From contig NZ_CACZTX010000006.1 of assembly GCF_902784195.1 (NCBI RefSeq), positions 62,001 to 126,000 of the forward strand: 64,000 nt of DNA. The letters are read 5' to 3'. The stretch comes from an uncultured Methanobrevibacter sp. (GTDB lineage Archaea; Methanobacteriota; Methanobacteria; Methanobacteriales; Methanobacteriaceae). Below, in pieces: positions 1 through 64,000 of the stretch (its first letter is position 1; each line of letters begins with the position of its first letter). The notes below the pieces were generated by a model. The model saw only the letters and a program-made list of their open reading frames with translations. It did not search any database and had not been told where the DNA came from. The translations under genes and the position numbers were made by a program.

Positions 1-573
1 CCTATTTTTCAAGTCCTCTTCAGTTTTTCCCATAGCTTCCATCAATTCAGAAACCAATCCATCAAGGAAAACCAAGGAAGTCAATTCAAAAGCAGTTCCA
101 AGAGGAGTCAATGAAGTATAATTTCCCTTAATTTGTCTTTTAAGGTAATTTTCATCATCCACTTCAACTTTTGTTCTGCCTTTAACATGAATTATACCAT
201 CTGCCAATTGACCTAAGCTGCTTTCTGGATAAGAGGTCAATGCCAATACTTTTGCTCCTCTTTTTTTAGAAATTCTAGCTGCGGTTACGATGGTATTGGT
301 TTCTCCAGAACCTGAAATGGCCAAAATGCAATCTCCTGCATTGATAGCTGGAGAAATGGTTTCACCTACAACATATGAACTTAGACCTAAGTGCATCAAT
401 CTCATTGCAAATGCCTTAGCTGCAAGCCCAGATCTGCCTGCACCAGTTACAAAGATGTTGTCTGCAGTTGTAATGATTTCAATAAAATTTGCTATATCCT
501 CTTCAACTAAATAATCTTCTGCATCACGAATATTGTCTAAAATTGCCTCAATTGCTGATAACATAAACTCCAT
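1..573 (-). CDS. hxlB: 6-phospho-3-hexuloisomerase (SIS domain), 3' end outside window
   Basis: Reading the minus strand from an ATG at 573 gives 191 codons with no stop before the window edge, so the gene is partial at its C-terminus. The SIS sugar-phosphate isomerase fold shows in GAGRSG (residues 44-49) and SGSGET (87-92). Length and sequence fit HxlB, which interconverts 3-hexulose 6-phosphate and fructose 6-phosphate; in archaea without a classical pentose pathway this serves ribulose 5-phosphate supply. An AGGTAGAG ribosome binding site precedes the ATG at 573; a second in-frame ATG lies at 564. The gene is divergent from the LysR-like regulator at 820, with 246 bp between them. A general SIS protein is possible, but the N-terminal half is typical of PHI enzymes. 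Confidence 0.85.
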   Translation of the reverse strand, partial: MEFMLSAIEAILDNIRDAEDYLVEEDIANFIEIITTADNIFVTGAGRSGLAAKAFAMRLMHLGLSSYVVGETISPAINAGDCILAISGSGETNTIVTAARISKKRGAKVLALTSYPESSLGQLADGIIHVKGRTKVEVDDENYLKRQIKGNYTSLTPLGTAFELTSLVFLDGLVSELMEAMGKTEEDLKNR

Positions 574-819
574 TTAAATCTCTACCTAAACTTAATACAT
601 AATTTCAATAATTATTAAATTAACTTAAAAAGCATGAAAAGAAAATAAAAAAACAAAAATTTAACAATTTAACTAATAAATATTTTGAAATTAGATAATA
701 ATATTATATTCATTAATATATTTAAAATTAATCAGTGCTAAAAACAAAAACTTTTTTTAATATTTTAAATAAAAGAAAATATATATTTTCAAATTAAAAA
801 TGGATTTTAGAGGGAGTAT

Positions 820-1755
820 ATGCCAAGCAGTGAAAATCAAAATCAGGAAGATGTATTCACAGATGATAAGAACAACATTAAGCCTGAGATTGGAATTGAA
901 ATAGATGGAATATCATTTAATTACAAATTCTTTGAAACCCTGGAATCATTATCAAAAACATATTCCCAAAGAAAAACCGCAAAGGAATTGAAAGTGTCTC
1001 ACTCTGTGCTTAACAGAAGAATCAAAAATGCTGAGGACAAACTTGGCGAGAAATTGGTCATTACAGTAGGTTCCGGTTCTGAATTAAGCGAAAGGGGATA
1101 TGAACTCCTGGACATTTACTACAAATACAAAAATCGATTGGAGGATAGAAAAGAGATCATAATCGCCGGAGGACACATCATTACAGGCCTGCTTCAGGCA
1201 ATAAGTTATGACTTGCCATTCAATACATTGATTTACAGCAGTGATGACGAAAGCGCATATGAGCTTGCAAAACAGGATTTGGTTGACATTTTAGCATTGG
1301 ACGACCCATTACTTGCTTTTGAAAATGACTTGAACTTTACAGCTATTGCATATGACCATCTAGTGTTAATCTCTCCAAATCATGGAAAGACAATTGAAAA
1401 GATAGAAGATTTGGAAGGATTGAAATTCATTGGAGTCAAAGGAAGTGCTCAAAGGTTGGCATGGAGCACATTAAGACAGGAAAACATTAATTTTACAATA
1501 GATAGAGAAGTGAAATCACAATTTGATGCATTTAAGATTGTTAAAAACTCTGACGAATACTATACTTTCTTAAACGCAAGCTATTTCAATGGAAATGAAA
1601 TCCTAAAAAATGAAACCCGCCACGTAATAAGTTTGGTTCAAATCAATGATACAAAAGATGACATTTATAATTTAATTGAATATTTACTTTTTGATGGGCA
1701 AATAAAAATAGGGGAACAAGGATTTATACCAATGAAACCTTGGAAAACTAGGTAA
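820..1755 (+). CDS. LysR-like transcriptional regulator with periplasmic-binding-type effector domain
   Basis: This 311-residue protein has a winged HTH at about residues 37-82 (KTAKELKVSHSVLNRRI is the recognition region). It is followed by a LysR/ModE-like substrate-binding region, seen in the ALDDPLLAF and GVKGSAQRLAW stretches. Methanogens carry several such HTH plus type-2 binding-domain regulators, whose ligands (molybdate, tungstate or other small molecules) cannot be told from sequence alone. The start is supported by GAGGGAG seven bases before the ATG. An acidic N-terminal tail of about 30 residues precedes the HTH. It is divergent from hxlB and convergent with thiC. The target genes are unknown. 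Confidence 0.7.
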   Translation: MPSSENQNQEDVFTDDKNNIKPEIGIEIDGISFNYKFFETLESLSKTYSQRKTAKELKVSHSVLNRRIKNAEDKLGEKLVITVGSGSELSERGYELLDIYYKYKNRLEDRKEIIIAGGHIITGLLQAISYDLPFNTLIYSSDDESAYELAKQDLVDILALDDPLLAFENDLNFTAIAYDHLVLISPNHGKTIEKIEDLEGLKFIGVKGSAQRLAWSTLRQENINFTIDREVKSQFDAFKIVKNSDEYYTFLNASYFNGNEILKNETRHVISLVQINDTKDDIYNLIEYLLFDGQIKIGEQGFIPMKPWKTR

Positions 1756-1826
1756 GTATTCAAATTTTATAATCAGATTATCATTAAAAAAAAATAGAAA
1801 AGTAGAAAATTACTCCCAACTATTAG

Positions 1827-1915
1827 AAAAAAATTTTGGTCCAGGTTTTGAGCTTCAGCTCAAAAGCTGGGAAAAAGTTTTGGTCAAGGTTTTTAGCCGA
1901 AGGCTAAAAAGCTTG
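1827..1915 (-). terminator. Tandem hairpin plus oligo-T terminator of thiC (module copy A)
   Basis: Two hairpins lie just after the thiC stop. Hairpin 2 (1885-1915) has a CAAG/CTTG outer stem, one mismatch, then a TTTTTAGCC/GGCTAAAAA stem around a three-base loop. Hairpin 1 (1841-1870) has a CCAG/CTGG outer stem, one mismatch, then a TTTTGAGC/GCTCAAAA stem around a four-base loop. On the thiC strand each is followed by ACCAAAA and a run of Ts, as expected of a terminator. Related copies lie at 3627-3683 and 6396-6482. Confidence 0.8.
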
Positions 1916-1916
1916 T

Positions 1917-3215
1917 CTATTTAATTAATTCAGAATCAGATTGGTCTAACCATTGATTTACTATTTTTACAGCACAATAGTTACCGCACATGGTACAGGT
2001 GTCCTCTTCTTCAGGAGGTCTTTCATCTCTTTTTGCACGTGCAGCTTCAGGGAACATTGCACATTCATATTGAGCTTCCCAATCTAATCTTTTTCTTGCT
2101 TCAGCCATAGCCAAGTCTTGTGAACCATCAATTTGGCCGCTAGCTAAGTCACCTGCATATGCACCTATTCTAGTTGCAATTACCCCTTCTTTTACATCTT
2201 CAGGAGATGGTAAAGCCAAGTGTTCTGCAGGAGTTACATAACAAATGAAGTCTGCTCCAGCTTTTGCAGATGAAGCTGCACCGATTGCAGATACGATATG
2301 GTCGTAACCAGGTGCCACATCACATACAATAGGCCCTAACATATAGAAAGGAGCGTTGGAACACATTTTCTTTTGAATCATTACATTGGTTGGAATTTCA
2401 TTGATAGGAATGTGACCTGGACCTTCAATCATACATTGCACTCCAGCATCACGGGATCTGTCAATCAATTCTCCTAAAATAATCAATTCTTGGATTTGAG
2501 CCCTATCGGTTGAATCAGCAATTGAACCTGCTCTCATACCATTTGCAAGAGAAAGAACAACATCATGTTCCTTTGCAATTTCCAATACATAATCAAAGTT
2601 AGAGTATAATGGGTTTTCCTTTTCATTTTCTACAATCCAACCGGACATGAATGATCCTCCACGGGATACGAGTCCAGTTACACGGCCTTGTCTTTTAAGT
2701 CTTGTCAATGTTTCAATATTGATACTGCTGTGAACAGCCATGAAGTCAATACCGTCTTTTGCTTGCTTTTCAATGGTATTGAATAAGTCATCTTCATCCA
2801 TATATATTACAGAGCCATGCTCTCTAATGCTTTCAATTGCAGCTTGGTATACAGGTACGGAACCTACTGGCAAAGGAGACATGTCCAAAACTCTTCTTCT
2901 GATTACATCCAAGTCTCCACCAATACTCAATTCCATTAAACAGTCTGCACCATGGTCAATTGCAATTTGTGCTTTCAATACCTCTTCATCAAAGTTTACG
3001 ATATCTGTAGATGTTCCTACAGTTGCATTCACTTTTGTTCTAAGTCCTGCACCGATACCTGATGCTTCAATATCCCTATTTACGTTGGATGGGATTACAA
3101 TGGTACCGTTAGCAACGGAGCTTAATATAAAATCTTCGCTAACCCCTTCAATTTTAGCGACATGTTTCATTTCTTCTGTTAATATGCCTTTTTTTGCATC
3201 ACTTATTTGAGTCAT
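1917..3215 (-). CDS. thiC: Phosphomethylpyrimidine synthase ThiC
   Basis: Radical-SAM enzyme converting aminoimidazole ribotide to hydroxymethylpyrimidine phosphate, the pyrimidine half of thiamine. The 432-residue length is the short archaeal form, without the bacterial N-terminal extension. The C-terminal cluster motif is CTMCGNYC, with cysteines at residues 407, 410 and 414. The spacing is CX2CX3C, one residue shorter than the CX2CX4C usual in bacterial ThiC; I believe archaeal forms often show this. GGAGAT before the ATG supports the start. The gene ends with TAG at 1917, directly followed on its strand by a double hairpin/oligo-T terminator (1827-1915). A CytX-type transporter that may import the same pyrimidine lies at 50.7 kb. 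Confidence 0.95.
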
Positions 3216-3626
3216 TATTTATCTCCATTGTATTTTGATTATGCTAGATTATTATAAAATCAATATTCCTAAGAATCCTTTATTTTCTTTGAATCATGTT
3301 GAGGAATCTCTAAATTTAAATTCAAATATATTTTATTAAAGTAAAGTTTAATTTAATTCTATTTGATTTGATTTTATAATTTTATTTAATATTTTTATCT
3401 ATATAAAGATATCTATTTTATATGGCCTTTATTCGCAAAATAAAGCACTCACAGACCTTTTTTATCAAATAGTTTTGATATATATCAAATACATTTTATA
3501 AAATTTTAAGTTTTTTTAAAAAATGAAAAAGGAGATAATAATTTGAAAAATATGATGAAAAAAATAAAAAAGGAATAAAAATTAGTAAAAATTATGAAAA
3601 AAATAAGAAAAAAGAAAAATTATCAC
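3216..3626. other. AT-rich intergenic region upstream of thiC
   Basis: About 410 bp with no convincing ORF. It should hold the thiC promoter; a TATA-like TTTATATA lies on the minus strand near 3399-3407. Further upstream are overlapping 16-bp inverted repeats (3464-3489) and a small G+C-richer island with a 7-bp hairpin (CTTTATT/AATAAAG, 3427-3445). Confidence 0.5.
3464..3489. promoter_or_regulatory. Overlapping ATCAAA/TTTGAT inverted repeats upstream of thiC
   Basis: ATCAAA (3464), TTTGAT (3474) and ATCAAA (3484) are spaced exactly 10 bp apart and make two overlapping 16-bp inverted repeats; the second (3474-3489) is a perfect palindrome. The one-turn spacing suggests a protein-binding site. 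It lies about 260 bp before the thiC start and about 70 bp upstream of the likely TATA box. No regulator can be named. Confidence 0.4.
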
Positions 3627-3683
3627 TCCACAGTCGTGGAAAAAGTTTTGGACAAGGTTTTTAGCCGAAGGCTAAAAAGCTTG
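3627..3683 (-). terminator. Hairpin terminator of the PfkB kinase gene (module copy B)
   Basis: Positions 3653-3683 are identical to 1885-1915 in copy A: a CAAG/CTTG outer stem and a TTTTTAGCC/GGCTAAAAA inner stem. On the kinase strand it is followed by CCAAAAC and five Ts, then a second small hairpin (TCCAC/GTGGA, 3627-3640) and another T-rich run. It begins 10 bp after the kinase stop codon. Confidence 0.8.
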
Positions 3684-3692
3684 GCAGAAGGC

Positions 3693-4622
3693 TCAAAAAG
3701 ATTGGTTGTAGAAATCAATCATTCTATTATATGCATCATCATAAGTAGGCATATTTGTTTGGCATCCTTGCTTTTCAACAACAAATGATGAAACGGATGA
3801 AGCAAACTTAGCCGCTTCCTCTAATGAAGCACCGTAAATAAGTCTAGATACAAATCCTGCCTTGTAAGAGTCTCCAGCACCAGTAGGGTCTACAGCAGGC
3901 CTATAAATAGATTCAACTTCTATTTTGCCTTCATCAGGACTATAGATGATACTGCCTTTTGAACCACAGGTCATTAGAACAACCTCTGGACCTAAATCCA
4001 TCAAACCATTGATATCAACATTCATTGACTCTTGAATGCGTTTGATTTCATGATGATTACCAAATAAGATATTTACATTGGAGATGACTTCCTTCAATTT
4101 CTTAGGACTGTACATTCCTAAGTCTTGACCTGGATCGAAGGATACCAATCTTTCCTCTTCCTTAGCAACGATTCCTGTTTTGCAATTGAAATGAGGATCA
4201 CCTGTTGCCAAATGAACTGCCTTAAATTCCTTTATCTTATCTCTTGGAACTTCACTGTCATGAAACTCCTTTCCTGCACCCCAGTAGAAATAACTGATTT
4301 GATCTTGATTGTTGTTAGTCATTACAAATGCTGTTGGAGTACTCTCCTCTTGGGATATGATTAAAGCTTCAGTGTCAACACCTAACTTTTGCATATTCTT
4401 GTGATAATGAGAATCAATGAATTCACATCCTACAGCAGAAACCAATCCAGTTTTCATTCCTAAAGTCGCCCCAATCATTGCAACATTTGCTGCTGCACCA
4501 CCATTCAAGTTTTTCATGGTTTTCATAGGTGCAGAATTATTGGCTTTAGGAAACTCATCAACTGTGATGATATAATCCAATGCAGTATGTCCCACCGCTA
4601 ATAAATCTTTTTTTACACTCAA
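3693..4622 (-). CDS. PfkB-family nucleoside/sugar kinase (MJ0406-like)
   Basis: Ribokinase-fold kinase of 309 residues. It shows the N-terminal glycine motif NGGAAANVAM (about residues 40-49), SFDPGQDL in the middle and the C-terminal PfkB signature DPTGAGDSYKAGF with the catalytic Asp. From memory, GHTALDYI near the N-terminus and KGCQTN near the C-terminus are also present in the Methanocaldococcus nucleoside kinase MJ0406, so phosphorylation of nucleosides such as inosine or cytidine is the best guess. The only start that keeps the conserved N-terminus is TTG at 4622; AAGGG lies about nine bases before it. A terminator module follows the stop. Confidence 0.8.
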   Translation of the reverse strand: MSVKKDLLAVGHTALDYIITVDEFPKANNSAPMKTMKNLNGGAAANVAMIGATLGMKTGLVSAVGCEFIDSHYHKNMQKLGVDTEALIISQEESTPTAFVMTNNNQDQISYFYWGAGKEFHDSEVPRDKIKEFKAVHLATGDPHFNCKTGIVAKEEERLVSFDPGQDLGMYSPKKLKEVISNVNILFGNHHEIKRIQESMNVDINGLMDLGPEVVLMTCGSKGSIIYSPDEGKIEVESIYRPAVDPTGAGDSYKAGFVSRLIYGASLEEAAKFASSVSSFVVEKQGCQTNMPTYDDAYNRMIDFYNQSF

Positions 4623-5308
4623 ATAAATACAACCCTTTCACTCTTGTTTTTAACTGTTTAAACCGTTTTAACTGTTAATAAAAAAATCACTGATAAAGAT
4701 AAGAAAACTCCCCTCAATGACTTTTTTTAGATAAAATAAGATTAAATATGATTATTTTTAAAAAAATAATGCCAATTATCATCTTATTAATGAATTAAAT
4801 AATATTTGCTGATTTAAATTTAGAAAAAATTCAATCAAAAAATATTATTGAATTGAAAAATTTTTTTCTAAAATTAGTACAATATTATTTTAGACTTCCC
4901 AATATTTAATGATTTTTATTAACATATGTTATGTGCTAATTTTCAATAAAATCGAAACAAAAAAATCATCAAGAATCAAGTAATAAATACTTTATTTTTA
5001 TAATAATTTTAACTTGCGATAGCATTTGAAAACTAATATTTTAAAATTAAAAATTTTTACAATAAATGAATCAGAACAATCGATTAAAAAGCATTTTTAT
5101 TATTAAAAAAAATTTATTAATTAAAAATTACCATATACTAATATACAGATAACATTTAATTAAATTTATAAAAAATTTAATTTTTAGATAAAAATCAATT
5201 TAGCTGTTTAAAAAATCAATGGTTAAGTTGAGAAGTAAACAAATTATGAAAAATAATTGATTTTCTGATATCCTATGATTAGAATATTGGATAGTTGATA
5301 AGAGGACG
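4623..5308. other. Long AT-rich intergenic region
   Basis: About 690 bp between the divergent kinase and coiled-coil genes. It is strongly A+T-rich with stops in all frames, and I see no RNA gene, clear repeat or ORF. It must contain the two divergent promoters. Confidence 0.5.
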
Positions 5309-6133
5309 GTGGTTTTTATTTCCGAAGAAGAAATTGAAACTTTAAAAGAGAAATTAGCTAAAAAAGATGAGAAACTTAAAAATCAGGCAAGTGAATTGAA
5401 TCATTTAACCAATGAAGTAATTCCTGATTTGAAAAAGGAGAACAAAGAATTAAAAGCACTTAAAATTGAACTTACTGATGCATTGGAAACAAGCACAAAG
5501 AAATATTTTGATCAGCTTGAAATCAATGCAGACTTAAGTGAAAGCGTTGCAAAAAAAGGTGCTGGTCTTCAATTAGCTAAAGTCAGATTGGATGAGATTG
5601 AGAAACTTGTTGTCGAACTTGAAGAAAAGGCTAATGAAAAAGAGGTAGAAATTGCATCTGAAGAAGGATTAAGCGAAGATGAAAAATCAATTATTGATGA
5701 GCTTAACAAGGAAATCAAGGAATTGAACAAGGAATTGGATGCAAAAGACAGAGTCATTGACAACAAGGAAAAGGAAATCAAAAGAAAGCAAAATCAATTG
5801 AAAGATAAAAACGCTGAAATTGATGACTTGAAAGAAAATCTAATTCCAAAACTCAAGGCGGAATCCGCTGAACTTAATGCTAAAATCAAATCCAATCAAG
5901 CAGAGTATGAAGCAGAAAAAGCAGGAGTTGGAGGAAGAATCGCCAAATTAGAAGCGGAAATTAAAGACCTAAATGAAAAATTAGACAATAAGCAGAGAGA
6001 TTACAATAAGTTAAGCACTGCATTGAATGCAAAAGACAAAACAATTAACTCTCTTAAAAACAAAAACAATCAATTATCTGAACAGCTTAAAGAAGATAGC
6101 AAAGGATTCTTTAGCAAAATCCGAGGCAGATAA
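5309..6133 (+). CDS. Coiled-coil protein of unknown function
   Basis: This 274-residue protein is almost entirely heptad-rich, charged helix. Runs of Glu/Lys with Leu or Ile at a/d positions extend from about residue 6 to 262, with short breaks near 80 and 190-205. It ends in a basic, Phe-containing tail (KGFFSKIRGR) that could dock on a membrane or partner. There is no signal peptide, membrane segment or ATPase motif, so it is not an SMC protein. The GTG start has GAGGA only a few bases upstream; no in-frame ATG is available. It stands alone, downstream of a 690-bp gap. A scaffold or cytoskeletal role is possible but unsupported. Confidence 0.65.
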   Translation: MVFISEEEIETLKEKLAKKDEKLKNQASELNHLTNEVIPDLKKENKELKALKIELTDALETSTKKYFDQLEINADLSESVAKKGAGLQLAKVRLDEIEKLVVELEEKANEKEVEIASEEGLSEDEKSIIDELNKEIKELNKELDAKDRVIDNKEKEIKRKQNQLKDKNAEIDDLKENLIPKLKAESAELNAKIKSNQAEYEAEKAGVGGRIAKLEAEIKDLNEKLDNKQRDYNKLSTALNAKDKTINSLKNKNNQLSEQLKEDSKGFFSKIRGR

Positions 6134-6395
6134 TTGTATTTCGATTAATTAATTTTTATTAATTAATCACTTTCTCTTTTTTTACAAATTTACACACAAT
6201 GCTATTTTTAGAATAATTATTTTTTCTAAACATTCTATTTTTAATAATAAAGTTTTAATATTATCGAACAAATAATTGTAGGATTATTTTAAAAATAATG
6301 GAAAGATGAGGTATAAAAATTTACAAAAATAGAAAATAGATAATAAAAAATAAGAAAAATAGTTGAAAGTGACTTACTCACAACCATTAATAAAA
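6134..6395. other. AT-rich intergenic region between convergent genes
   Basis: About 260 bp of A+T-rich sequence between the coiled-coil gene and the lysS terminator. It begins with a hairpin-like AATTAATTTTTATTAATT run (about 6144-6165) that could terminate the coiled-coil gene. Nothing else was recognised. Confidence 0.4.
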
Positions 6396-6482
6396 ATTTT
6401 GGTCCAGTTTTTGAGCTTCAGCTCAAAAGCGGGGAAAAAGTTTTGGTCCAGGTTTTGCAGGCCGAAGGCCTGGAAAAGCTGG
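6396..6482 (-). terminator. Tandem hairpin plus oligo-T terminator of lysS (module copy C)
   Basis: The distal hairpin (6409-6428) repeats the TTTTGAGC/GCTCAAAA stem of copy A. The proximal one (6448-6482) is a nested stem: CCAG/CTGG, mismatch, TTTT/AAAA, mismatch, CAGGCC/GGCCTG around a three-base loop. Stem bases differ from copies A and B but pairing is kept. Each is followed on the lysS strand by ACCAAAA and a T run. The proximal stem starts at the lysS stop. Confidence 0.8.
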
Positions 6483-6483
6483 G

Positions 6484-8070
6484 CTAAGCTTCTTGTCTTA
6501 ACCTTTTAACAACAAAGTCCTTATCTAAAGAGAGTAAGAATGAAGCTGCTCTTGGTCCTTGTTTTTGACCAAGAATCATTTTATAGATAGCTTGGAAAGC
6601 TTTTTGCGGTTTTAATCCATGGCTTTCTAAAACTTCATACATAGCATCATGCAATTCTTCAGCAGATGAGAACTCTTTTTCTTCCATCAAATCAGCAAGG
6701 TCTTTCAAGAATGCAATTTGATCATCTGGAAGAGGCAATTTTGGAATGGAATCGTATTGAACTTGGAACTTGACGAATTTAGGAGCATATTTGTCTAACC
6801 AAACGATTACATTATCCACTCTTTCATCATATTGAGCCAATTCAAGTTCGCTTAAGTCACAGAAGTCCTTATCCTTAAAGCTTTTGGTTAATTGTGAATT
6901 CTTTTTCAAAATTCCAAAGATCTTTTCAAGGTCCTTTTCTCCAACAATTTGATAAGCATTTACCAAGAATCTGAAAGGAGGTCTGAATGGTAAAGGAGCA
7001 TCAGCCTTGATTTGAGCGTTTTTATAGATGCTTTTGAATTTTCTTCCTTCTTTTTCAGATGGAGCTTCTTCCTCACCGTAGAATACCCTTTCAACCTTAT
7101 CAAAGGTGTCCATGAAGTCTAACCATGGCATTTTTGGAGAGAAGTCTTTGGATTTCATTGGTTTGCTTCTGAATAAGTAATAGTTAAGACTTTCTGCAGG
7201 TCCGATTTCCAACCATTGTTCTGGAGTGAAGAATACACCATGAGATTTACTCATTGCTTCACCATCTAATGTGATCCATTCGTATGGAACTGGATATGGT
7301 GCTGGGTAATCAAAGATCTCTTCAGAGATTACGCTACTTACATCGTAAGATCCACCAGCTGCTGCATGGTCTTTTCCGAATGGTTCACAAGTGGTTCCGA
7401 AGATTTTCCATCTTGCTGCCCATTCAACTCTCCAAGTAAGTTTACCGTTACCTGATTTAATGTCCATTTCACCATCGTGACCGCATTCACATCTGTATTT
7501 TACAATGTCTCCATCGAAGTCATATGCTTCGGTGGTGTTTACTCTTCCACATTTTTCACAGATTGGGTTGTATGGCAACCAGTGGTCTGCGAGTGGCTCT
7601 CTTCTGTATTGGTCAAAAATGGCTTTGATTTCATTGTGCTTTTCAAGGGAGATTCTGATTGATTCAAGATAAGATCCATCCTTATACATTTCAAAACCAG
7701 ATTTAGGAGTTATTTCAATACCATAAGCATCAAGAACTTTGAATAAAGGTTTTTCAAAGTGTTCTACAAAGTTTTTACAACATCCTTCAGGACATGGAAT
7801 CATAGAGTATGGCATACCAAGGTATTGGTCATAAGATTCAGGAAGTGGGAAAGGAACTTTTCTAAGTGGGTCATGGTCATCTGCAATCCAGATGGTTTCG
7901 GCATCATTTCCCAATTCACGCAATGCTTTTCCAATAGCATTTGCAATGAATACGTCACAAGAATTTCCAATATGTATAGAACCTGATATAGATGTACCAC
8001 TTGCTATGACATGTTTTTCTACATCCATTTCATTTAATTCATCAGCGATTCTTTCAATCCAATGTTTCAT
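6484..8070 (-). CDS. lysS: Lysyl-tRNA synthetase, class I
   Basis: Class I LysRS, found in most Euryarchaeota instead of the class II bacterial enzyme; it charges tRNA-Lys with lysine. The 528 residues include the HIGH-like SGSIHIGNS (about residues 29-37), a zinc-binding region with CEKCG and CECGH (about 170-200), and the KMSKS-like AMSKSHG near residue 272. The helical anticodon-binding region fills the C-terminal half. GGTGA five bases before the ATG supports the start. The double hairpin module sits at the 3' end. The gene is intact. Confidence 0.95.
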
Positions 8071-8386
8071 TGTTTCACCATAATAATTATAAAAGCTGCT
8101 TTCAATTTAATGAGTTTTATATTCCAAACCGTATATGAAAGCCATAATGAAGTAATAAATTAATATAAATTCGATACTATTGATAATAAATATTCAATAT
8201 AAATATCCAATAAAAATATCCTAATAATTTATTATATTATATATTTTTATTATCATCTTATAAAAAATTAATTACGAAAATTTGAATTAATCAAAAAAAT
8301 CATGATAAAAATTATATAAAAATAGATTTGGAAAATTTTTTAAAAATTTATAGAAATTTTATAAAAATAGCCATTAAAGGATGTAA
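8071..8386. other. AT-rich region upstream of lysS
   Basis: About 315 bp without an ORF. It carries the lysS promoter; AT runs are so dense that no single TATA box stands out. The nrdD terminators begin at its right edge. Confidence 0.45.
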
Positions 8387-8482
8387 ATAGGATTCTAAAA
8401 TAAGAACCCTATTAAGTGGAAAAATAGAGCCAAGCTCTATATAAAAATAAATTTAAAAAAATAGGCAAAAAACAATGCCTAT
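8387..8482 (-). terminator. Three successive hairpin/oligo-T terminators after nrdD
   Basis: In transcription order on the minus strand: 8461-8482 (ATAGGCA/TGCCTAT, 7-bp stem, then seven Ts), 8424-8440 (ATAGAGC/GCTCTAT, 7-bp stem, then five Ts) and 8387-8412 (10-bp stem with one mismatch, then three Ts). All lie 70-170 bp after the nrdD stop, and all begin with ATAG. Confidence 0.7.
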
Positions 8483-8553
8483 GAAATTAATTAATAAAAT
8501 AAATTAACTTCAAGATCAATCAACAAATAAATCAACAATTAGGTAGATTGAAC

Positions 8554-10790
8554 TTATTGTTCGAATCTACGTCTGTCGATTAATTCTTGACGTTTACCTG
8601 CGTTCCAACCACCGTTTGCAGATTTAGCGTGACCTACTTGTTGTACGTAACCAGTAATTCTGTCATACCATTCTACATCAGCAGTTTCACCACAGGAAGG
8701 ACATTTGTTGCTTAATCCTTTCATTAAGGTCTTACAGTGTAAACAGAAACTGAATGCTGAACTGTAAGCCCAGAAACCAATGTCAGATTTTCTTGCAATC
8801 TTATTGGTTAAGCTCATTAATGCATCAGGATCAGAGTATGATTCACCCATGAATGCATGGAAGATGTGTCCACCAGGAGTTAAGCTGTGGTATTTGCCTT
8901 CGATTTTGACTTTGTCTGCAAAGGAAATGTCACTGTTTACAGGTACATGTGAGGAGTTAGTGTAGTAGTTAGCTCCATTGTCACCTTGTAAGATTGCTTT
9001 ATCTCCGAATTGCTCTTTATCTAAGGTTGCAAATCTGTATGCAGTGGATTCTGCAGGAGTTTGCAATACAGACCATCTGAGTCCAGTTTCTTCTTGTAAG
9101 GATTTTGCTCTTGCATTGATGTATTCTAAACATTTGATACCGAATTTGTTTGCATCAGGGTTTTCGATACCTTCACCGAATAATGCAAGCAACATTTCAT
9201 TAAGACCACAGAAACCAAAGGACAAGGTAGCGTTTTGGATTCTGTAATAGGTTTCACCATCAACTTTTTGATCTAAGAATGGTAAGATATCAAAGTTGTT
9301 TAAACAGTTAAGACCTTGGTTTCTTCTAATCATTAAGGTTTCAACAGCTAAATCCATGTAGTTGTCTAAGTATTCGAATACATCGTTTTCATCTCTGGAT
9401 TGGTATCCGATTCTTGGTAAGTTCAATGTTACGTAAGCTAAGTTACCGGTTCTTAAACAGTCTTGTTCCCAGTCACCGGTCCAGGTGTCTTGGAGACAGG
9501 TTCTGCAACCCATATAGTTAGCCATTTGACCTCTGTATTTAGGTAACATGTTTACAAAGTAGGATGAACCGTATTTTGCAGAAAGTTCATGAACTAAACG
9601 TAAATCATCATCATAGTCACCTTTTAAGGTCTCTTCACGTAAAGTGTAAATCTGGTTTCATCCTCAAAGTCAGCGTAAGTTCCTACAACTTGTCCTTTTG
9701 GACCGTATGCAGTTACATCCTGCAAGAATTTTGGAACTCCAAATTCTAATTGCATGCTTGTAAATGGAACTTGGGAACCTCTTGCTGCATAAGCCATGTT
9801 CAAGTTGTATACTAACATTTGAATGGATTGTTTTACTTCATCATAGCTTCTGCCTGTTGCAAATGGTGCAACAAATACGTTCCAGAGGGACATAGCTTGT
9901 CCACCAGACATGTTTTGCTGTGCTGCTAACATGATTTCACCAGTGTGGTTCATCAATGTTTCCATATGGGAAGGAGGTGCAGCAACTGAAGTGTGATCTC
10001 CAGTACCGTCAACTTTAAGACCATGTTTAATGAATGCTCTTATATCATGTTGGAGACAGTTCAATGGTCTTCCAGCAAAGAATTCCAAGTCGTGAATGTG
10101 AATGTCACCAGACATGTGTGCATCTGCTAAGTGAGCTGGTAACATGTGTAAGAGTGCATATTGTTTTAATGCTTCATCAGCAACATACTTGTGAATGGAT
10201 TCAGGGTTATGCATCATGTTTGCATTGTCTCTTGAACCGTTTTCAATTAAGGAAGTGATGTTGTAAACAGGAATACCTAAACGAGTGTATCTGCTTCTTA
10301 AATCTTCTAATCCATATTCTACAAGTTTTGTGTTTACGATTTCCCTAATCATTGGAGCGGTAAGGTATTCGACATTGAGTTTTTTGAGTTCTTTCCAAAC
10401 TTCAGTAGCAATTTCAAAAGCGGTTTCTTGGGAAGCGCCGGTTTCTTCAACTAAGGTACTTGCAATTTTTGCCATGTCGAATGGTTCAATTTTATCTCTT
10501 GAAGAACGTACTTTTAAAGTAGTTTTTGCTAAGTATTTGTTAGCTGATTCAGAATCTACTTCTTCTAAGCATTCGTAAACAATCTTTTTGATCTCTTTAG
10601 TGCTGATTCCATCGTATAGGTTTTCAACAACAGTTGAAACAATTCTTTCAGATTCAAAGTATGGAGCATCTACCATCACTAAAGACTTTAACAATTTCTC
10701 ATAACTGAAAGCTTCACAAACACCGTTGTTTTTCTTAACGGTGATTTTAGCTCTTCTAATATCGTTTTCTACATTATCGACTTTTTCCAC
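8554..10790 (-). pseudogene. nrdD: Anaerobic ribonucleoside-triphosphate reductase, disrupted by frameshift
   Basis: Class III reductase that makes deoxynucleotides using a glycyl radical. The first frame (10790-9624, 388 residues) holds the N-terminal ATP-cone (about residues 12-100) and the start of the barrel. It runs out of frame near 9640-9655. Reading resumes in the -1 frame (LREETLKGDY, then YMGCRTCLQD) to 8554. The C-terminal part has a zinc ribbon (CLHCK, CPSCG) and the glycyl-radical region ANGGWNAGKRQEL. Joined, the product would be about 743 residues, and I judge that 20-30 residues are missing at the junction. The GTG start follows AAGGTG. No nrdG activase is adjacent. It may be a true mutation, a sequencing error or recoding. 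Confidence 0.8.
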
Positions 10791-11080
10791 TTTAACACCT
10801 TCATTTAAAATAAAAATCTAATAATAATAATTAAATTAATAATTATGTAATCATGAAAATTTAGATAAAACTTTCAAAGTGATTACTAATAACTATGTAC
10901 TTACATGTATAATATCCGTTAGAAATTATACGAAAGTTAGTAACTATACAAAATGTTAGTTACTTCACGAAATAATATATGTTATAAGATGTATATAAAT
11001 CATTCGTTTTTATACGAACAATATTTATTATGACAATATTCAAAATTAGAAAACACTTAAAACTTGTTTAAAATTAAAAA
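10791..11080. promoter_or_regulatory. nrdD promoter region with repeated GTTAGTNAC motifs
   Basis: A TATA box reads TTTATATA on the minus strand (10992-10999). Downstream of it, near the expected transcription start, GTTAGTAAC (10936-10944) and GTTAGTTAC (10955-10963) form a direct repeat 19 bp apart. A related GATTACTAATAACTA lies at 10881-10895. ATACGAA also occurs twice (about 10929 and 11012), flanking the promoter. This looks like an operator for repression of nrdD, with about 200 bp of leader. Confidence 0.5.
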
Positions 11081-11103
11081 TAATTAAGGAAAACCCTTAA
11101 TTA
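11081..11103 (-). terminator. Hairpin terminator of polC
   Basis: A 9-bp perfect stem (TAATTAAGG/CCTTAATTA) around a 5-base loop, followed on the minus strand by TTTTTAATTTT. It lies about 80 bp after the polC stop and just upstream of the nrdD promoter. Confidence 0.65.
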
Positions 11104-11181
11104 AAAAACAATAAAATTAAAGAATCCAGTGAAATTCACTATCCAAATATGAAAATCAAATAAAGACCCATATCAAATTAA

Positions 11182-14100
11182 TCATTTTCCAAAGAATACA
11201 TCCAATGAACTTTGCTTGGATTTGTCACTTTCAAATAATGAATTAATACCAAATTCCTGAATTTCCAATCTTTGCTCAAGATAGTGGGATACAGGATACC
11301 TGTTTACAAGGTTCTGTGAAATTTCAAGATACTTGACTACAGATCCCTTGGAAACACTGAGAATCAAGTCCCCACCACATTTGCATTTACCTGTTAAAGG
11401 CATTCTCCTATACTTAGCACCGCATTTAGGGCATCTTACCTTCTGCTTGGAGAAAGCTCTTGAATTTCCCATAATGTCCGGCAAGAAGTGAGAAGACAAT
11501 ACTCCCTCTACAACTCCCCTTTGGTCAACTGCCCGGATAAGTTCAGCTAAATTGATTTGAGCTTCCACCTTCTCCTTCATGGATCCTAAACGTTTGTATA
11601 AGCAAACTTTTGGCCCTGCATGAATGCTTGAAGTGTGATGTGAAAACATCAAATCGTGATACTGCCTGTCAGTACCTAAATGCTTAGCAACATTATCCAC
11701 CAAATCCAACATGTCAGCAGGCTTTAAAGGTTCTTGAGACCTTTCAAAGAATTCAAGTGGGAATCTTTCAAAGATGTCAAGGTTATGGGATTCGTCATCT
11801 ATCTCCTCTGGGTCTATACGAGTTGATAAAACCAAAGGAGCATCCATACTTCCTCCACGAGTGCTTGGCAAGTATGATTTTGAGAAATTGATCAATGCAT
11901 CCAACAGCAACAGCACAGAATCCTCATCACTGTCACAGTTTCTCCTTTTTGCAGAATGGAAATAAGGGTGAGCATAACATCCTAAAGCCTTGGTGAACCC
12001 TACAATACGGCCCAATACTCCTGCAGATGTGTGGGGAGCAAGACCTGCAATAAGATGCCCAATCAAGTCATATTTGTCCTTTACATTATAGAACCTTTCC
12101 ATTCCATAATATCTCTCAAGCAAATCATCAACGAAATTAGCTACACCTACCAAATACTCACCGCAATTATCGGAAACTACAATATCCTGAACCTTAAGTT
12201 CAATAATTTGGTCTTCACTAACAATGTCTTCACCATAGCAGTCTTTAGTATATCCCATTTCCAATAATTTAGGAACTGTTACTCCAATTTCTTTTGGAAT
12301 AAAGTGAGTTAGTGGCAAGTCAGTGGAGTCATGACGGATAGTTCCTTCCTTAAATGTGAACACATTATTTTTAGCCCTTAAGATACCTTTTTCCAAAGGT
12401 TCAGGGAGCTTATCTTCAGAAATTAATCCAACAACCCCTTTAACTTCATCAACTTTACGAACTCCCACATTATTTGAAGCCTTGGAAAGCATATGGGCCA
12501 AATTAATATCTTTTTGGCCGGATTTCCCAATGACAGTAGGGGATCCGCAATGTGGACAAATGGCTTGGAATGAACTTAATCTGCAATCAGGATTTGTACA
12601 TTCCCTTCTTGCAAATTCCACCTTAATCTTTTTCTTTTTGGCAGCTTCTGCAACCAAACGTCTGTTTCCACCATTGTTTCCAATAGGGAAGAGCACATGA
12701 GGAGCCGGCCTCATCAATCTTTCCTTGGATTTTTCAGGACGGCCAACCCTTGTACCTATATAACATGGAGCCTTATCCTTTATCTCGAAATCTATATTCT
12801 CATTGATGATGTCAACAACTTTCATCTTGTAATACTCATCAGCAAGATATTTTGAATAATCTCCATTTATTGTCTTAAGTAAACTAAAACCATGATTCTT
12901 GTCAATTATTACTTTTCCATCCTGAAGCTTGTGGCATAAGCCCATAACTTCCAAAATTCTTTTTTGATATGATAAATCAAGTTCTAAATCCTCTCCATTT
13001 AGATATCCATTTTCCAAGTAGTCTCTTTTAGTATCCAACCACTGGCTTAAATCAACTAAATCCTTAATGGAGATGTCATTATAATAATAAGTGTATTCCG
13101 GATGCAAAGGCACATTAAACTCTTCAGTGATTTTAAATGCTTCTTCGACTGTGAATTTCTTGGTTTGCAATGAATTTAAATTGAATGCCTCTTTTTCCTC
13201 ATCGGTGAATGATTGGTATTTTGCGCTATTTCTTATTGTTTCAATCCACCATTCCTCACACCAGCAAGCGCCTAACATTGGCTGGTTGTTCCTTAGGAAT
13301 TCACCAAATGCAACAAGCATATCTCCTAAAAAAAGGATTTCAACAACTTTTCCTTTAACCTTTCTTGCATCTTCAATGGAATCCAATCTGCGGACTTCAC
13401 CTGATTTCAACTTAACGGTTGGACCTTCAATAGAATCTACAGGTACTACACAGTTACCTTTTCCAGGCCTTTCAATCTTGAGCTGTGTTCCAACCGCCAA
13501 GAATTCCAAGAGTTCCATTGTTGCAGGGTGAACCCCCATGGTTGCAAGACCAGTGTTTCTTGAACGGCCATACCTAAGCCTGAATCCTCCCTTTTCAGAA
13601 GGATATCCTAAAACAGGCCTTCCACCGATGATATCATGAGCATATTTGGAGTGTTCAAAGAGTTCCTCCTTATCAATGATATTGTCATCAATTTCCTCAA
13701 CGATTTCCTCGCTATCAGATTGGGAACCTTCTTCTTCCTTAGAGGAACCTACACCTTTAGCATATTCAGCTAAAAATTCCCAACTGTCCAAGTTAAGTGT
13801 GTGAGCATATTTTAAGATCTTTTTGGATTTCTGAATAACTCCCTCTACCATCGCAAGAAGTGCTCCACCTCTAATGTTATTGGTCTCTACACGAGGCAAG
13901 TCTCTGTGAGACACTTCAACTTGGTCTGTTGGCTCACCGCTGACTTCAACTGGAATGCTTCTTGCAGCTAATCTAACCTCTTCAGGGGTTGGAGAGTATT
14001 GCAAGTTAGTAACTTCTGATTCGTAAAGCTCAACTTCTTCCACATATCTTTCTATCTCATCATCAGTAGGTTTATAAATGTCAAGTCCAGTAGCTACACG

Positions 14101-14595
14101 TATCTTATCACCTAAAAGAACGGATAAAGCAGCTGCAGTACCTCCTGCACTACGAATAGGGCCTGCAAAATATACAGCAACATACTTGCTTCCATCAGAA
14201 TTGCTTTTGATCTTTACTCCAGAAATCCCTTCCAAAGGAGCTGCTACAACCCCTTCTGTTAAAATAGCTAAAGCGGTTCTAAGTCCTTGGTCTGCAAAAG
14301 CCTGTTTTTCAGCCTCAAGCTTAGCACCTGTTTCATTTGATTCCTGAGATGCGATTTCAGCAGCAATTTCAAATGCAACCTCTTCCCTAGACATATCCTT
14401 TTCCAATTCTTTGATACGTTTTGCAATACCTTTAGGACCTACAAGCCCTTCCACTCTCTCTGCTAAGTCCTTTGCCAATGGAATTTCAGTCTCTAACTCA
14501 ACATCAAACCCTTTGGATCTTGCCTCATTAGCTATCTCATAGAGCTTGAGAGTTTCACTTTCCAATCTTTCAAAATAATCCATTCCAGCATCCAT
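11182..14595 (-). CDS. polC: DNA polymerase II (family D) large subunit DP2
   Basis: Catalytic subunit of euryarchaeal replicative polymerase D, which partners with the DP1 exonuclease subunit (not in this window). The 1137 residues show the N-terminal DP2 region (EIPLAKDLAERVEGLVGP near residue 40), the YFAGPIRSAGGTAAA stretch, zinc-binding cysteines CTNPDC/CPHCG near residue 680 and CPKCG/CKCGG near residue 1065, and a QSSLDVFFGK tail that resembles a PIP-box for PCNA. Some archaeal DP2 genes carry inteins; none is present here. GTGAT four bases before the ATG at 14595 favours this start over the GTG at 14604. The terminator is at 11081-11103. Confidence 0.96.
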   Translation of the reverse strand: MDAGMDYFERLESETLKLYEIANEARSKGFDVELETEIPLAKDLAERVEGLVGPKGIAKRIKELEKDMSREEVAFEIAAEIASQESNETGAKLEAEKQAFADQGLRTALAILTEGVVAAPLEGISGVKIKSNSDGSKYVAVYFAGPIRSAGGTAAALSVLLGDKIRVATGLDIYKPTDDEIERYVEEVELYESEVTNLQYSPTPEEVRLAARSIPVEVSGEPTDQVEVSHRDLPRVETNNIRGGALLAMVEGVIQKSKKILKYAHTLNLDSWEFLAEYAKGVGSSKEEEGSQSDSEEIVEEIDDNIIDKEELFEHSKYAHDIIGGRPVLGYPSEKGGFRLRYGRSRNTGLATMGVHPATMELLEFLAVGTQLKIERPGKGNCVVPVDSIEGPTVKLKSGEVRRLDSIEDARKVKGKVVEILFLGDMLVAFGEFLRNNQPMLGACWCEEWWIETIRNSAKYQSFTDEEKEAFNLNSLQTKKFTVEEAFKITEEFNVPLHPEYTYYYNDISIKDLVDLSQWLDTKRDYLENGYLNGEDLELDLSYQKRILEVMGLCHKLQDGKVIIDKNHGFSLLKTINGDYSKYLADEYYKMKVVDIINENIDFEIKDKAPCYIGTRVGRPEKSKERLMRPAPHVLFPIGNNGGNRRLVAEAAKKKKIKVEFARRECTNPDCRLSSFQAICPHCGSPTVIGKSGQKDINLAHMLSKASNNVGVRKVDEVKGVVGLISEDKLPEPLEKGILRAKNNVFTFKEGTIRHDSTDLPLTHFIPKEIGVTVPKLLEMGYTKDCYGEDIVSEDQIIELKVQDIVVSDNCGEYLVGVANFVDDLLERYYGMERFYNVKDKYDLIGHLIAGLAPHTSAGVLGRIVGFTKALGCYAHPYFHSAKRRNCDSDEDSVLLLLDALINFSKSYLPSTRGGSMDAPLVLSTRIDPEEIDDESHNLDIFERFPLEFFERSQEPLKPADMLDLVDNVAKHLGTDRQYHDLMFSHHTSSIHAGPKVCLYKRLGSMKEKVEAQINLAELIRAVDQRGVVEGVLSSHFLPDIMGNSRAFSKQKVRCPKCGAKYRRMPLTGKCKCGGDLILSVSKGSVVKYLEISQNLVNRYPVSHYLEQRLEIQEFGINSLFESDKSKQSSLDVFFGK

Positions 14596-14907
14596 TATAA
14601 TCACTGATAATAAAAATAATAATCTGACTAAAAATTTACTAATAATTTAACAAATAAGTGAAGTAATGATTTAATTTTTTCCTTATTTTTTCTCTAATAT
14701 TATTATATTCCTTATCATATTTAAAAATATTAAGAGAGCATATAAAAACTAATATGAAATTGAAATATCATGAAAAATATCCTGAGAACTATCCTGAAAA
14801 AATATAAAAAATAATAGTGAATAATTTAAAAAAAATAGAATTAAATAGAATTGAATAAATTAAATTGAGTGAAAAAATTAAATAAAGTAAATAAATTAAA
14901 AAAAGAA
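14596..14907. other. AT-rich region upstream of polC
   Basis: About 310 bp with no ORF, holding the polC promoter. A TATA-like element (TTTATATGC on the minus strand) lies near 14738-14746. Nothing else was recognised. Confidence 0.45.
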
Positions 14908-14966
14908 ACTAGTAGAGCAAATACTCAACTAGTGAAAATAAGTTTAATCAAACTTTCTAAAAGTTT
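14908..14966 (-). terminator. Two hairpin terminators after the Sec61-beta gene
   Basis: The first hairpin (14950-14966, AAACTTT/AAAGTTT with a 3-base loop) starts three bases after the stop. The second (14908-14933) has an ACTAGT/ACTAGT stem, one mismatch and a GAG/CTC stem, followed on the minus strand by TTTCTTTTTTT. Confidence 0.65.
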
Positions 14967-14968
14967 GT

Positions 14969-15130
14969 TTATACAGAGAATCTTAAGATGAAACAGAAGA
15001 TTCCTAAAATTACACTAAGTGCGATGACTATTTCTGGAGCGATTTTTGGACCTACACTTTCGTCATCAAAATATCTTACTAAACCTGCCCCGCTCATAGG
15101 CATGCTGATTTTATTATCTTTTTTTGCCAT
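14969..15130 (-). CDS. Preprotein translocase subunit Sec61-beta (SecG family)
   Basis: A 53-residue gene starting at 15130. The N-terminus is basic and polar (MAKKDNKISM, then PMSGAGLVRYFDDE), with the typical archaeal Sec61-beta patch SGAGLVRYF. One membrane segment follows at about residues 32-50 (PEIVIALSVILGIFCFILR). Sec61-beta is the small third subunit of the SecYE channel. The gene stands alone between an M50 protease gene and polC. It is followed by two hairpin terminators. Confidence 0.9.
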   Translation of the reverse strand: MAKKDNKISMPMSGAGLVRYFDDESVGPKIAPEIVIALSVILGIFCFILRFSV

Positions 15131-15331
15131 AGATATCACGTTAAAATAATTGAATAAATTTGAATTTTTTTATTGAATTTTAAATTTGATTAATTAATTA
15201 AGCATCAATATACTATATCAATACACTATAATATTAATATAAATTTTATAAGTATTAACTATTTCTATCATTTCTTATATTAAAACTTTTAGTTTATAAA
15301 ATTTTCAGCTAAAAATTCTAATTTAGAGGAA

Positions 15332-15937
15332 TTATAAAAATCCTCCGAAGATTAAAACTAAAAGTGCAGCGATTGCAAATGTAATCAACCAAATAGGAAT
15401 GCTCCAAGACATTACTTTAGAACCATCTAAAGGAGGTATCGGCAATAGGTTGAAAGCTGCCAAGAAGAAATTGATTCTTGTACCAAGAACGCAAGTCAAT
15501 CCGACAAGATATCCAGTTTCAGTATATGCGAAATCCCCAAGAGATACTAAAATAAGGAAGAAGATTAAACCTAAAATGATATTTACAATTGGTCCTGCAA
15601 TGGAAATGATTCCATTTGTTTTCTTTTCCATACCATTACTATAAATAACAACTGCTCCAGGAGCTGCAAATATGAATCCGAAAAATGAACTGACCAACGC
15701 AATAATGAGTCCTGTAGGCCATAACTCATATTCAGCATAATATCCATAATGCATTGCTACGAATTTATGTCCTAATTCGTGGAAAATGAAACCTGCTCCC
15801 ACTCCAATCATAACTATAGGGAAAACCAAGCCTATATTGCTGTAATCACCATTGGAGTAGAGAATGGTAAATCCTAAAGCAATCACTATAAAGGATATGA
15901 TTAAATCTCTTATCTCTTTACCTGTAAATCTAAACAT
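15332..15937 (-). CDS. M50 (site-2 protease type) zinc metalloprotease
   Basis: A 201-residue multi-pass membrane protein. The zinc-binding HELGH motif is at residues 53-57 inside a hydrophobic segment, and the second M50 motif, NLLPIPPLDG, is at about 162-171; its Asp would be the third metal ligand. These define an intramembrane peptidase fold with about six membrane segments. The family cleaves membrane-anchored regulators or acts in protein quality control; the substrate here is unknown. There is no PDZ or CBS domain. It begins the membrane and protease-rich stretch that runs to 22.3 kb. Confidence 0.85.
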   Translation of the reverse strand: MFRFTGKEIRDLIISFIVIALGFTILYSNGDYSNIGLVFPIVMIGVGAGFIFHELGHKFVAMHYGYYAEYELWPTGLIIALVSSFFGFIFAAPGAVVIYSNGMEKKTNGIISIAGPIVNIILGLIFFLILVSLGDFAYTETGYLVGLTCVLGTRINFFLAAFNLLPIPPLDGSKVMSWSIPIWLITFAIAALLVLIFGGFL

Positions 15938-16055
15938 AACTTAAATTATATTTTATAGTCATATAAAGTTTATGATTATATAAATCAATGAAAAAAAAAA
16001 TAAATGAAAAAGAAATTGAAAAAAAATATGAAAAAAAACAAAAGAAATAATCATA

Positions 16056-16859
16056 TTATTCCATATCTTTAGGCCATTCACTGAAAATTGCCTTAAACAA
16101 TACAAAATTAGAGACAATGGCTAAAATGATTATCAAGATAATTATTATCAAATTGGACTGAATCAAGTATTCAACTCCGCTTAATGCTAAAAGGAATGAT
16201 AAGAGATTATTCAAAAAGTGAGCAAATATTGGCACCAATATGTTTTTAGACTTTATATAAAGAATTGAAACGCAAATACCGAATAGTATAGCTCCTAAAA
16301 TTCCTCCAAAGTTATGGCAAACACCAAACAACACTGAAGAAATCAAAATAGCTAAAGTAACATCCAATTCCTTATTGAATCTTCTTAAGAACAATCCTCT
16401 AAACAATAGCTCCTCTATAATCGGAGAGAGCATAACTACAGTGAAAAAGTAAAGAGCCAATATTGCAATGCCCAATGCTCTGAAATCTCCAAAAAGAGGA
16501 GAATTGAAGCTAATTATTGACAAATTGCTTAAATATCTCAATATAAAATACACCGCGGAAACAAATAGGATATTTGCAATCACAATGAATGAGATGTGAT
16601 AAATGTCAGAGACCTTGAATATTGAATCATATTCCTTTCTTAAGGCATCTTTAAATGAGATTTCATCAAAATCGATATTATTCAATGCATAAGCAAAAAA
16701 CAGTAGCATTATTCCATACAATATGAATTTGAAAAATAAGCTTCCTAACTGAATCTTTAAGACCATAGGAATTAAGGTAAGAAGTAATATAATCAATAAA
16801 AAGAAAGATAAAACCTTTATTATGGATAATCTATCTAAGAAATCATTTAATCGAAGCAT
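16056..16859 (-). CDS. CPBP family intramembrane glutamic protease
   Basis: A 267-residue, mostly hydrophobic protein with about eight membrane segments. The CPBP (CAAX protease/bacteriocin-processing) motifs are present: EELLFRG, then CHN, then HFLNN. The Glu pair and His residues form the active site of the Rce1-like fold. In bacteria these proteins process prenylated proteins or peptides or give bacteriocin self-immunity; in methanogens the roles are unknown. The gene is divergent from the small gene at 16989. Two further CPBP genes lie at 20.6 and 21.5 kb. Confidence 0.85.
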   Translation of the reverse strand: MLRLNDFLDRLSIIKVLSFFLLIILLLTLIPMVLKIQLGSLFFKFILYGIMLLFFAYALNNIDFDEISFKDALRKEYDSIFKVSDIYHISFIVIANILFVSAVYFILRYLSNLSIISFNSPLFGDFRALGIAILALYFFTVVMLSPIIEELLFRGLFLRRFNKELDVTLAILISSVLFGVCHNFGGILGAILFGICVSILYIKSKNILVPIFAHFLNNLLSFLLALSGVEYLIQSNLIIIILIIILAIVSNFVLFKAIFSEWPKDME

Positions 16860-16988
16860 ATTAAGTTCACCTTTAAAAACATGTAAATATGTAAATAATA
16901 TTTATTTATTTAAATCTTTAGTTTTATAATATATAAGTTTAAACGAACATATTTTAAATAAATAATAAGAAGGTTTAGGTATAAAATC

Positions 16989-17372
16989 ATGACAATTAGC
17001 TACATTCCCGAAGAATTTGAAATCAATTACAAGCACGATTTGAATGGAACAAAATCCATTAAGCTATTGAACAATTCTCTTTTGGTAAACAATCCAAATC
17101 CAGAATTGATTGACATAAAAAGAATAAGCAGTGAAAAGTGGATTCAATTTTGGGAAGATGTTGAAAAAATAGGTCTTTGGGATCTAGAAGAGGAATATCA
17201 ATCCTGCACTTTAGAGGGAGGATTCACTTGGAGCATAAAGATCGTTTACAAATCCAAAGAACTCAATAGCTATGGAGCAAATATGGAACCTAAAATAGTC
17301 ATTGGAGATAAGATTTATTCTGTATTAGAAGAGCTCTACAAGTCAATTGAAGAGTTGATTGACTTAGAATAA
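16989..17372 (+). CDS. Conserved-looking small cytosolic protein, unknown function
   Basis: The product has 127 residues, is acidic and soluble, and has no membrane segment. It has Trp-rich patches (SEKWIQFWEDVEKIGLWDLEE at about 48-68; GGFTWSIKIVYKS at about 77-89). The layout resembles small bacterial proteins of unknown function that follow effector or sensor genes, but I do not recognise the family. AGGTTTAGG lies upstream of the ATG. A TATA-like TTTATAATATA lies near 16922-16932, so the gene has its own promoter, divergent from the CPBP protease. It is the only plus-strand gene in the 15-22 kb island. Confidence 0.65.
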   Translation: MTISYIPEEFEINYKHDLNGTKSIKLLNNSLLVNNPNPELIDIKRISSEKWIQFWEDVEKIGLWDLEEEYQSCTLEGGFTWSIKIVYKSKELNSYGANMEPKIVIGDKIYSVLEELYKSIEELIDLE

Positions 17373-17512
17373 AAATAGAAAAATTAAAATAAAAAATAGA
17401 AAATTACTAAAATATTAAAAAAATAAAAAAACTAAAATAAAATAAATCTAATCAAAAAAAAGAAAGTAAAAATAAAAAAATGAAAAAATAAAAACTAACT
17501 AAAATAATGATT

Positions 17513-18379
17513 TTAATTAGTAAAAGAAGCAGTTTCTGCAATTGATTTTAATAATTCCAAATCATTACCAGCAATTACAATTACCTGATTGTTATCTGGA
17601 CTTTCAATGCAGATTGCATAGTCTGCATTATCAATATTTGAAATAATATCCCCATCAAATGAAGCATTTGCATCTACTGAATTTTCACCGTTTGAATCAT
17701 TTACCTTTACGCCATCAGTTGAAATGGAAACATCATCGCCATTTGGATCTGAAACCGCCAATCCATTAGTGTTTAATGAAACTGTACTATTGTCATCACC
17801 AACAATATGAATTCCTTCATCTTTAGAAACCTGTACATCAGCATCTTCAGTTGTGACATTCACATTGGAATCATCTGAAAAGATTCCAGTCGCAAAGTTC
17901 CATAAGGTGTCAATGTCATTTCCAAAGCCAAAATCAAAGAAATCCCAATTATTTGCATCTTTGGTTTCTACAATGAAATACTTGTCATTTTCTTCTACGA
18001 TAGGAGCATCCTTTTTCAAATCATTTATCACATCTGAAATGATGCTTTGATCTTTAGAATCGTCTTTCAAATACATGATGGCATTTACATCATTTGCATT
18101 GTCCCCATGGTTTGCAAAGACTTCCATGTTCATAGCCACATCACCAACATTCAAGTTAGTTGTTGCCTCTTCAGCAAAGTCACTGCCTGATGGAATGTCA
18201 ATTGCAAAGTTAGCACTGCCTATACCATTGCTTACCAAATCAACTGCACCAACACTTGAAATTGCTATTGCAACAACAAGGAGTGCAGATAATCCTGCTA
18301 AAATTCTTGAATCAATTTTCAATTTATCACCCATTTTACAATTATTAGTTAAATCACCCATAGTTTCTAATTTTCTCAT
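17513..18379 (-). CDS. Membrane-anchored acidic extracellular protein
   Basis: This 288-residue protein has one N-terminal hydrophobic segment (AGLSALLVVAIAISSVGA, residues 28-45) after a basic start, so it is a secreted or anchored protein. The rest is rich in Asp, Asn and Ser. The middle (about 170-235) reads as repeated V-x-D-x-N/D-G strands, suggesting a beta-rich fold. The start ATG lies two bases after the stop codon of the DUF4013-type gene at 18382, so translation is likely coupled. Such Asp/Asn-rich surface proteins are common in Methanobrevibacter. The function is unknown. Confidence 0.7.
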   Translation of the reverse strand: MRKLETMGDLTNNCKMGDKLKIDSRILAGLSALLVVAIAISSVGAVDLVSNGIGSANFAIDIPSGSDFAEEATTNLNVGDVAMNMEVFANHGDNANDVNAIMYLKDDSKDQSIISDVINDLKKDAPIVEENDKYFIVETKDANNWDFFDFGFGNDIDTLWNFATGIFSDDSNVNVTTEDADVQVSKDEGIHIVGDDNSTVSLNTNGLAVSDPNGDDVSISTDGVKVNDSNGENSVDANASFDGDIISNIDNADYAICIESPDNNQVIVIAGNDLELLKSIAETASFTN

Positions 18380-18381
18380 TT

Positions 18382-19245
18382 TTAGATAGTTTCTAATTCA
18401 GTTTTAGTTGCTTCTTTGTAAATTGATCCATAAATCCTGCTTATTACAATGCTGACATATGGATTGATAAGCAATGAATTAAGAATCATGTTGATTAAAG
18501 CCATTACAAATGCTGAACCCACAATAATGCTGATAATTCCAGCAATAGCTCCAAATATAAAGCTAAAGAATACGGAAATGATCATAATTGCAATAACAGT
18601 GAAGAGTAAAATTCCTATGAATCTTCCCCATCCTAAATTTTTAATTAAAGCTAAAATCTCTTTAAATCTGAATGCTGCAGCAAGTTCATCCTTATCAACC
18701 ATATTGCATAATGCCATTACATTCACTAAAGAAACGAATATTGCAAATATGATAGCAATGAGCAATACAATTGCACCAATTGCATTTACAGAAGCGCCTA
18801 CAGATTCGTTTACAGTTAACATCAATCCAAGGAAGAAAAGGATCATAGGCAAAATGGAATAAGCCAAACCAACAACGAATGCACGAAGACCTTTCACTAA
18901 TAATCCTTTAATGTCACTGAACTCTGGAAGTTCAGATTTTCCTTCTATACCATATTTGATAACATCATAAATGTATCCTGAAGCGAATACCATCAATATA
19001 AAGGTTACAATCCATGACAAGACAATCAAAGCCATGTTGCTTGGAGGCATAGCTGATATTGCTGCTTGAACTGTATCAACAGGAGCCACATTCGCTAAAA
19101 TTCTCATATTGTCAAAGACCAAAAATTCCATTGCCATTGAGACAAGACTTGAAACAAGGAAGATGATACCTAAAATCAAAACCTTTTTTCCATCATTAAA
19201 AGGATATTTCAATCCTTCCTTAACTACATCAGTAATACTAGCCAT
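18382..19245 (-). CDS. DUF4013-type multi-pass membrane protein
   Basis: A 287-residue protein with about six membrane segments and a conserved loop after the second (YDVIKYGIEGKSELPEF, at about 90-106). That loop is shared in form with the protein at 19327 (VEGMINGNDPLPEFDNI). I place both in the DUF4013 family, which is expanded in Methanobacteriales and has no known function. GGTGAT three bases before the ATG supports the start. It is tightly coupled to the anchored secreted protein downstream, which suggests they act together at the membrane. Confidence 0.75.
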   Translation of the reverse strand: MASITDVVKEGLKYPFNDGKKVLILGIIFLVSSLVSMAMEFLVFDNMRILANVAPVDTVQAAISAMPPSNMALIVLSWIVTFILMVFASGYIYDVIKYGIEGKSELPEFSDIKGLLVKGLRAFVVGLAYSILPMILFFLGLMLTVNESVGASVNAIGAIVLLIAIIFAIFVSLVNVMALCNMVDKDELAAAFRFKEILALIKNLGWGRFIGILLFTVIAIMIISVFFSFIFGAIAGIISIIVGSAFVMALINMILNSLLINPYVSIVISRIYGSIYKEATKTELETI

Positions 19246-19326
19246 AAAATCACCAATTAAGAAAATAATAAAATATAACTTAAAAATTTTTATTTTAAAG
19301 ATTTTTATTTTAAAGCTTTTAATTAT

Positions 19327-20061
19327 TTAATGAAGATTGTATAATAAACCGCTTACTCTAGATTGCATTATCATGGTGTAAGGACCTACAATAAACAACA
19401 TTACAAGGTAAGCTATAAAAAATCCTGCAACGAATATTCCACCAGCAGCCATAGCAAATCCTAAAGTTCCGGTAAATATTCCGAAGAATCCGAATACGAA
19501 TAAGATCAAGAAGAAAACAACCGCAAAAATTGCTGAACAAATTATAACTAAACCAATGTAAGCCCCTAAACTTCTTGTAACGCCAACAGATTTTATGATT
19601 TCAATTATTTCCTTATAATTAAATGCTTTAGATAATGAATCTCCATTATTTGCCATGTGTGCTACTCCAAACATGCTCATTACATAAGCAAATAAGATTA
19701 ACACAACAGTAATGACAGTGCCGATAGCCATTAATGCAGATTCACCATATCCTCCGATTGAACTGGATATCACTGCAAACAGGAAGAATATTATAAATGG
19801 AACTAGCACATAAATCAGATAGACCAGAACAACCTTTATACCATCTACAAACATGTCAATGATGTTATCAAATTCTGGCAATGGATCATTACCATTAATC
19901 ATACCTTCTACAGAGATTTTGGTTACTCTGTAGGAATAACCGTAAATCAAGAAAATTGGAAGCAAAAGGAAACTTAAAAAGTAAGTTACTCCCAATACCA
20001 ATAAAGTCTTTAAGTCTTTAGCAGAATACTCTAAAGAATCCTTATAAATATCTAATATCAT
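19327..20061 (-). CDS. DUF4013-type multi-pass membrane protein (second copy)
   Basis: A paralogue of the preceding gene with about six membrane segments and the same loop motif (SVEGMINGNDPLPEF). AGGGGT with a six-base spacer favours the ATG at 20061 (244 residues) over the TTG at 20079. A copy of the ATGTAAC motif (20081-20087) lies in its short upstream region. That motif is repeated before the XRE regulator gene upstream, so both genes may be controlled by that regulator. The function is unknown. Confidence 0.75.
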   Translation of the reverse strand: MILDIYKDSLEYSAKDLKTLLVLGVTYFLSFLLLPIFLIYGYSYRVTKISVEGMINGNDPLPEFDNIIDMFVDGIKVVLVYLIYVLVPFIIFFLFAVISSSIGGYGESALMAIGTVITVVLILFAYVMSMFGVAHMANNGDSLSKAFNYKEIIEIIKSVGVTRSLGAYIGLVIICSAIFAVVFFLILFVFGFFGIFTGTLGFAMAAGGIFVAGFFIAYLVMLFIVGPYTMIMQSRVSGLLYNLH

Positions 20062-20124
20062 TTTTTTACCCCTAAACAATATGTAACAAATAAATTTAAA
20101 TCAAAGCATCAAACTTTGATATAT

Positions 20125-20367
20125 TTAATTTTTAAAGTCGCCATCACTAAATTTAAAAATATCCTCTATGCTTAAATAGGAATCCTTATCTTCACCATAA
20201 GTGGCTTCATTCAAGATTCTTGTTATTTTATATGCTAAAAGCAAAGATGGATTATACCGTCCGTTTTCTAAGGCATTGATTGTTTGACGAGTAACACCAA
20301 CAGATTCCGCTAAATCTTGCTGACTTAACTTAATCTCCTGCCTCAAATATCTTATAATTGTTTTCAT
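20125..20367 (-). CDS. Small XRE-family transcriptional regulator
   Basis: An 80-residue helix-turn-helix protein: [29 protein letters not shown] is the cro/CI-type HTH (about residues 13-41). The family is the compact one often encoded beside small membrane-protein genes. ATG at 20367 with GTGATC just upstream is preferred; an upstream in-frame ATG at 20430 would add 21 hydrophobic residues that do not fit the family. Its promoter region (20411-20508) holds an array of ATGTAA sites, including two identical 20-bp inverted repeats, which suggests autoregulation. It is likely co-regulated with the DUF4013 gene next to it. Confidence 0.85.
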
Positions 20368-20410
20368 ATGATCACTTAAACAATAGCCGATTAAATATAG
20401 AAATATAAAC

Positions 20411-20508
20411 ATGTAACAAATACATTCCAAATGTAATAAATAAATTCCAAATGTAAAAATTATATTACATTTCTATATGTAAAAATTATATTACATCCTA
20501 TATAAATG
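20411..20508 (-). promoter_or_regulatory. Promoter and ATGTAA operator array of the XRE regulator
   Basis: TATA box TTTATATA on the minus strand (20499-20506). Two identical 20-bp sites (20451-20470 and 20477-20496) each have ATGTAA and TTACAT arms, 26 bp apart and covering the expected TATA to start region. Further direct copies follow: ATTCCAAATGTAA at 20424-20436 and 20444-20456, and ATGTAAC at 20411. The array is dense enough to be a cooperative operator. Confidence 0.7.
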
Positions 20509-20604
20509 TTTCTATAAAAATAGCCAAATTTAAAGATTTAAAAAAAAAGTTAAAAAAAGTAAAAAAAGTCAATGAATTAATGCAAAAACATATAAAAAAA
20601 CAAT

Positions 20605-21405
20605 TTAAGCCCTTAATCGCTTAATCTCTTCAAAGATATAGACTATTATCAAAAGCCCTGCAATTACGGAAACTATTCCTGTAATAGGTGCAACTGGCAT
20701 TTGGAACAGGAATGCATCTGCATTAACAGCTTCAAGAATAACCGCTACAAGATTATTTAAGAAGTGGATTGACATTGTCATGAGGATGTTATCTGTTTTC
20801 AGATAGATTATGCACATACAGATTCCAAATACAAATGCACTGGTTATTCCACCGAATTCATGTCCAATAGCAAAGAGGGCTGAAGATATGACCATAGCAG
20901 CTATTATGCCAGTTCTTATTTTCAATCTGTTGAATAGAACTCCTCTAAAGAACAATTCTTCAAGAATAGGCGCCAATATGACTGAAGAAATCACTTCCAA
21001 AATGAAAGATAATGGGTCAAGAGCATTTGGAGTGAAATCCAACAAGGGCTCCATATCAGGATATACTGAACCGTAAAGTATGTCAAAATTTGCAAAGAAT
21101 GCCACTATCAGGAATACAAATAAAAGATTTATTAGGAATATATAGAATATCTCTCTACGATTATCCCTTTCAAAAAGCTTTGAAAAGTCATCACTTAAGC
21201 CATGAGTGCCTCTTAAGGCCCAAATGAAGAACAAGAGAACAAAAATGAAAAGAGGCATGATCATTAAATTATCATTTTTCCCTAATGAAGGAAATATTCC
21301 AATTAGAACTACATTTAAGATAAATCCTATTGCAATAGCTAAAACTGCCTCCCTTAACCTGATTGTTCTAAGCCTTACATTAAAGTCAGTAACATTAAAG
21401 TCCAT
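20605..21405 (-). CDS. CPBP family intramembrane glutamic protease (second)
   Basis: The 266-residue product has about eight membrane segments and the full CPBP motif set: EELFFRGVLFNRL, then GHEFGG, then HFLNNL. AGGTG six bases before the ATG at 21405 fixes the start. The first 25 residues (MDFNVTDFNVRLRTIRL) match the neighbour at 21501 (MDFSVKDFNVRLRTIKL), so the two are tandem duplicates. The substrate is unknown. It may process or protect against membrane peptides, or act on the secreted and membrane proteins of this island. Confidence 0.85.
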   Translation of the reverse strand: MDFNVTDFNVRLRTIRLREAVLAIAIGFILNVVLIGIFPSLGKNDNLMIMPLFIFVLLFFIWALRGTHGLSDDFSKLFERDNRREIFYIFLINLLFVFLIVAFFANFDILYGSVYPDMEPLLDFTPNALDPLSFILEVISSVILAPILEELFFRGVLFNRLKIRTGIIAAMVISSALFAIGHEFGGITSAFVFGICMCIIYLKTDNILMTMSIHFLNNLVAVILEAVNADAFLFQMPVAPITGIVSVIAGLLIIVYIFEEIKRLRA

Positions 21406-21500
21406 TTTATGCACCTAAGATTTAAAAATCATTTTGAATAAGTGTTTTAATATTACATACTACCCTTAATAAACTTTTTCCATTAATTTTAAATATGCTC

Positions 21501-22307
21501 TTATTTCATCTTATAAGTGAAATAAATAATATAAACTGGAATAAATATCAATGATGAAATAAGGAGCAAACCCATTAATGAACTGAATTCTCCACCTAAA
21601 ATCAAATATTGCAATGGAGTGTACACAAGGAGATATGATAAAAGATTATATGCAGAATGCACAACCATATTCAACAGTAAATTGTCTGTTCTTGAATACA
21701 GAATGCATAGGGTCATTCCCATTATGCAAGTATAGATAATATGTGAAAAATGATCAGGATAATTGAAATGGCATAATCCAAAAATGACTGATGAAACAAC
21801 TAAACCAAAGACAAACCCTTTTCTGATTTTTAATCTGTTGAATAAAACTCCCCTAAAGAACAATTCTTCAGATATTGGTGCAATGATAATTGCTGAAAAC
21901 ATCTCAAAAATGAAAATCAATGGATCATTTGTTCCAGTAACCACATCCAATAAAGGCAGGGAAATTGAATTGACCATATTTAAAAGGGAATCCAAAGGGA
22001 AGAACATAGTTTGAATGAAAATTGCCACAAACATGTTTGAAATGGCTAAAATCAAAACCCTTATAATGCTACTTGCTTTAAACAAGTCATTGACATCCTT
22101 ATTGAATCCTGTAGTGCCATATGTGGCAATCAAAAAGAATACCATCATAAAGCAGAAGAAAAGGATGTATTCTAACTCTCCAGAAGAAATATTGAAATAT
22201 CCCTCAACAAATAAAGTTAAGAAAAAAGAAATAACTATTGCAATGATTATTTCCCAAAGCTTAATTGTTCTAAGTCTCACATTGAAATCTTTAACACTGA
22301 AATCCAT
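21501..22307 (-). CDS. CPBP family intramembrane glutamic protease (third)
   Basis: Tandem duplicate of the preceding gene, 268 residues, with EELFFRGVLFNRL and a His-containing CHFNYPDHFSH in the second motif, where the neighbour has GHEFGG. The third motif has drifted (HSAYNLL instead of HFLNNL). GGGTGAT before the ATG at 22307 supports that start. The altered second and third motifs may mean a changed substrate or weaker catalysis. Confidence 0.85.
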   Translation of the reverse strand: MDFSVKDFNVRLRTIKLWEIIIAIVISFFLTLFVEGYFNISSGELEYILFFCFMMVFFLIATYGTTGFNKDVNDLFKASSIIRVLILAISNMFVAIFIQTMFFPLDSLLNMVNSISLPLLDVVTGTNDPLIFIFEMFSAIIIAPISEELFFRGVLFNRLKIRKGFVFGLVVSSVIFGLCHFNYPDHFSHIIYTCIMGMTLCILYSRTDNLLLNMVVHSAYNLLSYLLVYTPLQYLILGGEFSSLMGLLLISSLIFIPVYIIYFTYKMK

Positions 22308-22656
22308 ACATATCACCCAATAAAGAAATAATTATCTTTTATTATTTATTTTATTAATTATTATTTTTAAGAATATTATTAACTTTCTAAATAATAATTT
22401 ATTATAGTTATTAATAAATCTTTATAAATAATGAAAAATAATATGAAAAAAATAATATGAAAAAATAATATGAAAAAATAATATGAAAAAATAATATGAA
22501 AATCAATAAAATATATTTAATCAAAAATTCAAAAATAGATATGTATTTTAAAAAAATATAATATTTTATTTAAAAATTTATATTTAATTTAAAAACTATA
22601 TTAATTTAAAAAAATTATATTTAATCAAAATTATCTACAATCAAAGGAGAGTTTAA
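22308..22656. other. AT-rich intergenic region with a 13-bp tandem repeat
   Basis: About 350 bp between divergent CPBP and purB genes. It includes roughly five and a half copies of a 13-bp unit built on AATATGAAAAA (22431-22503). The remainder is A+T-rich and holds the purB promoter; TATA boxes cannot be separated from background. Confidence 0.5.
22431..22503 (+). repeat. 13-bp tandem repeat upstream of purB
   Basis: The unit ATAATATGAAAAA recurs about every 13 bp from 22437, with one copy carrying an extra A. This is a simple-sequence array and may vary in copy number. It lies 155-225 bp before the purB start. Confidence 0.75.
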
Positions 22657-24006
22657 ATGGCAATACATCCAATAGAATTTAGATATGGAACTCCAGAAAT
22701 GAAAAGAATCTGGGAACAGGAAAACAAGCAGCAAAGAATGTTAGATATTGAATCTGCATTGGCTCAAGCTGAAGGAGAGCTTGGAATCATTCCAAAGGAA
22801 TTTGCAGATGAGATTAAGGCAAAGGCAAATACCAAATTTGTTACTGTAGAACGTGTAAGTGAAATTGAAGCTGAAACCAAACACGATATCGCTTCCCTTT
22901 CAAAAGGATTAAGTGAAGTATGTGAAGGAGAAGCAGGAGAATATGTTCATTTCGGAGCAACCTCCAATGATATTGTAGACAGTTCAAACTCATTGCTTTT
23001 AAAGGATTCCATTGAAGTATTGGAAGAAAAAATCGAAAGATTAACTAAAATAATCCTCAAGTTAGCTGAAGAGAACAAAATGAAAGTCTGCATTGGCCGT
23101 ACCCATGGTCAACATGCACTTCCAACAACTTATGGTATGAAATTTGCAATCTGGGCAGATGAATTGCATAGGCAATATGACAGATTATTGCATGCTAAGG
23201 AAAATGTCTGTCTTGGTATGATGGACGGTGCTGTAGGAACCACCGCAGCTCTTGGAACCCAAGGTTGGGAAGTTCATAAGAAAGTATCTGAAATTCTTGG
23301 ATTAAAACCTGCTCCAATCACTAACCAAGTATTGCAAAGAGACAACCATGTTGAATTTGTAGCAACCCTTGCAAACATAGCAACTACCTTAAGCAAAATA
23401 GCTCTTGAGGTTAGAAACTTGCAAAGAACTGAAATTCAAGAATTAGGAGAATTTTTCGACCCTGAAAAACAAGTTGGAAGCAGTACCATGCCACATAAGA
23501 TGAATCCAATTACTGCAGAACGTATTTGTGGTGTTGCAAGAATCATAAAATCATATGTAAATGCTGCAATGGAAAACAATCCATTATGGCACGAAAGGGA
23601 CTTGACCAACTCTTCCTGTGAAAGAATCATGTTCCCTGAGGCTTGTATTCTTACTGATTACATTCTCAACTTAACAATCAAACTCATGAACAATCTCATA
23701 TTCTATGATGAAAACATTGAAAGAAACCTTAATTTCACAAACGGATTGATCATGGCAGAAAGATTGATGGCAGAACTTACCAGAGCAGGAATGGGTAAAC
23801 AGACCGCTTATGGAGTAGCAAGAAAGAACGCTATCAAAGCAAACAAGGAAAAATTGCTACTTGCAGACCTAATCCTTGAAGACCCTGATGCAAGTCAATT
23901 CTTAACAAAAGAAGACGTTGAAAGAATCATGGATCCTCATACATACATTGGTTCTGCACCAATAATCGTTGATGAGATTCTAGAATCATCAAAAGACTGG
24001 TTTTAA
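22657..24006 (+). CDS. purB: Adenylosuccinate lyase
   Basis: Cleaves adenylosuccinate to AMP, and SAICAR to AICAR, both with fumarate release, in purine synthesis. The 449-residue protein of the fumarase/aspartase superfamily shows the HFGATSNDIVDS and GRTHGQHALPT motifs with catalytic His residues and the signature GSSTMPHKMNP at about residue 273 (mobile Ser loop). AAGGAG upstream of the ATG supports the start. It is monocistronic and intact. Confidence 0.96.
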   Translation: MAIHPIEFRYGTPEMKRIWEQENKQQRMLDIESALAQAEGELGIIPKEFADEIKAKANTKFVTVERVSEIEAETKHDIASLSKGLSEVCEGEAGEYVHFGATSNDIVDSSNSLLLKDSIEVLEEKIERLTKIILKLAEENKMKVCIGRTHGQHALPTTYGMKFAIWADELHRQYDRLLHAKENVCLGMMDGAVGTTAALGTQGWEVHKKVSEILGLKPAPITNQVLQRDNHVEFVATLANIATTLSKIALEVRNLQRTEIQELGEFFDPEKQVGSSTMPHKMNPITAERICGVARIIKSYVNAAMENNPLWHERDLTNSSCERIMFPEACILTDYILNLTIKLMNNLIFYDENIERNLNFTNGLIMAERLMAELTRAGMGKQTAYGVARKNAIKANKEKLLLADLILEDPDASQFLTKEDVERIMDPHTYIGSAPIIVDEILESSKDWF

Positions 24007-24148
24007 ATAACCAGTTACTTTTTTCTTTTTTTACTATTTTTAGCTATTTTTATACTCTTTTTCTAATTTTTTAAAGTCTTATAATGGTTTTATAAACGAA
24101 TATTAATTTTAATTAACTATTTTTATAAGTAAATTTAAACTATTAAAT

Positions 24149-24622
24149 ATGTTTAGAGAAATGAGAAGAAAGAAACAGGCTTTAAGTGAAGAAGAGTGCA
24201 TTGATATTTTAATTAAAGAACCACGTGGTGTCTTAGCCGTGCTTGGAGATAACGATTATCCTTATGCAGTACCATTAAGTCATGTTTATGTGGATGGGAA
24301 AATATATTTCCATGGGACTGTAAAGGAAAGCCATAAAAGAGATGCTATTGAAAAGCATGAAAAGGTATCCTATTGCGTGATGAATAAAGGTATAAAAGCA
24401 GCAGATGACTGGTGGTACACATTCAAAAGCGTTATTGTCTTTGGCAGAATGAAAACAATTAAGGACAGGGATACAAAAATAGAAAAATTGACTCATTTAG
24501 GAAACAAGTTCTTCCCAACTGAAGAAGAGACCAAGTCAGAAATAGATAATCTTTTGGATGTAACAGAACTTTATGAAATCACAATAGAGCATATGAGTGG
24601 GAAGATAGTTGAGGAAAAATAA
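24149..24622 (+). CDS. Pyridoxamine 5'-phosphate oxidase-like flavin protein (Nim family)
   Basis: The 157-residue split-barrel flavoprotein has GVLAVLGDNDYPYAVPLSHVY (about 29-49) followed by IYFHGTVKESHKRDAI, the pattern of NimA/NimC-type proteins that bind FMN or F420. Members reduce nitro compounds or act as general flavin-linked reductases. The start is the first ATG, about 25 bp after a TATA-like TTTTTATAAG, so the mRNA may be leaderless. The gene converges with the TcdA-like gene six bases downstream. Confidence 0.8.
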   Translation: MFREMRRKKQALSEEECIDILIKEPRGVLAVLGDNDYPYAVPLSHVYVDGKIYFHGTVKESHKRDAIEKHEKVSYCVMNKGIKAADDWWYTFKSVIVFGRMKTIKDRDTKIEKLTHLGNKFFPTEEETKSEIDNLLDVTELYEITIEHMSGKIVEEK

Positions 24623-24627
24623 TTAAA

Positions 24628-25341
24628 TCATCTGACGGCAATATCCTTTATTACCTCACCAGCAATCATTAATCCCGCTACAGGAGGCATGAAGGAAACA
24701 CTGCCCTTGACCTTATGCTTCTTTTCATTTTGATTTATTTCACACTCATTTGTGTTTATAGGATGTTCCTTTGAATACAAGACCTTTAACTTCTTTATAT
24801 TTCTCTTTTTTAAATCTTTTTTCATTATTCTGGCAAGCGGACAATAGGAAGTCTTATAAATATCATCTATTTCAAAACTTGTAGGATCCAACTTGTTTCC
24901 AGTACCCATACAGGACATTACTGGCACCCCAATTTCCTTGGATTTGCATATGATTGCAATCTTAGCCATTATAGTGTCCACACAATCAACGACATATGAC
25001 AAATCCTCTGTAATGATGTCGGATTCTGAATCAGCAAGGTAGAATTCATTATAAATTTCAATATTGGCTTCAGGATTGATATCCAAGATTCTCTCTTTCA
25101 TGACATCAACCTTATTTCTGCCGATTGTTTTAGTTGTGGCTATTAGCTGCCTATTGATATTGCTCTCATCAACCTTATCGAAATCCACCAGCACAAAATT
25201 GCCTATTCCGCTTCTTGCAAGTCCTTCGCAAACAAAGGAACCGACACCACCAAGCCCAAAAACAGCAACTTTGGCATTCTTTAGTTTTTCCATTCCCTCA
25301 TTTCCAATTAACATTTCTGTTCTTGAAAACTTCTCATCCAT
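24628..25341 (-). CDS. ThiF/E1-like adenylating enzyme, TcdA (YgdL) type
   Basis: A 237-residue protein with an ATP-binding Rossmann motif GLGGVGSF (29-36), the family's DFDKVDESNINRQ, VVDCVDT and the C-terminal KGSVSFMPPVAGL. The order and spacing fit TcdA, which dehydrates threonylcarbamoyladenosine in tRNA to its cyclic form. Related ThiF/MoeB enzymes adenylate sulfur-carrier proteins and cannot be excluded, but they usually have two CXXC zinc pairs that are missing here. Convergent with the Nim-like gene. Confidence 0.8.
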   Translation of the reverse strand: MDEKFSRTEMLIGNEGMEKLKNAKVAVFGLGGVGSFVCEGLARSGIGNFVLVDFDKVDESNINRQLIATTKTIGRNKVDVMKERILDINPEANIEIYNEFYLADSESDIITEDLSYVVDCVDTIMAKIAIICKSKEIGVPVMSCMGTGNKLDPTSFEIDDIYKTSYCPLARIMKKDLKKRNIKKLKVLYSKEHPINTNECEINQNEKKHKVKGSVSFMPPVAGLMIAGEVIKDIAVR

Positions 25342-25482
25342 CTATGCTCACCAAAAATTTAATTTAATTCAATTGATTATATAATAATTGAGGTTAAAAG
25401 AATAAAAACTTAATGCAATAATTTTCTAATCAACAGAAATTTCTAATCAACAGAAAAAATAATCTCTTATGTGAGGAATTTG

Positions 25483-26232
25483 ATGATTATCGATACACAT
25501 TGCCATATTTACAATAGTGAAATGGAAAATGCAGAGGAAATAATAAAAGAGGCTCAAAAGAACAATATAACCTTAATATTGAATGGAACTGACCCAAAAA
25601 GCAATGAAGAAGTATTGAAATTGTCAGAAGACTATGAGAATGTCTATGCTGCTTTAGGTTACTTTTACACTCTTGCAAATGAAATCACAGATGAAGACAT
25701 TGCGATATTGGATAATCAACTAAAAAAGGATAAGGTCATCGCAGTGGGAGAAATAGGATTAGATTATTACAAAGGAAAAGAAAATAAGGAAAAGCAAATT
25801 GAGCTCTTTGAAAAAATGCTTGCCTTAGCCGAAAAACATGAGCTTCCAGCAATAGTCCATTCCAGAAAGGCAATGCAGGACACTTATGACATCTTGAAAA
25901 AGCACAGCGTAGTGGGATCCATGCATTCCTATCAAGGTTCAGGAGAAATGGCTGAGGAATTCATCAAATTAGGTTTCTATATAGGAGTGGGTGGAACAAT
26001 CACTCACAAAAACAACAAGAAAGCAAGAAAAATGCTGAATAAGATAGGCATTGACCAGGTGCTTCTTGAAACAGATTCCCCATATTTACCTCCAGAAGAA
26101 AAAAGAGGGGAAATGAATACACCACTGAACATAAAATACATCATAAGAAAAATAGCTGAAGAATTGGATATTGAAGAGTCTGAAGTTATTGAAATAACTG
26201 CAAAAAATGCTAAAAGATTGTTTAAGATATGA
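25483..26232 (+). CDS. TatD family metal-dependent hydrolase
   Basis: TIM-barrel hydrolase with the N-terminal metal motif DTHCHIYN, then GEIGLDYY with a metal-binding Glu, IVHSRKA, SMHSYQGS and LLETDSPYLP with the catalytic Asp. All core ligands are present. Family members are 3'-5' DNA exonucleases or deoxyribonucleases. GTGAGG lies seven bases before the ATG at 25483 and acts as ribosome binding site; the GTG at 25471 within it is a weaker start. The length of 249 residues is normal. Confidence 0.9.
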   Translation: MIIDTHCHIYNSEMENAEEIIKEAQKNNITLILNGTDPKSNEEVLKLSEDYENVYAALGYFYTLANEITDEDIAILDNQLKKDKVIAVGEIGLDYYKGKENKEKQIELFEKMLALAEKHELPAIVHSRKAMQDTYDILKKHSVVGSMHSYQGSGEMAEEFIKLGFYIGVGGTITHKNNKKARKMLNKIGIDQVLLETDSPYLPPEEKRGEMNTPLNIKYIIRKIAEELDIEESEVIEITAKNAKRLFKI

Positions 26233-26267
26233 AGAAATATTTTCAATACTCATGCATGCCCTAAAAC

Positions 26268-26894
26268 TCATTGTTCCAATGCCTTTTTTGTAATTCTGAT
26301 TGCTCCAGCACTATGAATTCGAACAATTCTGTTTTCATCATTTTCAGCAAAATATTCTAGCTTTTTCAAGTAATGCTTTACACAATTTGGTCTTGTTTTT
26401 CCAATCACTCTAAACATTTCAGGAGCTTCTATCCTAACCTTATCTTCAGAATCTGAAATCATTTCATAAAAGATATCCAATTTATCGCAAAATAAGTCTG
26501 GATTGCTTGTAGCTATATTTTCACAAGCCCAAATGAATGCATGTCTAACATTAAATGATTCATCATCTTTCAATTTCATCAATTTGTCCATATAAACGAT
26601 TACTAAATCATTATCCGCCCTGCCTATTCTTCCAATTGCATTAGCAGACCTTTCTCTCAATTTAGGATCATTATCCTCTAAGTAACTTGCAATATCCTTA
26701 ACATGACATTCTATTTCTTCCGGATACTTCAAACCCATTTCACCAAGAAGCCATAACACCTTTGCTTTGACATCTGCAGAATAATCATAATTCAACTTAA
26801 GCGCAACATCATCGATATTTGCTTTCCAATTTTCCTTATCCTTTGTTAATTCTCTCAATTCATTTAGTATTTCAATATCTGCATTAGTTGACAT
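26268..26894 (-). CDS. HEAT-repeat protein
   Basis: The 208-residue, all-helical protein has repeated units of about 35-40 residues (VKAKVLWLLGEMGLK, LRERSANAIGRIGR, VRHAFIWACENIA, VRIEAPEMFRVIG, VRIHSAGAIRIT), giving about five HEAT repeats. This is a protein-binding scaffold with no catalytic residues. Some HEAT proteins are phycobilin-lyase-like or alkylation-repair relatives, but the partner here cannot be told. It is divergent from the TetR-GNAT gene, so the operators between them may affect both. A perfect 18-bp palindrome lies at 26938-26955, close to its start. Confidence 0.8.
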   Translation of the reverse strand: MSTNADIEILNELRELTKDKENWKANIDDVALKLNYDYSADVKAKVLWLLGEMGLKYPEEIECHVKDIASYLEDNDPKLRERSANAIGRIGRADNDLVIVYMDKLMKLKDDESFNVRHAFIWACENIATSNPDLFCDKLDIFYEMISDSEDKVRIEAPEMFRVIGKTRPNCVKHYLKKLEYFAENDENRIVRIHSAGAIRITKKALEQ

Positions 26895-26937
26895 TTTATT
26901 ATTTTCCTTATTTTGGATAATAAACTTCTCTAAAAGA

Positions 26938-26955
26938 AGATATTTAAAAATATCT
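26938..26955. promoter_or_regulatory. 18-bp palindrome upstream of the HEAT-repeat gene
   Basis: AGATATTT and AAATATCT arms flank a central AA. It sits 44 bp before the HEAT-repeat start, where a promoter-proximal operator would be. The high A+T content makes chance likely. Confidence 0.3.
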
Positions 26956-27030
26956 ATTTTCTAATATTTAAAAAAAATATCATATCTAAAAAAAAATATT
27001 AATTCTGAAAATAAAAATATCTAAAAATTT

Positions 27031-27100
27031 ACTAACAATCGTTAGTTTTATATATCAATGCCAATATAATAAAATATGAATTTAACTAACAAGTGTTAGT
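27031..27100. promoter_or_regulatory. Paired operators for the TetR-GNAT regulator
   Basis: Two 16-bp inverted repeats, ACTAACAATCGTTAGT (27031-27046) and ACTAACAAGTGTTAGT (27085-27100), share ACTAAC-N4-GTTAGT. They lie 54 bp apart, close to five helical turns. Such palindromes are typical TetR sites, and they lie 47-116 bp before the regulator start, flanking the likely promoter. The second has 7-bp arms. Confidence 0.75.
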
Positions 27101-27146
27101 TTAAATAATTTTACTTTAATACTATTAAAATATTTAAAATGATAAA

Positions 27147-28472
27147 ATGGCTAGAAAAAATACAAAAGAAAAGATATTTGATGTTTCCATTGATTTGTTC
27201 TCACAAAACGGATATGATGGAGTTTCCATACGCCAAATAGCTAAGGAAGTTGGAATAAAGGAAAGTTCCATTTATAATCACTACCAAAGCAAGGAATCAA
27301 TATTAGAATCCATATTAAGCTATTACATTAACGAAATGCTAAAGGAAGAAGCTCCTGTAATGCAACCTAAGGAAAATCTGAATATGGATTTTGACCATTT
27401 CTATAAGGAAGGAAGCGATAGATTCATCTCAAAGCTCTCTGAAGAGAAGATGATGAAGATTACAAGGATATTCCTGGTTGAATCCTATCATAACGAAAAG
27501 ATAAAGAAATTTGTAAAGGAAGCAATTATAGGGTATGCAATCAATGGCTGGGAAGACCTCTTTAATCTAATGAAAGAAATGAATTTCATCAAGAAAGATG
27601 CTGACATCAAGCAGCTCGCAGAGTCATTCTATTACTATGGATTATTCCTATTATACGAACATTTCATAATAAATTATCCTGAAGATGATGAAAAATTCCT
27701 AAAGGATTTCGAAAGAAGAACAACAAATCATATGAAGATTCTCTTTAATTCAGTAAAGATAGATACAAAAAATCCAAAAGATTCACTGGAAAAAGAAAAA
27801 GAGTCTGAAGAAACCATCAGATTAGAAGAAGAAAAAGATTATCTGAAAGTTGAAAACCTTGTAAGAGATGCATTTTGGAACGTTTATAGACCAGGAGCCT
27901 ATGAACATTATATAGTCCATAATTTAAGAGATGACTCAAGTTTCATTTATGACTTGGCATATATTATAGAGAAAAATGATGAAATCATCGGCCATATAAA
28001 CTATTCAAATGGAAGATTGGATCTTTATAGGAAAAATAGGTATGGAGTAGACATTAAAGTTGCTGATGGAAGTGAAAAGGCAAGTGTCCTTGGGCCAATA
28101 TCTATCAATTCCAAATATCAAAGCAATGGCTACGGGTCCAAATTAATAAGACATACCTTAAAACTTGCAGAAGATATGGATATTCCTTTTGTTTTTGTAA
28201 TAGGTGATGAGGATTATTACCATAGATTCGGTTTTGAAAGTGCATCAAAATACAATATTTACCTTGAAGGAACAGACACTGAAGACGAAAATCCGTTTTT
28301 CATGATAAAAATATTAAATGGCAATGAGAATATTATCAAAGATCTGGATTTTGATAAGGGAATATTCTACAATCCAGAAGTCTTTGGTGTTGATGAAGAT
28401 ATGGTGGATGAATTTGATAAAAACTTTGAATATAAGGAAAAGAAGGTCCTTGAAGGGCAACTAGACATATGA
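27147..28472 (+). CDS. TetR regulator fused to a GNAT acetyltransferase
   Basis: The 441-residue protein has two domains. Residues 1-200 are a TetR repressor: the HTH is SIRQIAKEVGIKESSIYNHY (27-46), followed by an all-helical ligand domain. Residues about 225-441 are a GNAT N-acetyltransferase, with the acetyl-CoA loop QSNGYGSKLIRHTL near residue 328 and a DEDYYHRFGFE motif typical of YhbS-like GNATs. A linker rich in Glu/Lys (about 205-222) joins them. No stop or shift separates the halves. Two TetR-like operators lie upstream, suggesting autoregulation. The flavoprotein gene starts 20 bp downstream and is probably co-transcribed. The acetylated substrate and effector are unknown. Confidence 0.85.
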   Translation: MARKNTKEKIFDVSIDLFSQNGYDGVSIRQIAKEVGIKESSIYNHYQSKESILESILSYYINEMLKEEAPVMQPKENLNMDFDHFYKEGSDRFISKLSEEKMMKITRIFLVESYHNEKIKKFVKEAIIGYAINGWEDLFNLMKEMNFIKKDADIKQLAESFYYYGLFLLYEHFIINYPEDDEKFLKDFERRTTNHMKILFNSVKIDTKNPKDSLEKEKESEETIRLEEEKDYLKVENLVRDAFWNVYRPGAYEHYIVHNLRDDSSFIYDLAYIIEKNDEIIGHINYSNGRLDLYRKNRYGVDIKVADGSEKASVLGPISINSKYQSNGYGSKLIRHTLKLAEDMDIPFVFVIGDEDYYHRFGFESASKYNIYLEGTDTEDENPFFMIKILNGNENIIKDLDFDKGIFYNPEVFGVDEDMVDEFDKNFEYKEKKVLEGQLDI

Positions 28473-28492
28473 TAAATCTAATAGGTGTTACA

Positions 28493-29230
28493 ATGAAATA
28501 CATTATTATCAATGGATCTCCAAGAAAGAAGAATACATGGAGCATGGTTAAGCAAGCAAAAACCAATTTAGGAGATGACGCTGAATTTGAAGAGATACAA
28601 TTGATGAAAGCTAAAATGCCAATGTGCAATGGCTGCTTTAAATGCATTATGGAAGGTGAAGACCATTGCCCTCATAATGAGATTGTGCAAGAAATTATGG
28701 AGAAGATCAAATGGGCAGATGGATTAATAATAACAAGCCCAGTTTATGCAATGAATGTTACTGGACTGCTTAAGAACTTCTTCGACCATACCGCTTACCT
28801 ATACCATAGGCCAGAATTCTTTGACAAGAAAGCATTGATTGTTGTATCTACAGCAGGAGCTGGCCAAAAGGATGTTGCAAAATACATCGATGAAACATTA
28901 AGGCATTGGGGATTCAATAAAAACTATAAGATAACTTATGCCTGTGGCGGAAAGGACGACATCAATAGGGAAGAAATAAACAAGATTTCTCAAAAGTTCC
29001 ATAAGGATGTATCTTCCAAGAAACTTCATTCACCAAAACTTATGGATTTGATTTTCTACAATGTATGGAGAGCTATGGCATTAAGTGAAGACCCAATAGA
29101 AGCTGATGCTAAATACTGGGAAAACACTGGCTTGGTGAATCATGATTTTGCTCCAAATGTAAACTTGGGAATATTGAAGAAGGCCTTTGCAAAAATAATG
29201 TTTTCCATACTTAAAAAAGTAATGAAATAA
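28493..29230 (+). CDS. Iron-sulfur flavoprotein-like NAD(P)H oxidoreductase
   Basis: Flavodoxin-fold protein with the FMN phosphate loop NGSPRKKNTWSM (residues 6-17) and a compact cysteine motif CNGCFKCIMEGEDHC, spaced CX2CX2CX7C. That spacing is the 4Fe-4S motif of archaeal iron-sulfur flavoproteins (Isf), which reduce O2, peroxide or quinone-like compounds. TSPVYAMNVTGLLKNFFDH is the second flavin-binding region. ATAGGTG seven bases before the ATG at 28493 supports this start (245 residues) over 28469. It lies just after the TetR-GNAT gene and probably belongs to its regulon. Confidence 0.85.
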   Translation: MKYIIINGSPRKKNTWSMVKQAKTNLGDDAEFEEIQLMKAKMPMCNGCFKCIMEGEDHCPHNEIVQEIMEKIKWADGLIITSPVYAMNVTGLLKNFFDHTAYLYHRPEFFDKKALIVVSTAGAGQKDVAKYIDETLRHWGFNKNYKITYACGGKDDINREEINKISQKFHKDVSSKKLHSPKLMDLIFYNVWRAMALSEDPIEADAKYWENTGLVNHDFAPNVNLGILKKAFAKIMFSILKKVMK

Positions 29231-29322
29231 AATGCATAAATTGAAAGGCAGTATCATACTAGAAAATTATTAAAGTCTTTAAAAATATAAAGATTATTGA
29301 AAAAATAATTCTTGGTAATCCT

Positions 29323-30432
29323 ATGAATCAATCTAAAAACACTGAATTATCTAAAACACCCTCAAAAAGAATATTCTATTACGATGTACTTAGAGCATTG
29401 GCAATAATTGGAATTGTATTTTGCCATGTATCAGTCTCATACGTATCTAGAGATATAAATGGCCCTAATCTTTATATTTCTGTATTCTTTGACTGTTTTA
29501 GAGATTTTTCAATCCCTATATTTGCAATGCTTAGTGGAGCCTTGCTCTTAGGTAAAAAAGACACTTTAATAAAATTCTTTAAAAAGAGATTATCAAGATT
29601 ATTCATACCTTTCCTGTTTTGGGTATTGATTTATATAATGTTTACAAGCATAATGAGCCATGGATTTAACCTAGATAGTGCACTTAAGATATTCTTTGGA
29701 ACAGCAGGAACATTAGGAGTTCATTTCTGGTTTGTTTGGATGATTATAATAGCTTATGTTGGAATATTCATAATAAACAAAGTGATGCAATTAGATATGA
29801 ACATAAATGATTTCAATAAGAAATTCATCACAATTTTAGCAATTCTTTCTGTAATTTACATTGGATTAAGCCATTATCAGCTATTCGATCCATATAGCCC
29901 TAAATTAATATATTACCTTTCTTTCCTCACTTATATAGTAATAGGTTACTTCTTGGCAAAATGTGACTTTTTGGAAAAGAGAATTGATAGAAAATACCTG
30001 ATAACAATCACAGCTTTGCTCTTCATTGGATCTTACCTATGGTACATATTCTGTTTTGTAGTTCCAAGGTCTCATCTAGTGCATCAATTCGTTAGATTAA
30101 GCTATTTCAATTTATTGATACTATTCATGTCTGCAAATGCATTTTTACTATTTAAATACTTATCCAAGACCAAATCATTCATTGATATGGAAAATAATAG
30201 ATTAGGAAATGCATTTACAACAATAAGCAATTACAGTTATGGAATTTATCTTATTCATTACTTGGTTTTATATTGCATAAAAATCAATTTAATAAAATTC
30301 ATCAATTTCACTCAAGGCAGCTCATTGATTTGGATACCTGTTTTAGTGATTCTTACAACAGCAATCAGTTTAGCAATTCTATCAATATTAGACAAGATTC
30401 CTTATTTAGATAAGGTGACTGGAAAGAAATAA
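29323..30432 (+). CDS. Membrane acyltransferase (acyltransferase 3 family)
   Basis: The 369-residue protein has about ten membrane segments. The family's N-terminal motif is seen as YYDVLRALAIIGIVFCHVSV, where the buried His is thought catalytic, and FFKKRLSRLFIPFLFW marks the third segment. Such enzymes move acyl groups from acyl-CoA to sugars of surface polysaccharides or lipids, or act as OafA/WecH-like acetylases. The substrate is unknown. It lies in the accessory plus-strand stretch, with a separate leader of 92 bp. Confidence 0.85.
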   Translation: MNQSKNTELSKTPSKRIFYYDVLRALAIIGIVFCHVSVSYVSRDINGPNLYISVFFDCFRDFSIPIFAMLSGALLLGKKDTLIKFFKKRLSRLFIPFLFWVLIYIMFTSIMSHGFNLDSALKIFFGTAGTLGVHFWFVWMIIIAYVGIFIINKVMQLDMNINDFNKKFITILAILSVIYIGLSHYQLFDPYSPKLIYYLSFLTYIVIGYFLAKCDFLEKRIDRKYLITITALLFIGSYLWYIFCFVVPRSHLVHQFVRLSYFNLLILFMSANAFLLFKYLSKTKSFIDMENNRLGNAFTTISNYSYGIYLIHYLVLYCIKINLIKFINFTQGSSLIWIPVLVILTTAISLAILSILDKIPYLDKVTGKK

Positions 30433-30486
30433 TAAATAAAAAATGTTTATAATTAGCCCTAAAAATACATATTAAAAAGTGATTTT

Positions 30487-31179
30487 ATGATTGGAAACAG
30501 TTGGGATAATGTTTTAGAAGAGGAATTTAAAAAGGAATACTTCCTAAAAATAAAAGAATTTGTAGAAGCAGAATACAAAACTAAAACAATCTATCCGCCA
30601 AAAGAGGAAATATTCAATGCCTTCAACCTATGTCCAATAGAGAATGTGAAAGTTGTCATATTAGGCCAAGATCCTTATCATGAAGAAGGACAAGCTCACG
30701 GCCTTGCATTCTCAACACCTGAAGGACATCCAATCCCAAGGTCTCTGAAAAACATCTTCAAGGAAATAGAATCAGAATATGGCTATCCGATTCCAGATTC
30801 CGGATGCCTTGAATCCTGGGCAAAGCAAGGAGTTTTCCTACTCAATACTGTACTCACCGTTGAAGAGGGAAATGCAAATTCACACAGCAAATGCGGTTGG
30901 CAGACCTTTACAGACAATGTAATCAAAATATTGAACAGCCAAAAAGCACCAATCGTTTTCCTTTTATGGGGAAAACAGGCAGAACTCAAAAAGGAATTGA
31001 TTACAAATCCTAATCATTTAGTGCTTATATCCTCTCATCCAAGTCCATTTTCTGCAAGAAGAGGGTTCTTTGGATGCAATCATTTCAAATTGGCTAATGA
31101 ATTCCTACAAGAAAACAATTTAGAAGAGATTGATTGGAGAATCAATAGCTCAAATAAAGGCCAGCAAACTCTTTTTTAA
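30487..31179 (+). CDS. ung: Uracil-DNA glycosylase, family 1
   Basis: Removes uracil from DNA. The 230 residues show all family-1 motifs: GQDPYHEEGQAHGLAFS with catalytic Asp62, LLNTVLTVEEG, and the DNA-intercalation loop HPSPFSARRGFFG near residue 186. GTGAT precedes the ATG. Family 1 is the bacterial and eukaryotic type, and archaea usually use families 4, 5 or other uracil repair, so horizontal transfer is likely. It sits among accessory genes but is intact. Confidence 0.95.
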   Translation: MIGNSWDNVLEEEFKKEYFLKIKEFVEAEYKTKTIYPPKEEIFNAFNLCPIENVKVVILGQDPYHEEGQAHGLAFSTPEGHPIPRSLKNIFKEIESEYGYPIPDSGCLESWAKQGVFLLNTVLTVEEGNANSHSKCGWQTFTDNVIKILNSQKAPIVFLLWGKQAELKKELITNPNHLVLISSHPSPFSARRGFFGCNHFKLANEFLQENNLEEIDWRINSSNKGQQTLF

Positions 31180-31267
31180 TTTTAATTTTAATTTTTTATT
31201 GAACTTCCCTTAAAATATTTTTTTTAATTTTTTAAAATCTAATTTTTATATTGTTCATCAATAAACA

Positions 31268-31290
31268 GTTTCCTAAGAAACATTTATATA
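31268..31290 (+). promoter_or_regulatory. Promoter and possible operator of the MarR gene
   Basis: TATA box TTTATATA (31283-31290) lies 23 bp before the MarR start codon, so the transcript may be leaderless. GTTTC-N4-GAAAC (31268-31281) abuts the TATA box on its upstream side, where a bound repressor would block TFB. Confidence 0.5.
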
Positions 31291-31312
31291 TTTGTAAAAT
31301 CAACTATTAATT

Positions 31313-31762
31313 ATGAAAGAAAATGAAAAAACATTGGATAAATTTGATTCAATGCCTTTTATAGCACTAATTCATCACATTTCCAAAAACAAATTAAGAT
31401 ATGCGCAAAAAAACCCAAACCATATAGATATGGTTCATGAGGGTCGCTACTTAATGGAAATTCATAAAAGAAAAGACTTATCTCAAGATGACCTAGCAAC
31501 TATTTTTGGCCAAAGCAAAGGAACAATAGCGAAAGCTTTGAAAAAATTGGAAGATAAGGAATATGTTGAAAGGATTGTAGATGAAAACAATAGAAGAAAA
31601 TACATCTTAAAAACAACAGAGAAAGGTGAAGAACTAGCTATTCTATTAAAAAATGATTTAGAAGAATGGGAAAATGCTGTTGGAATTGACAAACTGGATG
31701 AGAATGCAAAATGTCAATTAAGGGAAATAGCTAGAAAAACAGAGGAAATACTTAAGGAATAA
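31313..31762 (+). CDS. MarR family transcriptional regulator
   Basis: The 149 residues form a winged-helix MarR fold: LSQDDLATIFGQSKGTIAKALKKLEDKEYVERI is the HTH (about residues 56-88), and the wing carries DENNRRKYIL. MarR proteins commonly repress the adjacent drug-efflux gene and are released by the drug. Here the MATE gene starts 33 bp downstream, fitting that pattern. The start is the first ATG behind a close TATA box. Confidence 0.9.
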   Translation: MKENEKTLDKFDSMPFIALIHHISKNKLRYAQKNPNHIDMVHEGRYLMEIHKRKDLSQDDLATIFGQSKGTIAKALKKLEDKEYVERIVDENNRRKYILKTTEKGEELAILLKNDLEEWENAVGIDKLDENAKCQLREIARKTEEILKE

Positions 31763-31795
31763 TAATTAAATTAATTTTTATTGATAGGGATTAAA

Positions 31796-33160
31796 ATGGC
31801 AAATAAAAATGTGGAATTAATGAGAGGAAATCCGGAAAAGGCAGTGAAGACCCTTGCTATTCCAATCATGATATCAATGCTTTTGACAGCATCATACAAT
31901 ATCATTGACGGTATTTGGGTAGCAGGTCTTGGACAGGCTGCAATAGCGGGGATAGGTTTCGTAACCCCTATCTTCATGATATTGAATGGGGTAAGTGTAG
32001 GTCTTGGAAGTGGTGCTACAAGCAGCATTAGTCGTTTTGTAGGAGCTAAAAACCATGAAGGCGCCAATAAGTCTGCAGCACATGCTCTTTTAATATTCTT
32101 AGTTGCTTCAATCATTCTTACTGTAGTCCTATTATCCGTTCAGGAACCTTTGCTTCGAGCTTATGGAGCAAGCGGACAAAACCTTGCTGAAGGAATTAAA
32201 TATGGAACCCCTCTATTTTTAGGCCTTATTGCCTTTATGTTCGGTAACGGAGGAAGCGGTATTCTTCGTGGGGAAGGTGATATGAAAAGGGCAATGTATG
32301 CAATGATTGTCTCTGTAACCCTTAATGCCATTCTTGATCCTCTTTTCATTTATGTATTAGGATTAGGTTCTGCAGGAGCATCCCTTGCAACAATTGTCAG
32401 TGCTCTTGGATCAGCATCAGTAATCCTGTACTGGATACTCATCAAAAAGGACACATATGTGAATGTCAACTTAAAAGAGTTTAAATTCGACTCCAAAATA
32501 GCTAAAGACATCTTAAAAGTAGGTATTCCTGCATCTATGGACATGTTCATGATGTCCCTTGCAGTAAGCTTATACTTAATGTTCATCTCAACAATTGGAG
32601 GAGAATACGGTATTGCATCATTCACCTCAGGCCAAAGATTATACCTATTTGCAATAATGCCCCTTACAGCTATTGGTAGTGCAGTAGCTGCAGTTTCAGG
32701 AAGCGCATATGGTGCTAAAAATGGCGATTACCTATCAAGAGCCCACTTATATGGAGTTAAATTTGGAATAGCATTTGGAACTGCTGTAACAATAATATTG
32801 ATTGCATTTGCACCACAGCTTGCAACATTGTTTGCATACACAAAAGAAACAGCCGCTTTGGTTCCAGAGATTACAAGATTCTTAAGAATAGCTAGCCTTT
32901 GCCTTCCACTAACTGGAGCGGGAATGACTTCAAGTTTCCTCTATCAAGGAATGGGTAAGGGAACCATAAGCTTGATGTGGACCATTATTAGAGAGGTTAT
33001 CTTTACTGTTACCGCAACATACACCTTAGGAATAGTCCTAGGATGGGGACTTGTTGGTATTTGGACAGGTCTGGCTGTGGGAAGAATCACTGCAAGTATC
33101 TTGAACTTCGCATTTGCAAGATTTACAATCAGGAAAGTGAGAGAGAAATTCGGCACTTAA
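31796..33160 (+). CDS. MATE family efflux transporter
   Basis: The 454-residue protein has twelve membrane segments in two related halves. Multidrug and toxin extrusion proteins export cationic drugs or other compounds against H+ or Na+. GNPEKAVKTLAIPIMISM at the N-terminus and the conserved repeat with GLGSGATSSISRF are typical of the archaeal DinF-like branch. ATAGGGAT before the ATG at 31796 supports that start over 31781. It is probably co-transcribed with the MarR gene upstream. Confidence 0.92.
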   Translation: MANKNVELMRGNPEKAVKTLAIPIMISMLLTASYNIIDGIWVAGLGQAAIAGIGFVTPIFMILNGVSVGLGSGATSSISRFVGAKNHEGANKSAAHALLIFLVASIILTVVLLSVQEPLLRAYGASGQNLAEGIKYGTPLFLGLIAFMFGNGGSGILRGEGDMKRAMYAMIVSVTLNAILDPLFIYVLGLGSAGASLATIVSALGSASVILYWILIKKDTYVNVNLKEFKFDSKIAKDILKVGIPASMDMFMMSLAVSLYLMFISTIGGEYGIASFTSGQRLYLFAIMPLTAIGSAVAAVSGSAYGAKNGDYLSRAHLYGVKFGIAFGTAVTIILIAFAPQLATLFAYTKETAALVPEITRFLRIASLCLPLTGAGMTSSFLYQGMGKGTISLMWTIIREVIFTVTATYTLGIVLGWGLVGIWTGLAVGRITASILNFAFARFTIRKVREKFGT

Positions 33161-33216
33161 TTATCAATTATTACAATATTAACAAATAACTATTAAAATC
33201 TAAAGGAAAAAATACT

Positions 33217-34602
33217 ATGCAAAAAACACTAGATACAAAAACACGGAATTTGATACTCATATTATTTTTAATAGGAGTGTTTATGGGCTCATTGGATACT
33301 GGAATCATAGGTCCAGTACTTCCATCAATCGAACAAAGCTTCCACTTGACAAGTAGGGAATCAAGCTGGATATTTACACTATTTGTAATATTTTTCATGA
33401 TTGGCTCTCCAGTCATGGCTAAATTTTCAGACTTTTATGGAAGAAAGAAGGTCTTTATATTAGATGTAATCCTTTTTGGAATAGGATCATGCCTAATAGC
33501 GTCTGCATTTAGCATAGAGGCAATATTTTTAGGAAGAGTCGTACAGGGTTTCGGTTGTGGAGGAATTTTCCCTGTAGCTGGAGCATTTGTAGGAGATGCA
33601 TTCCCACTTGAAGAGAGAGGAAAGGCATTGGGAATTCTTGGAAGTGTATTCGGTATTTCTGCAATTGGAGGCCCATTGGTTGGAGCAGCTTTGATTCCCT
33701 ATGGTTGGAATTGGTGCTTTACAATAAACATTCCAATAGCCATATTCATAATAGCATTTGCATGGTACATCCTTCCTGAGATGGAAGATGAGAGAAAATT
33801 GAAGATAGACTATTTGGGAATCATAATTCTAAGCCTGCTTGCAATATTTTTAGCTTATGGCCTAAACCAAATCGATTCAAGCAATTTCTTAAACAGTCTA
33901 TTGTCTTTGAATGTTCTACCATTCCTATTGGCATTTATTATCCTAATCCCAATATTCCTAAAAGTGGAAAAAAGAGCAGAGGAATCAATTGTGCCAATAC
34001 ACATGCTCAAAAACAGGGAAATTAGCATTGCATGTGTTGAAACATTATGCTATGGCATAATCTACTCTTCAGCAATATTCATCCCATCACTTGTAATCCT
34101 TTCTATGGGATTGAATGAACAGTATGCAAGTCTTATGCTAATTCCAATTTTGGGAGCAAATGCAGTTGCAGCACCAATACTCGGTAAGATTCTGGATTCT
34201 GCAGGTTCCCGTAAGATCATGGCAGTGGGAACAATAATGTTAGCTATAGGATTATTTGCAATTGCAGTTTACCCAAGCAATTTGATATTTTTCATAATAG
34301 CAGGATGCATGATTGGTGTAGGTCTTGTAACAATCATCGGCGCTCCTTTAAGATACATAGTTTTAACTGAAGCAAAACCATATGAAAGAGGTGCAGGCCA
34401 AGCTATTGTAAACATGCTCTCAAGTGCAGGACAATTGATAGGTGGAGCCCTCATTGGTGGAATAATCGCATCATTTGCGGGAATTTTAGGTTATAAAATC
34501 AGTTTGCTTTTAGCAGCGATTGTTGCTCTCGTTGCATTTGCATTCACATTGAAATTAAAAAGCCGTGACGAGCAAATAGCTACCATGAAAGCAAATCAAT
34601 GA
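33217..34602 (+). CDS. Major facilitator superfamily transporter, DHA2-like
   Basis: The 461-residue protein has about fourteen membrane segments. The MFS motif A between segments 2 and 3 reads KFSDFYGRKKVF, motif C GSVFGISAIGGPLVG lies in segment 5, and LGRVVQGFGCGGIFPVAGAF is typical of drug:H+ antiporters. Motif A is conserved. It follows the MATE gene by 56 bp and may share its transcript, forming a three-gene efflux group with one regulator. Confidence 0.9.
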   Translation: MQKTLDTKTRNLILILFLIGVFMGSLDTGIIGPVLPSIEQSFHLTSRESSWIFTLFVIFFMIGSPVMAKFSDFYGRKKVFILDVILFGIGSCLIASAFSIEAIFLGRVVQGFGCGGIFPVAGAFVGDAFPLEERGKALGILGSVFGISAIGGPLVGAALIPYGWNWCFTINIPIAIFIIAFAWYILPEMEDERKLKIDYLGIIILSLLAIFLAYGLNQIDSSNFLNSLLSLNVLPFLLAFIILIPIFLKVEKRAEESIVPIHMLKNREISIACVETLCYGIIYSSAIFIPSLVILSMGLNEQYASLMLIPILGANAVAAPILGKILDSAGSRKIMAVGTIMLAIGLFAIAVYPSNLIFFIIAGCMIGVGLVTIIGAPLRYIVLTEAKPYERGAGQAIVNMLSSAGQLIGGALIGGIIASFAGILGYKISLLLAAIVALVAFAFTLKLKSRDEQIATMKANQ

Positions 34603-34657
34603 AAAAATGAAATTATGTAATTAAAAAATAGAAAAAACTGAATAAAAAAATAAAATA

Positions 34658-34760
34658 TTAATAAAAATAAGATAAAAAAGAAGGAAACATAAAATAAAAA
34701 AAATTAATAAAAATAAGATAAAAAAAGAAAGAATCACAAAATAAAAAATTAATAAAAATT
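34658..34760 (+). repeat. AT-rich imperfect tandem repeat
   Basis: ATTAATAAAAATAAGATAAAA occurs at 34658 and 34703, 45 bp apart, with a shorter third copy near 34748. It lies in the spacer between the convergent MFS and trpA genes and looks like slippage-prone filler. Confidence 0.5.
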
Positions 34761-34779
34761 TACTATTAAAAATATTAAA

Positions 34780-34806
34780 GAAAGATGTTAGGAAATAGCA
34801 TCTTTC
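34780..34806 (-). terminator. Hairpin terminator at the end of the trp operon
   Basis: GAAAGATG and CATCTTTC form an 8-bp stem whose 11-base loop contains the trpA stop codon. On the minus strand it is followed by TTTAATATTTTT. Confidence 0.6.
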
Positions 34807-35573
34807 ATAGATTTGACATAATTTACAAGTGGCTCTTTTGCATTTTCTCCATGCTCTGCAATAATATTAACAATTGCACTTCCTACAATAACACCATCAG
34901 CCACTTTTGCAATATTTTCTGCCTGTTCCGGAGTATTGATACCAAAACCAACTGCTGCTGGAACATCAGTAACTTCCTTAATATCTTTTAAAATGGATTT
35001 TAAATCAGTTCTAATCTCACTTCTCATTCCTGTGACCCCTAATGATGAAACAACGTAAATGAAACCGCTTGCTTCCCTTGCAATCATTTGAATACGTTCT
35101 TTTGAAGTAGGTGCAATCAAGCTGATTATATCAATGCAATACTTTTGAGTCACTTCAAGAATCTCATCCTTTTCATCATATGGAAGGTCTGGTGAAATGA
35201 TTCCACAAACATTCAATTCCTGACATCTCTTGAAGAACTTGTCATAGCCATAGTAGAATACTGGATTGATATAAGTCAAGAACACCAAAGGAACATCTGA
35301 CTTTTCCCTAATTTGACGGATTGCCTCAAAAACATCATCAGTGTTTGTATTGTTTGAAAGCGCTCTTATATTTGCCTCCTGAATGACAGGCCCCTCAGCT
35401 ACAGGATCTGAAAATGGAATTCCTATCTCGACCAAGTCACATCCTGCCTCTTCCATAGCCAATACATATTCCACAGTCTTTTCAATTGTAGGGTCTCCTG
35501 CAGTCAAGAATCCTATGAAAGCCTTTCCATCCTTGAATGCATCAGCAATCTTTATATCTTTCTTATCACTCAT
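34788..35573 (-). CDS. trpA: Tryptophan synthase alpha subunit
   Basis: Cleaves indole-3-glycerol phosphate to indole, which passes through a tunnel to TrpB. The 261-residue TIM barrel shows GCDLVEIGIPFSDPVAEGPV with catalytic Glu and Asp near residues 47-58, and GFGINTPEQ/GVIVGSAIV at the phosphate site. It is last in the operon, 17 bp after trpB. Confidence 0.96.
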   Translation of the reverse strand: MSDKKDIKIADAFKDGKAFIGFLTAGDPTIEKTVEYVLAMEEAGCDLVEIGIPFSDPVAEGPVIQEANIRALSNNTNTDDVFEAIRQIREKSDVPLVFLTYINPVFYYGYDKFFKRCQELNVCGIISPDLPYDEKDEILEVTQKYCIDIISLIAPTSKERIQMIAREASGFIYVVSSLGVTGMRSEIRTDLKSILKDIKEVTDVPAAVGFGINTPEQAENIAKVADGVIVGSAIVNIIAEHGENAKEPLVNYVKSMKDAIS

Positions 35574-35590
35574 TTAAAACACTCCTACAA

Positions 35591-36775
35591 TTATTCGTAT
35601 AATTCAACTCCTTTATAGCGAGCAATAGCTGCTACATCCTTATCTCCACGACCTGATACATTGATGACAATAATATCATTCTTATCCATATCCCCTGCAA
35701 TTCTCATGGCATGAGCTATTGCATGTGATGACTCAATAGCTGGAATGATTCCTTCCATTCTAGATAAGTATTCAAATGCTTCCACTGCCTCATCATCAGT
35801 TGCTGAAACATACTCTGCTCTTCCGATATCATGCAAATAGGCATGTTCAGGACCAATTCCAGGATAATCAAGTCCTGCAGAGATAGAATAAACTGGAGAA
35901 ATCTGACCATAGTTTCCTTGACAGAAATAAGATTTCATTCCATGGAAGATTCCAAGCTCACCTTTAGCAATTGTTGCTGCATGGAATTCAGTATCAATTC
36001 CTTTTCCTGCAGCTTCAACACCTACAAGCTTTACCTCTTCATCTTCCAGGAAATTGTAGAATGCTCCCATAGCATTGCTTCCACCACCAACACAAGCGAT
36101 AACCATATCTGGCAATTTGCCTTCAAGCTCCATGATTTGCTCTTTTATCTCTTCACTGATTACAGCTTGGAAATCCCTTACAATTGTTGGAAATGGATGT
36201 GGCCCCATAGTGGATCCTATTACATAGTGAGTGTCATCAACTCTTGAAATCCATTCTCTGAATGCATCATTCACCGCATCCTTAAGCACTTTTGAACCGG
36301 TTGTTACGGTGTGAACCTTAGCTCCGAGAAGTTCCATTCTAAATACATTCAATGCTTGACGCCTGGTGTCCTCTTCACCCATGAACACTTCACATTCCAT
36401 ACCTAATAAAGCTGCTGCAGTAGCAGTAGCCACTCCATGCTGACCTGCACCGGTCTCTGCAATGACTCTGGTCTTTCCCATCTTTTTAGCCAAAAGGCAT
36501 TGGCCAAGCACATTGTTTATCTTGTGAGCACCAGTATGGTTCAAGTCTTCACGCTTAAGGTAAATCTTCGCTCCACCAAGGTCTTCGGTCATTCTCTTTG
36601 CATAATACAATAATGAAGGTCTTCCTGCATATTCCTTCAATAGAGTGTTCAATTCCTCTACAAATTCAGGATCTTCCTTAAAATGATTATATTGTTCTTC
36701 CAAGTTCAGGAGTTCATTCATCAATGTTTCAGACATGTATTGTCCACCATGAACTCCAAATCGTCCTCTGCTCAT
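35591..36775 (-). CDS. trpB: Tryptophan synthase beta subunit
   Basis: PLP enzyme joining indole and serine. The 394-residue TrpB1-type protein has the PLP lysine Lys85 in [10 protein letters not shown] and [10 protein letters not shown] as phosphate cup. It is the TrpB1 class that partners TrpA, in agreement with trpA directly downstream. GGAGAT before the ATG supports the start. A 91-bp gap separates it from trpF. Confidence 0.96.
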
Positions 36776-36866
36776 ATTTTATCTCCAATTTTAAAAATCA
36801 ATATTTTTTGTAATTATCTCTTAATTTCTCCAATCATAAAATCCAAATATTTATTAGTAATTATTA

Positions 36867-37508
36867 TTATCTATAATTTTCCATAATTTCAATGATTTTC
36901 TTGATTTTCTCTTCATCCTTGAATCCTTCAGTTTCAACGGAACTGCTTAAGTCAACTGCAAATGGATTGAATTCCTCAATAGCTAAAGCCAGGTTTTCAC
37001 TGTTTAGACCTCCAGCTAAAAAAATGGAATTCTCAAAGAATTCACTCTCTTTATCTAGTAGACTCCAGTCGAATGTTTTGCCAGAGCCTTTTCCACTGTC
37101 TAATATAAAATAGTCAGATGCTGAATCTCGCCACTTCAATAGCTCATCATCATAATCAGCACCATCTTTTATTTCAATTGCATTTATAACAGGTATTTGT
37201 TTTCCAGTTTCTTCAATTGATTTATCTTTTAGATTCCTTATATACTTTTCATCTTCATCTCCATGAAGCTGGGCCATTTCGATTATTCCATCCTTGAACA
37301 AATCTACAATTAGCTTCATGTGCTCATTCACAAAGACTCCTACAGGAACTATATCCTCACTTAAAAGGTCTGACAATTCCTTAGCCTGCTCATATGATAC
37401 CTTACGTGGACTCTCTGCAAAAACAAATCCAATGTAATCCGGCTTGTAGCTATTTGCCATTTCTATATCTTCAGCCCTTCTCATTCCACAAATCTTAAGC
37501 TTAACCAT
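36867..37508 (-). CDS. trpF: Phosphoribosylanthranilate isomerase
   Basis: Third step of the tryptophan branch. The 213-residue TIM barrel begins KLKICGMRRAEDIEMA with the catalytic Cys, has AQLHGDED in the middle, and ends in FILDSGKGSGKTFDW and AGGLNSENL. All active-site parts are present. It lies 15 bp after trpC and upstream of trpB in the operon. Confidence 0.95.
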   Translation of the reverse strand: MVKLKICGMRRAEDIEMANSYKPDYIGFVFAESPRKVSYEQAKELSDLLSEDIVPVGVFVNEHMKLIVDLFKDGIIEMAQLHGDEDEKYIRNLKDKSIEETGKQIPVINAIEIKDGADYDDELLKWRDSASDYFILDSGKGSGKTFDWSLLDKESEFFENSIFLAGGLNSENLALAIEEFNPFAVDLSSSVETEGFKDEEKIKKIIEIMENYR

Positions 37509-37523
37509 TCTTTAACTCCAAAA

Positions 37524-38300
37524 TTAAGCGTTCTTCAACTCCTCAATCATAGCCTTTTTATCATCACTTCTCATTAAAGTTTCACCAATCAAGACTGCAT
37601 CAACATTGTTTTCCTTTAATTTCCTTACATCTTCAGCAGTTTTAATTCCACTTTCTGAGATAAATATGATATCATCACTAACCAATCTACGTAGGTTTAT
37701 GCTGTTTTCAATATCAACAGTGAAATCAGCAAGATTCCTATTGTTTACACCTATTATCTCTGCACCAGCATCTATTGCAGTCCTGATCTCATTTGCATCA
37801 TGAGTTTCAACAATAGCAGAAAGACCTAAATCATGAGCTAAATCCAAATATTTCTTCAATTGAACATCCTCAAGTATTGAAACAATCAAAAGAATAGCTG
37901 AAGCCCCTAATGATTTAGCTTCCCATATCATATATTCATCTATTGTAAAGTCTTTTCTTAAAATTGGAATAGATACATTTTCAGCAATTTCCTTAAGGTA
38001 ATCGTTAGATCCCTTGAAAAAATATGATTCTGTCAAAACTGATATTGCAGATGCTCCTGCTTGCTCATAATCCTTTGCGATTTTAATGTAATCAAAATCT
38101 TCAGCTATTAATCCTTTTGAAGGAGAAGCTTTCTTGACTTCCGCAATGATGGCAATTTCAGGGTCTTTCAAAGCTTCCTTAAAAGGGAAGTCATCATTGA
38201 TATCCAGTTTTGATACTTCCTCTTTGAGTTGGCTTAAAGGCTTATTCCTTTTTGATTCAACCAATCTCTCTTCAGTCTTTGCAACAATTTTTTCCAGCAT
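37524..38300 (-). CDS. trpC: Indole-3-glycerol-phosphate synthase
   Basis: Fourth step of tryptophan synthesis. The TIM barrel shows IIAEVKKASPSKGLI with the catalytic Lys, ILRKDFTIDEYMIWEA and GVNNRNLADF. The 258-residue product starting at 38300 (MLEKIVAKTEERL) matches the usual N-terminus and has a GATGAT ribosome binding site. An upstream ATG at 38360 would add 20 residues and overlap trpD by 32 bp; I prefer the shorter form. Confidence 0.92.
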   Translation of the reverse strand: MLEKIVAKTEERLVESKRNKPLSQLKEEVSKLDINDDFPFKEALKDPEIAIIAEVKKASPSKGLIAEDFDYIKIAKDYEQAGASAISVLTESYFFKGSNDYLKEIAENVSIPILRKDFTIDEYMIWEAKSLGASAILLIVSILEDVQLKKYLDLAHDLGLSAIVETHDANEIRTAIDAGAEIIGVNNRNLADFTVDIENSINLRRLVSDDIIFISESGIKTAEDVRKLKENNVDAVLIGETLMRSDDKKAMIEELKNA

Positions 38301-38328
38301 ATAATCATCTATTAGTAAGCTAAGGTAT

Positions 38329-39336
38329 TTATCTATTTGTAACTTCAATGAATCTTTCAAGCTGATTCAATGCCTTGCCTGAGTCAATGACCTCTTCAGC
38401 TAACCTGATTCCATCTTCCAATGAATCCACTTTCCCTGCAACATATAATCCTGCAGCTGAATTCAAAAGGACTGCATTTCTTCTTGGACCTTTTTCTCCG
38501 TTCAACACAGCTAATGTGATTTCTGCATTTTCCTTTGCATCCCCTCCAACAAGGTCTTCCTTAGATGAAATAGACATGCCAAAGTCCTCTGGAGAAAGTT
38601 CATAAGTCCTTGTCTTGCCATCCTTGAGTTCACATACTGCAGTCTTGTCACTAGCTGAAATCTCATCCATCACATCCAATCCATAGACAACCATTGCAGA
38701 CTTAACCCCTAAATTTTTCAAAACATCTGTAAGGGGCTCCAAGAGTTCCCTTTCATACACTCCCAACACTTCCATTGAAGCACCTGCAGGACTTGTCAAT
38801 GGTCCTAAAATATTGAATATTGTTCTAATGGAAAGCTCTTTACGCACTCCTGCAACATATTTCATTGAGAGATGGTAGTTTTGAGCAAAAAGGAAACATA
38901 AGTTTATTTCCTTTAGGCAACTTAAGCTTTTTTCAGGACTTATATTGATATTGACCCCTAATGCCTCAAGCACATCTGCTGCACCACATTTGCTTGAAGC
39001 GGATCTGTTTCCATGCTTTGCCACTGGAACGCCTGCAGCTGAAATCACAATGGAAGAGGTAGTGGAAATATTAAATGTATTTGAACCGTCCCCACCAGTT
39101 CCAACAATTTCCAAGACTTCCTCATCATTCAATAACCTTACACAGTGAGCCCTCATAGCTTCAGCAGATGCTGTGATTTCATCAATAGTTTCACCTTTCA
39201 TTGACATTGCTGTTAAGTATGCGCTCATTTGAACTTCACTTGCCTTTCCGCTCATGATCTCATCCATTGTCTCATAAGCTTCCTCATAAGTTAAATCTTC
39301 ATGTTTATATACCTTTAAAATTGCTTCTTTAATCAT
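38329..39336 (-). CDS. trpD: Anthranilate phosphoribosyltransferase
   Basis: Transfers phosphoribosyl from PRPP to anthranilate. The 335 residues show the PRPP motif GTGGDGSNTFNIST (about 81-94), KHGNRSASSKCGAADVLE and NILGPLTSP. It is a stand-alone trpD, not fused to trpG. It follows trpG by 97 bp and precedes trpC. AAGGGAT supports the start. Confidence 0.95.
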   Translation of the reverse strand: MIKEAILKVYKHEDLTYEEAYETMDEIMSGKASEVQMSAYLTAMSMKGETIDEITASAEAMRAHCVRLLNDEEVLEIVGTGGDGSNTFNISTTSSIVISAAGVPVAKHGNRSASSKCGAADVLEALGVNINISPEKSLSCLKEINLCFLFAQNYHLSMKYVAGVRKELSIRTIFNILGPLTSPAGASMEVLGVYERELLEPLTDVLKNLGVKSAMVVYGLDVMDEISASDKTAVCELKDGKTRTYELSPEDFGMSISSKEDLVGGDAKENAEITLAVLNGEKGPRRNAVLLNSAAGLYVAGKVDSLEDGIRLAEEVIDSGKALNQLERFIEVTNR

Positions 39337-39432
39337 AAAAAATCCCTTTCTTGCTTTTTAAAAATTCTAATGTCTTCAATTAATCAGTTTTACTATTCTT
39401 TATTTAAAATAATATTTTTAAACAATCAATTA

Positions 39433-40002
39433 CTATACCTTATTTAAAAAATTCTCTATAATTGTTAATCCATCTGGTGTCAATATTGATTCTGGGTGAA
39501 ATTGTAGTCCATAGACATCAAATTCCTTATGCTTTACAGCCATGACTTCACCATCATCCTCTGATTTGGATATGATTTTCAATGAATCTGGAAGTGTATC
39601 CTCCAACAAGCTTAATGAATGATATCTTCCTACGGTTATCTCATTTGGCAACCCTTCAAAAAGGGAATCTAAGTCTAAGGAAATTCTTGAAGACTTACCA
39701 TGCATCAATCTTTTTGCATATGAAACCTTAGCTCCAAATGCTGTGCAGATTGCCTGATGGCCTAAACAGACCCCCAAAATTGGAATTTCACTATAAAATT
39801 CCTTAACTATATCTATGCAGATTCCTGCATTTTCACATCTTCCAGGACCTGGGGACAATATGATTGCTTCAGGATTCAAAGCCCTAATTTCATCAATGCT
39901 AATTTTATCATTCCTATAAACCATTATATCTGGATAAACTTCACCAATCAATTGGAATAGGTTATATGAAAAGCTGTCATAATTGTCTATAAGTAGAATC
40001 AT
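39433..40002 (-). CDS. trpG: Anthranilate synthase component II (glutamine amidotransferase)
   Basis: The 189-residue class I amidotransferase supplies ammonia to TrpE. The nucleophile is Cys79 in GVCLGHQ, and the His/Glu pair is in QFHPESILTPDG near residue 171. Its ATG overlaps the trpE stop by four bases, so translation is coupled. PabA is closely related, but the operon context settles it as TrpG. Confidence 0.95.
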   Translation of the reverse strand: MILLIDNYDSFSYNLFQLIGEVYPDIMVYRNDKISIDEIRALNPEAIILSPGPGRCENAGICIDIVKEFYSEIPILGVCLGHQAICTAFGAKVSYAKRLMHGKSSRISLDLDSLFEGLPNEITVGRYHSLSLLEDTLPDSLKIISKSEDDGEVMAVKHKEFDVYGLQFHPESILTPDGLTIIENFLNKV

Positions 40003-41642
40003 TCTATCCCTCCATCTGCTAATCTTAAAGCATTCATTACTGCTCTTGCCTTATTGTTGCACTCTTCAAATTCATTCTCAGGCACACTGTCTGCAACAAT
40101 GCCTGCACCAACTCTAATGAAAACCTTTTTGTCCCTTGCAAATGCAATTCTGATTGCAATGCAAGTGTCTAAATTGCCGGTTAAATCTATGTATCCAATA
40201 GCTCCACCATAGATTCCTCTCTTATTGTCTTCAAGCTCATTGATTATCTCACAAGCCCTTATCTTTGGGGCTCCGGATAATGTACCCGCGGGAAGGATTG
40301 AATCAATTGTGGATAAGTAGTCATAATTCTCTCTTAGAATTCCTTCAACAGTTGAACCTATATGCATCACATGGGAGAACCTTACAATATCCATGTATCT
40401 ATTCACCTTAACAGATCCTATTTCACTTATTTTACCAATGTCATTTCTTCCCAAATCAACCAGCATATTATGTTCAGCCAATTCCTTTTCATCAGCAAGC
40501 AAGTCCTCTTCCAATAATCTGTCTTCCTCGTCTGTTTTTCCTCTTGGCCTTGTTCCTGCAAGAGGGAAAGTGTAGACTTGATTGTCAACAAGCTTTACAA
40601 GGGTTTCTGGACTTGCACCTGCAATCTCTATGTCATCACTTGAGAAATAGAACATATAAGGTGAAGGGTTTGTAGTTCTTAAGACCCTATAAACATCAAA
40701 CAGGCTTCCTTCAATATCCGCTTCAATTCTATTTGAAAGCACGACTTGGAATATGTCTCCTTCTGTAATGTAATCCTTTGCCTTTTCAACCATATCGCAG
40801 TATTCATCTTTTGAAAACAAGTATCTGAAATCGGATTTGAGTTCAATAGGTAAATGTTTGGTAATTTCCTTCCTAATCTTATCTATCTCTTCCAAGGAAT
40901 CTATTTCCCTCATTTTTTGACTAGCTTCCAATGTTTTCTTATTGGTTAAATGATGATTGAAATCATCATCAAGCAAATCCACAATATTATCTGCCTTAAT
41001 GATATCCACTATGTCCAAAATGGATTTGCATGCTTCAGCATAGTTTTCTTCAATGAAACGTTGATCTTCACTTATTTCCATATTAACAATGACAACAATC
41101 TTTTGCTTAAAATTGTCAAATGCAATTACCTTATCAAAAAGCATCAAATCAACATCCTTGAATGCATCCTGATTCTGTGCATCCAAGATAAGTGAAGGTT
41201 CACTGTATTTAATGTAATCATAAGAGAAATATCCTACAAGCCCTCCTGAAAAAGGAGGCATCCCTTCAATCTTTGGGGATTTGTTCTCTTCCACAATTTC
41301 TCTGATATACTCTCCAGGATTATCAGTTTTGACTTTAAAGCATTTGTCTTCATCATCTTCTATTTCACAATCACTGAAACTTGACATGCCTTTAATGGAG
41401 AGATTGCCGTCTTGACAGGTAATTTCAAGAATAGGATTGAAACCTAAGAAACTGTATCTTCCCCAATTTTTAGAATCCTCTACACTTTCAAGCATGTAGC
41501 AATGATTGCTTAAGATCCTAAGTCTTCTTAAAACTTCAATAGAAGTTTTTGTATCTGAAAATATCTCGCAGCTAATTGGAATCCTTTTATAGGAAGGATC
41601 CTTAGCTATTTCTTTTGCTTCTTCAATATTGGGGAAAAACAC
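39999..41642 (-). CDS. trpE: Anthranilate synthase component I
   Basis: Converts chorismate to anthranilate; first and feedback-controlled step. The 547 residues carry the chorismate-binding core (GDIFQVVLSNR, FPLAGTRPRG, LPAGTLSGAPKIRA, RVGAGIVADS). The N-terminal LLESVEDS-like tryptophan-inhibition motif appears as MLESVEDSKNWGRYSF near residue 49. The start is a GTG behind GGAGAT. It is first in the operon, whose promoter at 41719-41775 shows TRP-box-like hexamers. Confidence 0.96.
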   Translation of the reverse strand: MFFPNIEEAKEIAKDPSYKRIPISCEIFSDTKTSIEVLRRLRILSNHCYMLESVEDSKNWGRYSFLGFNPILEITCQDGNLSIKGMSSFSDCEIEDDEDKCFKVKTDNPGEYIREIVEENKSPKIEGMPPFSGGLVGYFSYDYIKYSEPSLILDAQNQDAFKDVDLMLFDKVIAFDNFKQKIVVIVNMEISEDQRFIEENYAEACKSILDIVDIIKADNIVDLLDDDFNHHLTNKKTLEASQKMREIDSLEEIDKIRKEITKHLPIELKSDFRYLFSKDEYCDMVEKAKDYITEGDIFQVVLSNRIEADIEGSLFDVYRVLRTTNPSPYMFYFSSDDIEIAGASPETLVKLVDNQVYTFPLAGTRPRGKTDEEDRLLEEDLLADEKELAEHNMLVDLGRNDIGKISEIGSVKVNRYMDIVRFSHVMHIGSTVEGILRENYDYLSTIDSILPAGTLSGAPKIRACEIINELEDNKRGIYGGAIGYIDLTGNLDTCIAIRIAFARDKKVFIRVGAGIVADSVPENEFEECNNKARAVMNALRLADGGIE

Positions 41643-41998
41643 TTTTAATCTCCTTTATTATATTATACTTTTTAAAATTATTTTTTAATCATATATTTTA
41701 ATTATATATTTTAAATAATGTATACTTTATTATGTATAATGTACTATTTAAATCTTTGTTGTATAAAAATGTACATTAACTAAAAACATTGGCAAATAGA
41801 TAAATAATAAAAAATTTAAATAATGATTTAATATAATTATTAACATTATTCAATATATTTTTAAAAATAATAATTATTTCTAAAATGAAAACGATAATTA
41901 TTAACTTCGTTTAGTTTATAAGTTAACTAAAAAAATAATTTATGAATAATTTCATTTTAAAAATCTAATCCAAAGCCATAAATAAAAAGGTGGACATC
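41643..41998. other. Intergenic region between trpE and trkH
   Basis: About 355 bp with divergent promoters. The trp control elements fill 41719-41775. The trkH side (41800-41998) is A+T-rich with no clear operator. No ORF or RNA gene was seen. Confidence 0.5.
41719..41775 (-). promoter_or_regulatory. trp promoter with TRP-box-like hexamers
   Basis: The minus-strand TATA-like TTTAAATA (about 41747-41754) is flanked by hexamers that are TGTACA or one change from it: TGTACA at 41770, TGTATA at 41760, TGTACT at 41740, TGTATA at 41733 and 41719 (plus-strand reading). TGTACA is the box bound by the repressor TrpY in Methanothermobacter. No trpY gene is next to this operon. Confidence 0.6.
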
Positions 41999-43477
41999 AT
42001 GAGGATAAATTACTTATCAAGGCAAGATATAAAAATCATCTTGCATTATCTTGGATACATTATGATAGGGATAGGGGTAATATTGCTGGTTCCCATATTA
42101 ATAGACCTTTGCTACCTTGAAAATAGATACTTTATTGGATTGATTCCACCAGCAATATCAATTGGATTAGGTTTTTTATTTGTTGAAATGTTTAAGCAGT
42201 ATGATAAACTTAAATTCAAGCACAGCATGTTCATATCAAGTGTCGCTTGGCTATGGGCAGGATTTGTAGGCGCTATCATAATGATGCTGATATTAGACAT
42301 ATCATTTATAGATGCCTTTTTTGAAAACATTTCCGCATGGACCGGAAGTGGATTGACCATGTTCAGTGACGTTGAATCACTGCCAATGTCCATCCTATTT
42401 TTAAGAAGTCTTGAGCAATGGATTGGAGGATTAGGAGTGGTAATCATTTTCATTAACCTCCTTATTAAACCTGGAACCTCTGCATTCAAGCTATACAAAT
42501 CAGAAGCAAGAGACGATAGGATTAGGCCAAACATTAAGAATACCCTTAACAAAACAATACAAATATATCTTATTTACACTTTATTCGGTATCATCCTATA
42601 TCTTTTGGCAGGACTTCCTCTCTTTGACTCTATAAATCTTACATTTACAACCATTTCCACTGGAGGAATGTCAATAAAGAATGCAAATGTAGGATTCTAT
42701 AACAACAACATTGTCTATCTGATTACAATGGTTTTAATGATGCTTGGGGCTACAAGCTTTACAGTCCATTACAATCTGGTTAAGACAAAAGGAAAATCAA
42801 TAATAAAGGATATACAATTCCAAGCCATTATTCTAAGCATAATTATCAGCGGAATACTGATTGCTGCAATAACCCATATGGCTCCAATGAACGTAATATT
42901 CCATATAGTCTCAGCAGTGACAACAACCGGTGCGAATATCGCAAGTTCCAGCGAATTGGCATCCTGGGCACCTGCCTCATTGATTATCATTATGCTATTG
43001 ATGGTGATGGGAGGTTCCTCTGGATCAACTGTAGGTGCTGTAAAGACAATTAGGGTAATTACATTCTTAAGAGGCATAAACCTCACTGTAACAAACGTAA
43101 TCGCTCCTAAAAGGGTTGTAAATACAAAAATAGCAAACAAAACATTTAATGAAAGGGAAATAAAGGAAGCTTCTTCCTACATAGCCGTTTATCTGATGTT
43201 TTTGATTGTATCATGGATAATTATGACTTTCTATACAAATGATCCAATCAATTCATTGTTTGATGTGACATCTACAATAGGTAACGTTGGATTAAGCACA
43301 GGCATGATAAATGGAAGCTTAGCTACACTCCCAAAAATAATGCTAATATTCCTAATGTGGATAGGAAGATTGGAAATCATCCCTATTTTACTTACAATAC
43401 AATTAGGATTCAGAACATTTGACCAAAGCTTAAAATTAGCTAAAAGAAAGTTCAGAAGAATAATTAACTTAAGATAA
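41999..43477 (+). CDS. trkH: Trk/Ktr potassium uptake membrane subunit
   Basis: The 492-residue protein has about ten membrane segments and the four degenerate pore loops of TrkH/KtrB, with selectivity residues in NISAWTGSGLTMF, TFTTISTGGMSIKN, AVTTTGANIASSS and TSTIGNVGLSTG. It moves K+ into the cell and normally needs a cytosolic TrkA/KtrA nucleotide-binding ring; none is adjacent. AGGTGG before the ATG at 41999 supports that start over the GTG at 41990. The downstream gene may be a partner. Confidence 0.92.
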   Translation: MRINYLSRQDIKIILHYLGYIMIGIGVILLVPILIDLCYLENRYFIGLIPPAISIGLGFLFVEMFKQYDKLKFKHSMFISSVAWLWAGFVGAIIMMLILDISFIDAFFENISAWTGSGLTMFSDVESLPMSILFLRSLEQWIGGLGVVIIFINLLIKPGTSAFKLYKSEARDDRIRPNIKNTLNKTIQIYLIYTLFGIILYLLAGLPLFDSINLTFTTISTGGMSIKNANVGFYNNNIVYLITMVLMMLGATSFTVHYNLVKTKGKSIIKDIQFQAIILSIIISGILIAAITHMAPMNVIFHIVSAVTTTGANIASSSELASWAPASLIIIMLLMVMGGSSGSTVGAVKTIRVITFLRGINLTVTNVIAPKRVVNTKIANKTFNEREIKEASSYIAVYLMFLIVSWIIMTFYTNDPINSLFDVTSTIGNVGLSTGMINGSLATLPKIMLIFLMWIGRLEIIPILLTIQLGFRTFDQSLKLAKRKFRRIINLR

Positions 43478-43541
43478 TACATAAGTTAATTACTCATAAA
43501 ATCATAATTATTAGTATTGAGAAGTTAAGTGGGGAAAATTA

Positions 43542-44381
43542 ATGGTTAGTGAAACACAACTCGTATACATGGCTATACAAATAATATACATAATTTTAGG
43601 AATTGCATTTTTCTTTGGACTTTATTTAGTGAGTTCATATATACTCAAATATCTCAAGAGAAATAGGCATAAGAGATTATTGAACTCAACAGAATATTTG
43701 CCTAAAGAAGAGACTCAAACATTGAAACAAGTCTTTTATCTCATCATCATAACACTTTGTTTTGTAGATATCCTTTATTCCTTAGTGTTTTGGTCATCAG
43801 ATGACTTTTACAGGCATTTTATTTTCTATGATGTCCTTGTATCATTGATATGCTGTTTGGCAATTAAAAAAGATACCCTAACAGAAAAAATAATCATGAT
43901 ATTCTTAATCCCCCTATCTTCATTGCTACACTCTACCCTTGATGACCCTGCAATATTATTAGTGATATTATTAGCTGTCCACTTTATAGGATTGGCTTAT
44001 GTAATTAAAGTCTATTATGGCAAATTCATTCATTTCACTGAATCAAATGGATTGGGAATAAGTATCTTATTGTTATTTGGACTTGTATTTGTAAGTTTTA
44101 TTTTTACCTCCTTTGCAGAAGGAAAAAATTTATTAGACTCATTGGTAATGGTTTCAAATGCATTCACAAGTAATGGTTATGCTGTATTAGGAGACACCCC
44201 TATAGGTAAATTGAATAGCCTATTCCTTGTTTGGGGAGGATATATCCTATCAGGAGTAGGTACTGCAACATTAACCACAGCACTTCTCTCAAGACACTTC
44301 AATAAGAGATTTGAAGAATTGGAAGAGCTAATCAAAAACAATAACGATGAAAATGCTGATGATTTAAAAAAAGATGATTAA
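43542..44381 (+). CDS. Ion-channel-like membrane protein with unusual pore loop
   Basis: The 279-residue protein has about seven membrane segments and a charged cytosolic tail rich in Asp/Asn. The C-terminal part (about residues 195-255) is laid out as a two-segment channel pore: a hydrophobic helix, then SLVMVSNAFTSNGYAVLGD, then a Gly-rich helix (YILSGVGTATLTTALL). The filter would be SNGYAVLGD instead of the potassium TVGYGD. It starts 64 bp after trkH on the same strand and may be co-transcribed with it. I cannot name a family for the N-terminal segments. Confidence 0.65.
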   Translation: MVSETQLVYMAIQIIYIILGIAFFFGLYLVSSYILKYLKRNRHKRLLNSTEYLPKEETQTLKQVFYLIIITLCFVDILYSLVFWSSDDFYRHFIFYDVLVSLICCLAIKKDTLTEKIIMIFLIPLSSLLHSTLDDPAILLVILLAVHFIGLAYVIKVYYGKFIHFTESNGLGISILLLFGLVFVSFIFTSFAEGKNLLDSLVMVSNAFTSNGYAVLGDTPIGKLNSLFLVWGGYILSGVGTATLTTALLSRHFNKRFEELEELIKNNNDENADDLKKDD

Positions 44382-44474
44382 TAAAAAATAAGAATAATAA
44401 AAATAAGATTAAAAAATAGAAAATAAAATTCCATCCATTTAATTAAAAGTTCGATTAATTAAACAATGAAATAA

Positions 44475-46955
44475 CTAAGCAACTTGTTTTTTAATTGGTG
44501 GCACATAGCGTTTAAGCAATAGTGACAAACTAATTACTGTAACTGAACTTAATGCCATAGCTAGACCTGCCCATTCTGGACGGAAAACTATGCCCCAAAT
44601 AGGATAAAGTATACCTGCAGCTACAGGAACAAGTATCATATTATATGCAAATGCCCAGAATAGGTTTTCCTTGATTCTTGTCATGACCTTTTTAGAGAAC
44701 TGTATTGAAGCCACCACATTTTCAAGATCCCCTTCCATAATGACAATGTCACCGCTTTCCATAGCAATGTCTGTACCATTGCCCATAGCTACACCAACAT
44801 CCGCTTGAGATAATGCAGGAGCATCATTGATTCCATCTCCAACAAACAAGACTCTTTTTCCTTCCTTTTGAAGTTGGCGAACCTTATCGAGCTTATCATT
44901 AGGGAGCACATTTGCCATTATATTGTCAATTCCAACTGCATTCGCCACAGTGGAAGCGGTTTTTTCATTGTCTCCTGTAAGCATATATGTTTCAATGCCC
45001 ATCTTATGCAAGTGATCAATGGCTGATTTGGAACTGCCTTTAATCTTATCCATTAAAGTGATTATTCCCTTGACTTCACCATCCACTGCCATTACAATGG
45101 TTGTTTTAGCATCTGAAACAAAATCATTGAACTTATTTAAGACCTCTTCACTAACTTCCACACCTTCTGATTCCATAAGCTTAAGGTTTCCTGCAAGTAC
45201 TGAAGAATTGGCACCGTCAATTGATACATTTGCCTTTAAACCTTTACCTGTGACATTTTCAAAGTCTTCCACATCCAATAATTGAAGGTCTTCTTTTCCT
45301 TCATTTGCCAATTTAATATTGTCTGCTTTGAATCTGTTTAATATGGATTTTGCAATTGGATGGCTTGAATTGTTTTCAACACTTGACAATATTTGAAGGA
45401 ATTTGCCCTCATCTATGTCAAAGCTTTCAATGTCAGCAACTTCAGGTTTTCCCTCAGTGATTGTACCTGTCTTATCAAATACACATACATCAACATCCTT
45501 AGAGCTTTCCAAGGTTTCCCCGTTTTTAATGAGTATTCCATATTCAGCTGCCCTTCCAACACCTACAGTAACTGCAGTTGGAGTAGCAAGACCCAATGAA
45601 CATGGACATGCAACAACAAGCACGGATATGAGACATGTGAGCGCAAACAGCAAGCCAGAACATGCAACAAAGTACCATAATAGGAATACAATGATAGCTA
45701 TTGTTAAGATAACTGGTATGAACCAAGCCACTATCTTATTTGCAAGCCTTTGCACAGGAGGTTTAGACCCTTGTGCCTTTTCCACAAGCTGAATGATTTG
45801 AGATAAAACTGTTTCTGAACCAATCTTTTGCGCTTCAATCTTCAATACCCCATCCTGATTGATTGTTCCTGAAAAAACATCAATTCCTGCCTTTTTAAGC
45901 TTAGGAACAGGCTCACCTGTAATCATAGCCTCATCTACATAGCTTTCACCATCAACTACAATGGAGTCTGCTGGAATCTTTTCACCAGGCTTAACAAGCA
46001 AGATGTCACCGATATTGATATCTTCAATATCTATCTCCTTTTCAACTGGATTTCCTTCTGCATCAACAGTTAATAAAGTAGCTGTTTTTGGTTGTAAACC
46101 AATAAGCTCTTTGATTGAAGAGGAGGTTTTTCTTTTAGCCCTTGCTTCAAGATAACGACCTATTGTCAAGAAGGAAGGTAACATCACTGCAGATTCATAA
46201 AGCATGAAACTTGAATCGAGAACAATGCCAAAAGTACCCAATACACTTGATACAAATGCTACGAGAATACCCATTGAATACATTACATCCATATCCAAGT
46301 TTTTATGCTTAAGGGAATTCCATCCTGCCTTTAAAATTGGATAGCTTACATAACAAAATGGGAAAATAGCTATAATCAATGAAAGTTGACCCATAGTGAG
46401 TGGAGGAAGCATTATATGGAAGTGCATTATAGCCATTAAGATTGCTGCAAATACAAGACCTACGATGATCCTATATAATTTGCCTTTTAGATCCTTTTGG
46501 TATCTTTCCTCTTCATCCATCACATCAAGTTCACCATCAAGGCCAAGATATTCAAATCCCAACATTTCAATGGTCTTTTGAATCTCCTTGAGATTAAGCA
46601 TATCCCTATAATACTTTATGGTGACTTTTTGATTGGACAAATTAGCATTTGCCTCTACAACACCATCAACACGTGGAAGGAATCTTTCAACATTGTTTAC
46701 ACAGGATGCACAATGCATGCCATCAATTTGAATTACAACTTCATCTTTTGGAACTGTAAATCCCACTGATTCAACGGTCTTATCGATTATATCAGGAGAA
46801 ATCTTATCATTCAAGACAATATGTGCCTTGTTTGTATTCAAATCCACATTGATGGAATCCACTTCCTCAAGCTTGCCAAGTGATTTTTCTACAAGCAATG
46901 AGCAGGATGAGCAGTGCATGCCATCCACTGGAATATCCAATTCTTTTTGAGCCAT
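44475..46955 (-). CDS. copA: Copper-exporting P1B-type ATPase
   Basis: The 826-residue Cu+ pump has two N-terminal heavy-metal-associated domains (GMHCSSC at 13-19, GMHCASC near 80), eight membrane segments, the CPC metal site in VVACPCSLGLATPTA near residue 448, the phosphorylation site DKTGT near 492, TGDN and GDGINDAP. All catalytic motifs are present. It exports Cu+ from the cytosol. A small metal chaperone gene lies 128 bp upstream on the same strand. Confidence 0.95.
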   Translation of the reverse strand: MAQKELDIPVDGMHCSSCSLLVEKSLGKLEEVDSINVDLNTNKAHIVLNDKISPDIIDKTVESVGFTVPKDEVVIQIDGMHCASCVNNVERFLPRVDGVVEANANLSNQKVTIKYYRDMLNLKEIQKTIEMLGFEYLGLDGELDVMDEEERYQKDLKGKLYRIIVGLVFAAILMAIMHFHIMLPPLTMGQLSLIIAIFPFCYVSYPILKAGWNSLKHKNLDMDVMYSMGILVAFVSSVLGTFGIVLDSSFMLYESAVMLPSFLTIGRYLEARAKRKTSSSIKELIGLQPKTATLLTVDAEGNPVEKEIDIEDINIGDILLVKPGEKIPADSIVVDGESYVDEAMITGEPVPKLKKAGIDVFSGTINQDGVLKIEAQKIGSETVLSQIIQLVEKAQGSKPPVQRLANKIVAWFIPVILTIAIIVFLLWYFVACSGLLFALTCLISVLVVACPCSLGLATPTAVTVGVGRAAEYGILIKNGETLESSKDVDVCVFDKTGTITEGKPEVADIESFDIDEGKFLQILSSVENNSSHPIAKSILNRFKADNIKLANEGKEDLQLLDVEDFENVTGKGLKANVSIDGANSSVLAGNLKLMESEGVEVSEEVLNKFNDFVSDAKTTIVMAVDGEVKGIITLMDKIKGSSKSAIDHLHKMGIETYMLTGDNEKTASTVANAVGIDNIMANVLPNDKLDKVRQLQKEGKRVLFVGDGINDAPALSQADVGVAMGNGTDIAMESGDIVIMEGDLENVVASIQFSKKVMTRIKENLFWAFAYNMILVPVAAGILYPIWGIVFRPEWAGLAMALSSVTVISLSLLLKRYVPPIKKQVA

Positions 46956-47083
46956 ATTATTCCTCCCAATTAATCATCTGAAAAAAATTAGTTTTTGAAA
47001 TAAATAAAATTATAAATAAATTATCTGAATATGAACAGAAAAATTAATGAAAATAAAAAAAATAGTTTAAAAAACCATTTTAA

Positions 47084-47296
47084 TTATTCTACATCAAATC
47101 CTGCTTCCTTAACAGCACCTGCTAAGTCCACATCGGATACTTTTTCATTGTCATATTCGACTTCTACTTTATTAGCATCTAAATCTACAACAGCAGATTC
47201 TACACCATCCAAATCCATCATGCAAAGTTCAACTGCTTTTGCACATGAAGGACAGTGCATTCCGACGACTTTTACTTCTTTTTTATCGATTGCCAT
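47084..47296 (-). CDS. copZ: Copper chaperone (heavy-metal-associated domain protein)
   Basis: The 70-residue single HMA domain has GMHCPSC at 12-18, where the two cysteines bind Cu+. It delivers copper to CopA, encoded just downstream. AAGGTG precedes the ATG. The gene is first in a probable two-gene operon. The region upstream (47297-47400) is A+T-rich with a palindromic TATATAATTATATATA stretch that cannot be told from promoter sequence. Confidence 0.9.
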   Translation of the reverse strand: MAIDKKEVKVVGMHCPSCAKAVELCMMDLDGVESAVVDLDANKVEVEYDNEKVSDVDLAGAVKEAGFDVE

Positions 47297-47523
47297 ATTT
47301 TCACCTTTAAATTCTTAATATATAATCTATTATTGTTTTATATAATTATATATATCGAAACATAATATAAAGTTTTGGTATGCCTAAATATCTTATAAAT
47401 AGTATTTTAAACAATATTCAAGAATTTATAAATAAATTGAAAACAATTCATAAAAATAGAAAAATACCATCATATTAAAAAAATAGTATGGTATTAAATA
47501 TAAATAATTACATATATTTTATC

Positions 47524-47775
47524 ATGCCTAACGCAGATCTTATTCAAGAACTTATGAAGCAAGCTAACTTGACAGAAGACCAAGGAAATATCGTTAGCGA
47601 TATTTTTGCACAAAACTTCACCGCAGGTGGTGGAGCGGAAGACGTGATAGTTAACTTGATTGCTGAGAAACTAGGAGTAGATAAAGCAAGAGCTAAAGAC
47701 ATTTACGCTATCGGTGTGACTGTTCTTACTACTACTGGTATCTTGGACAAAATTAAAGGAATTTTTAAGAGATAA
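47524..47775 (+). CDS. Small protein of unknown function
   Basis: The product has 83 residues, mostly helical, and is hydrophobic in the middle (GAEDVIVNLIAEKLG) with a basic C-terminus (DKIKGIFKR). Both an amphipathic helix and an Ala/Gly-rich segment are visible, but there is no definite membrane span or catalytic motif. The ATG at 47524 is preferred: ATATAAATA lies about 22 bp upstream (47498-47506), so the mRNA may be leaderless. I do not recognise the family. Confidence 0.6.
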   Translation: MPNADLIQELMKQANLTEDQGNIVSDIFAQNFTAGGGAEDVIVNLIAEKLGVDKARAKDIYAIGVTVLTTTGILDKIKGIFKR

Positions 47776-47864
47776 TAATTTTATTATCTCTTATTTTTTT
47801 AAAAAAATAAGTTATTTTTCTGATTTTAACTTCATCCCTATTTAAAAAACTCTTTTTAAGCTGC

Positions 47865-49103
47865 TTAAAAAATAGGATTATGCTTTAGGATTTCTCCATC
47901 TTGAATTACAGTCAAAATATTATCATTATTTTCTAAAGACTCAATTTTATCAATTGGATTCTCTTTTACAATAATCATATCCGCTATTTTACCTACTTCA
48001 ATGGAACCTAAGTCATTTTCCTGATTGAAGAATCTTGCACCTTCAATTGTTCCTGCTTGAATAGCTTCAAGTGGACTTAATCCTACATCAACAAGGTATT
48101 TCAACTCACCGAGGTTTCTTCCATGGTCTATTACACCACAGTCAGAACCCATTAGGAAACTCACTCCCTCTTCATAAGCGGTAGCTATGTTTTCCTTTTG
48201 TATTTTAACAACTTCTTTAAGTTTTTTGACCTTGTCATCTGCAAAATTATCCCAAACTGGGAAACCTTCTTTAATTAATGTGTGGTGTACAACCAATGTT
48301 GGAGTTAGATACATTCTCTTTTTGGCAAGTAGCTGTGAAATCTTCTTATCAATGAAAGTACCATGTTCAATGGATTTCACCCCTGCCTTTGCACATCTTT
48401 CAATTCCTTCCAAACTGTGACAATGAGCCACCACTTTCAAGTTATGATTTTCTGCCTCATCAACAATTGCTTTAAGCTCTTTCTTATTGAATTGTGCAAT
48501 GTCTGGAGAAGTGTATGGGGACAGAATGCCTCCGCTTGCCATGATTTTAATGAAATCTGCACGTGCCCTTATGACTTCACGGGTTTTTCTTAAAACACCT
48601 TCCACTCCATCACAGGTTCCTACTGGAAAACCAGGATATGCAATTTCCATATCAAATCCTGAATTTAGATAATGGTCAAAATGCCCTCCTGTAATGGCTA
48701 AAGGCTTTATTGAAATATTCAATCTTGGAGCTGGAAAAATCTTCCTTTCCTGCGCCATTTTTACTCCAATGTCTGCAAGTCCTGTGTCACGTACAGTGGT
48801 TACTCCTGCATCAATTGTTGCCTTCATATTGGAAACTGCATTGTAAAAGTAATATGAAAGAGGATCCTTCATTATATCCTCTTTATGAAATCCATTTGCC
48901 ATGATATGAGCATGTGAGTCTATAAAACCTGGCAAGAGGTAGTTATCTTCACCATCTATAACAATATGGTCTTTGTAAAGGGAAGATTCCTCTGTATGCA
49001 ATGACTTAATTCTGCCATTTTCGATTAAAACATGACGCTCTTCAAGAGGTTCCTCACTAAAAGGATTGATGATGTTTACATTTTTAATATAAATAGAAGA
49101 CAT
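47865..49103 (-). CDS. Amidohydrolase (prolidase/imidazolonepropionase-like)
   Basis: The 412-residue metal-dependent hydrolase of the amidohydrolase superfamily shows the metal motif DSHAH, the bridging Lys in DFIKIMASGG, His in VVAHCHS and SIEHGTF and the catalytic Asp in MGSDCG. The C-terminal GSIEVGKIADMIIV closes the small beta domain. The sequence fits the Xaa-Pro or aryldialkylphosphatase-type amidohydrolases found widely in archaea; the true substrate is unknown. It is monocistronic. Confidence 0.88.
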   Translation of the reverse strand: MSSIYIKNVNIINPFSEEPLEERHVLIENGRIKSLHTEESSLYKDHIVIDGEDNYLLPGFIDSHAHIMANGFHKEDIMKDPLSYYFYNAVSNMKATIDAGVTTVRDTGLADIGVKMAQERKIFPAPRLNISIKPLAITGGHFDHYLNSGFDMEIAYPGFPVGTCDGVEGVLRKTREVIRARADFIKIMASGGILSPYTSPDIAQFNKKELKAIVDEAENHNLKVVAHCHSLEGIERCAKAGVKSIEHGTFIDKKISQLLAKKRMYLTPTLVVHHTLIKEGFPVWDNFADDKVKKLKEVVKIQKENIATAYEEGVSFLMGSDCGVIDHGRNLGELKYLVDVGLSPLEAIQAGTIEGARFFNQENDLGSIEVGKIADMIIVKENPIDKIESLENNDNILTVIQDGEILKHNPIF

Positions 49104-49205
49104 TTTTTCATCTCTAATAAATCAATATAAAATAATCAAATAAAAATAATCCAACTAATTATCCGTGCAAAATAAATTAAATAAAAATTAAATAAATTAA
49201 AATAA

Positions 49206-49595
49206 TTATAATAAAGTTATTTTACCGTTATCACTGTCTACTTCAACCATTTGTCCATTTACCAATTCTTTAATGCTTGATGGAGAATCAACCATTGGAA
49301 TGTCAGACATGATTGCACCAGTTGCTATAATCGGTTCAGCTTTTAGGCAAATAATTGCTTTAGGCGCTGTGTTGTTTTTCATCATCTGAAATATAACATA
49401 AGACCCTACAGTAGAGCCTTTCCCTCCTGGAATGAAAAGGACTTTATCCTTAATGGATTCTCCTTTGAGTTCATGATTTGGGTCAATGACTACACCAGTT
49501 TCAGGGTCAACTCCACCTAAAAAACTGATAGCCTCACTAGATACAATTAATTCCCCTTCTGCTTTTCCTTTAGAAATATTTCTGCATTCAATCAT
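49206..49595 (-). CDS. AcnX small subunit (phosphomevalonate dehydratase)
   Basis: The 129-residue swivel-domain protein (DUF126) has [16 protein letters not shown] with the moving Ser loop, and [21 protein letters not shown] at its end. In archaea this is the small subunit of phosphomevalonate dehydratase in the archaeal mevalonate pathway to isoprenoid lipids. The large AcnX subunit is not adjacent. GTGAT before the ATG supports the start. Divergent from the kinase gene at 49857. Confidence 0.88.
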
Positions 49596-49736
49596 AAAAT
49601 CACATATGAAAATAAATAATTATTTAAAAATTAACATTAATCATAATTAGTTTATTAATTCTATTATAAAAATTTTTAAAATTCAGGTATTGTATCTTTT
49701 TGTACCCTATAACAAATATTTATATACTCTAATGTA

Positions 49737-49752
49737 TATAACAATTGTTATA
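49737..49752. promoter_or_regulatory. 16-bp palindrome at the kinase/CytX promoter
   Basis: TATAACAATTGTTATA is a perfect palindrome lying just downstream of the TATA-like TTTATATAC (49719-49727), so it would cover the transcription start of the kinase gene. A half copy, TATAACA, precedes the TATA box at 49708-49714. Both suggest an operator. Confidence 0.5.
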
Positions 49753-49856
49753 AATTATTATTTGAGAATTAACTAAGTTAATTACGAAAATTATTATATA
49801 CTAAAAATAAAATACTAATTAACTGTAATTATTAAAATGAGATGAGGTTTGAAAAA

Positions 49857-50702
49857 ATGAGTAAAACAACAAAAATTTTAACTATTCAAGATATTTCATG
49901 CTATGGGCAGTGCTCAATAACTGTTGCACTTCCTGTAATTTCTGCTTTTGGAATAGAAACTGCAGTTCTTCCTTCTGCTGTTCTATCTACACACACTTCA
50001 GGTTTCACAGACTTCACTGTGAGAGACTTGACTGAAGACCTTCCTGAAATTAGAAAACATTGGGAAAAGGAAGGAATATCCTTTGATGCAATTTATACTG
50101 GTTTTATTGCATCACAAGAACAATTGGATTACATTAAAGACATTATAGACTCAAGATTAAATGACAATGGACTGGTCTTCGTTGACCCTGCTATGGCAGA
50201 CCATGGAGAATTCTACAATGGATTTGACCAGAAATTCGCAGATGCAATGGGAGAGCTTTGTAAATTAGGAGATTACATTCTCCCTAACACAACTGAAGCT
50301 TGTTATATACTTCACAAACCTTGGAAAGAAACATTTTCAAAAGAGGAAATGCTTGAAATGGCTAAAGAACTAGCACAATTCACTAAAAGATATGTTATCC
50401 TAAAAGGATACGAAAATGATAATGATGAAATGGGAATGATTGTTTTAGACAAACAGGAAAATACCATTGATATGGTGTATAATGACAAGGTAAATTATGT
50501 TTCTCATGGTACAGGCGATGTCTTTGCTTCATCATTTGTAGGATCTGTAATGTTAGGAAAATCCCCTTCATCTGCAGCAAAAGTGGCTGGAGAATTTACT
50601 AAAAAGGCAATTGAAAAAACAATTGGGGATAAGACTCATACCTATGGAGTTAAATTTGAACAAGCAATTCCAGAACTGTATGATCTATTAAAAACAATTT
50701 AA
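49857..50702 (+). CDS. Pyridoxal/pyridoxine kinase-like protein (PdxK/PdxY family)
   Basis: The 281-residue ribokinase-superfamily protein shows ILTIQDISCYGQCS at the N-terminus, LSTHTSGFTDF for substrate binding, NTTEACYIL and a C-terminal anion-hole motif GTGDVFASSF with the catalytic Asp. This fits the PdxY/PdxK family that phosphorylates pyridoxal or pyridoxamine; some members phosphorylate hydroxymethylpyrimidine. The next gene is a CytX-type transporter, so a pyrimidine substrate is possible. GAGGT eight bases before the ATG at 49857 supports that start. A perfect palindrome covers the promoter. Confidence 0.85.
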   Translation: MSKTTKILTIQDISCYGQCSITVALPVISAFGIETAVLPSAVLSTHTSGFTDFTVRDLTEDLPEIRKHWEKEGISFDAIYTGFIASQEQLDYIKDIIDSRLNDNGLVFVDPAMADHGEFYNGFDQKFADAMGELCKLGDYILPNTTEACYILHKPWKETFSKEEMLEMAKELAQFTKRYVILKGYENDNDEMGMIVLDKQENTIDMVYNDKVNYVSHGTGDVFASSFVGSVMLGKSPSSAAKVAGEFTKKAIEKTIGDKTHTYGVKFEQAIPELYDLLKTI

Positions 50703-50728
50703 ATTAACTAATTTTAAAGTGGAATACT

Positions 50729-51931
50729 ATGGAAAATCGTACTGGCCTTTTTTCAAATGGAGTTATCTGGTTTGGGGTTGCAGTCTCTGTTTCAGAAATA
50801 GAAGCAGGGATACAACTTGCTTCTTCATCTCCAATTGATTCCATTTGGCTTCCATTGGTGCTTGGACACATTATAGGTGGGATATTGCTATTTTTTACCG
50901 GCTTAGTCGGTGCACGTCTACGAGTGAATGCAATGGAGACAATCAAATCCACTTTTGGAAGTTTTGGATCCAAATTCTTTTCCTCATTGAATGTGATGCA
51001 GCTTATAGCATGGGTAGCTGTGCTGAATGCTCAAGGTGCAGCGGCAATGATGGGTTTGAATTTACCTATATCCTTCACTCTAACATGCATAATCCTCTCT
51101 CTAATCATTGCAATATGGGTTTATGTTGGACTTTACCGTTTATCAAAAGTAACCACTGTAATGATGGTGGTGCTTACAATATTGCTGGCAATCCTATCCT
51201 TTAAGCTATTGGGAGGAGACATTTCAAATGCATTGCCTATTGCATCAATCACAAGTGCAAAATCCACAGCACTGAGCTTTTGGAACATTTTTGAAATATC
51301 TATAGCTATGCCAATCTCATGGCTCCCTGTAATTTCAGACTATACTAAGGATGTTGAAAATCCGATAAATGGAACTATGATTTCTGCAGTTGCATACACT
51401 ATAGCAAGCCTTTGGATGTACATTTTAGGTATGCAAATTGTTGGAATAGGAACAACAAGCATTGCACAATCAATACTTATGGCAGGTCTTGGAGCTACAG
51501 GAGTGATTATCCTAGTGCTTTCAACTGTAACATCCAACTTTGTAGCAGCAAATTCAGCAGGAGAATCTGCAAAAGCTATCGTCAATAAGATAAATCCAAG
51601 AATAGCTGGAGTTGTAGTGAGCATATTAAGTTGTGTACTTGCCATTTCAGGAATCATGGACCATTACATTGGATTTTTATATCTTATCGCATCAGTGTTC
51701 GCACCTATGGCTGCAGTGCTTTTGGTTTCATTCTTCATTTCAAAAGAAGAGACTGGAAACGCAAGGACTTGGTACTGGAATATGTTTGCATGGTTTGCAG
51801 GTTTTATCGTGTATCAATTGACTGTGGGACTTGATTCAATTCCATTAGGTCCAACATTGCTTGCCATAATTGTATCTGCTGTACTTGCTTATATTGGAGT
51901 TTTAGTAAAAGATAAGTCTCAAGCAATTTAA
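50729..51931 (+). CDS. cytX: CytX-type cytosine/hydroxymethylpyrimidine permease (NCS1 family)
   Basis: The 400-residue protein has twelve membrane segments. FSNGVIWFGVAVSVSEIEAG and the GHIIGGILLFFTGLVGAR repeat are typical of nucleobase:cation symporters of the CytX group, which bacteria place in thiamine operons to import HMP. The gene starts 26 bp after the kinase stop and is co-transcribed. An uptake-and-phosphorylation pair for a thiamine or vitamin B6 precursor is the best inference. Confidence 0.88.
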   Translation: MENRTGLFSNGVIWFGVAVSVSEIEAGIQLASSSPIDSIWLPLVLGHIIGGILLFFTGLVGARLRVNAMETIKSTFGSFGSKFFSSLNVMQLIAWVAVLNAQGAAAMMGLNLPISFTLTCIILSLIIAIWVYVGLYRLSKVTTVMMVVLTILLAILSFKLLGGDISNALPIASITSAKSTALSFWNIFEISIAMPISWLPVISDYTKDVENPINGTMISAVAYTIASLWMYILGMQIVGIGTTSIAQSILMAGLGATGVIILVLSTVTSNFVAANSAGESAKAIVNKINPRIAGVVVSILSCVLAISGIMDHYIGFLYLIASVFAPMAAVLLVSFFISKEETGNARTWYWNMFAWFAGFIVYQLTVGLDSIPLGPTLLAIIVSAVLAYIGVLVKDKSQAI

Positions 51932-51989
51932 TTGAAGCATGAAAGTGTATTGGAAATGTATAAATATACTTTGATAAAAAATAATAATT

Positions 51990-52571
51990 ATGGCTATAGA
52001 AAATTTTATGGAAACAGGTAGGCTCGAAGCATTTTATGATGCAATCATTGCAATTATTGTAACTGTGCTAGTTTTAGAATTGCCTCAACCAGCAGCCCCA
52101 ACCCTTGCATCACTTTGGGCCTTAAAGACCTCTTATTTTGCATATTTGCTAAGTTTTTTAGTATGTGCTAACCTTTGGCAATACCATCATTTAATCTATA
52201 ATCACGTTGAAAAGATCAATAGTAAGATAATATGGTTGAATATATTGCTAATGCTTGTATTCTCTTTGGTTCCATATTTAACAATCTTTGTAGCTAATAA
52301 TCCAAATTCATTCATTCCACAAGCATTATATGGATTAGACTTTATTATTGTAGATATTATTTTATTTATAATGTCAAAATCATTGCTAAAAATCAACGAC
52401 GAGAACAAGGATAATATAAAAGAAGCATTCAGTATCCAAGAAGCATTGCATACACCTTTAGTGATATTTGCATTTGGATTTATTTTAGCTTTATTAGGTT
52501 ACCCAATTGCAATTAGCATATGTTGTCTAATAACAGTAGGCAGGTCTATTATCTCTTCTTTAAGAGCTTAA
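51990..52571 (+). CDS. TMEM175-type (DUF1211) channel-like protein
   Basis: The 193-residue protein has six membrane segments. The family's first helix signature, RLEAFYDAIIAIIVTVLVLEL (about residues 10-30), is present; the usual FSDG is replaced by FYDA. The second segment block (LWQYHHLIYNHVEKIN) matches the pattern of TMEM175 K+ channels. It may be a leaderless gene: TATAAATA lies about 25 bp before the ATG. It converges with truD. Confidence 0.82.
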   Translation: MAIENFMETGRLEAFYDAIIAIIVTVLVLELPQPAAPTLASLWALKTSYFAYLLSFLVCANLWQYHHLIYNHVEKINSKIIWLNILLMLVFSLVPYLTIFVANNPNSFIPQALYGLDFIIVDIILFIMSKSLLKINDENKDNIKEAFSIQEALHTPLVIFAFGFILALLGYPIAISICCLITVGRSIISSLRA

Positions 52572-52602
52572 ATGATATTTAAAATAATATTTTTAAATAT
52601 GA

Positions 52603-53967
52603 TTAATAAACATCCTTTTTCATGACTTCCCTTAATACTGCAGTTGCATAGGAACCCTTGTCAATGGAAAACTCGCACATTACACCATCTTCCACAGCTT
52701 TAGCACTTGCATCCCATACCTGAAATCTCATAGCTCTTCTTAAACCATGACTTCCTAAACGAGGCATTTTAGGAACTTCAAAATCAGCTTTAGTCAATCC
52801 ATAACTGTCTAAAATAGCCTCTTCCATCTTGCCCACTTCTCCACCTGCAAATGGAACTTTTGTACCATACAATGGACAGGTCTGGTTTATTTCAAATGAG
52901 GATACCATTTCCTGAAACTCTTCATTGGTCTTATCCCTTACGATACGTTCCCCCTTATCGATTACTATATCTCCTTCAATGTATTTGTCCATTCCCATAG
53001 CAACCCTTTCACTTACTGCGGCATTGAATAAAAATGATTGGTAAGCATGAACAAACATTCTTTGAAGCGGCTTTGGAAGTGCATGAATGGCATTCTTATA
53101 AGCCTTATCTGATAATTCCACTTGAGTTTTGTCTACTTCTTCAGGTTCTATACCCTTTTTTTCAGCAATTTTTCTAATGGCTCTTTTCTCTTCCTTGATC
53201 AATACTTTAAGCATCATCTTTTCATAACGCATTCCAGGATGCATCAATTCCAAGGACTTATCCCATTCACCATCATCGTATGCTTGACGAGCTGCTCTTG
53301 CTTCTTCACCTTCTTCTGGAGAAGGATTACCGATATATCTTCTTACAGCTTCCTTTAAGTCATTTTGAATGAGAGCTTCCCCAACCAAATGAGTGTTGGT
53401 TCTTGGCTTTCCGAATCTTTGCCACCCGAAGTAATTAGGAACGCCTGTTTTCTCAAGAGTCTTTAAAATGGCATCCGCTCTTAAAGCTGCATCTTCAATA
53501 GCCAATCTTCTTTCTTCCGCATCTTCTGAGTCCATACCATCGATATCCTTAACAAGGATTCTAAATTTATTGCCTTTTAATTGGCCCATTCTTAGCTTTT
53601 TCCTTCCTCTAACAACCTTTAGGAATTCAGTGTTATGAATGGTTCCTTCCAATGCCTTGACTTGATTGAACTGCTCTTCAGAATCCATATTAGCTATGCA
53701 GATCCATTGGCGAGTAATGGCTTTCTTGTCCTTCATTCCTGCAAAACCCATTCTTTTTCTGTCTATATGAAGGTCTCTTGCAATATCAAGCAAAACATCA
53801 AGAGTTGTTCTTCCCAATTTCTCAATCCAAATGTAAATGTTTGGACCTTCTCCATCTGGAATAACTTCAGGGATTTCCTCTACATAAAAGTCTTCCCATC
53901 TGTTTCTTATTGTTCCACCGATACCTTCTTCCTTTGTTACATAAGTATTTGCATTTAGCATAGCCAT
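52603..53967 (-). CDS. truD: tRNA pseudouridine synthase D
   Basis: The 454-residue enzyme makes pseudouridine at tRNA position 13. The TruD motif GFAGMKDKKAITRQWI near residue 76 carries the catalytic Asp; NYFGWQRFG and the C-terminal LPRLGSHGLRRAMRF-like region are also present. The length fits archaeal TruD. It is intact and upstream of a tRNA-Arg gene on the same strand. Confidence 0.94.
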   Translation of the reverse strand: MAMLNANTYVTKEEGIGGTIRNRWEDFYVEEIPEVIPDGEGPNIYIWIEKLGRTTLDVLLDIARDLHIDRKRMGFAGMKDKKAITRQWICIANMDSEEQFNQVKALEGTIHNTEFLKVVRGRKKLRMGQLKGNKFRILVKDIDGMDSEDAEERRLAIEDAALRADAILKTLEKTGVPNYFGWQRFGKPRTNTHLVGEALIQNDLKEAVRRYIGNPSPEEGEEARAARQAYDDGEWDKSLELMHPGMRYEKMMLKVLIKEEKRAIRKIAEKKGIEPEEVDKTQVELSDKAYKNAIHALPKPLQRMFVHAYQSFLFNAAVSERVAMGMDKYIEGDIVIDKGERIVRDKTNEEFQEMVSSFEINQTCPLYGTKVPFAGGEVGKMEEAILDSYGLTKADFEVPKMPRLGSHGLRRAMRFQVWDASAKAVEDGVMCEFSIDKGSYATAVLREVMKKDVY

Positions 53968-54051
53968 TCCTCGAAAATAAAAATAATAAATCTAAATTAA
54001 TGATTTATTAATTCTTTAAAAAAGTTAAAATCAGTCATTAAATATAAAAAA

Positions 54052-54125
54052 TGCCCTGGCCGGGATTTGAACCCGGGGAATGGGATCCGCAGTCCCACGT
54101 GTTATCCAAGCTACACCACCAGGGC
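54052..54125 (-). tRNA. tRNA-Arg (anticodon GCG)
   Basis: The minus strand folds into a complete cloverleaf: 7-bp acceptor GCCCTGG/CCAGGGC with discriminator A, D stem GTGT/ACAC, anticodon stem TGGGA/TCCCA with loop CTGCGGA, and T arm CCGGG-TTCAAAT-CCCGG. The anticodon GCG reads CGC and CGU arginine codons. CCA is not encoded. A T5 run follows and ends transcription. A TATA box TTTATATA lies on the minus strand near 54208-54215. Confidence 0.96.
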
Positions 54126-54265
54126 AGGAACAAATGAAAAATAGTTTAAATATGAAAAAGATTAATTCTCTTAACCTTTTAACTTATTATAATATGTTAA
54201 TTCAAATATATAAATCTTAGGTAGAAGAAATTAAAGATTAGATAGAATTAAATTGATTGGATTGC

Positions 54266-54721
54266 TCAAAAGACATACAATTTATAGGAATAAATTCCAT
54301 AGTTCCTAATAGCTACATTAACTCTCCCTGAACTTGAATAATCTCCGTTTGAAGATAAGACCTCTCCATTCAACTGATTTGTTTCAACAAAGGAATAATG
54401 ATACCTATCATCAAAATAAACCATGAAAAACTCATCCAAAATAACTTTAACTTCCCTTTTTGAAGCAATTGAATTATTGTTTTCGGATAGGATATAAGTT
54501 ATTCTCTCTAGGACAGTGTAATCCCTGCCATCCACTTTTGATGACATGATTTCCATAATGTCCTGGCTTGTCTTAAAATCATTGCTTTCTTCACTTAAAG
54601 AAGGAACTTCAATATCGATCATCATATTGAAAGCCATCAATACCATTAAAAGTATGAAAATGGAAAGCATTGCATCCGCCAAAGATACAAATCCCTTATT
54701 GTCCTTGATTAAATTAAACAT
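54266..54721 (-). CDS. Type IV pilin-like protein
   Basis: The 151-residue product begins MFNLIKDNKGFVSLADAMLS, a short basic leader then a long hydrophobic helix (about residues 12-34). Position and composition resemble archaeal type IV pilins, with KGF-V as a possible prepilin peptidase site. The rest is hydrophilic with Tyr-rich strands at the end. GTGATC before the ATG supports the start. There are no pilus-assembly genes nearby, so it is an orphan minor pilin or a secreted protein with a signal anchor. Confidence 0.6.
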   Translation of the reverse strand: MFNLIKDNKGFVSLADAMLSIFILLMVLMAFNMMIDIEVPSLSEESNDFKTSQDIMEIMSSKVDGRDYTVLERITYILSENNNSIASKREVKVILDEFFMVYFDDRYHYSFVETNQLNGEVLSSNGDYSSSGRVNVAIRNYGIYSYKLYVF

Positions 54722-55022
54722 AAGATCACATAAATTATTGTAAAATATTGTAAAATTATATTTGATTTAATCTTATAAAAAGCTTTTTAAAGCATTAAAA
54801 TAACTTTAATATTGATTTAAGATTGAAATATTGATTTAAATTACAAAATAATGATTAAATTGAAAAATAAAAATAAAATAAAGAAAAATAGATAAAATAA
54901 ATAAAATAAATAAAATAATTAAAATAAAATTTAAAAAAAATAATAATTAAAAATGTTTAACTCATTTTATAGCAGTTATAGTCCTCCATTGAACGAATCT
55001 GTCTGAAAGTGAAAAGTGATTA
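54722..55022. other. AT-rich intergenic region
   Basis: About 300 bp, with AAATAAAATAAATA-type low-complexity sequence at 54865-54925. No ORF, RNA gene or regulatory motif was recognised beyond the expected promoter of the pilin-like gene. Confidence 0.45.
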
Positions 55023-55409
55023 TTAATCAGAAAATCTTAATCCTTCTGATTCCATTAACTTGACATTTTTCTGAACTTCAGTTTTATACCATTGCCTAAG
55101 TTCCAGCTCTTCCTTATCTAATGAGTCAGTGCCAAGGGTATCAAAGAATTTTATATTTCTCTCCATGATGCTTAAGTTATTAAGCCTATTTGGAGGCACT
55201 TTGAAAGGATCCTCTTTATACAAAAGAATGATATAAATCACCATAGAGCAGGATGCGTAATAAGAATCAGGATAATGATCGACAAATTTATCTACAACTG
55301 ATTTCATATTTTCCAAATTATTAGCTTCATATTCCAATTTAAAGTCTTTAGCTAAATCCAATTCATCATGCTTTTTAAAAATTCCCATAAAATTTTGAAG
55401 CAAACTCAT
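55023..55409 (-). CDS. Small cytosolic protein of unknown function
   Basis: The 128-residue, mostly helical and acidic product has DFKLEYEANNLENMKSVVDKF in the first half and DKEELELRQWYKTEVQKNVK in the second. There is no membrane segment or known motif. The arrangement of helices recalls TPR-like proteins, but no repeat is evident. The ribosome binding site is weak. The function is unknown. Confidence 0.55.
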   Translation of the reverse strand: MSLLQNFMGIFKKHDELDLAKDFKLEYEANNLENMKSVVDKFVDHYPDSYYASCSMVIYIILLYKEDPFKVPPNRLNNLSIMERNIKFFDTLGTDSLDKEELELRQWYKTEVQKNVKLMESEGLRFSD

Positions 55410-55494
55410 AAATACACGCCTTTTACTTAAAAAATATTAAAAATAGATAAAATAAAGAAAATAGAAAATAAAAAAATAAAAAAGTTAATTTGAA

Positions 55495-55905
55495 TTAGAA
55501 ATTATAGGATTCATTGATTTTACCGGTTACATCACGGATTTCTGCAGTAGCTTCTTCCAAGTGGAAAATAGCCATTTTAAAACCGGTTTCATCATTATAG
55601 ATTCCTTGCAAGAATTCATTTCCTGCAACTATAGCATCTGCCATATCATAAGTTTCTTCAAATACAGCTTTTCCATAGTATCTTAAGAAATCAGTTTCTA
55701 CAAGTGCTACAATTTCTACATAAGGATTTTCCTGCATTTGTTTATAAACATCCTTAAAGTTTCCCACACCAAAGTAAAGCTTACCATCCTTGAGAAGATG
55801 GAAACCTAAAGGCCTGTTTTTTGGTTTGTCCCCATCAACAGTTGCCAAGAAAAACACTTTTGCTTCATTCATGAATTCATCTATTCTTTCCGCACCTTCT
55901 GCCAT
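55495..55905 (-). CDS. Pyridoxamine 5'-phosphate oxidase-family flavin protein
   Basis: The 136-residue split-barrel protein shows FFLATVDGDKPKNRPLGFHLL near the N-terminus and KLYFGVGNFKDVYKQMQENP, where FMN would bind. This short form is common in anaerobes and its reactions are mostly unknown. GGTGAT before the ATG supports the start. Confidence 0.85.
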   Translation of the reverse strand: MAEGAERIDEFMNEAKVFFLATVDGDKPKNRPLGFHLLKDGKLYFGVGNFKDVYKQMQENPYVEIVALVETDFLRYYGKAVFEETYDMADAIVAGNEFLQGIYNDETGFKMAIFHLEEATAEIRDVTGKINESYNF

Positions 55906-55996
55906 TTATATCACCTGTTTAATTTTAAAGAATAAAAATCTATAAAATAAAAAAATTAATAAAAAAATAATTAAAAACTTTATCTTTAGAAATAAA

Positions 55997-57370
55997 TTAT
56001 TTATTGTTTGATAAAATATAATCAATAACTCTTTCTTTTTTCTTAATGGAATTATCCGCTGCCTTTTGAACCTTTTCCTTCATGATTTCAAAGTCTTCAG
56101 GGGTTGTATCTCCAACCAATTTCTTGATTTTGGTATATGCAGCTTCTCTAAATAGTGGAACCAAAGTTTCTTCTGTTCCATCTTCCTTAAGGAGTATAGG
56201 GGAACCCTTATTGTTTACCTCACCGATTTCAGTAATGTAAACACCAACATCAGAAACAACCTTTTTAACATCTTCAGCAATTTCTGGAGGAACAACAAGC
56301 ATTAGAGAGTCTGTGGAAACACCAAGAGGATCAATATCCAAATCTTCAAGCATATTCAATACATTTGGCGCTACAGTTGACTTGATCTTGTCATGGTAGA
56401 ACTCCAATCCTACACCAGTTGTTTCACAAATCTCATGAGCATCTCCTCTAAGACCTCCATTGGTCACATCAGTCATTGCATGAACGTCCTTAACGAGATC
56501 TGCTGCAAACAATGCCTTGGATGCCTTTACAAAACTGATGTTCATTGTATCCCATACAACATCAAAGTAACCGTTATAGAGTGCAGTTGTAGTGATTGTT
56601 CCACCACCGGCACCTTCAGTCATAAGAATGATATCTCCTTCAGTTGCTCCTTTTCTTGCAGTTGGAGGGTACTGTGAAACTCCTACACTTCCAACACAAC
56701 TGACTAACCTATCACCAAGGACCATATCTCCACCTACACGTAGAGTACTTCCAGCTACAAGAGGAACATCAATGAGCTCAGATACTGCACATACACCTGC
56801 AGTATAGTCAAATAATTTGCCTATATCCCCATCATCAGCCAAGTGAAGATCGCTTAGAATAGCTACTGGATCTGCTCCCATTACACAGACATCCCTTAAA
56901 GTAGCTCTTGTTACATGGAAACCACCTAAAAATGGATATTCACTGAGTCTTGAGTGAATTCCATCAACTGCAGTGGTTATATAAACATCATCTCCAGGAG
57001 CAGGAACCTTAACCACTCCTCCATCATCTTGAGCATTTGGATCCACTACAGATTGGACATTTGTACTTTTGACAATCTGTGCAATCTTTCTGTGTACAAA
57101 GAAGTCTCCTGCACCACGGGAACCTACACCCATCTTTCCCATGCCAACATTTGCCTTTGGCACAGTGATGATGTCCTTTAGAAATTCATCTTCAGTATTG
57201 TTAAGCTCCATTGTGGTCTTGACTTCATCAATGACACTTTCAGCCATCAATAATGAATGTTCATCTGAAATGTCCTTAAATTCTCTTATTCTTTCTGCAA
57301 GGATAGACTTAAGCTCTTCTTCATCTTCACCTTTAGTAAGTCTTCCTCTTACAAAACCTTCTATATCCAT
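55997..57370 (-). CDS. AIR synthase-related protein (PurM/HypE fold)
   Basis: The 457-residue ATP-binding protein of the PurM/HypE superfamily shows GVGSRGAGDFFVHRKIAQI, VPAPGDDVYITTAVDGIH for nucleotide binding, and DVTNGGLRGDAHEI in the second half. Relatives activate carboxamide or carbamoyl groups with ATP. An N-terminal helical region of about 70 residues precedes the core, and the C-terminus is Lys-rich. It is 54 bp downstream of a ferredoxin gene and may be co-transcribed. It may be one of the methanogen-wide marker proteins of this family; I cannot say which. Confidence 0.8.
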   Translation of the reverse strand: MDIEGFVRGRLTKGEDEEELKSILAERIREFKDISDEHSLLMAESVIDEVKTTMELNNTEDEFLKDIITVPKANVGMGKMGVGSRGAGDFFVHRKIAQIVKSTNVQSVVDPNAQDDGGVVKVPAPGDDVYITTAVDGIHSRLSEYPFLGGFHVTRATLRDVCVMGADPVAILSDLHLADDGDIGKLFDYTAGVCAVSELIDVPLVAGSTLRVGGDMVLGDRLVSCVGSVGVSQYPPTARKGATEGDIILMTEGAGGGTITTTALYNGYFDVVWDTMNISFVKASKALFAADLVKDVHAMTDVTNGGLRGDAHEICETTGVGLEFYHDKIKSTVAPNVLNMLEDLDIDPLGVSTDSLMLVVPPEIAEDVKKVVSDVGVYITEIGEVNNKGSPILLKEDGTEETLVPLFREAAYTKIKKLVGDTTPEDFEIMKEKVQKAADNSIKKKERVIDYILSNNK

Positions 57371-57424
57371 GTTTACACCATTTAGATAAAATATTAATTA
57401 ACAATTTAAAAAATATGATTAAAA

Positions 57425-57682
57425 TTATGATTTGAAATTAACGAAATTTATACATTCATTCGGACAAGCTGCAACGCATACCTTACAGTCTCTGCAAATG
57501 TAATCCTCTTTAAGTGATGATTTCCCATCCATAATAACAAAACTGTTGTTTGGACAGACTGAAACGCATCTTTGGCAAGCTTTACAGTTTTCTCTATTGA
57601 TTTCAATATGAGATTCTGCTAAATCTTTTTCCTTCTTTTTTTCTTCAACATTATCTTTCTTAAAAAATGAAAATAATCCCAT
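57425..57682 (-). CDS. 2[4Fe-4S] ferredoxin
   Basis: The 85-residue product has a basic N-terminus, then two cluster motifs, CKACQRCVSVCPN (about residues 35-47) and CRDCKVCVAACPN (about 63-75), both CX2CX2CX3CP. It is a low-potential electron carrier. The N-terminal 30 residues (FFKKDNVEEKKKEKD) are extra and charged. It lies upstream of the PurM-like gene and may supply electrons to a neighbour. Confidence 0.9.
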   Translation of the reverse strand: MGLFSFFKKDNVEEKKKEKDLAESHIEINRENCKACQRCVSVCPNNSFVIMDGKSSLKEDYICRDCKVCVAACPNECINFVNFKS

Positions 57683-57901
57683 GAACTTACTTTATTAAAA
57701 CAAATTAATAAGTTTTTATCAATTAAGTTAAAAAAAATGCAAAAAGAAGAAAATAAAATATTGAGATAAAAAAAGGGGGAGAATAAGAAAGAAATGAAAT
57801 TTAAGATAAAAAAGACACCCAGATAAAGAAAAAAGTAAAATAAATGTGAAATAAAAAAAAAAGAAAAAATAATAAAAATAATAGTTTAAATATCACTTAA
57901 A

Positions 57902-58900
57902 CTATTTTAAAGCCTCTTCTACAGCCACTGCAACTGCTACAGTTGCACCGACCATAGGGTTATTTCCCATACCAATTAATCCCATCATTTCCACGTGAGC
58001 AGGTACGGAACTTGAACCCGCAAATTGAGCATCAGAATGCATTCTTCCTAAAGTGTCAGTCATACCATAGGAAGCAGGACCTGCTGCCATATTGTCCGGG
58101 TGCAAGGTTCTACCGGTTCCTCCACCAGAAGCAACTGAGAAGTACTTTTTGCCTTCAAGGACACATTCCTTCTTATAGGTTCCAGCTACTGGGTGTTGGA
58201 ATCTTGTAGGGTTAGTTGAGTTACCTGTGATTGAGACATCAACACCTTCAAGGTGCATGATGGCTACACCTTCCCTTACATCGTCAGCCCCATAACATCT
58301 GACTTTAGCTCTTTCACCATCGGAATAAGCCTTTTCTCTAACCACTTTAACTTCACCGGTGAAGTAGTCGAATTCGGTTTGAACATAAGTGAATCCGTTG
58401 ATTCTTGAGATGATTAAAGCTGCATCCTTTCCTAAACCATTTAAGATAACTCTTAAAGGCTCTTTTCTAACCTTGTTTGCAGAGTTTGCAATACCTATTG
58501 CACCTTCTGCTGCAGCAAAACTTTCGTGACCAGCCAAGAAAGCGAAACATTCAGTTTCATCAGAAAGCAACATTGAAGCAAGGTTTCCATGACCAAGGCC
58601 CACTTTTCTGTCATCTGCCACACTTCCTGGAATACAGAATGCCTGTAATGCTTCACCGATTGCAGTTGCAGCATCACTTGCCTTTTTGCAATCCTTTTTG
58701 ATTGCAATTGCTGCACCTAAAGTGTATGCCCAACAAGCGTTTTCAAAACAAATAGGTTGAACAGACTTTACAATATCATATGGATTGAATCCCTTTTCAT
58801 TACAGATAGATTTAGCTTCTTCAAGGTCTTTAATGCCGTATCTTTCAAGTACAGGAACAATTTGATCTATTCTTCTTTCATAACTTTCAAATAAACTCAT
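57902..58900 (-). CDS. GGGtGRT family protein
   Basis: The 332-residue protein carries the naming motif GGGTGRTLHPDNMAAGP near residue 263 and ends HVEMMGLIGMGNNPMVGA. Its glycine-rich pattern and AFLAGHESFAAAEGAIGIAN stretch are well conserved in anaerobic bacteria and methanogens, where it is regularly paired with an IscU-like scaffold protein. That gene is directly upstream here, with 11 bp between. AGGAGG before the ATG supports the start. The biochemical role is unknown; action on an iron-sulfur or other metal cofactor is suggested by the pairing. Confidence 0.82.
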   Translation of the reverse strand: MSLFESYERRIDQIVPVLERYGIKDLEEAKSICNEKGFNPYDIVKSVQPICFENACWAYTLGAAIAIKKDCKKASDAATAIGEALQAFCIPGSVADDRKVGLGHGNLASMLLSDETECFAFLAGHESFAAAEGAIGIANSANKVRKEPLRVILNGLGKDAALIISRINGFTYVQTEFDYFTGEVKVVREKAYSDGERAKVRCYGADDVREGVAIMHLEGVDVSITGNSTNPTRFQHPVAGTYKKECVLEGKKYFSVASGGGTGRTLHPDNMAAGPASYGMTDTLGRMHSDAQFAGSSSVPAHVEMMGLIGMGNNPMVGATVAVAVAVEEALK

Positions 58901-58911
58901 TATTATTCCTC

Positions 58912-59604
58912 CTATTCCTTCCTTGGGTCAATCTTTTTAACAGCATCTTCAAATCTGCCGTATTGACCGCTTGCCTTTTCAATAGCTTCCATTGGATCTA
59001 CACCATCTTTGATTAAGTCAAGCATTACACCCATATTGATGTATTTGTATCCAATGATCTCATCATCCTCATCAAGACCGATTTCAGTGATATAACCTTC
59101 AGTAAGTTCCAAATATCTTGGTCCTTTCACTTTAGTTGAATAAATTGTACCAACTTGAGATCTGTGACCTTTACCTAAGTCTTCAAGGCCAGCTCCAATA
59201 GGAAGGCCCCCTTCTGAAAATGCAGATTGGGTTCTACCATAAACAATTTGCAAGAATAATTCACGCATAGCTGTGTTGATTGCATCACATACAAGGTCTG
59301 TATTCAATGCTTCAAGTATTGTCTTTCCAACAAGAATTTCACCAGCCATAGCTGCGGAATGAGTCATACCGGAGCATCCGAGAGTTTCAACCAATGCCTC
59401 TTCGATGATTCCTTCCTTAACATTTAAGGTTAATTTGCAGCATCCTTGTTGAGGTGCACACCATCCGATACCGTGAGTGAGTCCGGAAATATCGCTTATT
59501 TCCTTGGATTTTACCCATCTGCCTTCCTCAGGTATTGGTGCAGGACCATGGTCTGCTCCCTTATGAACAGGACACATATTTTCAATTTCTTTTGAGTAAA
59601 TCAT
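58912..59604 (-). CDS. Iron-sulfur cluster assembly scaffold-like protein (IscU/NifU N-domain)
   Basis: The 230-residue protein has the IscU-type core, with cysteines in GWCAPQQGCCKL and LGCSGMTHSAAMAGEIL. A short extension precedes it with CPVHKGADHGPAP, and an extra C-terminal part follows. GTGGAGAT before the ATG at 59604 supports that start over the GTG at 59616. It is translated just before the GGGtGRT gene. The two form a conserved pair, probably handling an iron-sulfur or related cluster. Confidence 0.85.
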   Translation of the reverse strand: MIYSKEIENMCPVHKGADHGPAPIPEEGRWVKSKEISDISGLTHGIGWCAPQQGCCKLTLNVKEGIIEEALVETLGCSGMTHSAAMAGEILVGKTILEALNTDLVCDAINTAMRELFLQIVYGRTQSAFSEGGLPIGAGLEDLGKGHRSQVGTIYSTKVKGPRYLELTEGYITEIGLDEDDEIIGYKYINMGVMLDLIKDGVDPMEAIEKASGQYGRFEDAVKKIDPRKE

Positions 59605-59834
59605 TTCAATCTCCACTTAAAAATCTTAAAATTTTTTAAAATATTTTAAAATTGTTTAAAATTATTTAATTATTAAAATTATTTAAAAATGATAATAAAA
59701 AATTTAATAATTTTATAATCTTTATGTAATTATATTTGTTTTATTCAGTATATAATATTTGATTTTTAAGTTTAAAATTAAATAAAAAAGAGTGAAAAAA
59801 AGTAAAATAGAAAAAATAGATAAAAGTAAAAAAA

Positions 59835-60455
59835 TTATAAAAATACTTGTATTGAAGTGTAGAACAAATAAATAGCTCCAATAATAATCAAAATCGCAAA
59901 TATTTTAGGAATATAACTTGCTTTGGAAATCAATTTTTCCAAATCTATCCTTGAAATCGCCAAACATAATACAAGCAAAGTCAATGCAAATCCTAAGACG
60001 TAAATAAGTATATTCCCAACTGCATATAATGGGCTATTTGTACTTACAAGCAAGCTTATAAGAGAAATAAGGTATGCACTGTAGCAATCAGCCCAAGCAA
60101 TTGAAGTTAGAAATCCTAATATAAATGAATTGAGCTTGCCTTCACCTGTTTTAGCACTGATTGATTTAAATGGCAATTTATAATCAAAAAACATCAGTAT
60201 TCCTATAATCAACAAAAGAATCGCAGCAATTACCCTTACATAAACGATGTATTTATAGAGAATAGCTGTAAAGAACCCTGTCAAAAAGATGATTATTGTG
60301 AAAATGCTAAATAATCCAAGGATAAAAGACAATATTTCCACTTTTGATTTGGTCTTTAAGCTAAATCCCACAATTATCGGTATAGTGGGTATGATGCAAG
60401 GAGATAATATTGAAATCACTCCTGTAAAAAATGAAATAATCGGCATTATCTCCAT
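59835..60455 (-). CDS. ccdA: CcdA-type thiol:disulfide membrane transporter
   Basis: The 206-residue protein has six membrane segments. The redox cysteines are in SPCIIPTIPI (first segment) and WADCYSAYL (fourth segment), the DsbD/CcdA pattern. It carries reducing power from cytosolic thioredoxin across the membrane. GGGAGAT before the ATG at 60455 supports that start over 60470. It follows the anchored thioredoxin-like gene by about 24 bp. Confidence 0.88.
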   Translation of the reverse strand: MEIMPIISFFTGVISILSPCIIPTIPIIVGFSLKTKSKVEILSFILGLFSIFTIIIFLTGFFTAILYKYIVYVRVIAAILLLIIGILMFFDYKLPFKSISAKTGEGKLNSFILGFLTSIAWADCYSAYLISLISLLVSTNSPLYAVGNILIYVLGFALTLLVLCLAISRIDLEKLISKASYIPKIFAILIIIGAIYLFYTSIQVFL

Positions 60456-60479
60456 TTTATAATCTCCCATTAATCAAAA

Positions 60480-61094
60480 TTATTTTCCACTGATCTCTTT
60501 CAAGTGAGCCAAATATTCCTCTGGAGTTTCATACTCCTCAATTCTGCCTAATTCATTTGCATTTTCATCGAAAATAACAGTTGTAGGAGTTCCATAAACA
60601 CTTAATTGAGATGAAAGCTCTGGACTTTCACTTGTTTCTGTAATCAATATAATGTAATTATCATTTATCTCCTTTTGAACAGCAGAATCTGTCAAGGTGT
60701 CCTCCTTGAGATATTCACAATAGATGCATGCTGCTCCATCAAATACAATCATAACATTCCTGTGATGTGCCTTAGCATCCTCGAATGCATGTTTTAAATC
60801 ATTGCAGAAATACAATCCCTCAATGTAAGAGCCTTCATAATATTTGGAATCATAATTTAACTTATCATCTTTACTATCTTTATCTGCAGTTTTAGCGGAA
60901 TTATTAGTTTTATTGGAATCAGCTAAACAAATTCCATTTTCACAATTGGATGAATCTGCATCTACACTTGAATCTGAAGTAGGTATAAGGCTTACTGAAT
61001 CATCAAAAGAGCTAGGTGCATCTACAACCATAACAATTCCACATACTAAAAATAGAGCTAAAATTAGAATAATTAGAAATTTAAATTTTCCCAT
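60480..61094 (-). CDS. Membrane-anchored extracellular thioredoxin-like protein
   Basis: The 204-residue product has an N-terminal hydrophobic anchor (residues 5-24), a Ser/Asp-rich linker, and a thioredoxin fold with CIYC (Cys123, Cys126) and the cis-proline loop YGTPTTVIFD. It acts outside the membrane and would take electrons from CcdA, encoded just downstream. Two extra cysteines in the linker (CENGIC) could also form a redox or structural pair. Confidence 0.87.
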   Translation of the reverse strand: MGKFKFLIILILALFLVCGIVMVVDAPSSFDDSVSLIPTSDSSVDADSSNCENGICLADSNKTNNSAKTADKDSKDDKLNYDSKYYEGSYIEGLYFCNDLKHAFEDAKAHHRNVMIVFDGAACIYCEYLKEDTLTDSAVQKEINDNYIILITETSESPELSSQLSVYGTPTTVIFDENANELGRIEEYETPEEYLAHLKEISGK

Positions 61095-61270
61095 AATATC
61101 TCCCCCAAGGATAATATGTGCAGGGTTATTTAAATAATTTACTAAAAAATTTAAAAAATTAAAAAGAGTTCTTAACTAATAATAAAAAAATGAAAAAATA
61201 TGAAAAAATATTAAATATTAAAAAATATTAAAAAATAGGATTATTTGAAAAAAAGAAAGTAGAATAAAAA

Positions 61271-61864
61271 TTATTCTAAACTAACAAAGTTCTTAAGTAT
61301 TTTCAATCCTGGAACTCCACTTTTTTCTGGGTGGAATTGGGTTGCAAATACATTATCCTTTGATACTGCAGCAGTTAAATCAATGCCATAATCCACAACA
61401 GCAGATAAATTGCTCTCATCATCAAGCACAGCATGATAAGAGTGTACAAAATAAAAGTCCTTGCCATCTACACCATCTAAGATAGGGCAATCTTTAACTT
61501 GCTTCAATTGATTCCATCCCATATGAGGAATTTTCCTACCTTCTGGAATCTTAGCGACATGACCTTTGAAAATGTCAAGCCCCTTTACACCTGGAGACTC
61601 TTCACTTGAAGATAAAAGCACCTGAAGACCTAAACAAATTCCTAAAAATGGCTTTCCATCATCAATATGTTCGAAAATCACATCCTTAAAAGGTTCTATG
61701 TTTTCCATAGCTGTTCCAAAAGCACCGACTCCCGGAAGAACAAGATGTTTCGCATTTGCAATCTCAATTGGATCGCTTGTAATGATGGCTTCAACACCTA
61801 TCTTTTTAAAGCTATTGGAAATGCTTCTAAGATTTCCACTTTTATAATCAATAATTGTAATCAT
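61271..61864 (-). CDS. hisH: Imidazole glycerol phosphate synthase, glutaminase subunit
   Basis: The 197-residue class I amidotransferase has nucleophile Cys77 in GICLGLQVLL, the oxyanion region PGVGAFGTAM and the His/Glu pair in QFHPEKSG. It provides ammonia to HisF for histidine and purine synthesis. AGGTAAT before the ATG supports the start. It stands alone, away from other his genes. Confidence 0.95.
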   Translation of the reverse strand: MITIIDYKSGNLRSISNSFKKIGVEAIITSDPIEIANAKHLVLPGVGAFGTAMENIEPFKDVIFEHIDDGKPFLGICLGLQVLLSSSEESPGVKGLDIFKGHVAKIPEGRKIPHMGWNQLKQVKDCPILDGVDGKDFYFVHSYHAVLDDESNLSAVVDYGIDLTAAVSKDNVFATQFHPEKSGVPGLKILKNFVSLE

Positions 61865-62040
61865 AAAATTACCTGCAAATAAATATTAAATTGAAATTTT
61901 TAAATTTTTTAAATATTTTAAAATTTTAGATATTGAAATTTTAGTTTAATATATTAAACTATTTTTTGAAAAAATTATTCTATAATTTAAATTAAAATAA
62001 CGATTAATTAAAATGATAGTTAATTAAATAAATACTAATT

Positions 62041-63153
62041 TTATTCAAGCTCCCATTCAATAACTGAACGTATCATCATACCAAAGTCGGAATCAACTAT
62101 CTCATCTACACCTAATGTCTTAGAATGAGCATCTAATTCAGCTATGACATGTGAGTAACCCAATTCATTAAGTGGTTGGACAAGTCTTGGACCATCTGTA
62201 ACTGCAATGGTTTCACAGTCAAGCCCTTCAACATACAATGCATGTGGAACACCAACAACAATTACAAGATCTGGATTGATTTCTTTAAGATATTCCTCTG
62301 CCTTTCTTGGGGTGATAGGATATTCATCAAGGCCACCAGTGATGCATTCAATGTCAATTCCAGTTTCATTAAGTTCTTTAGTTATATTAACTGCATGCTG
62401 TCTGATTCTTGGAAGTCCAATGTTTTCATCCAAATTAGCAATGAAATGAAGATTTTCTATATCCTTATTAGAATTTATATTAGAATCATCAAATAATCTG
62501 GAAAAGTCACAATTTAGAATATCTGCAAAAAGATAAGAGGTTTCCTTTTTAGCATTCAATACAAATGCTACCTTCTTGCCTTCCTGAATTGCCTTTACAA
62601 TAATCTTTGCCACTTTTTCCTTGCTCTCTCCAAAATTAGGCTTTATGTATTTTCCTTGAGCCATACCACGAGTCTTTTCAACATGGGTTGCAAGTCTTAG
62701 CATTTCATTTTGACGATCAGCTTCCTCTTGAGGGATTACACCATATTCCACAGCAGCGTTGAGAACGGCAATAGCTCCTTCTGTATTGTCCCCTTCACCG
62801 AAACCCCCATGAGATTCCACTGGCAAGATAACACAATCAAGGCCAAGGTTTTCAATTGGCTCCTTTAAGTCTTCACCAATAATCATACTTGCACAAGTTC
62901 CTACAATACCCATTAATTTTGGATTGAATGTATCATAAGCCTCTTGCAAGGTTTCCTGAAGCTTTTCGCCTGCACCTAAAATAAAATCATTTTCAGCCAT
63001 AGCTGTTGTGACAACTCTAACACCATCACTTTCAAGGAGCCTTCCTGTTCTAAAGCAACAGCCATGTGGCCCATGCATAACAATTACATCTGCATTTAAA
63101 TCTCTTAAAGTGTATAAAGAAGCTGCTATTGGACTTGGACGTGGATGCATCAT
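62041..63153 (-). CDS. cfbD: Ni-sirohydrochlorin a,c-diamide reductive cyclase, catalytic subunit
   Basis: The 370-residue protein is nitrogenase-like (NflD). It acts with CfbC in coenzyme F430 synthesis, reducing Ni-sirohydrochlorin a,c-diamide and closing a ring. Visible marks are [14 protein letters not shown] and [15 protein letters not shown] with cysteines for the metal cluster. The length agrees with CfbD. AAGGTGAT precedes the ATG; it lies over the stop codon of the upstream GTPase gene, so the two genes are coupled. CfbD is strong evidence that the organism is a methanogen. Confidence 0.92.
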
Positions 63154-63162
63154 TTTATCACC

Positions 63163-64000
63163 TTAGTGTGTCACAATCTTAATGATATCTCTATCTTGGA
63201 GTTCGTAATCACTTGCAATTCTCATGCTCTTTCTTGCATCTACTGCATGCATGAACTTATCACCGATATCTGTGTGAATGATATATGCAAATTCACGAGG
63301 AGTTGAACCTTTAGGAACCAAGAAAGCATCTGGGAGCACATTTCCCTTTTGGTCTGTAAGCTTATGCTCATCTCCTACTGGATAGACAACAATCATGTCT
63401 AAAAGATCAAAGACTGCAGTGTTCAATGCCTCTTGAATGCCTGTGCTTCCATAAACATCAAGGATATTGGTTTGAATGTATTCCAATGCCTTGATTTGGT
63501 TAGCGTTTAATTTGTCCTTTTCAAGGATTTCAAAACTGCTGTCTCCAGAAATGTATGAAATCAATCCTGCTCTTGTAGCGTTCATAAGTGCAAGCTCGGA
63601 TTCAGCAGATGTTGGAATTACACGAGGGTATTTCTCTTGCATTCTTTCAATGTTCTCACGTGCTCCAGGCAAATCTGCCTTGTTTGCAATTACAAGGGAA
63701 GGTTTTGCAATATTCAAGAGGTTGCGTACAAATTCAATCAAGTCTTCCTCTTCCCATTTACCATAATCAGGACTGACTGTTCTTAATGCTTCAATTACAT
63801 CTTCAATTAGGATACCAGTACCGGATAATTGGTCAAAAAGAACCTTGGAAATGTCCAAATGTTCCGCTTCAACCTTACGGATAAGCCTTACCCAATTCTT
63901 GCTTACGATTCCATACATCCACATGACTATTTCATGTTCTAAAAACTCAATGTCTTCCAATGGGTCATGTGAACCTGGATCAACTGGGTTTCCTTCAGCA
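63163..64000 (-). CDS. YchF/OBG-family GTPase with TGS domain, 5' end outside window
   Basis: The frame stays open to the window edge, so the N-terminus including the P-loop is missing; about 279 codons are seen. The G4 motif NKAD is in [14 protein letters not shown] and the G5-like SAES is in [10 protein letters not shown]. The C-terminal TGS domain ends [20 protein letters not shown]. Archaeal YchF homologues have this layout. Its stop lies over the cfbD ribosome binding site. Confidence 0.9.

Follow-up and report, generated by a model that had tools for sequence, protein, structure and literature searches.

A 76-bp gap in the class III ribonucleotide reductase gene of a Methanobrevibacter draft genome is very probably an assembly error

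The gene nrdD, encoding the class III ribonucleotide reductase (RNR), is located on the minus strand from 10790 to 8554 of the window, by which the whole analysed 64-kb stretch of DNA is meant. In the assembly it is broken into two frames, with a shift of the reading frame and a missing block. This break is confirmed. We regard it as very probable that the underlying 76-bp gap is an error of the draft assembly rather than a sign of pseudogenisation, recoding or a split enzyme. Here, we infer that the draft joined two sequence ends which are not contiguous in the real genome, with loss of the stretch between them. In the living organism, nrdD would most likely be a normal continuous gene of 770 codons as in the relatives, and its product would be activated by an intact NrdG.

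As assembled, the N-terminal open reading frame (ORF) ends with the residues ..DETRFTLYVKRP, followed by the stop codon TAA, and the NrdD family sequence resumes in a second frame as IYTLREETLKGDYDDDLRLVHEL.., running down to the end of the gene (Table 1). Both frames overlap by about 34 nt. This is in line with the first-pass annotation, which had read from the letters that the N-terminal frame ends and that the family sequence continues in another frame. The N-terminal ATP-cone was found by a profile search (PF03477, residues 93-168, two stretches), and the CxxC pairs as well as the RITGY stretch are present in the C-terminal part, which comprises 367 residues and corresponds to residues 404-770 of the relatives G009 and G016 with 99.7% identity. 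These features are shared with class III RNRs of the NrdD type (TIGR02487/PF13597), but neither half represents a full NrdD. The N-terminal ORF covers positions 1-179 of the 562 positions of the PF13597 profile and the ORF starting at 9549 covers positions 256-562, both above the cut-off. Searched genome-wide, the profile gives two matches (1-179 and 205-562), which lie in two frames, whereas an intact relative is matched over 1-562 of 562 in one frame. A similar picture is given by the NCBIfam NrdD model with its cut-off of 326.35 bits, which is barely reached by the C-terminal half (327.4 bits) and missed by the N-terminal half (157.7 bits), while the intact relative scores 560.2 bits. A scan for promoters and terminators added nothing to this picture.

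Table 1. Coordinates of the two nrdD parts, the deletion junction and further lesions in the same assembly. Gene names were taken from NCBIfam, except for fprA, which is the name we presume for the flavoprotein gene.
Feature	Position	Strand	Locus	Description
nrdD N-terminal part	window 9624..10790	(-)		GTG start; 388 aa; ATP-cone domains and first ~190 NRDD-domain residues; TAA 9626-9624 past the frame break
nrdD C-terminal part	window 8554..9657	(-)		read in the other frame, which is open from TGA 9660-9658; ATG 9549 as first standard start codon
Deletion junction in nrdD	window 9651..9652	(-)	L001	76 bp (25 codons + 1) of the relatives absent; 1-base microhomology (A), position ambiguous by one base
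ileS	C6:~186805		L136	53 bp absent out of frame; relatives intact
fprA-like flavodiiron gene	C6:177932			59 bp absent out of frame
asd (aspartate-semialdehyde dehydrogenase)	C9:~89254 (second contig)		L197	56 bp absent out of frame vs G011, one reference
ksgA	C6:144732			in-frame loss of 66 bp after GPGIGT, within GPGIGT..EQDE, vs G011 only
pus10	C6:141493			in-frame loss of 111 bp vs G011 only

The size of the gap was determined by searching the window DNA against 40 relatives. Nearly every match from the same genus or family was divided into two parts at about query base 1140. In all 20 Methanobacteriaceae loci with cleanly abutting alignment pieces, 76 additional bases are present (17 loci with a gap of 75 and a query overlap of one base, three with a gap of 73 and an overlap of three bases). 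The missing stretch codes for a conserved block of 25 codons after the DETR stretch, ..MIQRAFTEILLEGDSEGKPHLFPNT(I). Since 76 bp correspond to 25 codons plus one base, the frame is shifted and runs into the stop codon TAA. The first-pass annotation had expected a block at this position and proposed a short deletion whose length is no multiple of three; the alignment with relatives bears out both and puts a number on the missing residues. On the protein level, 105 of 109 nrdD loci, some of which represent the same genome in two collections, are continuous in one frame across the block; the remaining four are the window itself, L083 with a 44-bp deletion of its own, and L088 and L093, where the contig ends. 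The block DETRMIQRAFTEILLEGDSEGKPHLFPNTIYTLR, absent in the window, is present in these 105 loci or at least recognisable there.

Over the 770 amino acids of NrdD, the nearest relatives G009, G015 and G016 share 99-100% identity with one another. Lack of the 76 bp and the shifted frame are confined to the assembly of the window. Among the 20 abutting loci, this shift is private to the window genome. Furthermore, the codon changes unique to the window branch (compared with G015, G009, G016 and G018) are all synonymous, with four synonymous and no nonsynonymous changes before the break and one and none after it. Hence, nrdD shows no sign of relaxed selection, although a total of five changes is small. 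In the literature on the M. olleyae genome, RNR frameshifts, anaerobic RNRs of methanogens and assembly errors, no published report of this lesion was found.

Programmed -1 (or +2) frameshifting, which would fuse the two frames into a shortened NrdD, could be suspected from the overlap of the frames and from both halves appearing conserved. However, a slippery heptamer of the type X XXY YYZ is absent from all frames of the 40-nt stretch, so that the earlier statement that no canonical heptamer is visible holds for every frame of the overlap. The shift is not conserved either, as all 20 relatives carry the additional 76 bp, and the product would still lack the 25 residues conserved in 105 of 109 loci. 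Since these residues are missing from the assembled DNA, neither frameshifting nor a restart of translation could restore the block, and such a recoding event appears exceedingly improbable. Equally hard to credit is a split enzyme, in which two separate polypeptides would form one active NrdD. Here, two long ORFs are indeed present and each exceeds the PF13597 cut-off, but the earliest ATG, GTG or TTG of the second frame is the ATG at 9549, 75 nt beyond the stop of the first frame, leaving no usable restart near the break. Inspection by eye revealed no GGAGG-like site in the 25 nt upstream of this ATG. In addition, about 60 conserved residues would be part of neither chain, and among the relatives examined no such split occurs except through a different lesion of their own.

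Whether the organism could live without NrdD depends on the rest of its genome (G000; 2,046,587 bases in 18 contigs, 99.77% complete). NrdD is encoded once, as PF13597 detects solely the two halves of the window gene. No protein of the genome matches PF02867, the large subunit of class I and II RNRs, although this family was found in 11 of 14 control genomes; a second RNR, which the first-pass annotation had considered as making the loss tolerable, was therefore rejected. Likewise, deoxynucleoside kinases of the dNK family, the one family of salvage enzymes searched, gave no match (matches in 7 of 14 control genomes), and salvage through dNK was discarded for this reason. A relocation of the missing block within the genome was dismissed as well, since a search with a degenerate pattern of 38 nt, allowing 3 mismatches, was negative. 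The radical-SAM activase NrdG, on the other hand, is encoded at C8:874-1428 within an open frame of 240 aa and scores 174.7 bits against a cut-off of 131.15.

Loss of RNR is lethal unless deoxynucleosides are obtained by other means. With one NrdD, no PF02867 protein, no dNK and no second copy of the block, a strain devoid of NrdD is expected to be inviable without deoxynucleosides. If the 76 bp had truly been lost, very recently, in all or part of the culture that was sequenced, the only RNR would be inactivated, and the cells would have to live on salvaged deoxynucleosides or represent a minority or mixed type. The junction, base-exact and without N, would fit to such an event, and an engineered E. 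coli line is reported to tolerate the loss of RNR when deoxyribonucleosides are supplied (PMC10121223). Nevertheless, we consider a real deletion unlikely, because the sole RNR of the genome is affected, no dNK match is present, and the similar lesions in ileS, asd, the fprA-like gene and ksgA would be left unexplained.

A scan for broken genes with 413 reference ORFs at >=75% identity took in the whole of the window's contig C6 (173,225 bases covered) and most of C9 (78,372 bases covered). Four genes are split between frames, with losses of 76 nt in nrdD, 59 nt in the fprA-like gene, 53 nt in ileS and 56 nt in asd. Frame slips of 1-2 nt are absent among the covered bases of both contigs; all four breaks imply deletions of 53-76 nt. 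This count is a lower bound, since the sequence scanned, C6 plus 240 kb of C9, makes up roughly one quarter of the assembly, the portion covered by reference ORFs is smaller still, and tblastn scans miss lesions close to gene ends.

The most informative case is ileS. An identical loss of 53 bases was obtained against G016, G009 and G011, the three relatives compared on DNA level. Of 18 relatives within the genus, 14 show a match over the full span, all of them longer than the query; for the remaining four, the match is incomplete or lacking. The four remaining IleRS matches in the genome show 23-33% identity; we take them to be ValRS and LeuRS, as expected of class I synthetases, which leaves ileS as the sole copy. 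Isoleucyl-tRNA synthetase is indispensable to any living cell. Therefore, no viable organism could carry this lesion in its only gene for the enzyme. For the fprA-like gene, whose best NCBIfam match is flavorubredoxin-like and below the cut-off, the two-piece pattern is seen in 16 of 18 relatives, and exactly 59 bp are missing against both relatives measured. Since a second copy with 65% identity is present at C7:53807, this lesion taken alone proves nothing.

Taken together, lesions of the same kind are present in several indispensable genes while the relatives are intact, namely in ileS, asd, the fprA-like gene, ksgA, pus10 and nrdD. Since this occurs within one assembly, it decides for an artefact rather than a real lesion. 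The break in nrdD matches that of ileS in size class, lies on the same contig and is likewise best read as a faulty join. An artefact is also supported by the lack of decay on the window branch together with the lack of a replacement enzyme. The first-pass annotation had treated the break as genuine damage to an essential gene, a view not sustained by these results; it had itself named an assembly error as the finding that would speak against it, and the indirect evidence, i.e., the deletions in ileS and other core genes and an nrdD without relaxed selection, points there. One could also assume that all lesions are real and stem from a burst of end-joining-like deletions of 50-110 bp in the lineage, which hit the only RNR as well as the only isoleucyl-tRNA synthetase. 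This would demand a mixed population, or deoxynucleoside uptake combined with complementation of the lost products by other means, and we judge it highly improbable.

Several observations have to be counted against an assembly error. The junctions are base-exact and the contig contains no N, as a real deletion would give. Within the window, the comparison showed no broken gene besides nrdD: of 59 reference ORFs at >=60% identity, 57 are intact, and the remaining pair are the nrdD genes of two relatives. Only one lesion was found in the 78 kb covered of C9, and for asd, ksgA and pus10 the comparison comprised a single relative each. A deletion mediated by repeats or a collapse of repeats was rejected as the cause, because the microhomology at the three measured junctions amounts to 0-5 bases (one base in nrdD, 4-5 in ileS and none in the fprA-like gene). 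Gene-fragmenting errors in draft assemblies have been reported (PMC12007338, PMC5771137), and there, likewise, genes are broken in the assembly at several places per genome and intact in relatives. In contrast to the frameshifts from long-read errors and the misassembly of repeats dealt with in those reports, the losses found here comprise 53-111 bp at non-repeated junctions.

Biologically, the break in nrdD is probably of no consequence. It serves as a warning, since a completeness rating of 99.77% hides several holes of 50-110 bp in core genes. It would be wrong to claim gene loss, pseudogenes or essentiality from this genome, for instance that RNR, IleRS, Asd or KsgA had been lost.

The assembly error is also supported by public rumen metagenome-assembled genomes, in which lesions of the same class occur in nrdD. 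Deletions of their own are found in L083 (44 and 54 bp, positions 4990-6260), L041 (74 bp, ~6116) and L085 (99 bp, 5767); in L085, stretches of N occur as well, and a gene next to nrdD has lost 63 bp. In the coordinates of the relatives, the 44-bp deletion of L083 (1132-1175) overlaps with that of the window (1140-1215), and L041 and L083 overlap near 2116-2204. A deletion hot spot was given little weight, as a rough estimate for five deletions in a 2.3-kb gene yields ~0.6 overlapping pairs by chance. Among the other genomes, G148 and G152 (few contigs, 89-91% complete) show no NrdD match at all, which could be due to incompleteness. Besides the main nrdD, divergent NrdD-like matches with 31-44% identity are present in G124, G125, G126 and G127 of genus g3 as well as in G066, G070 and G072 of g5.
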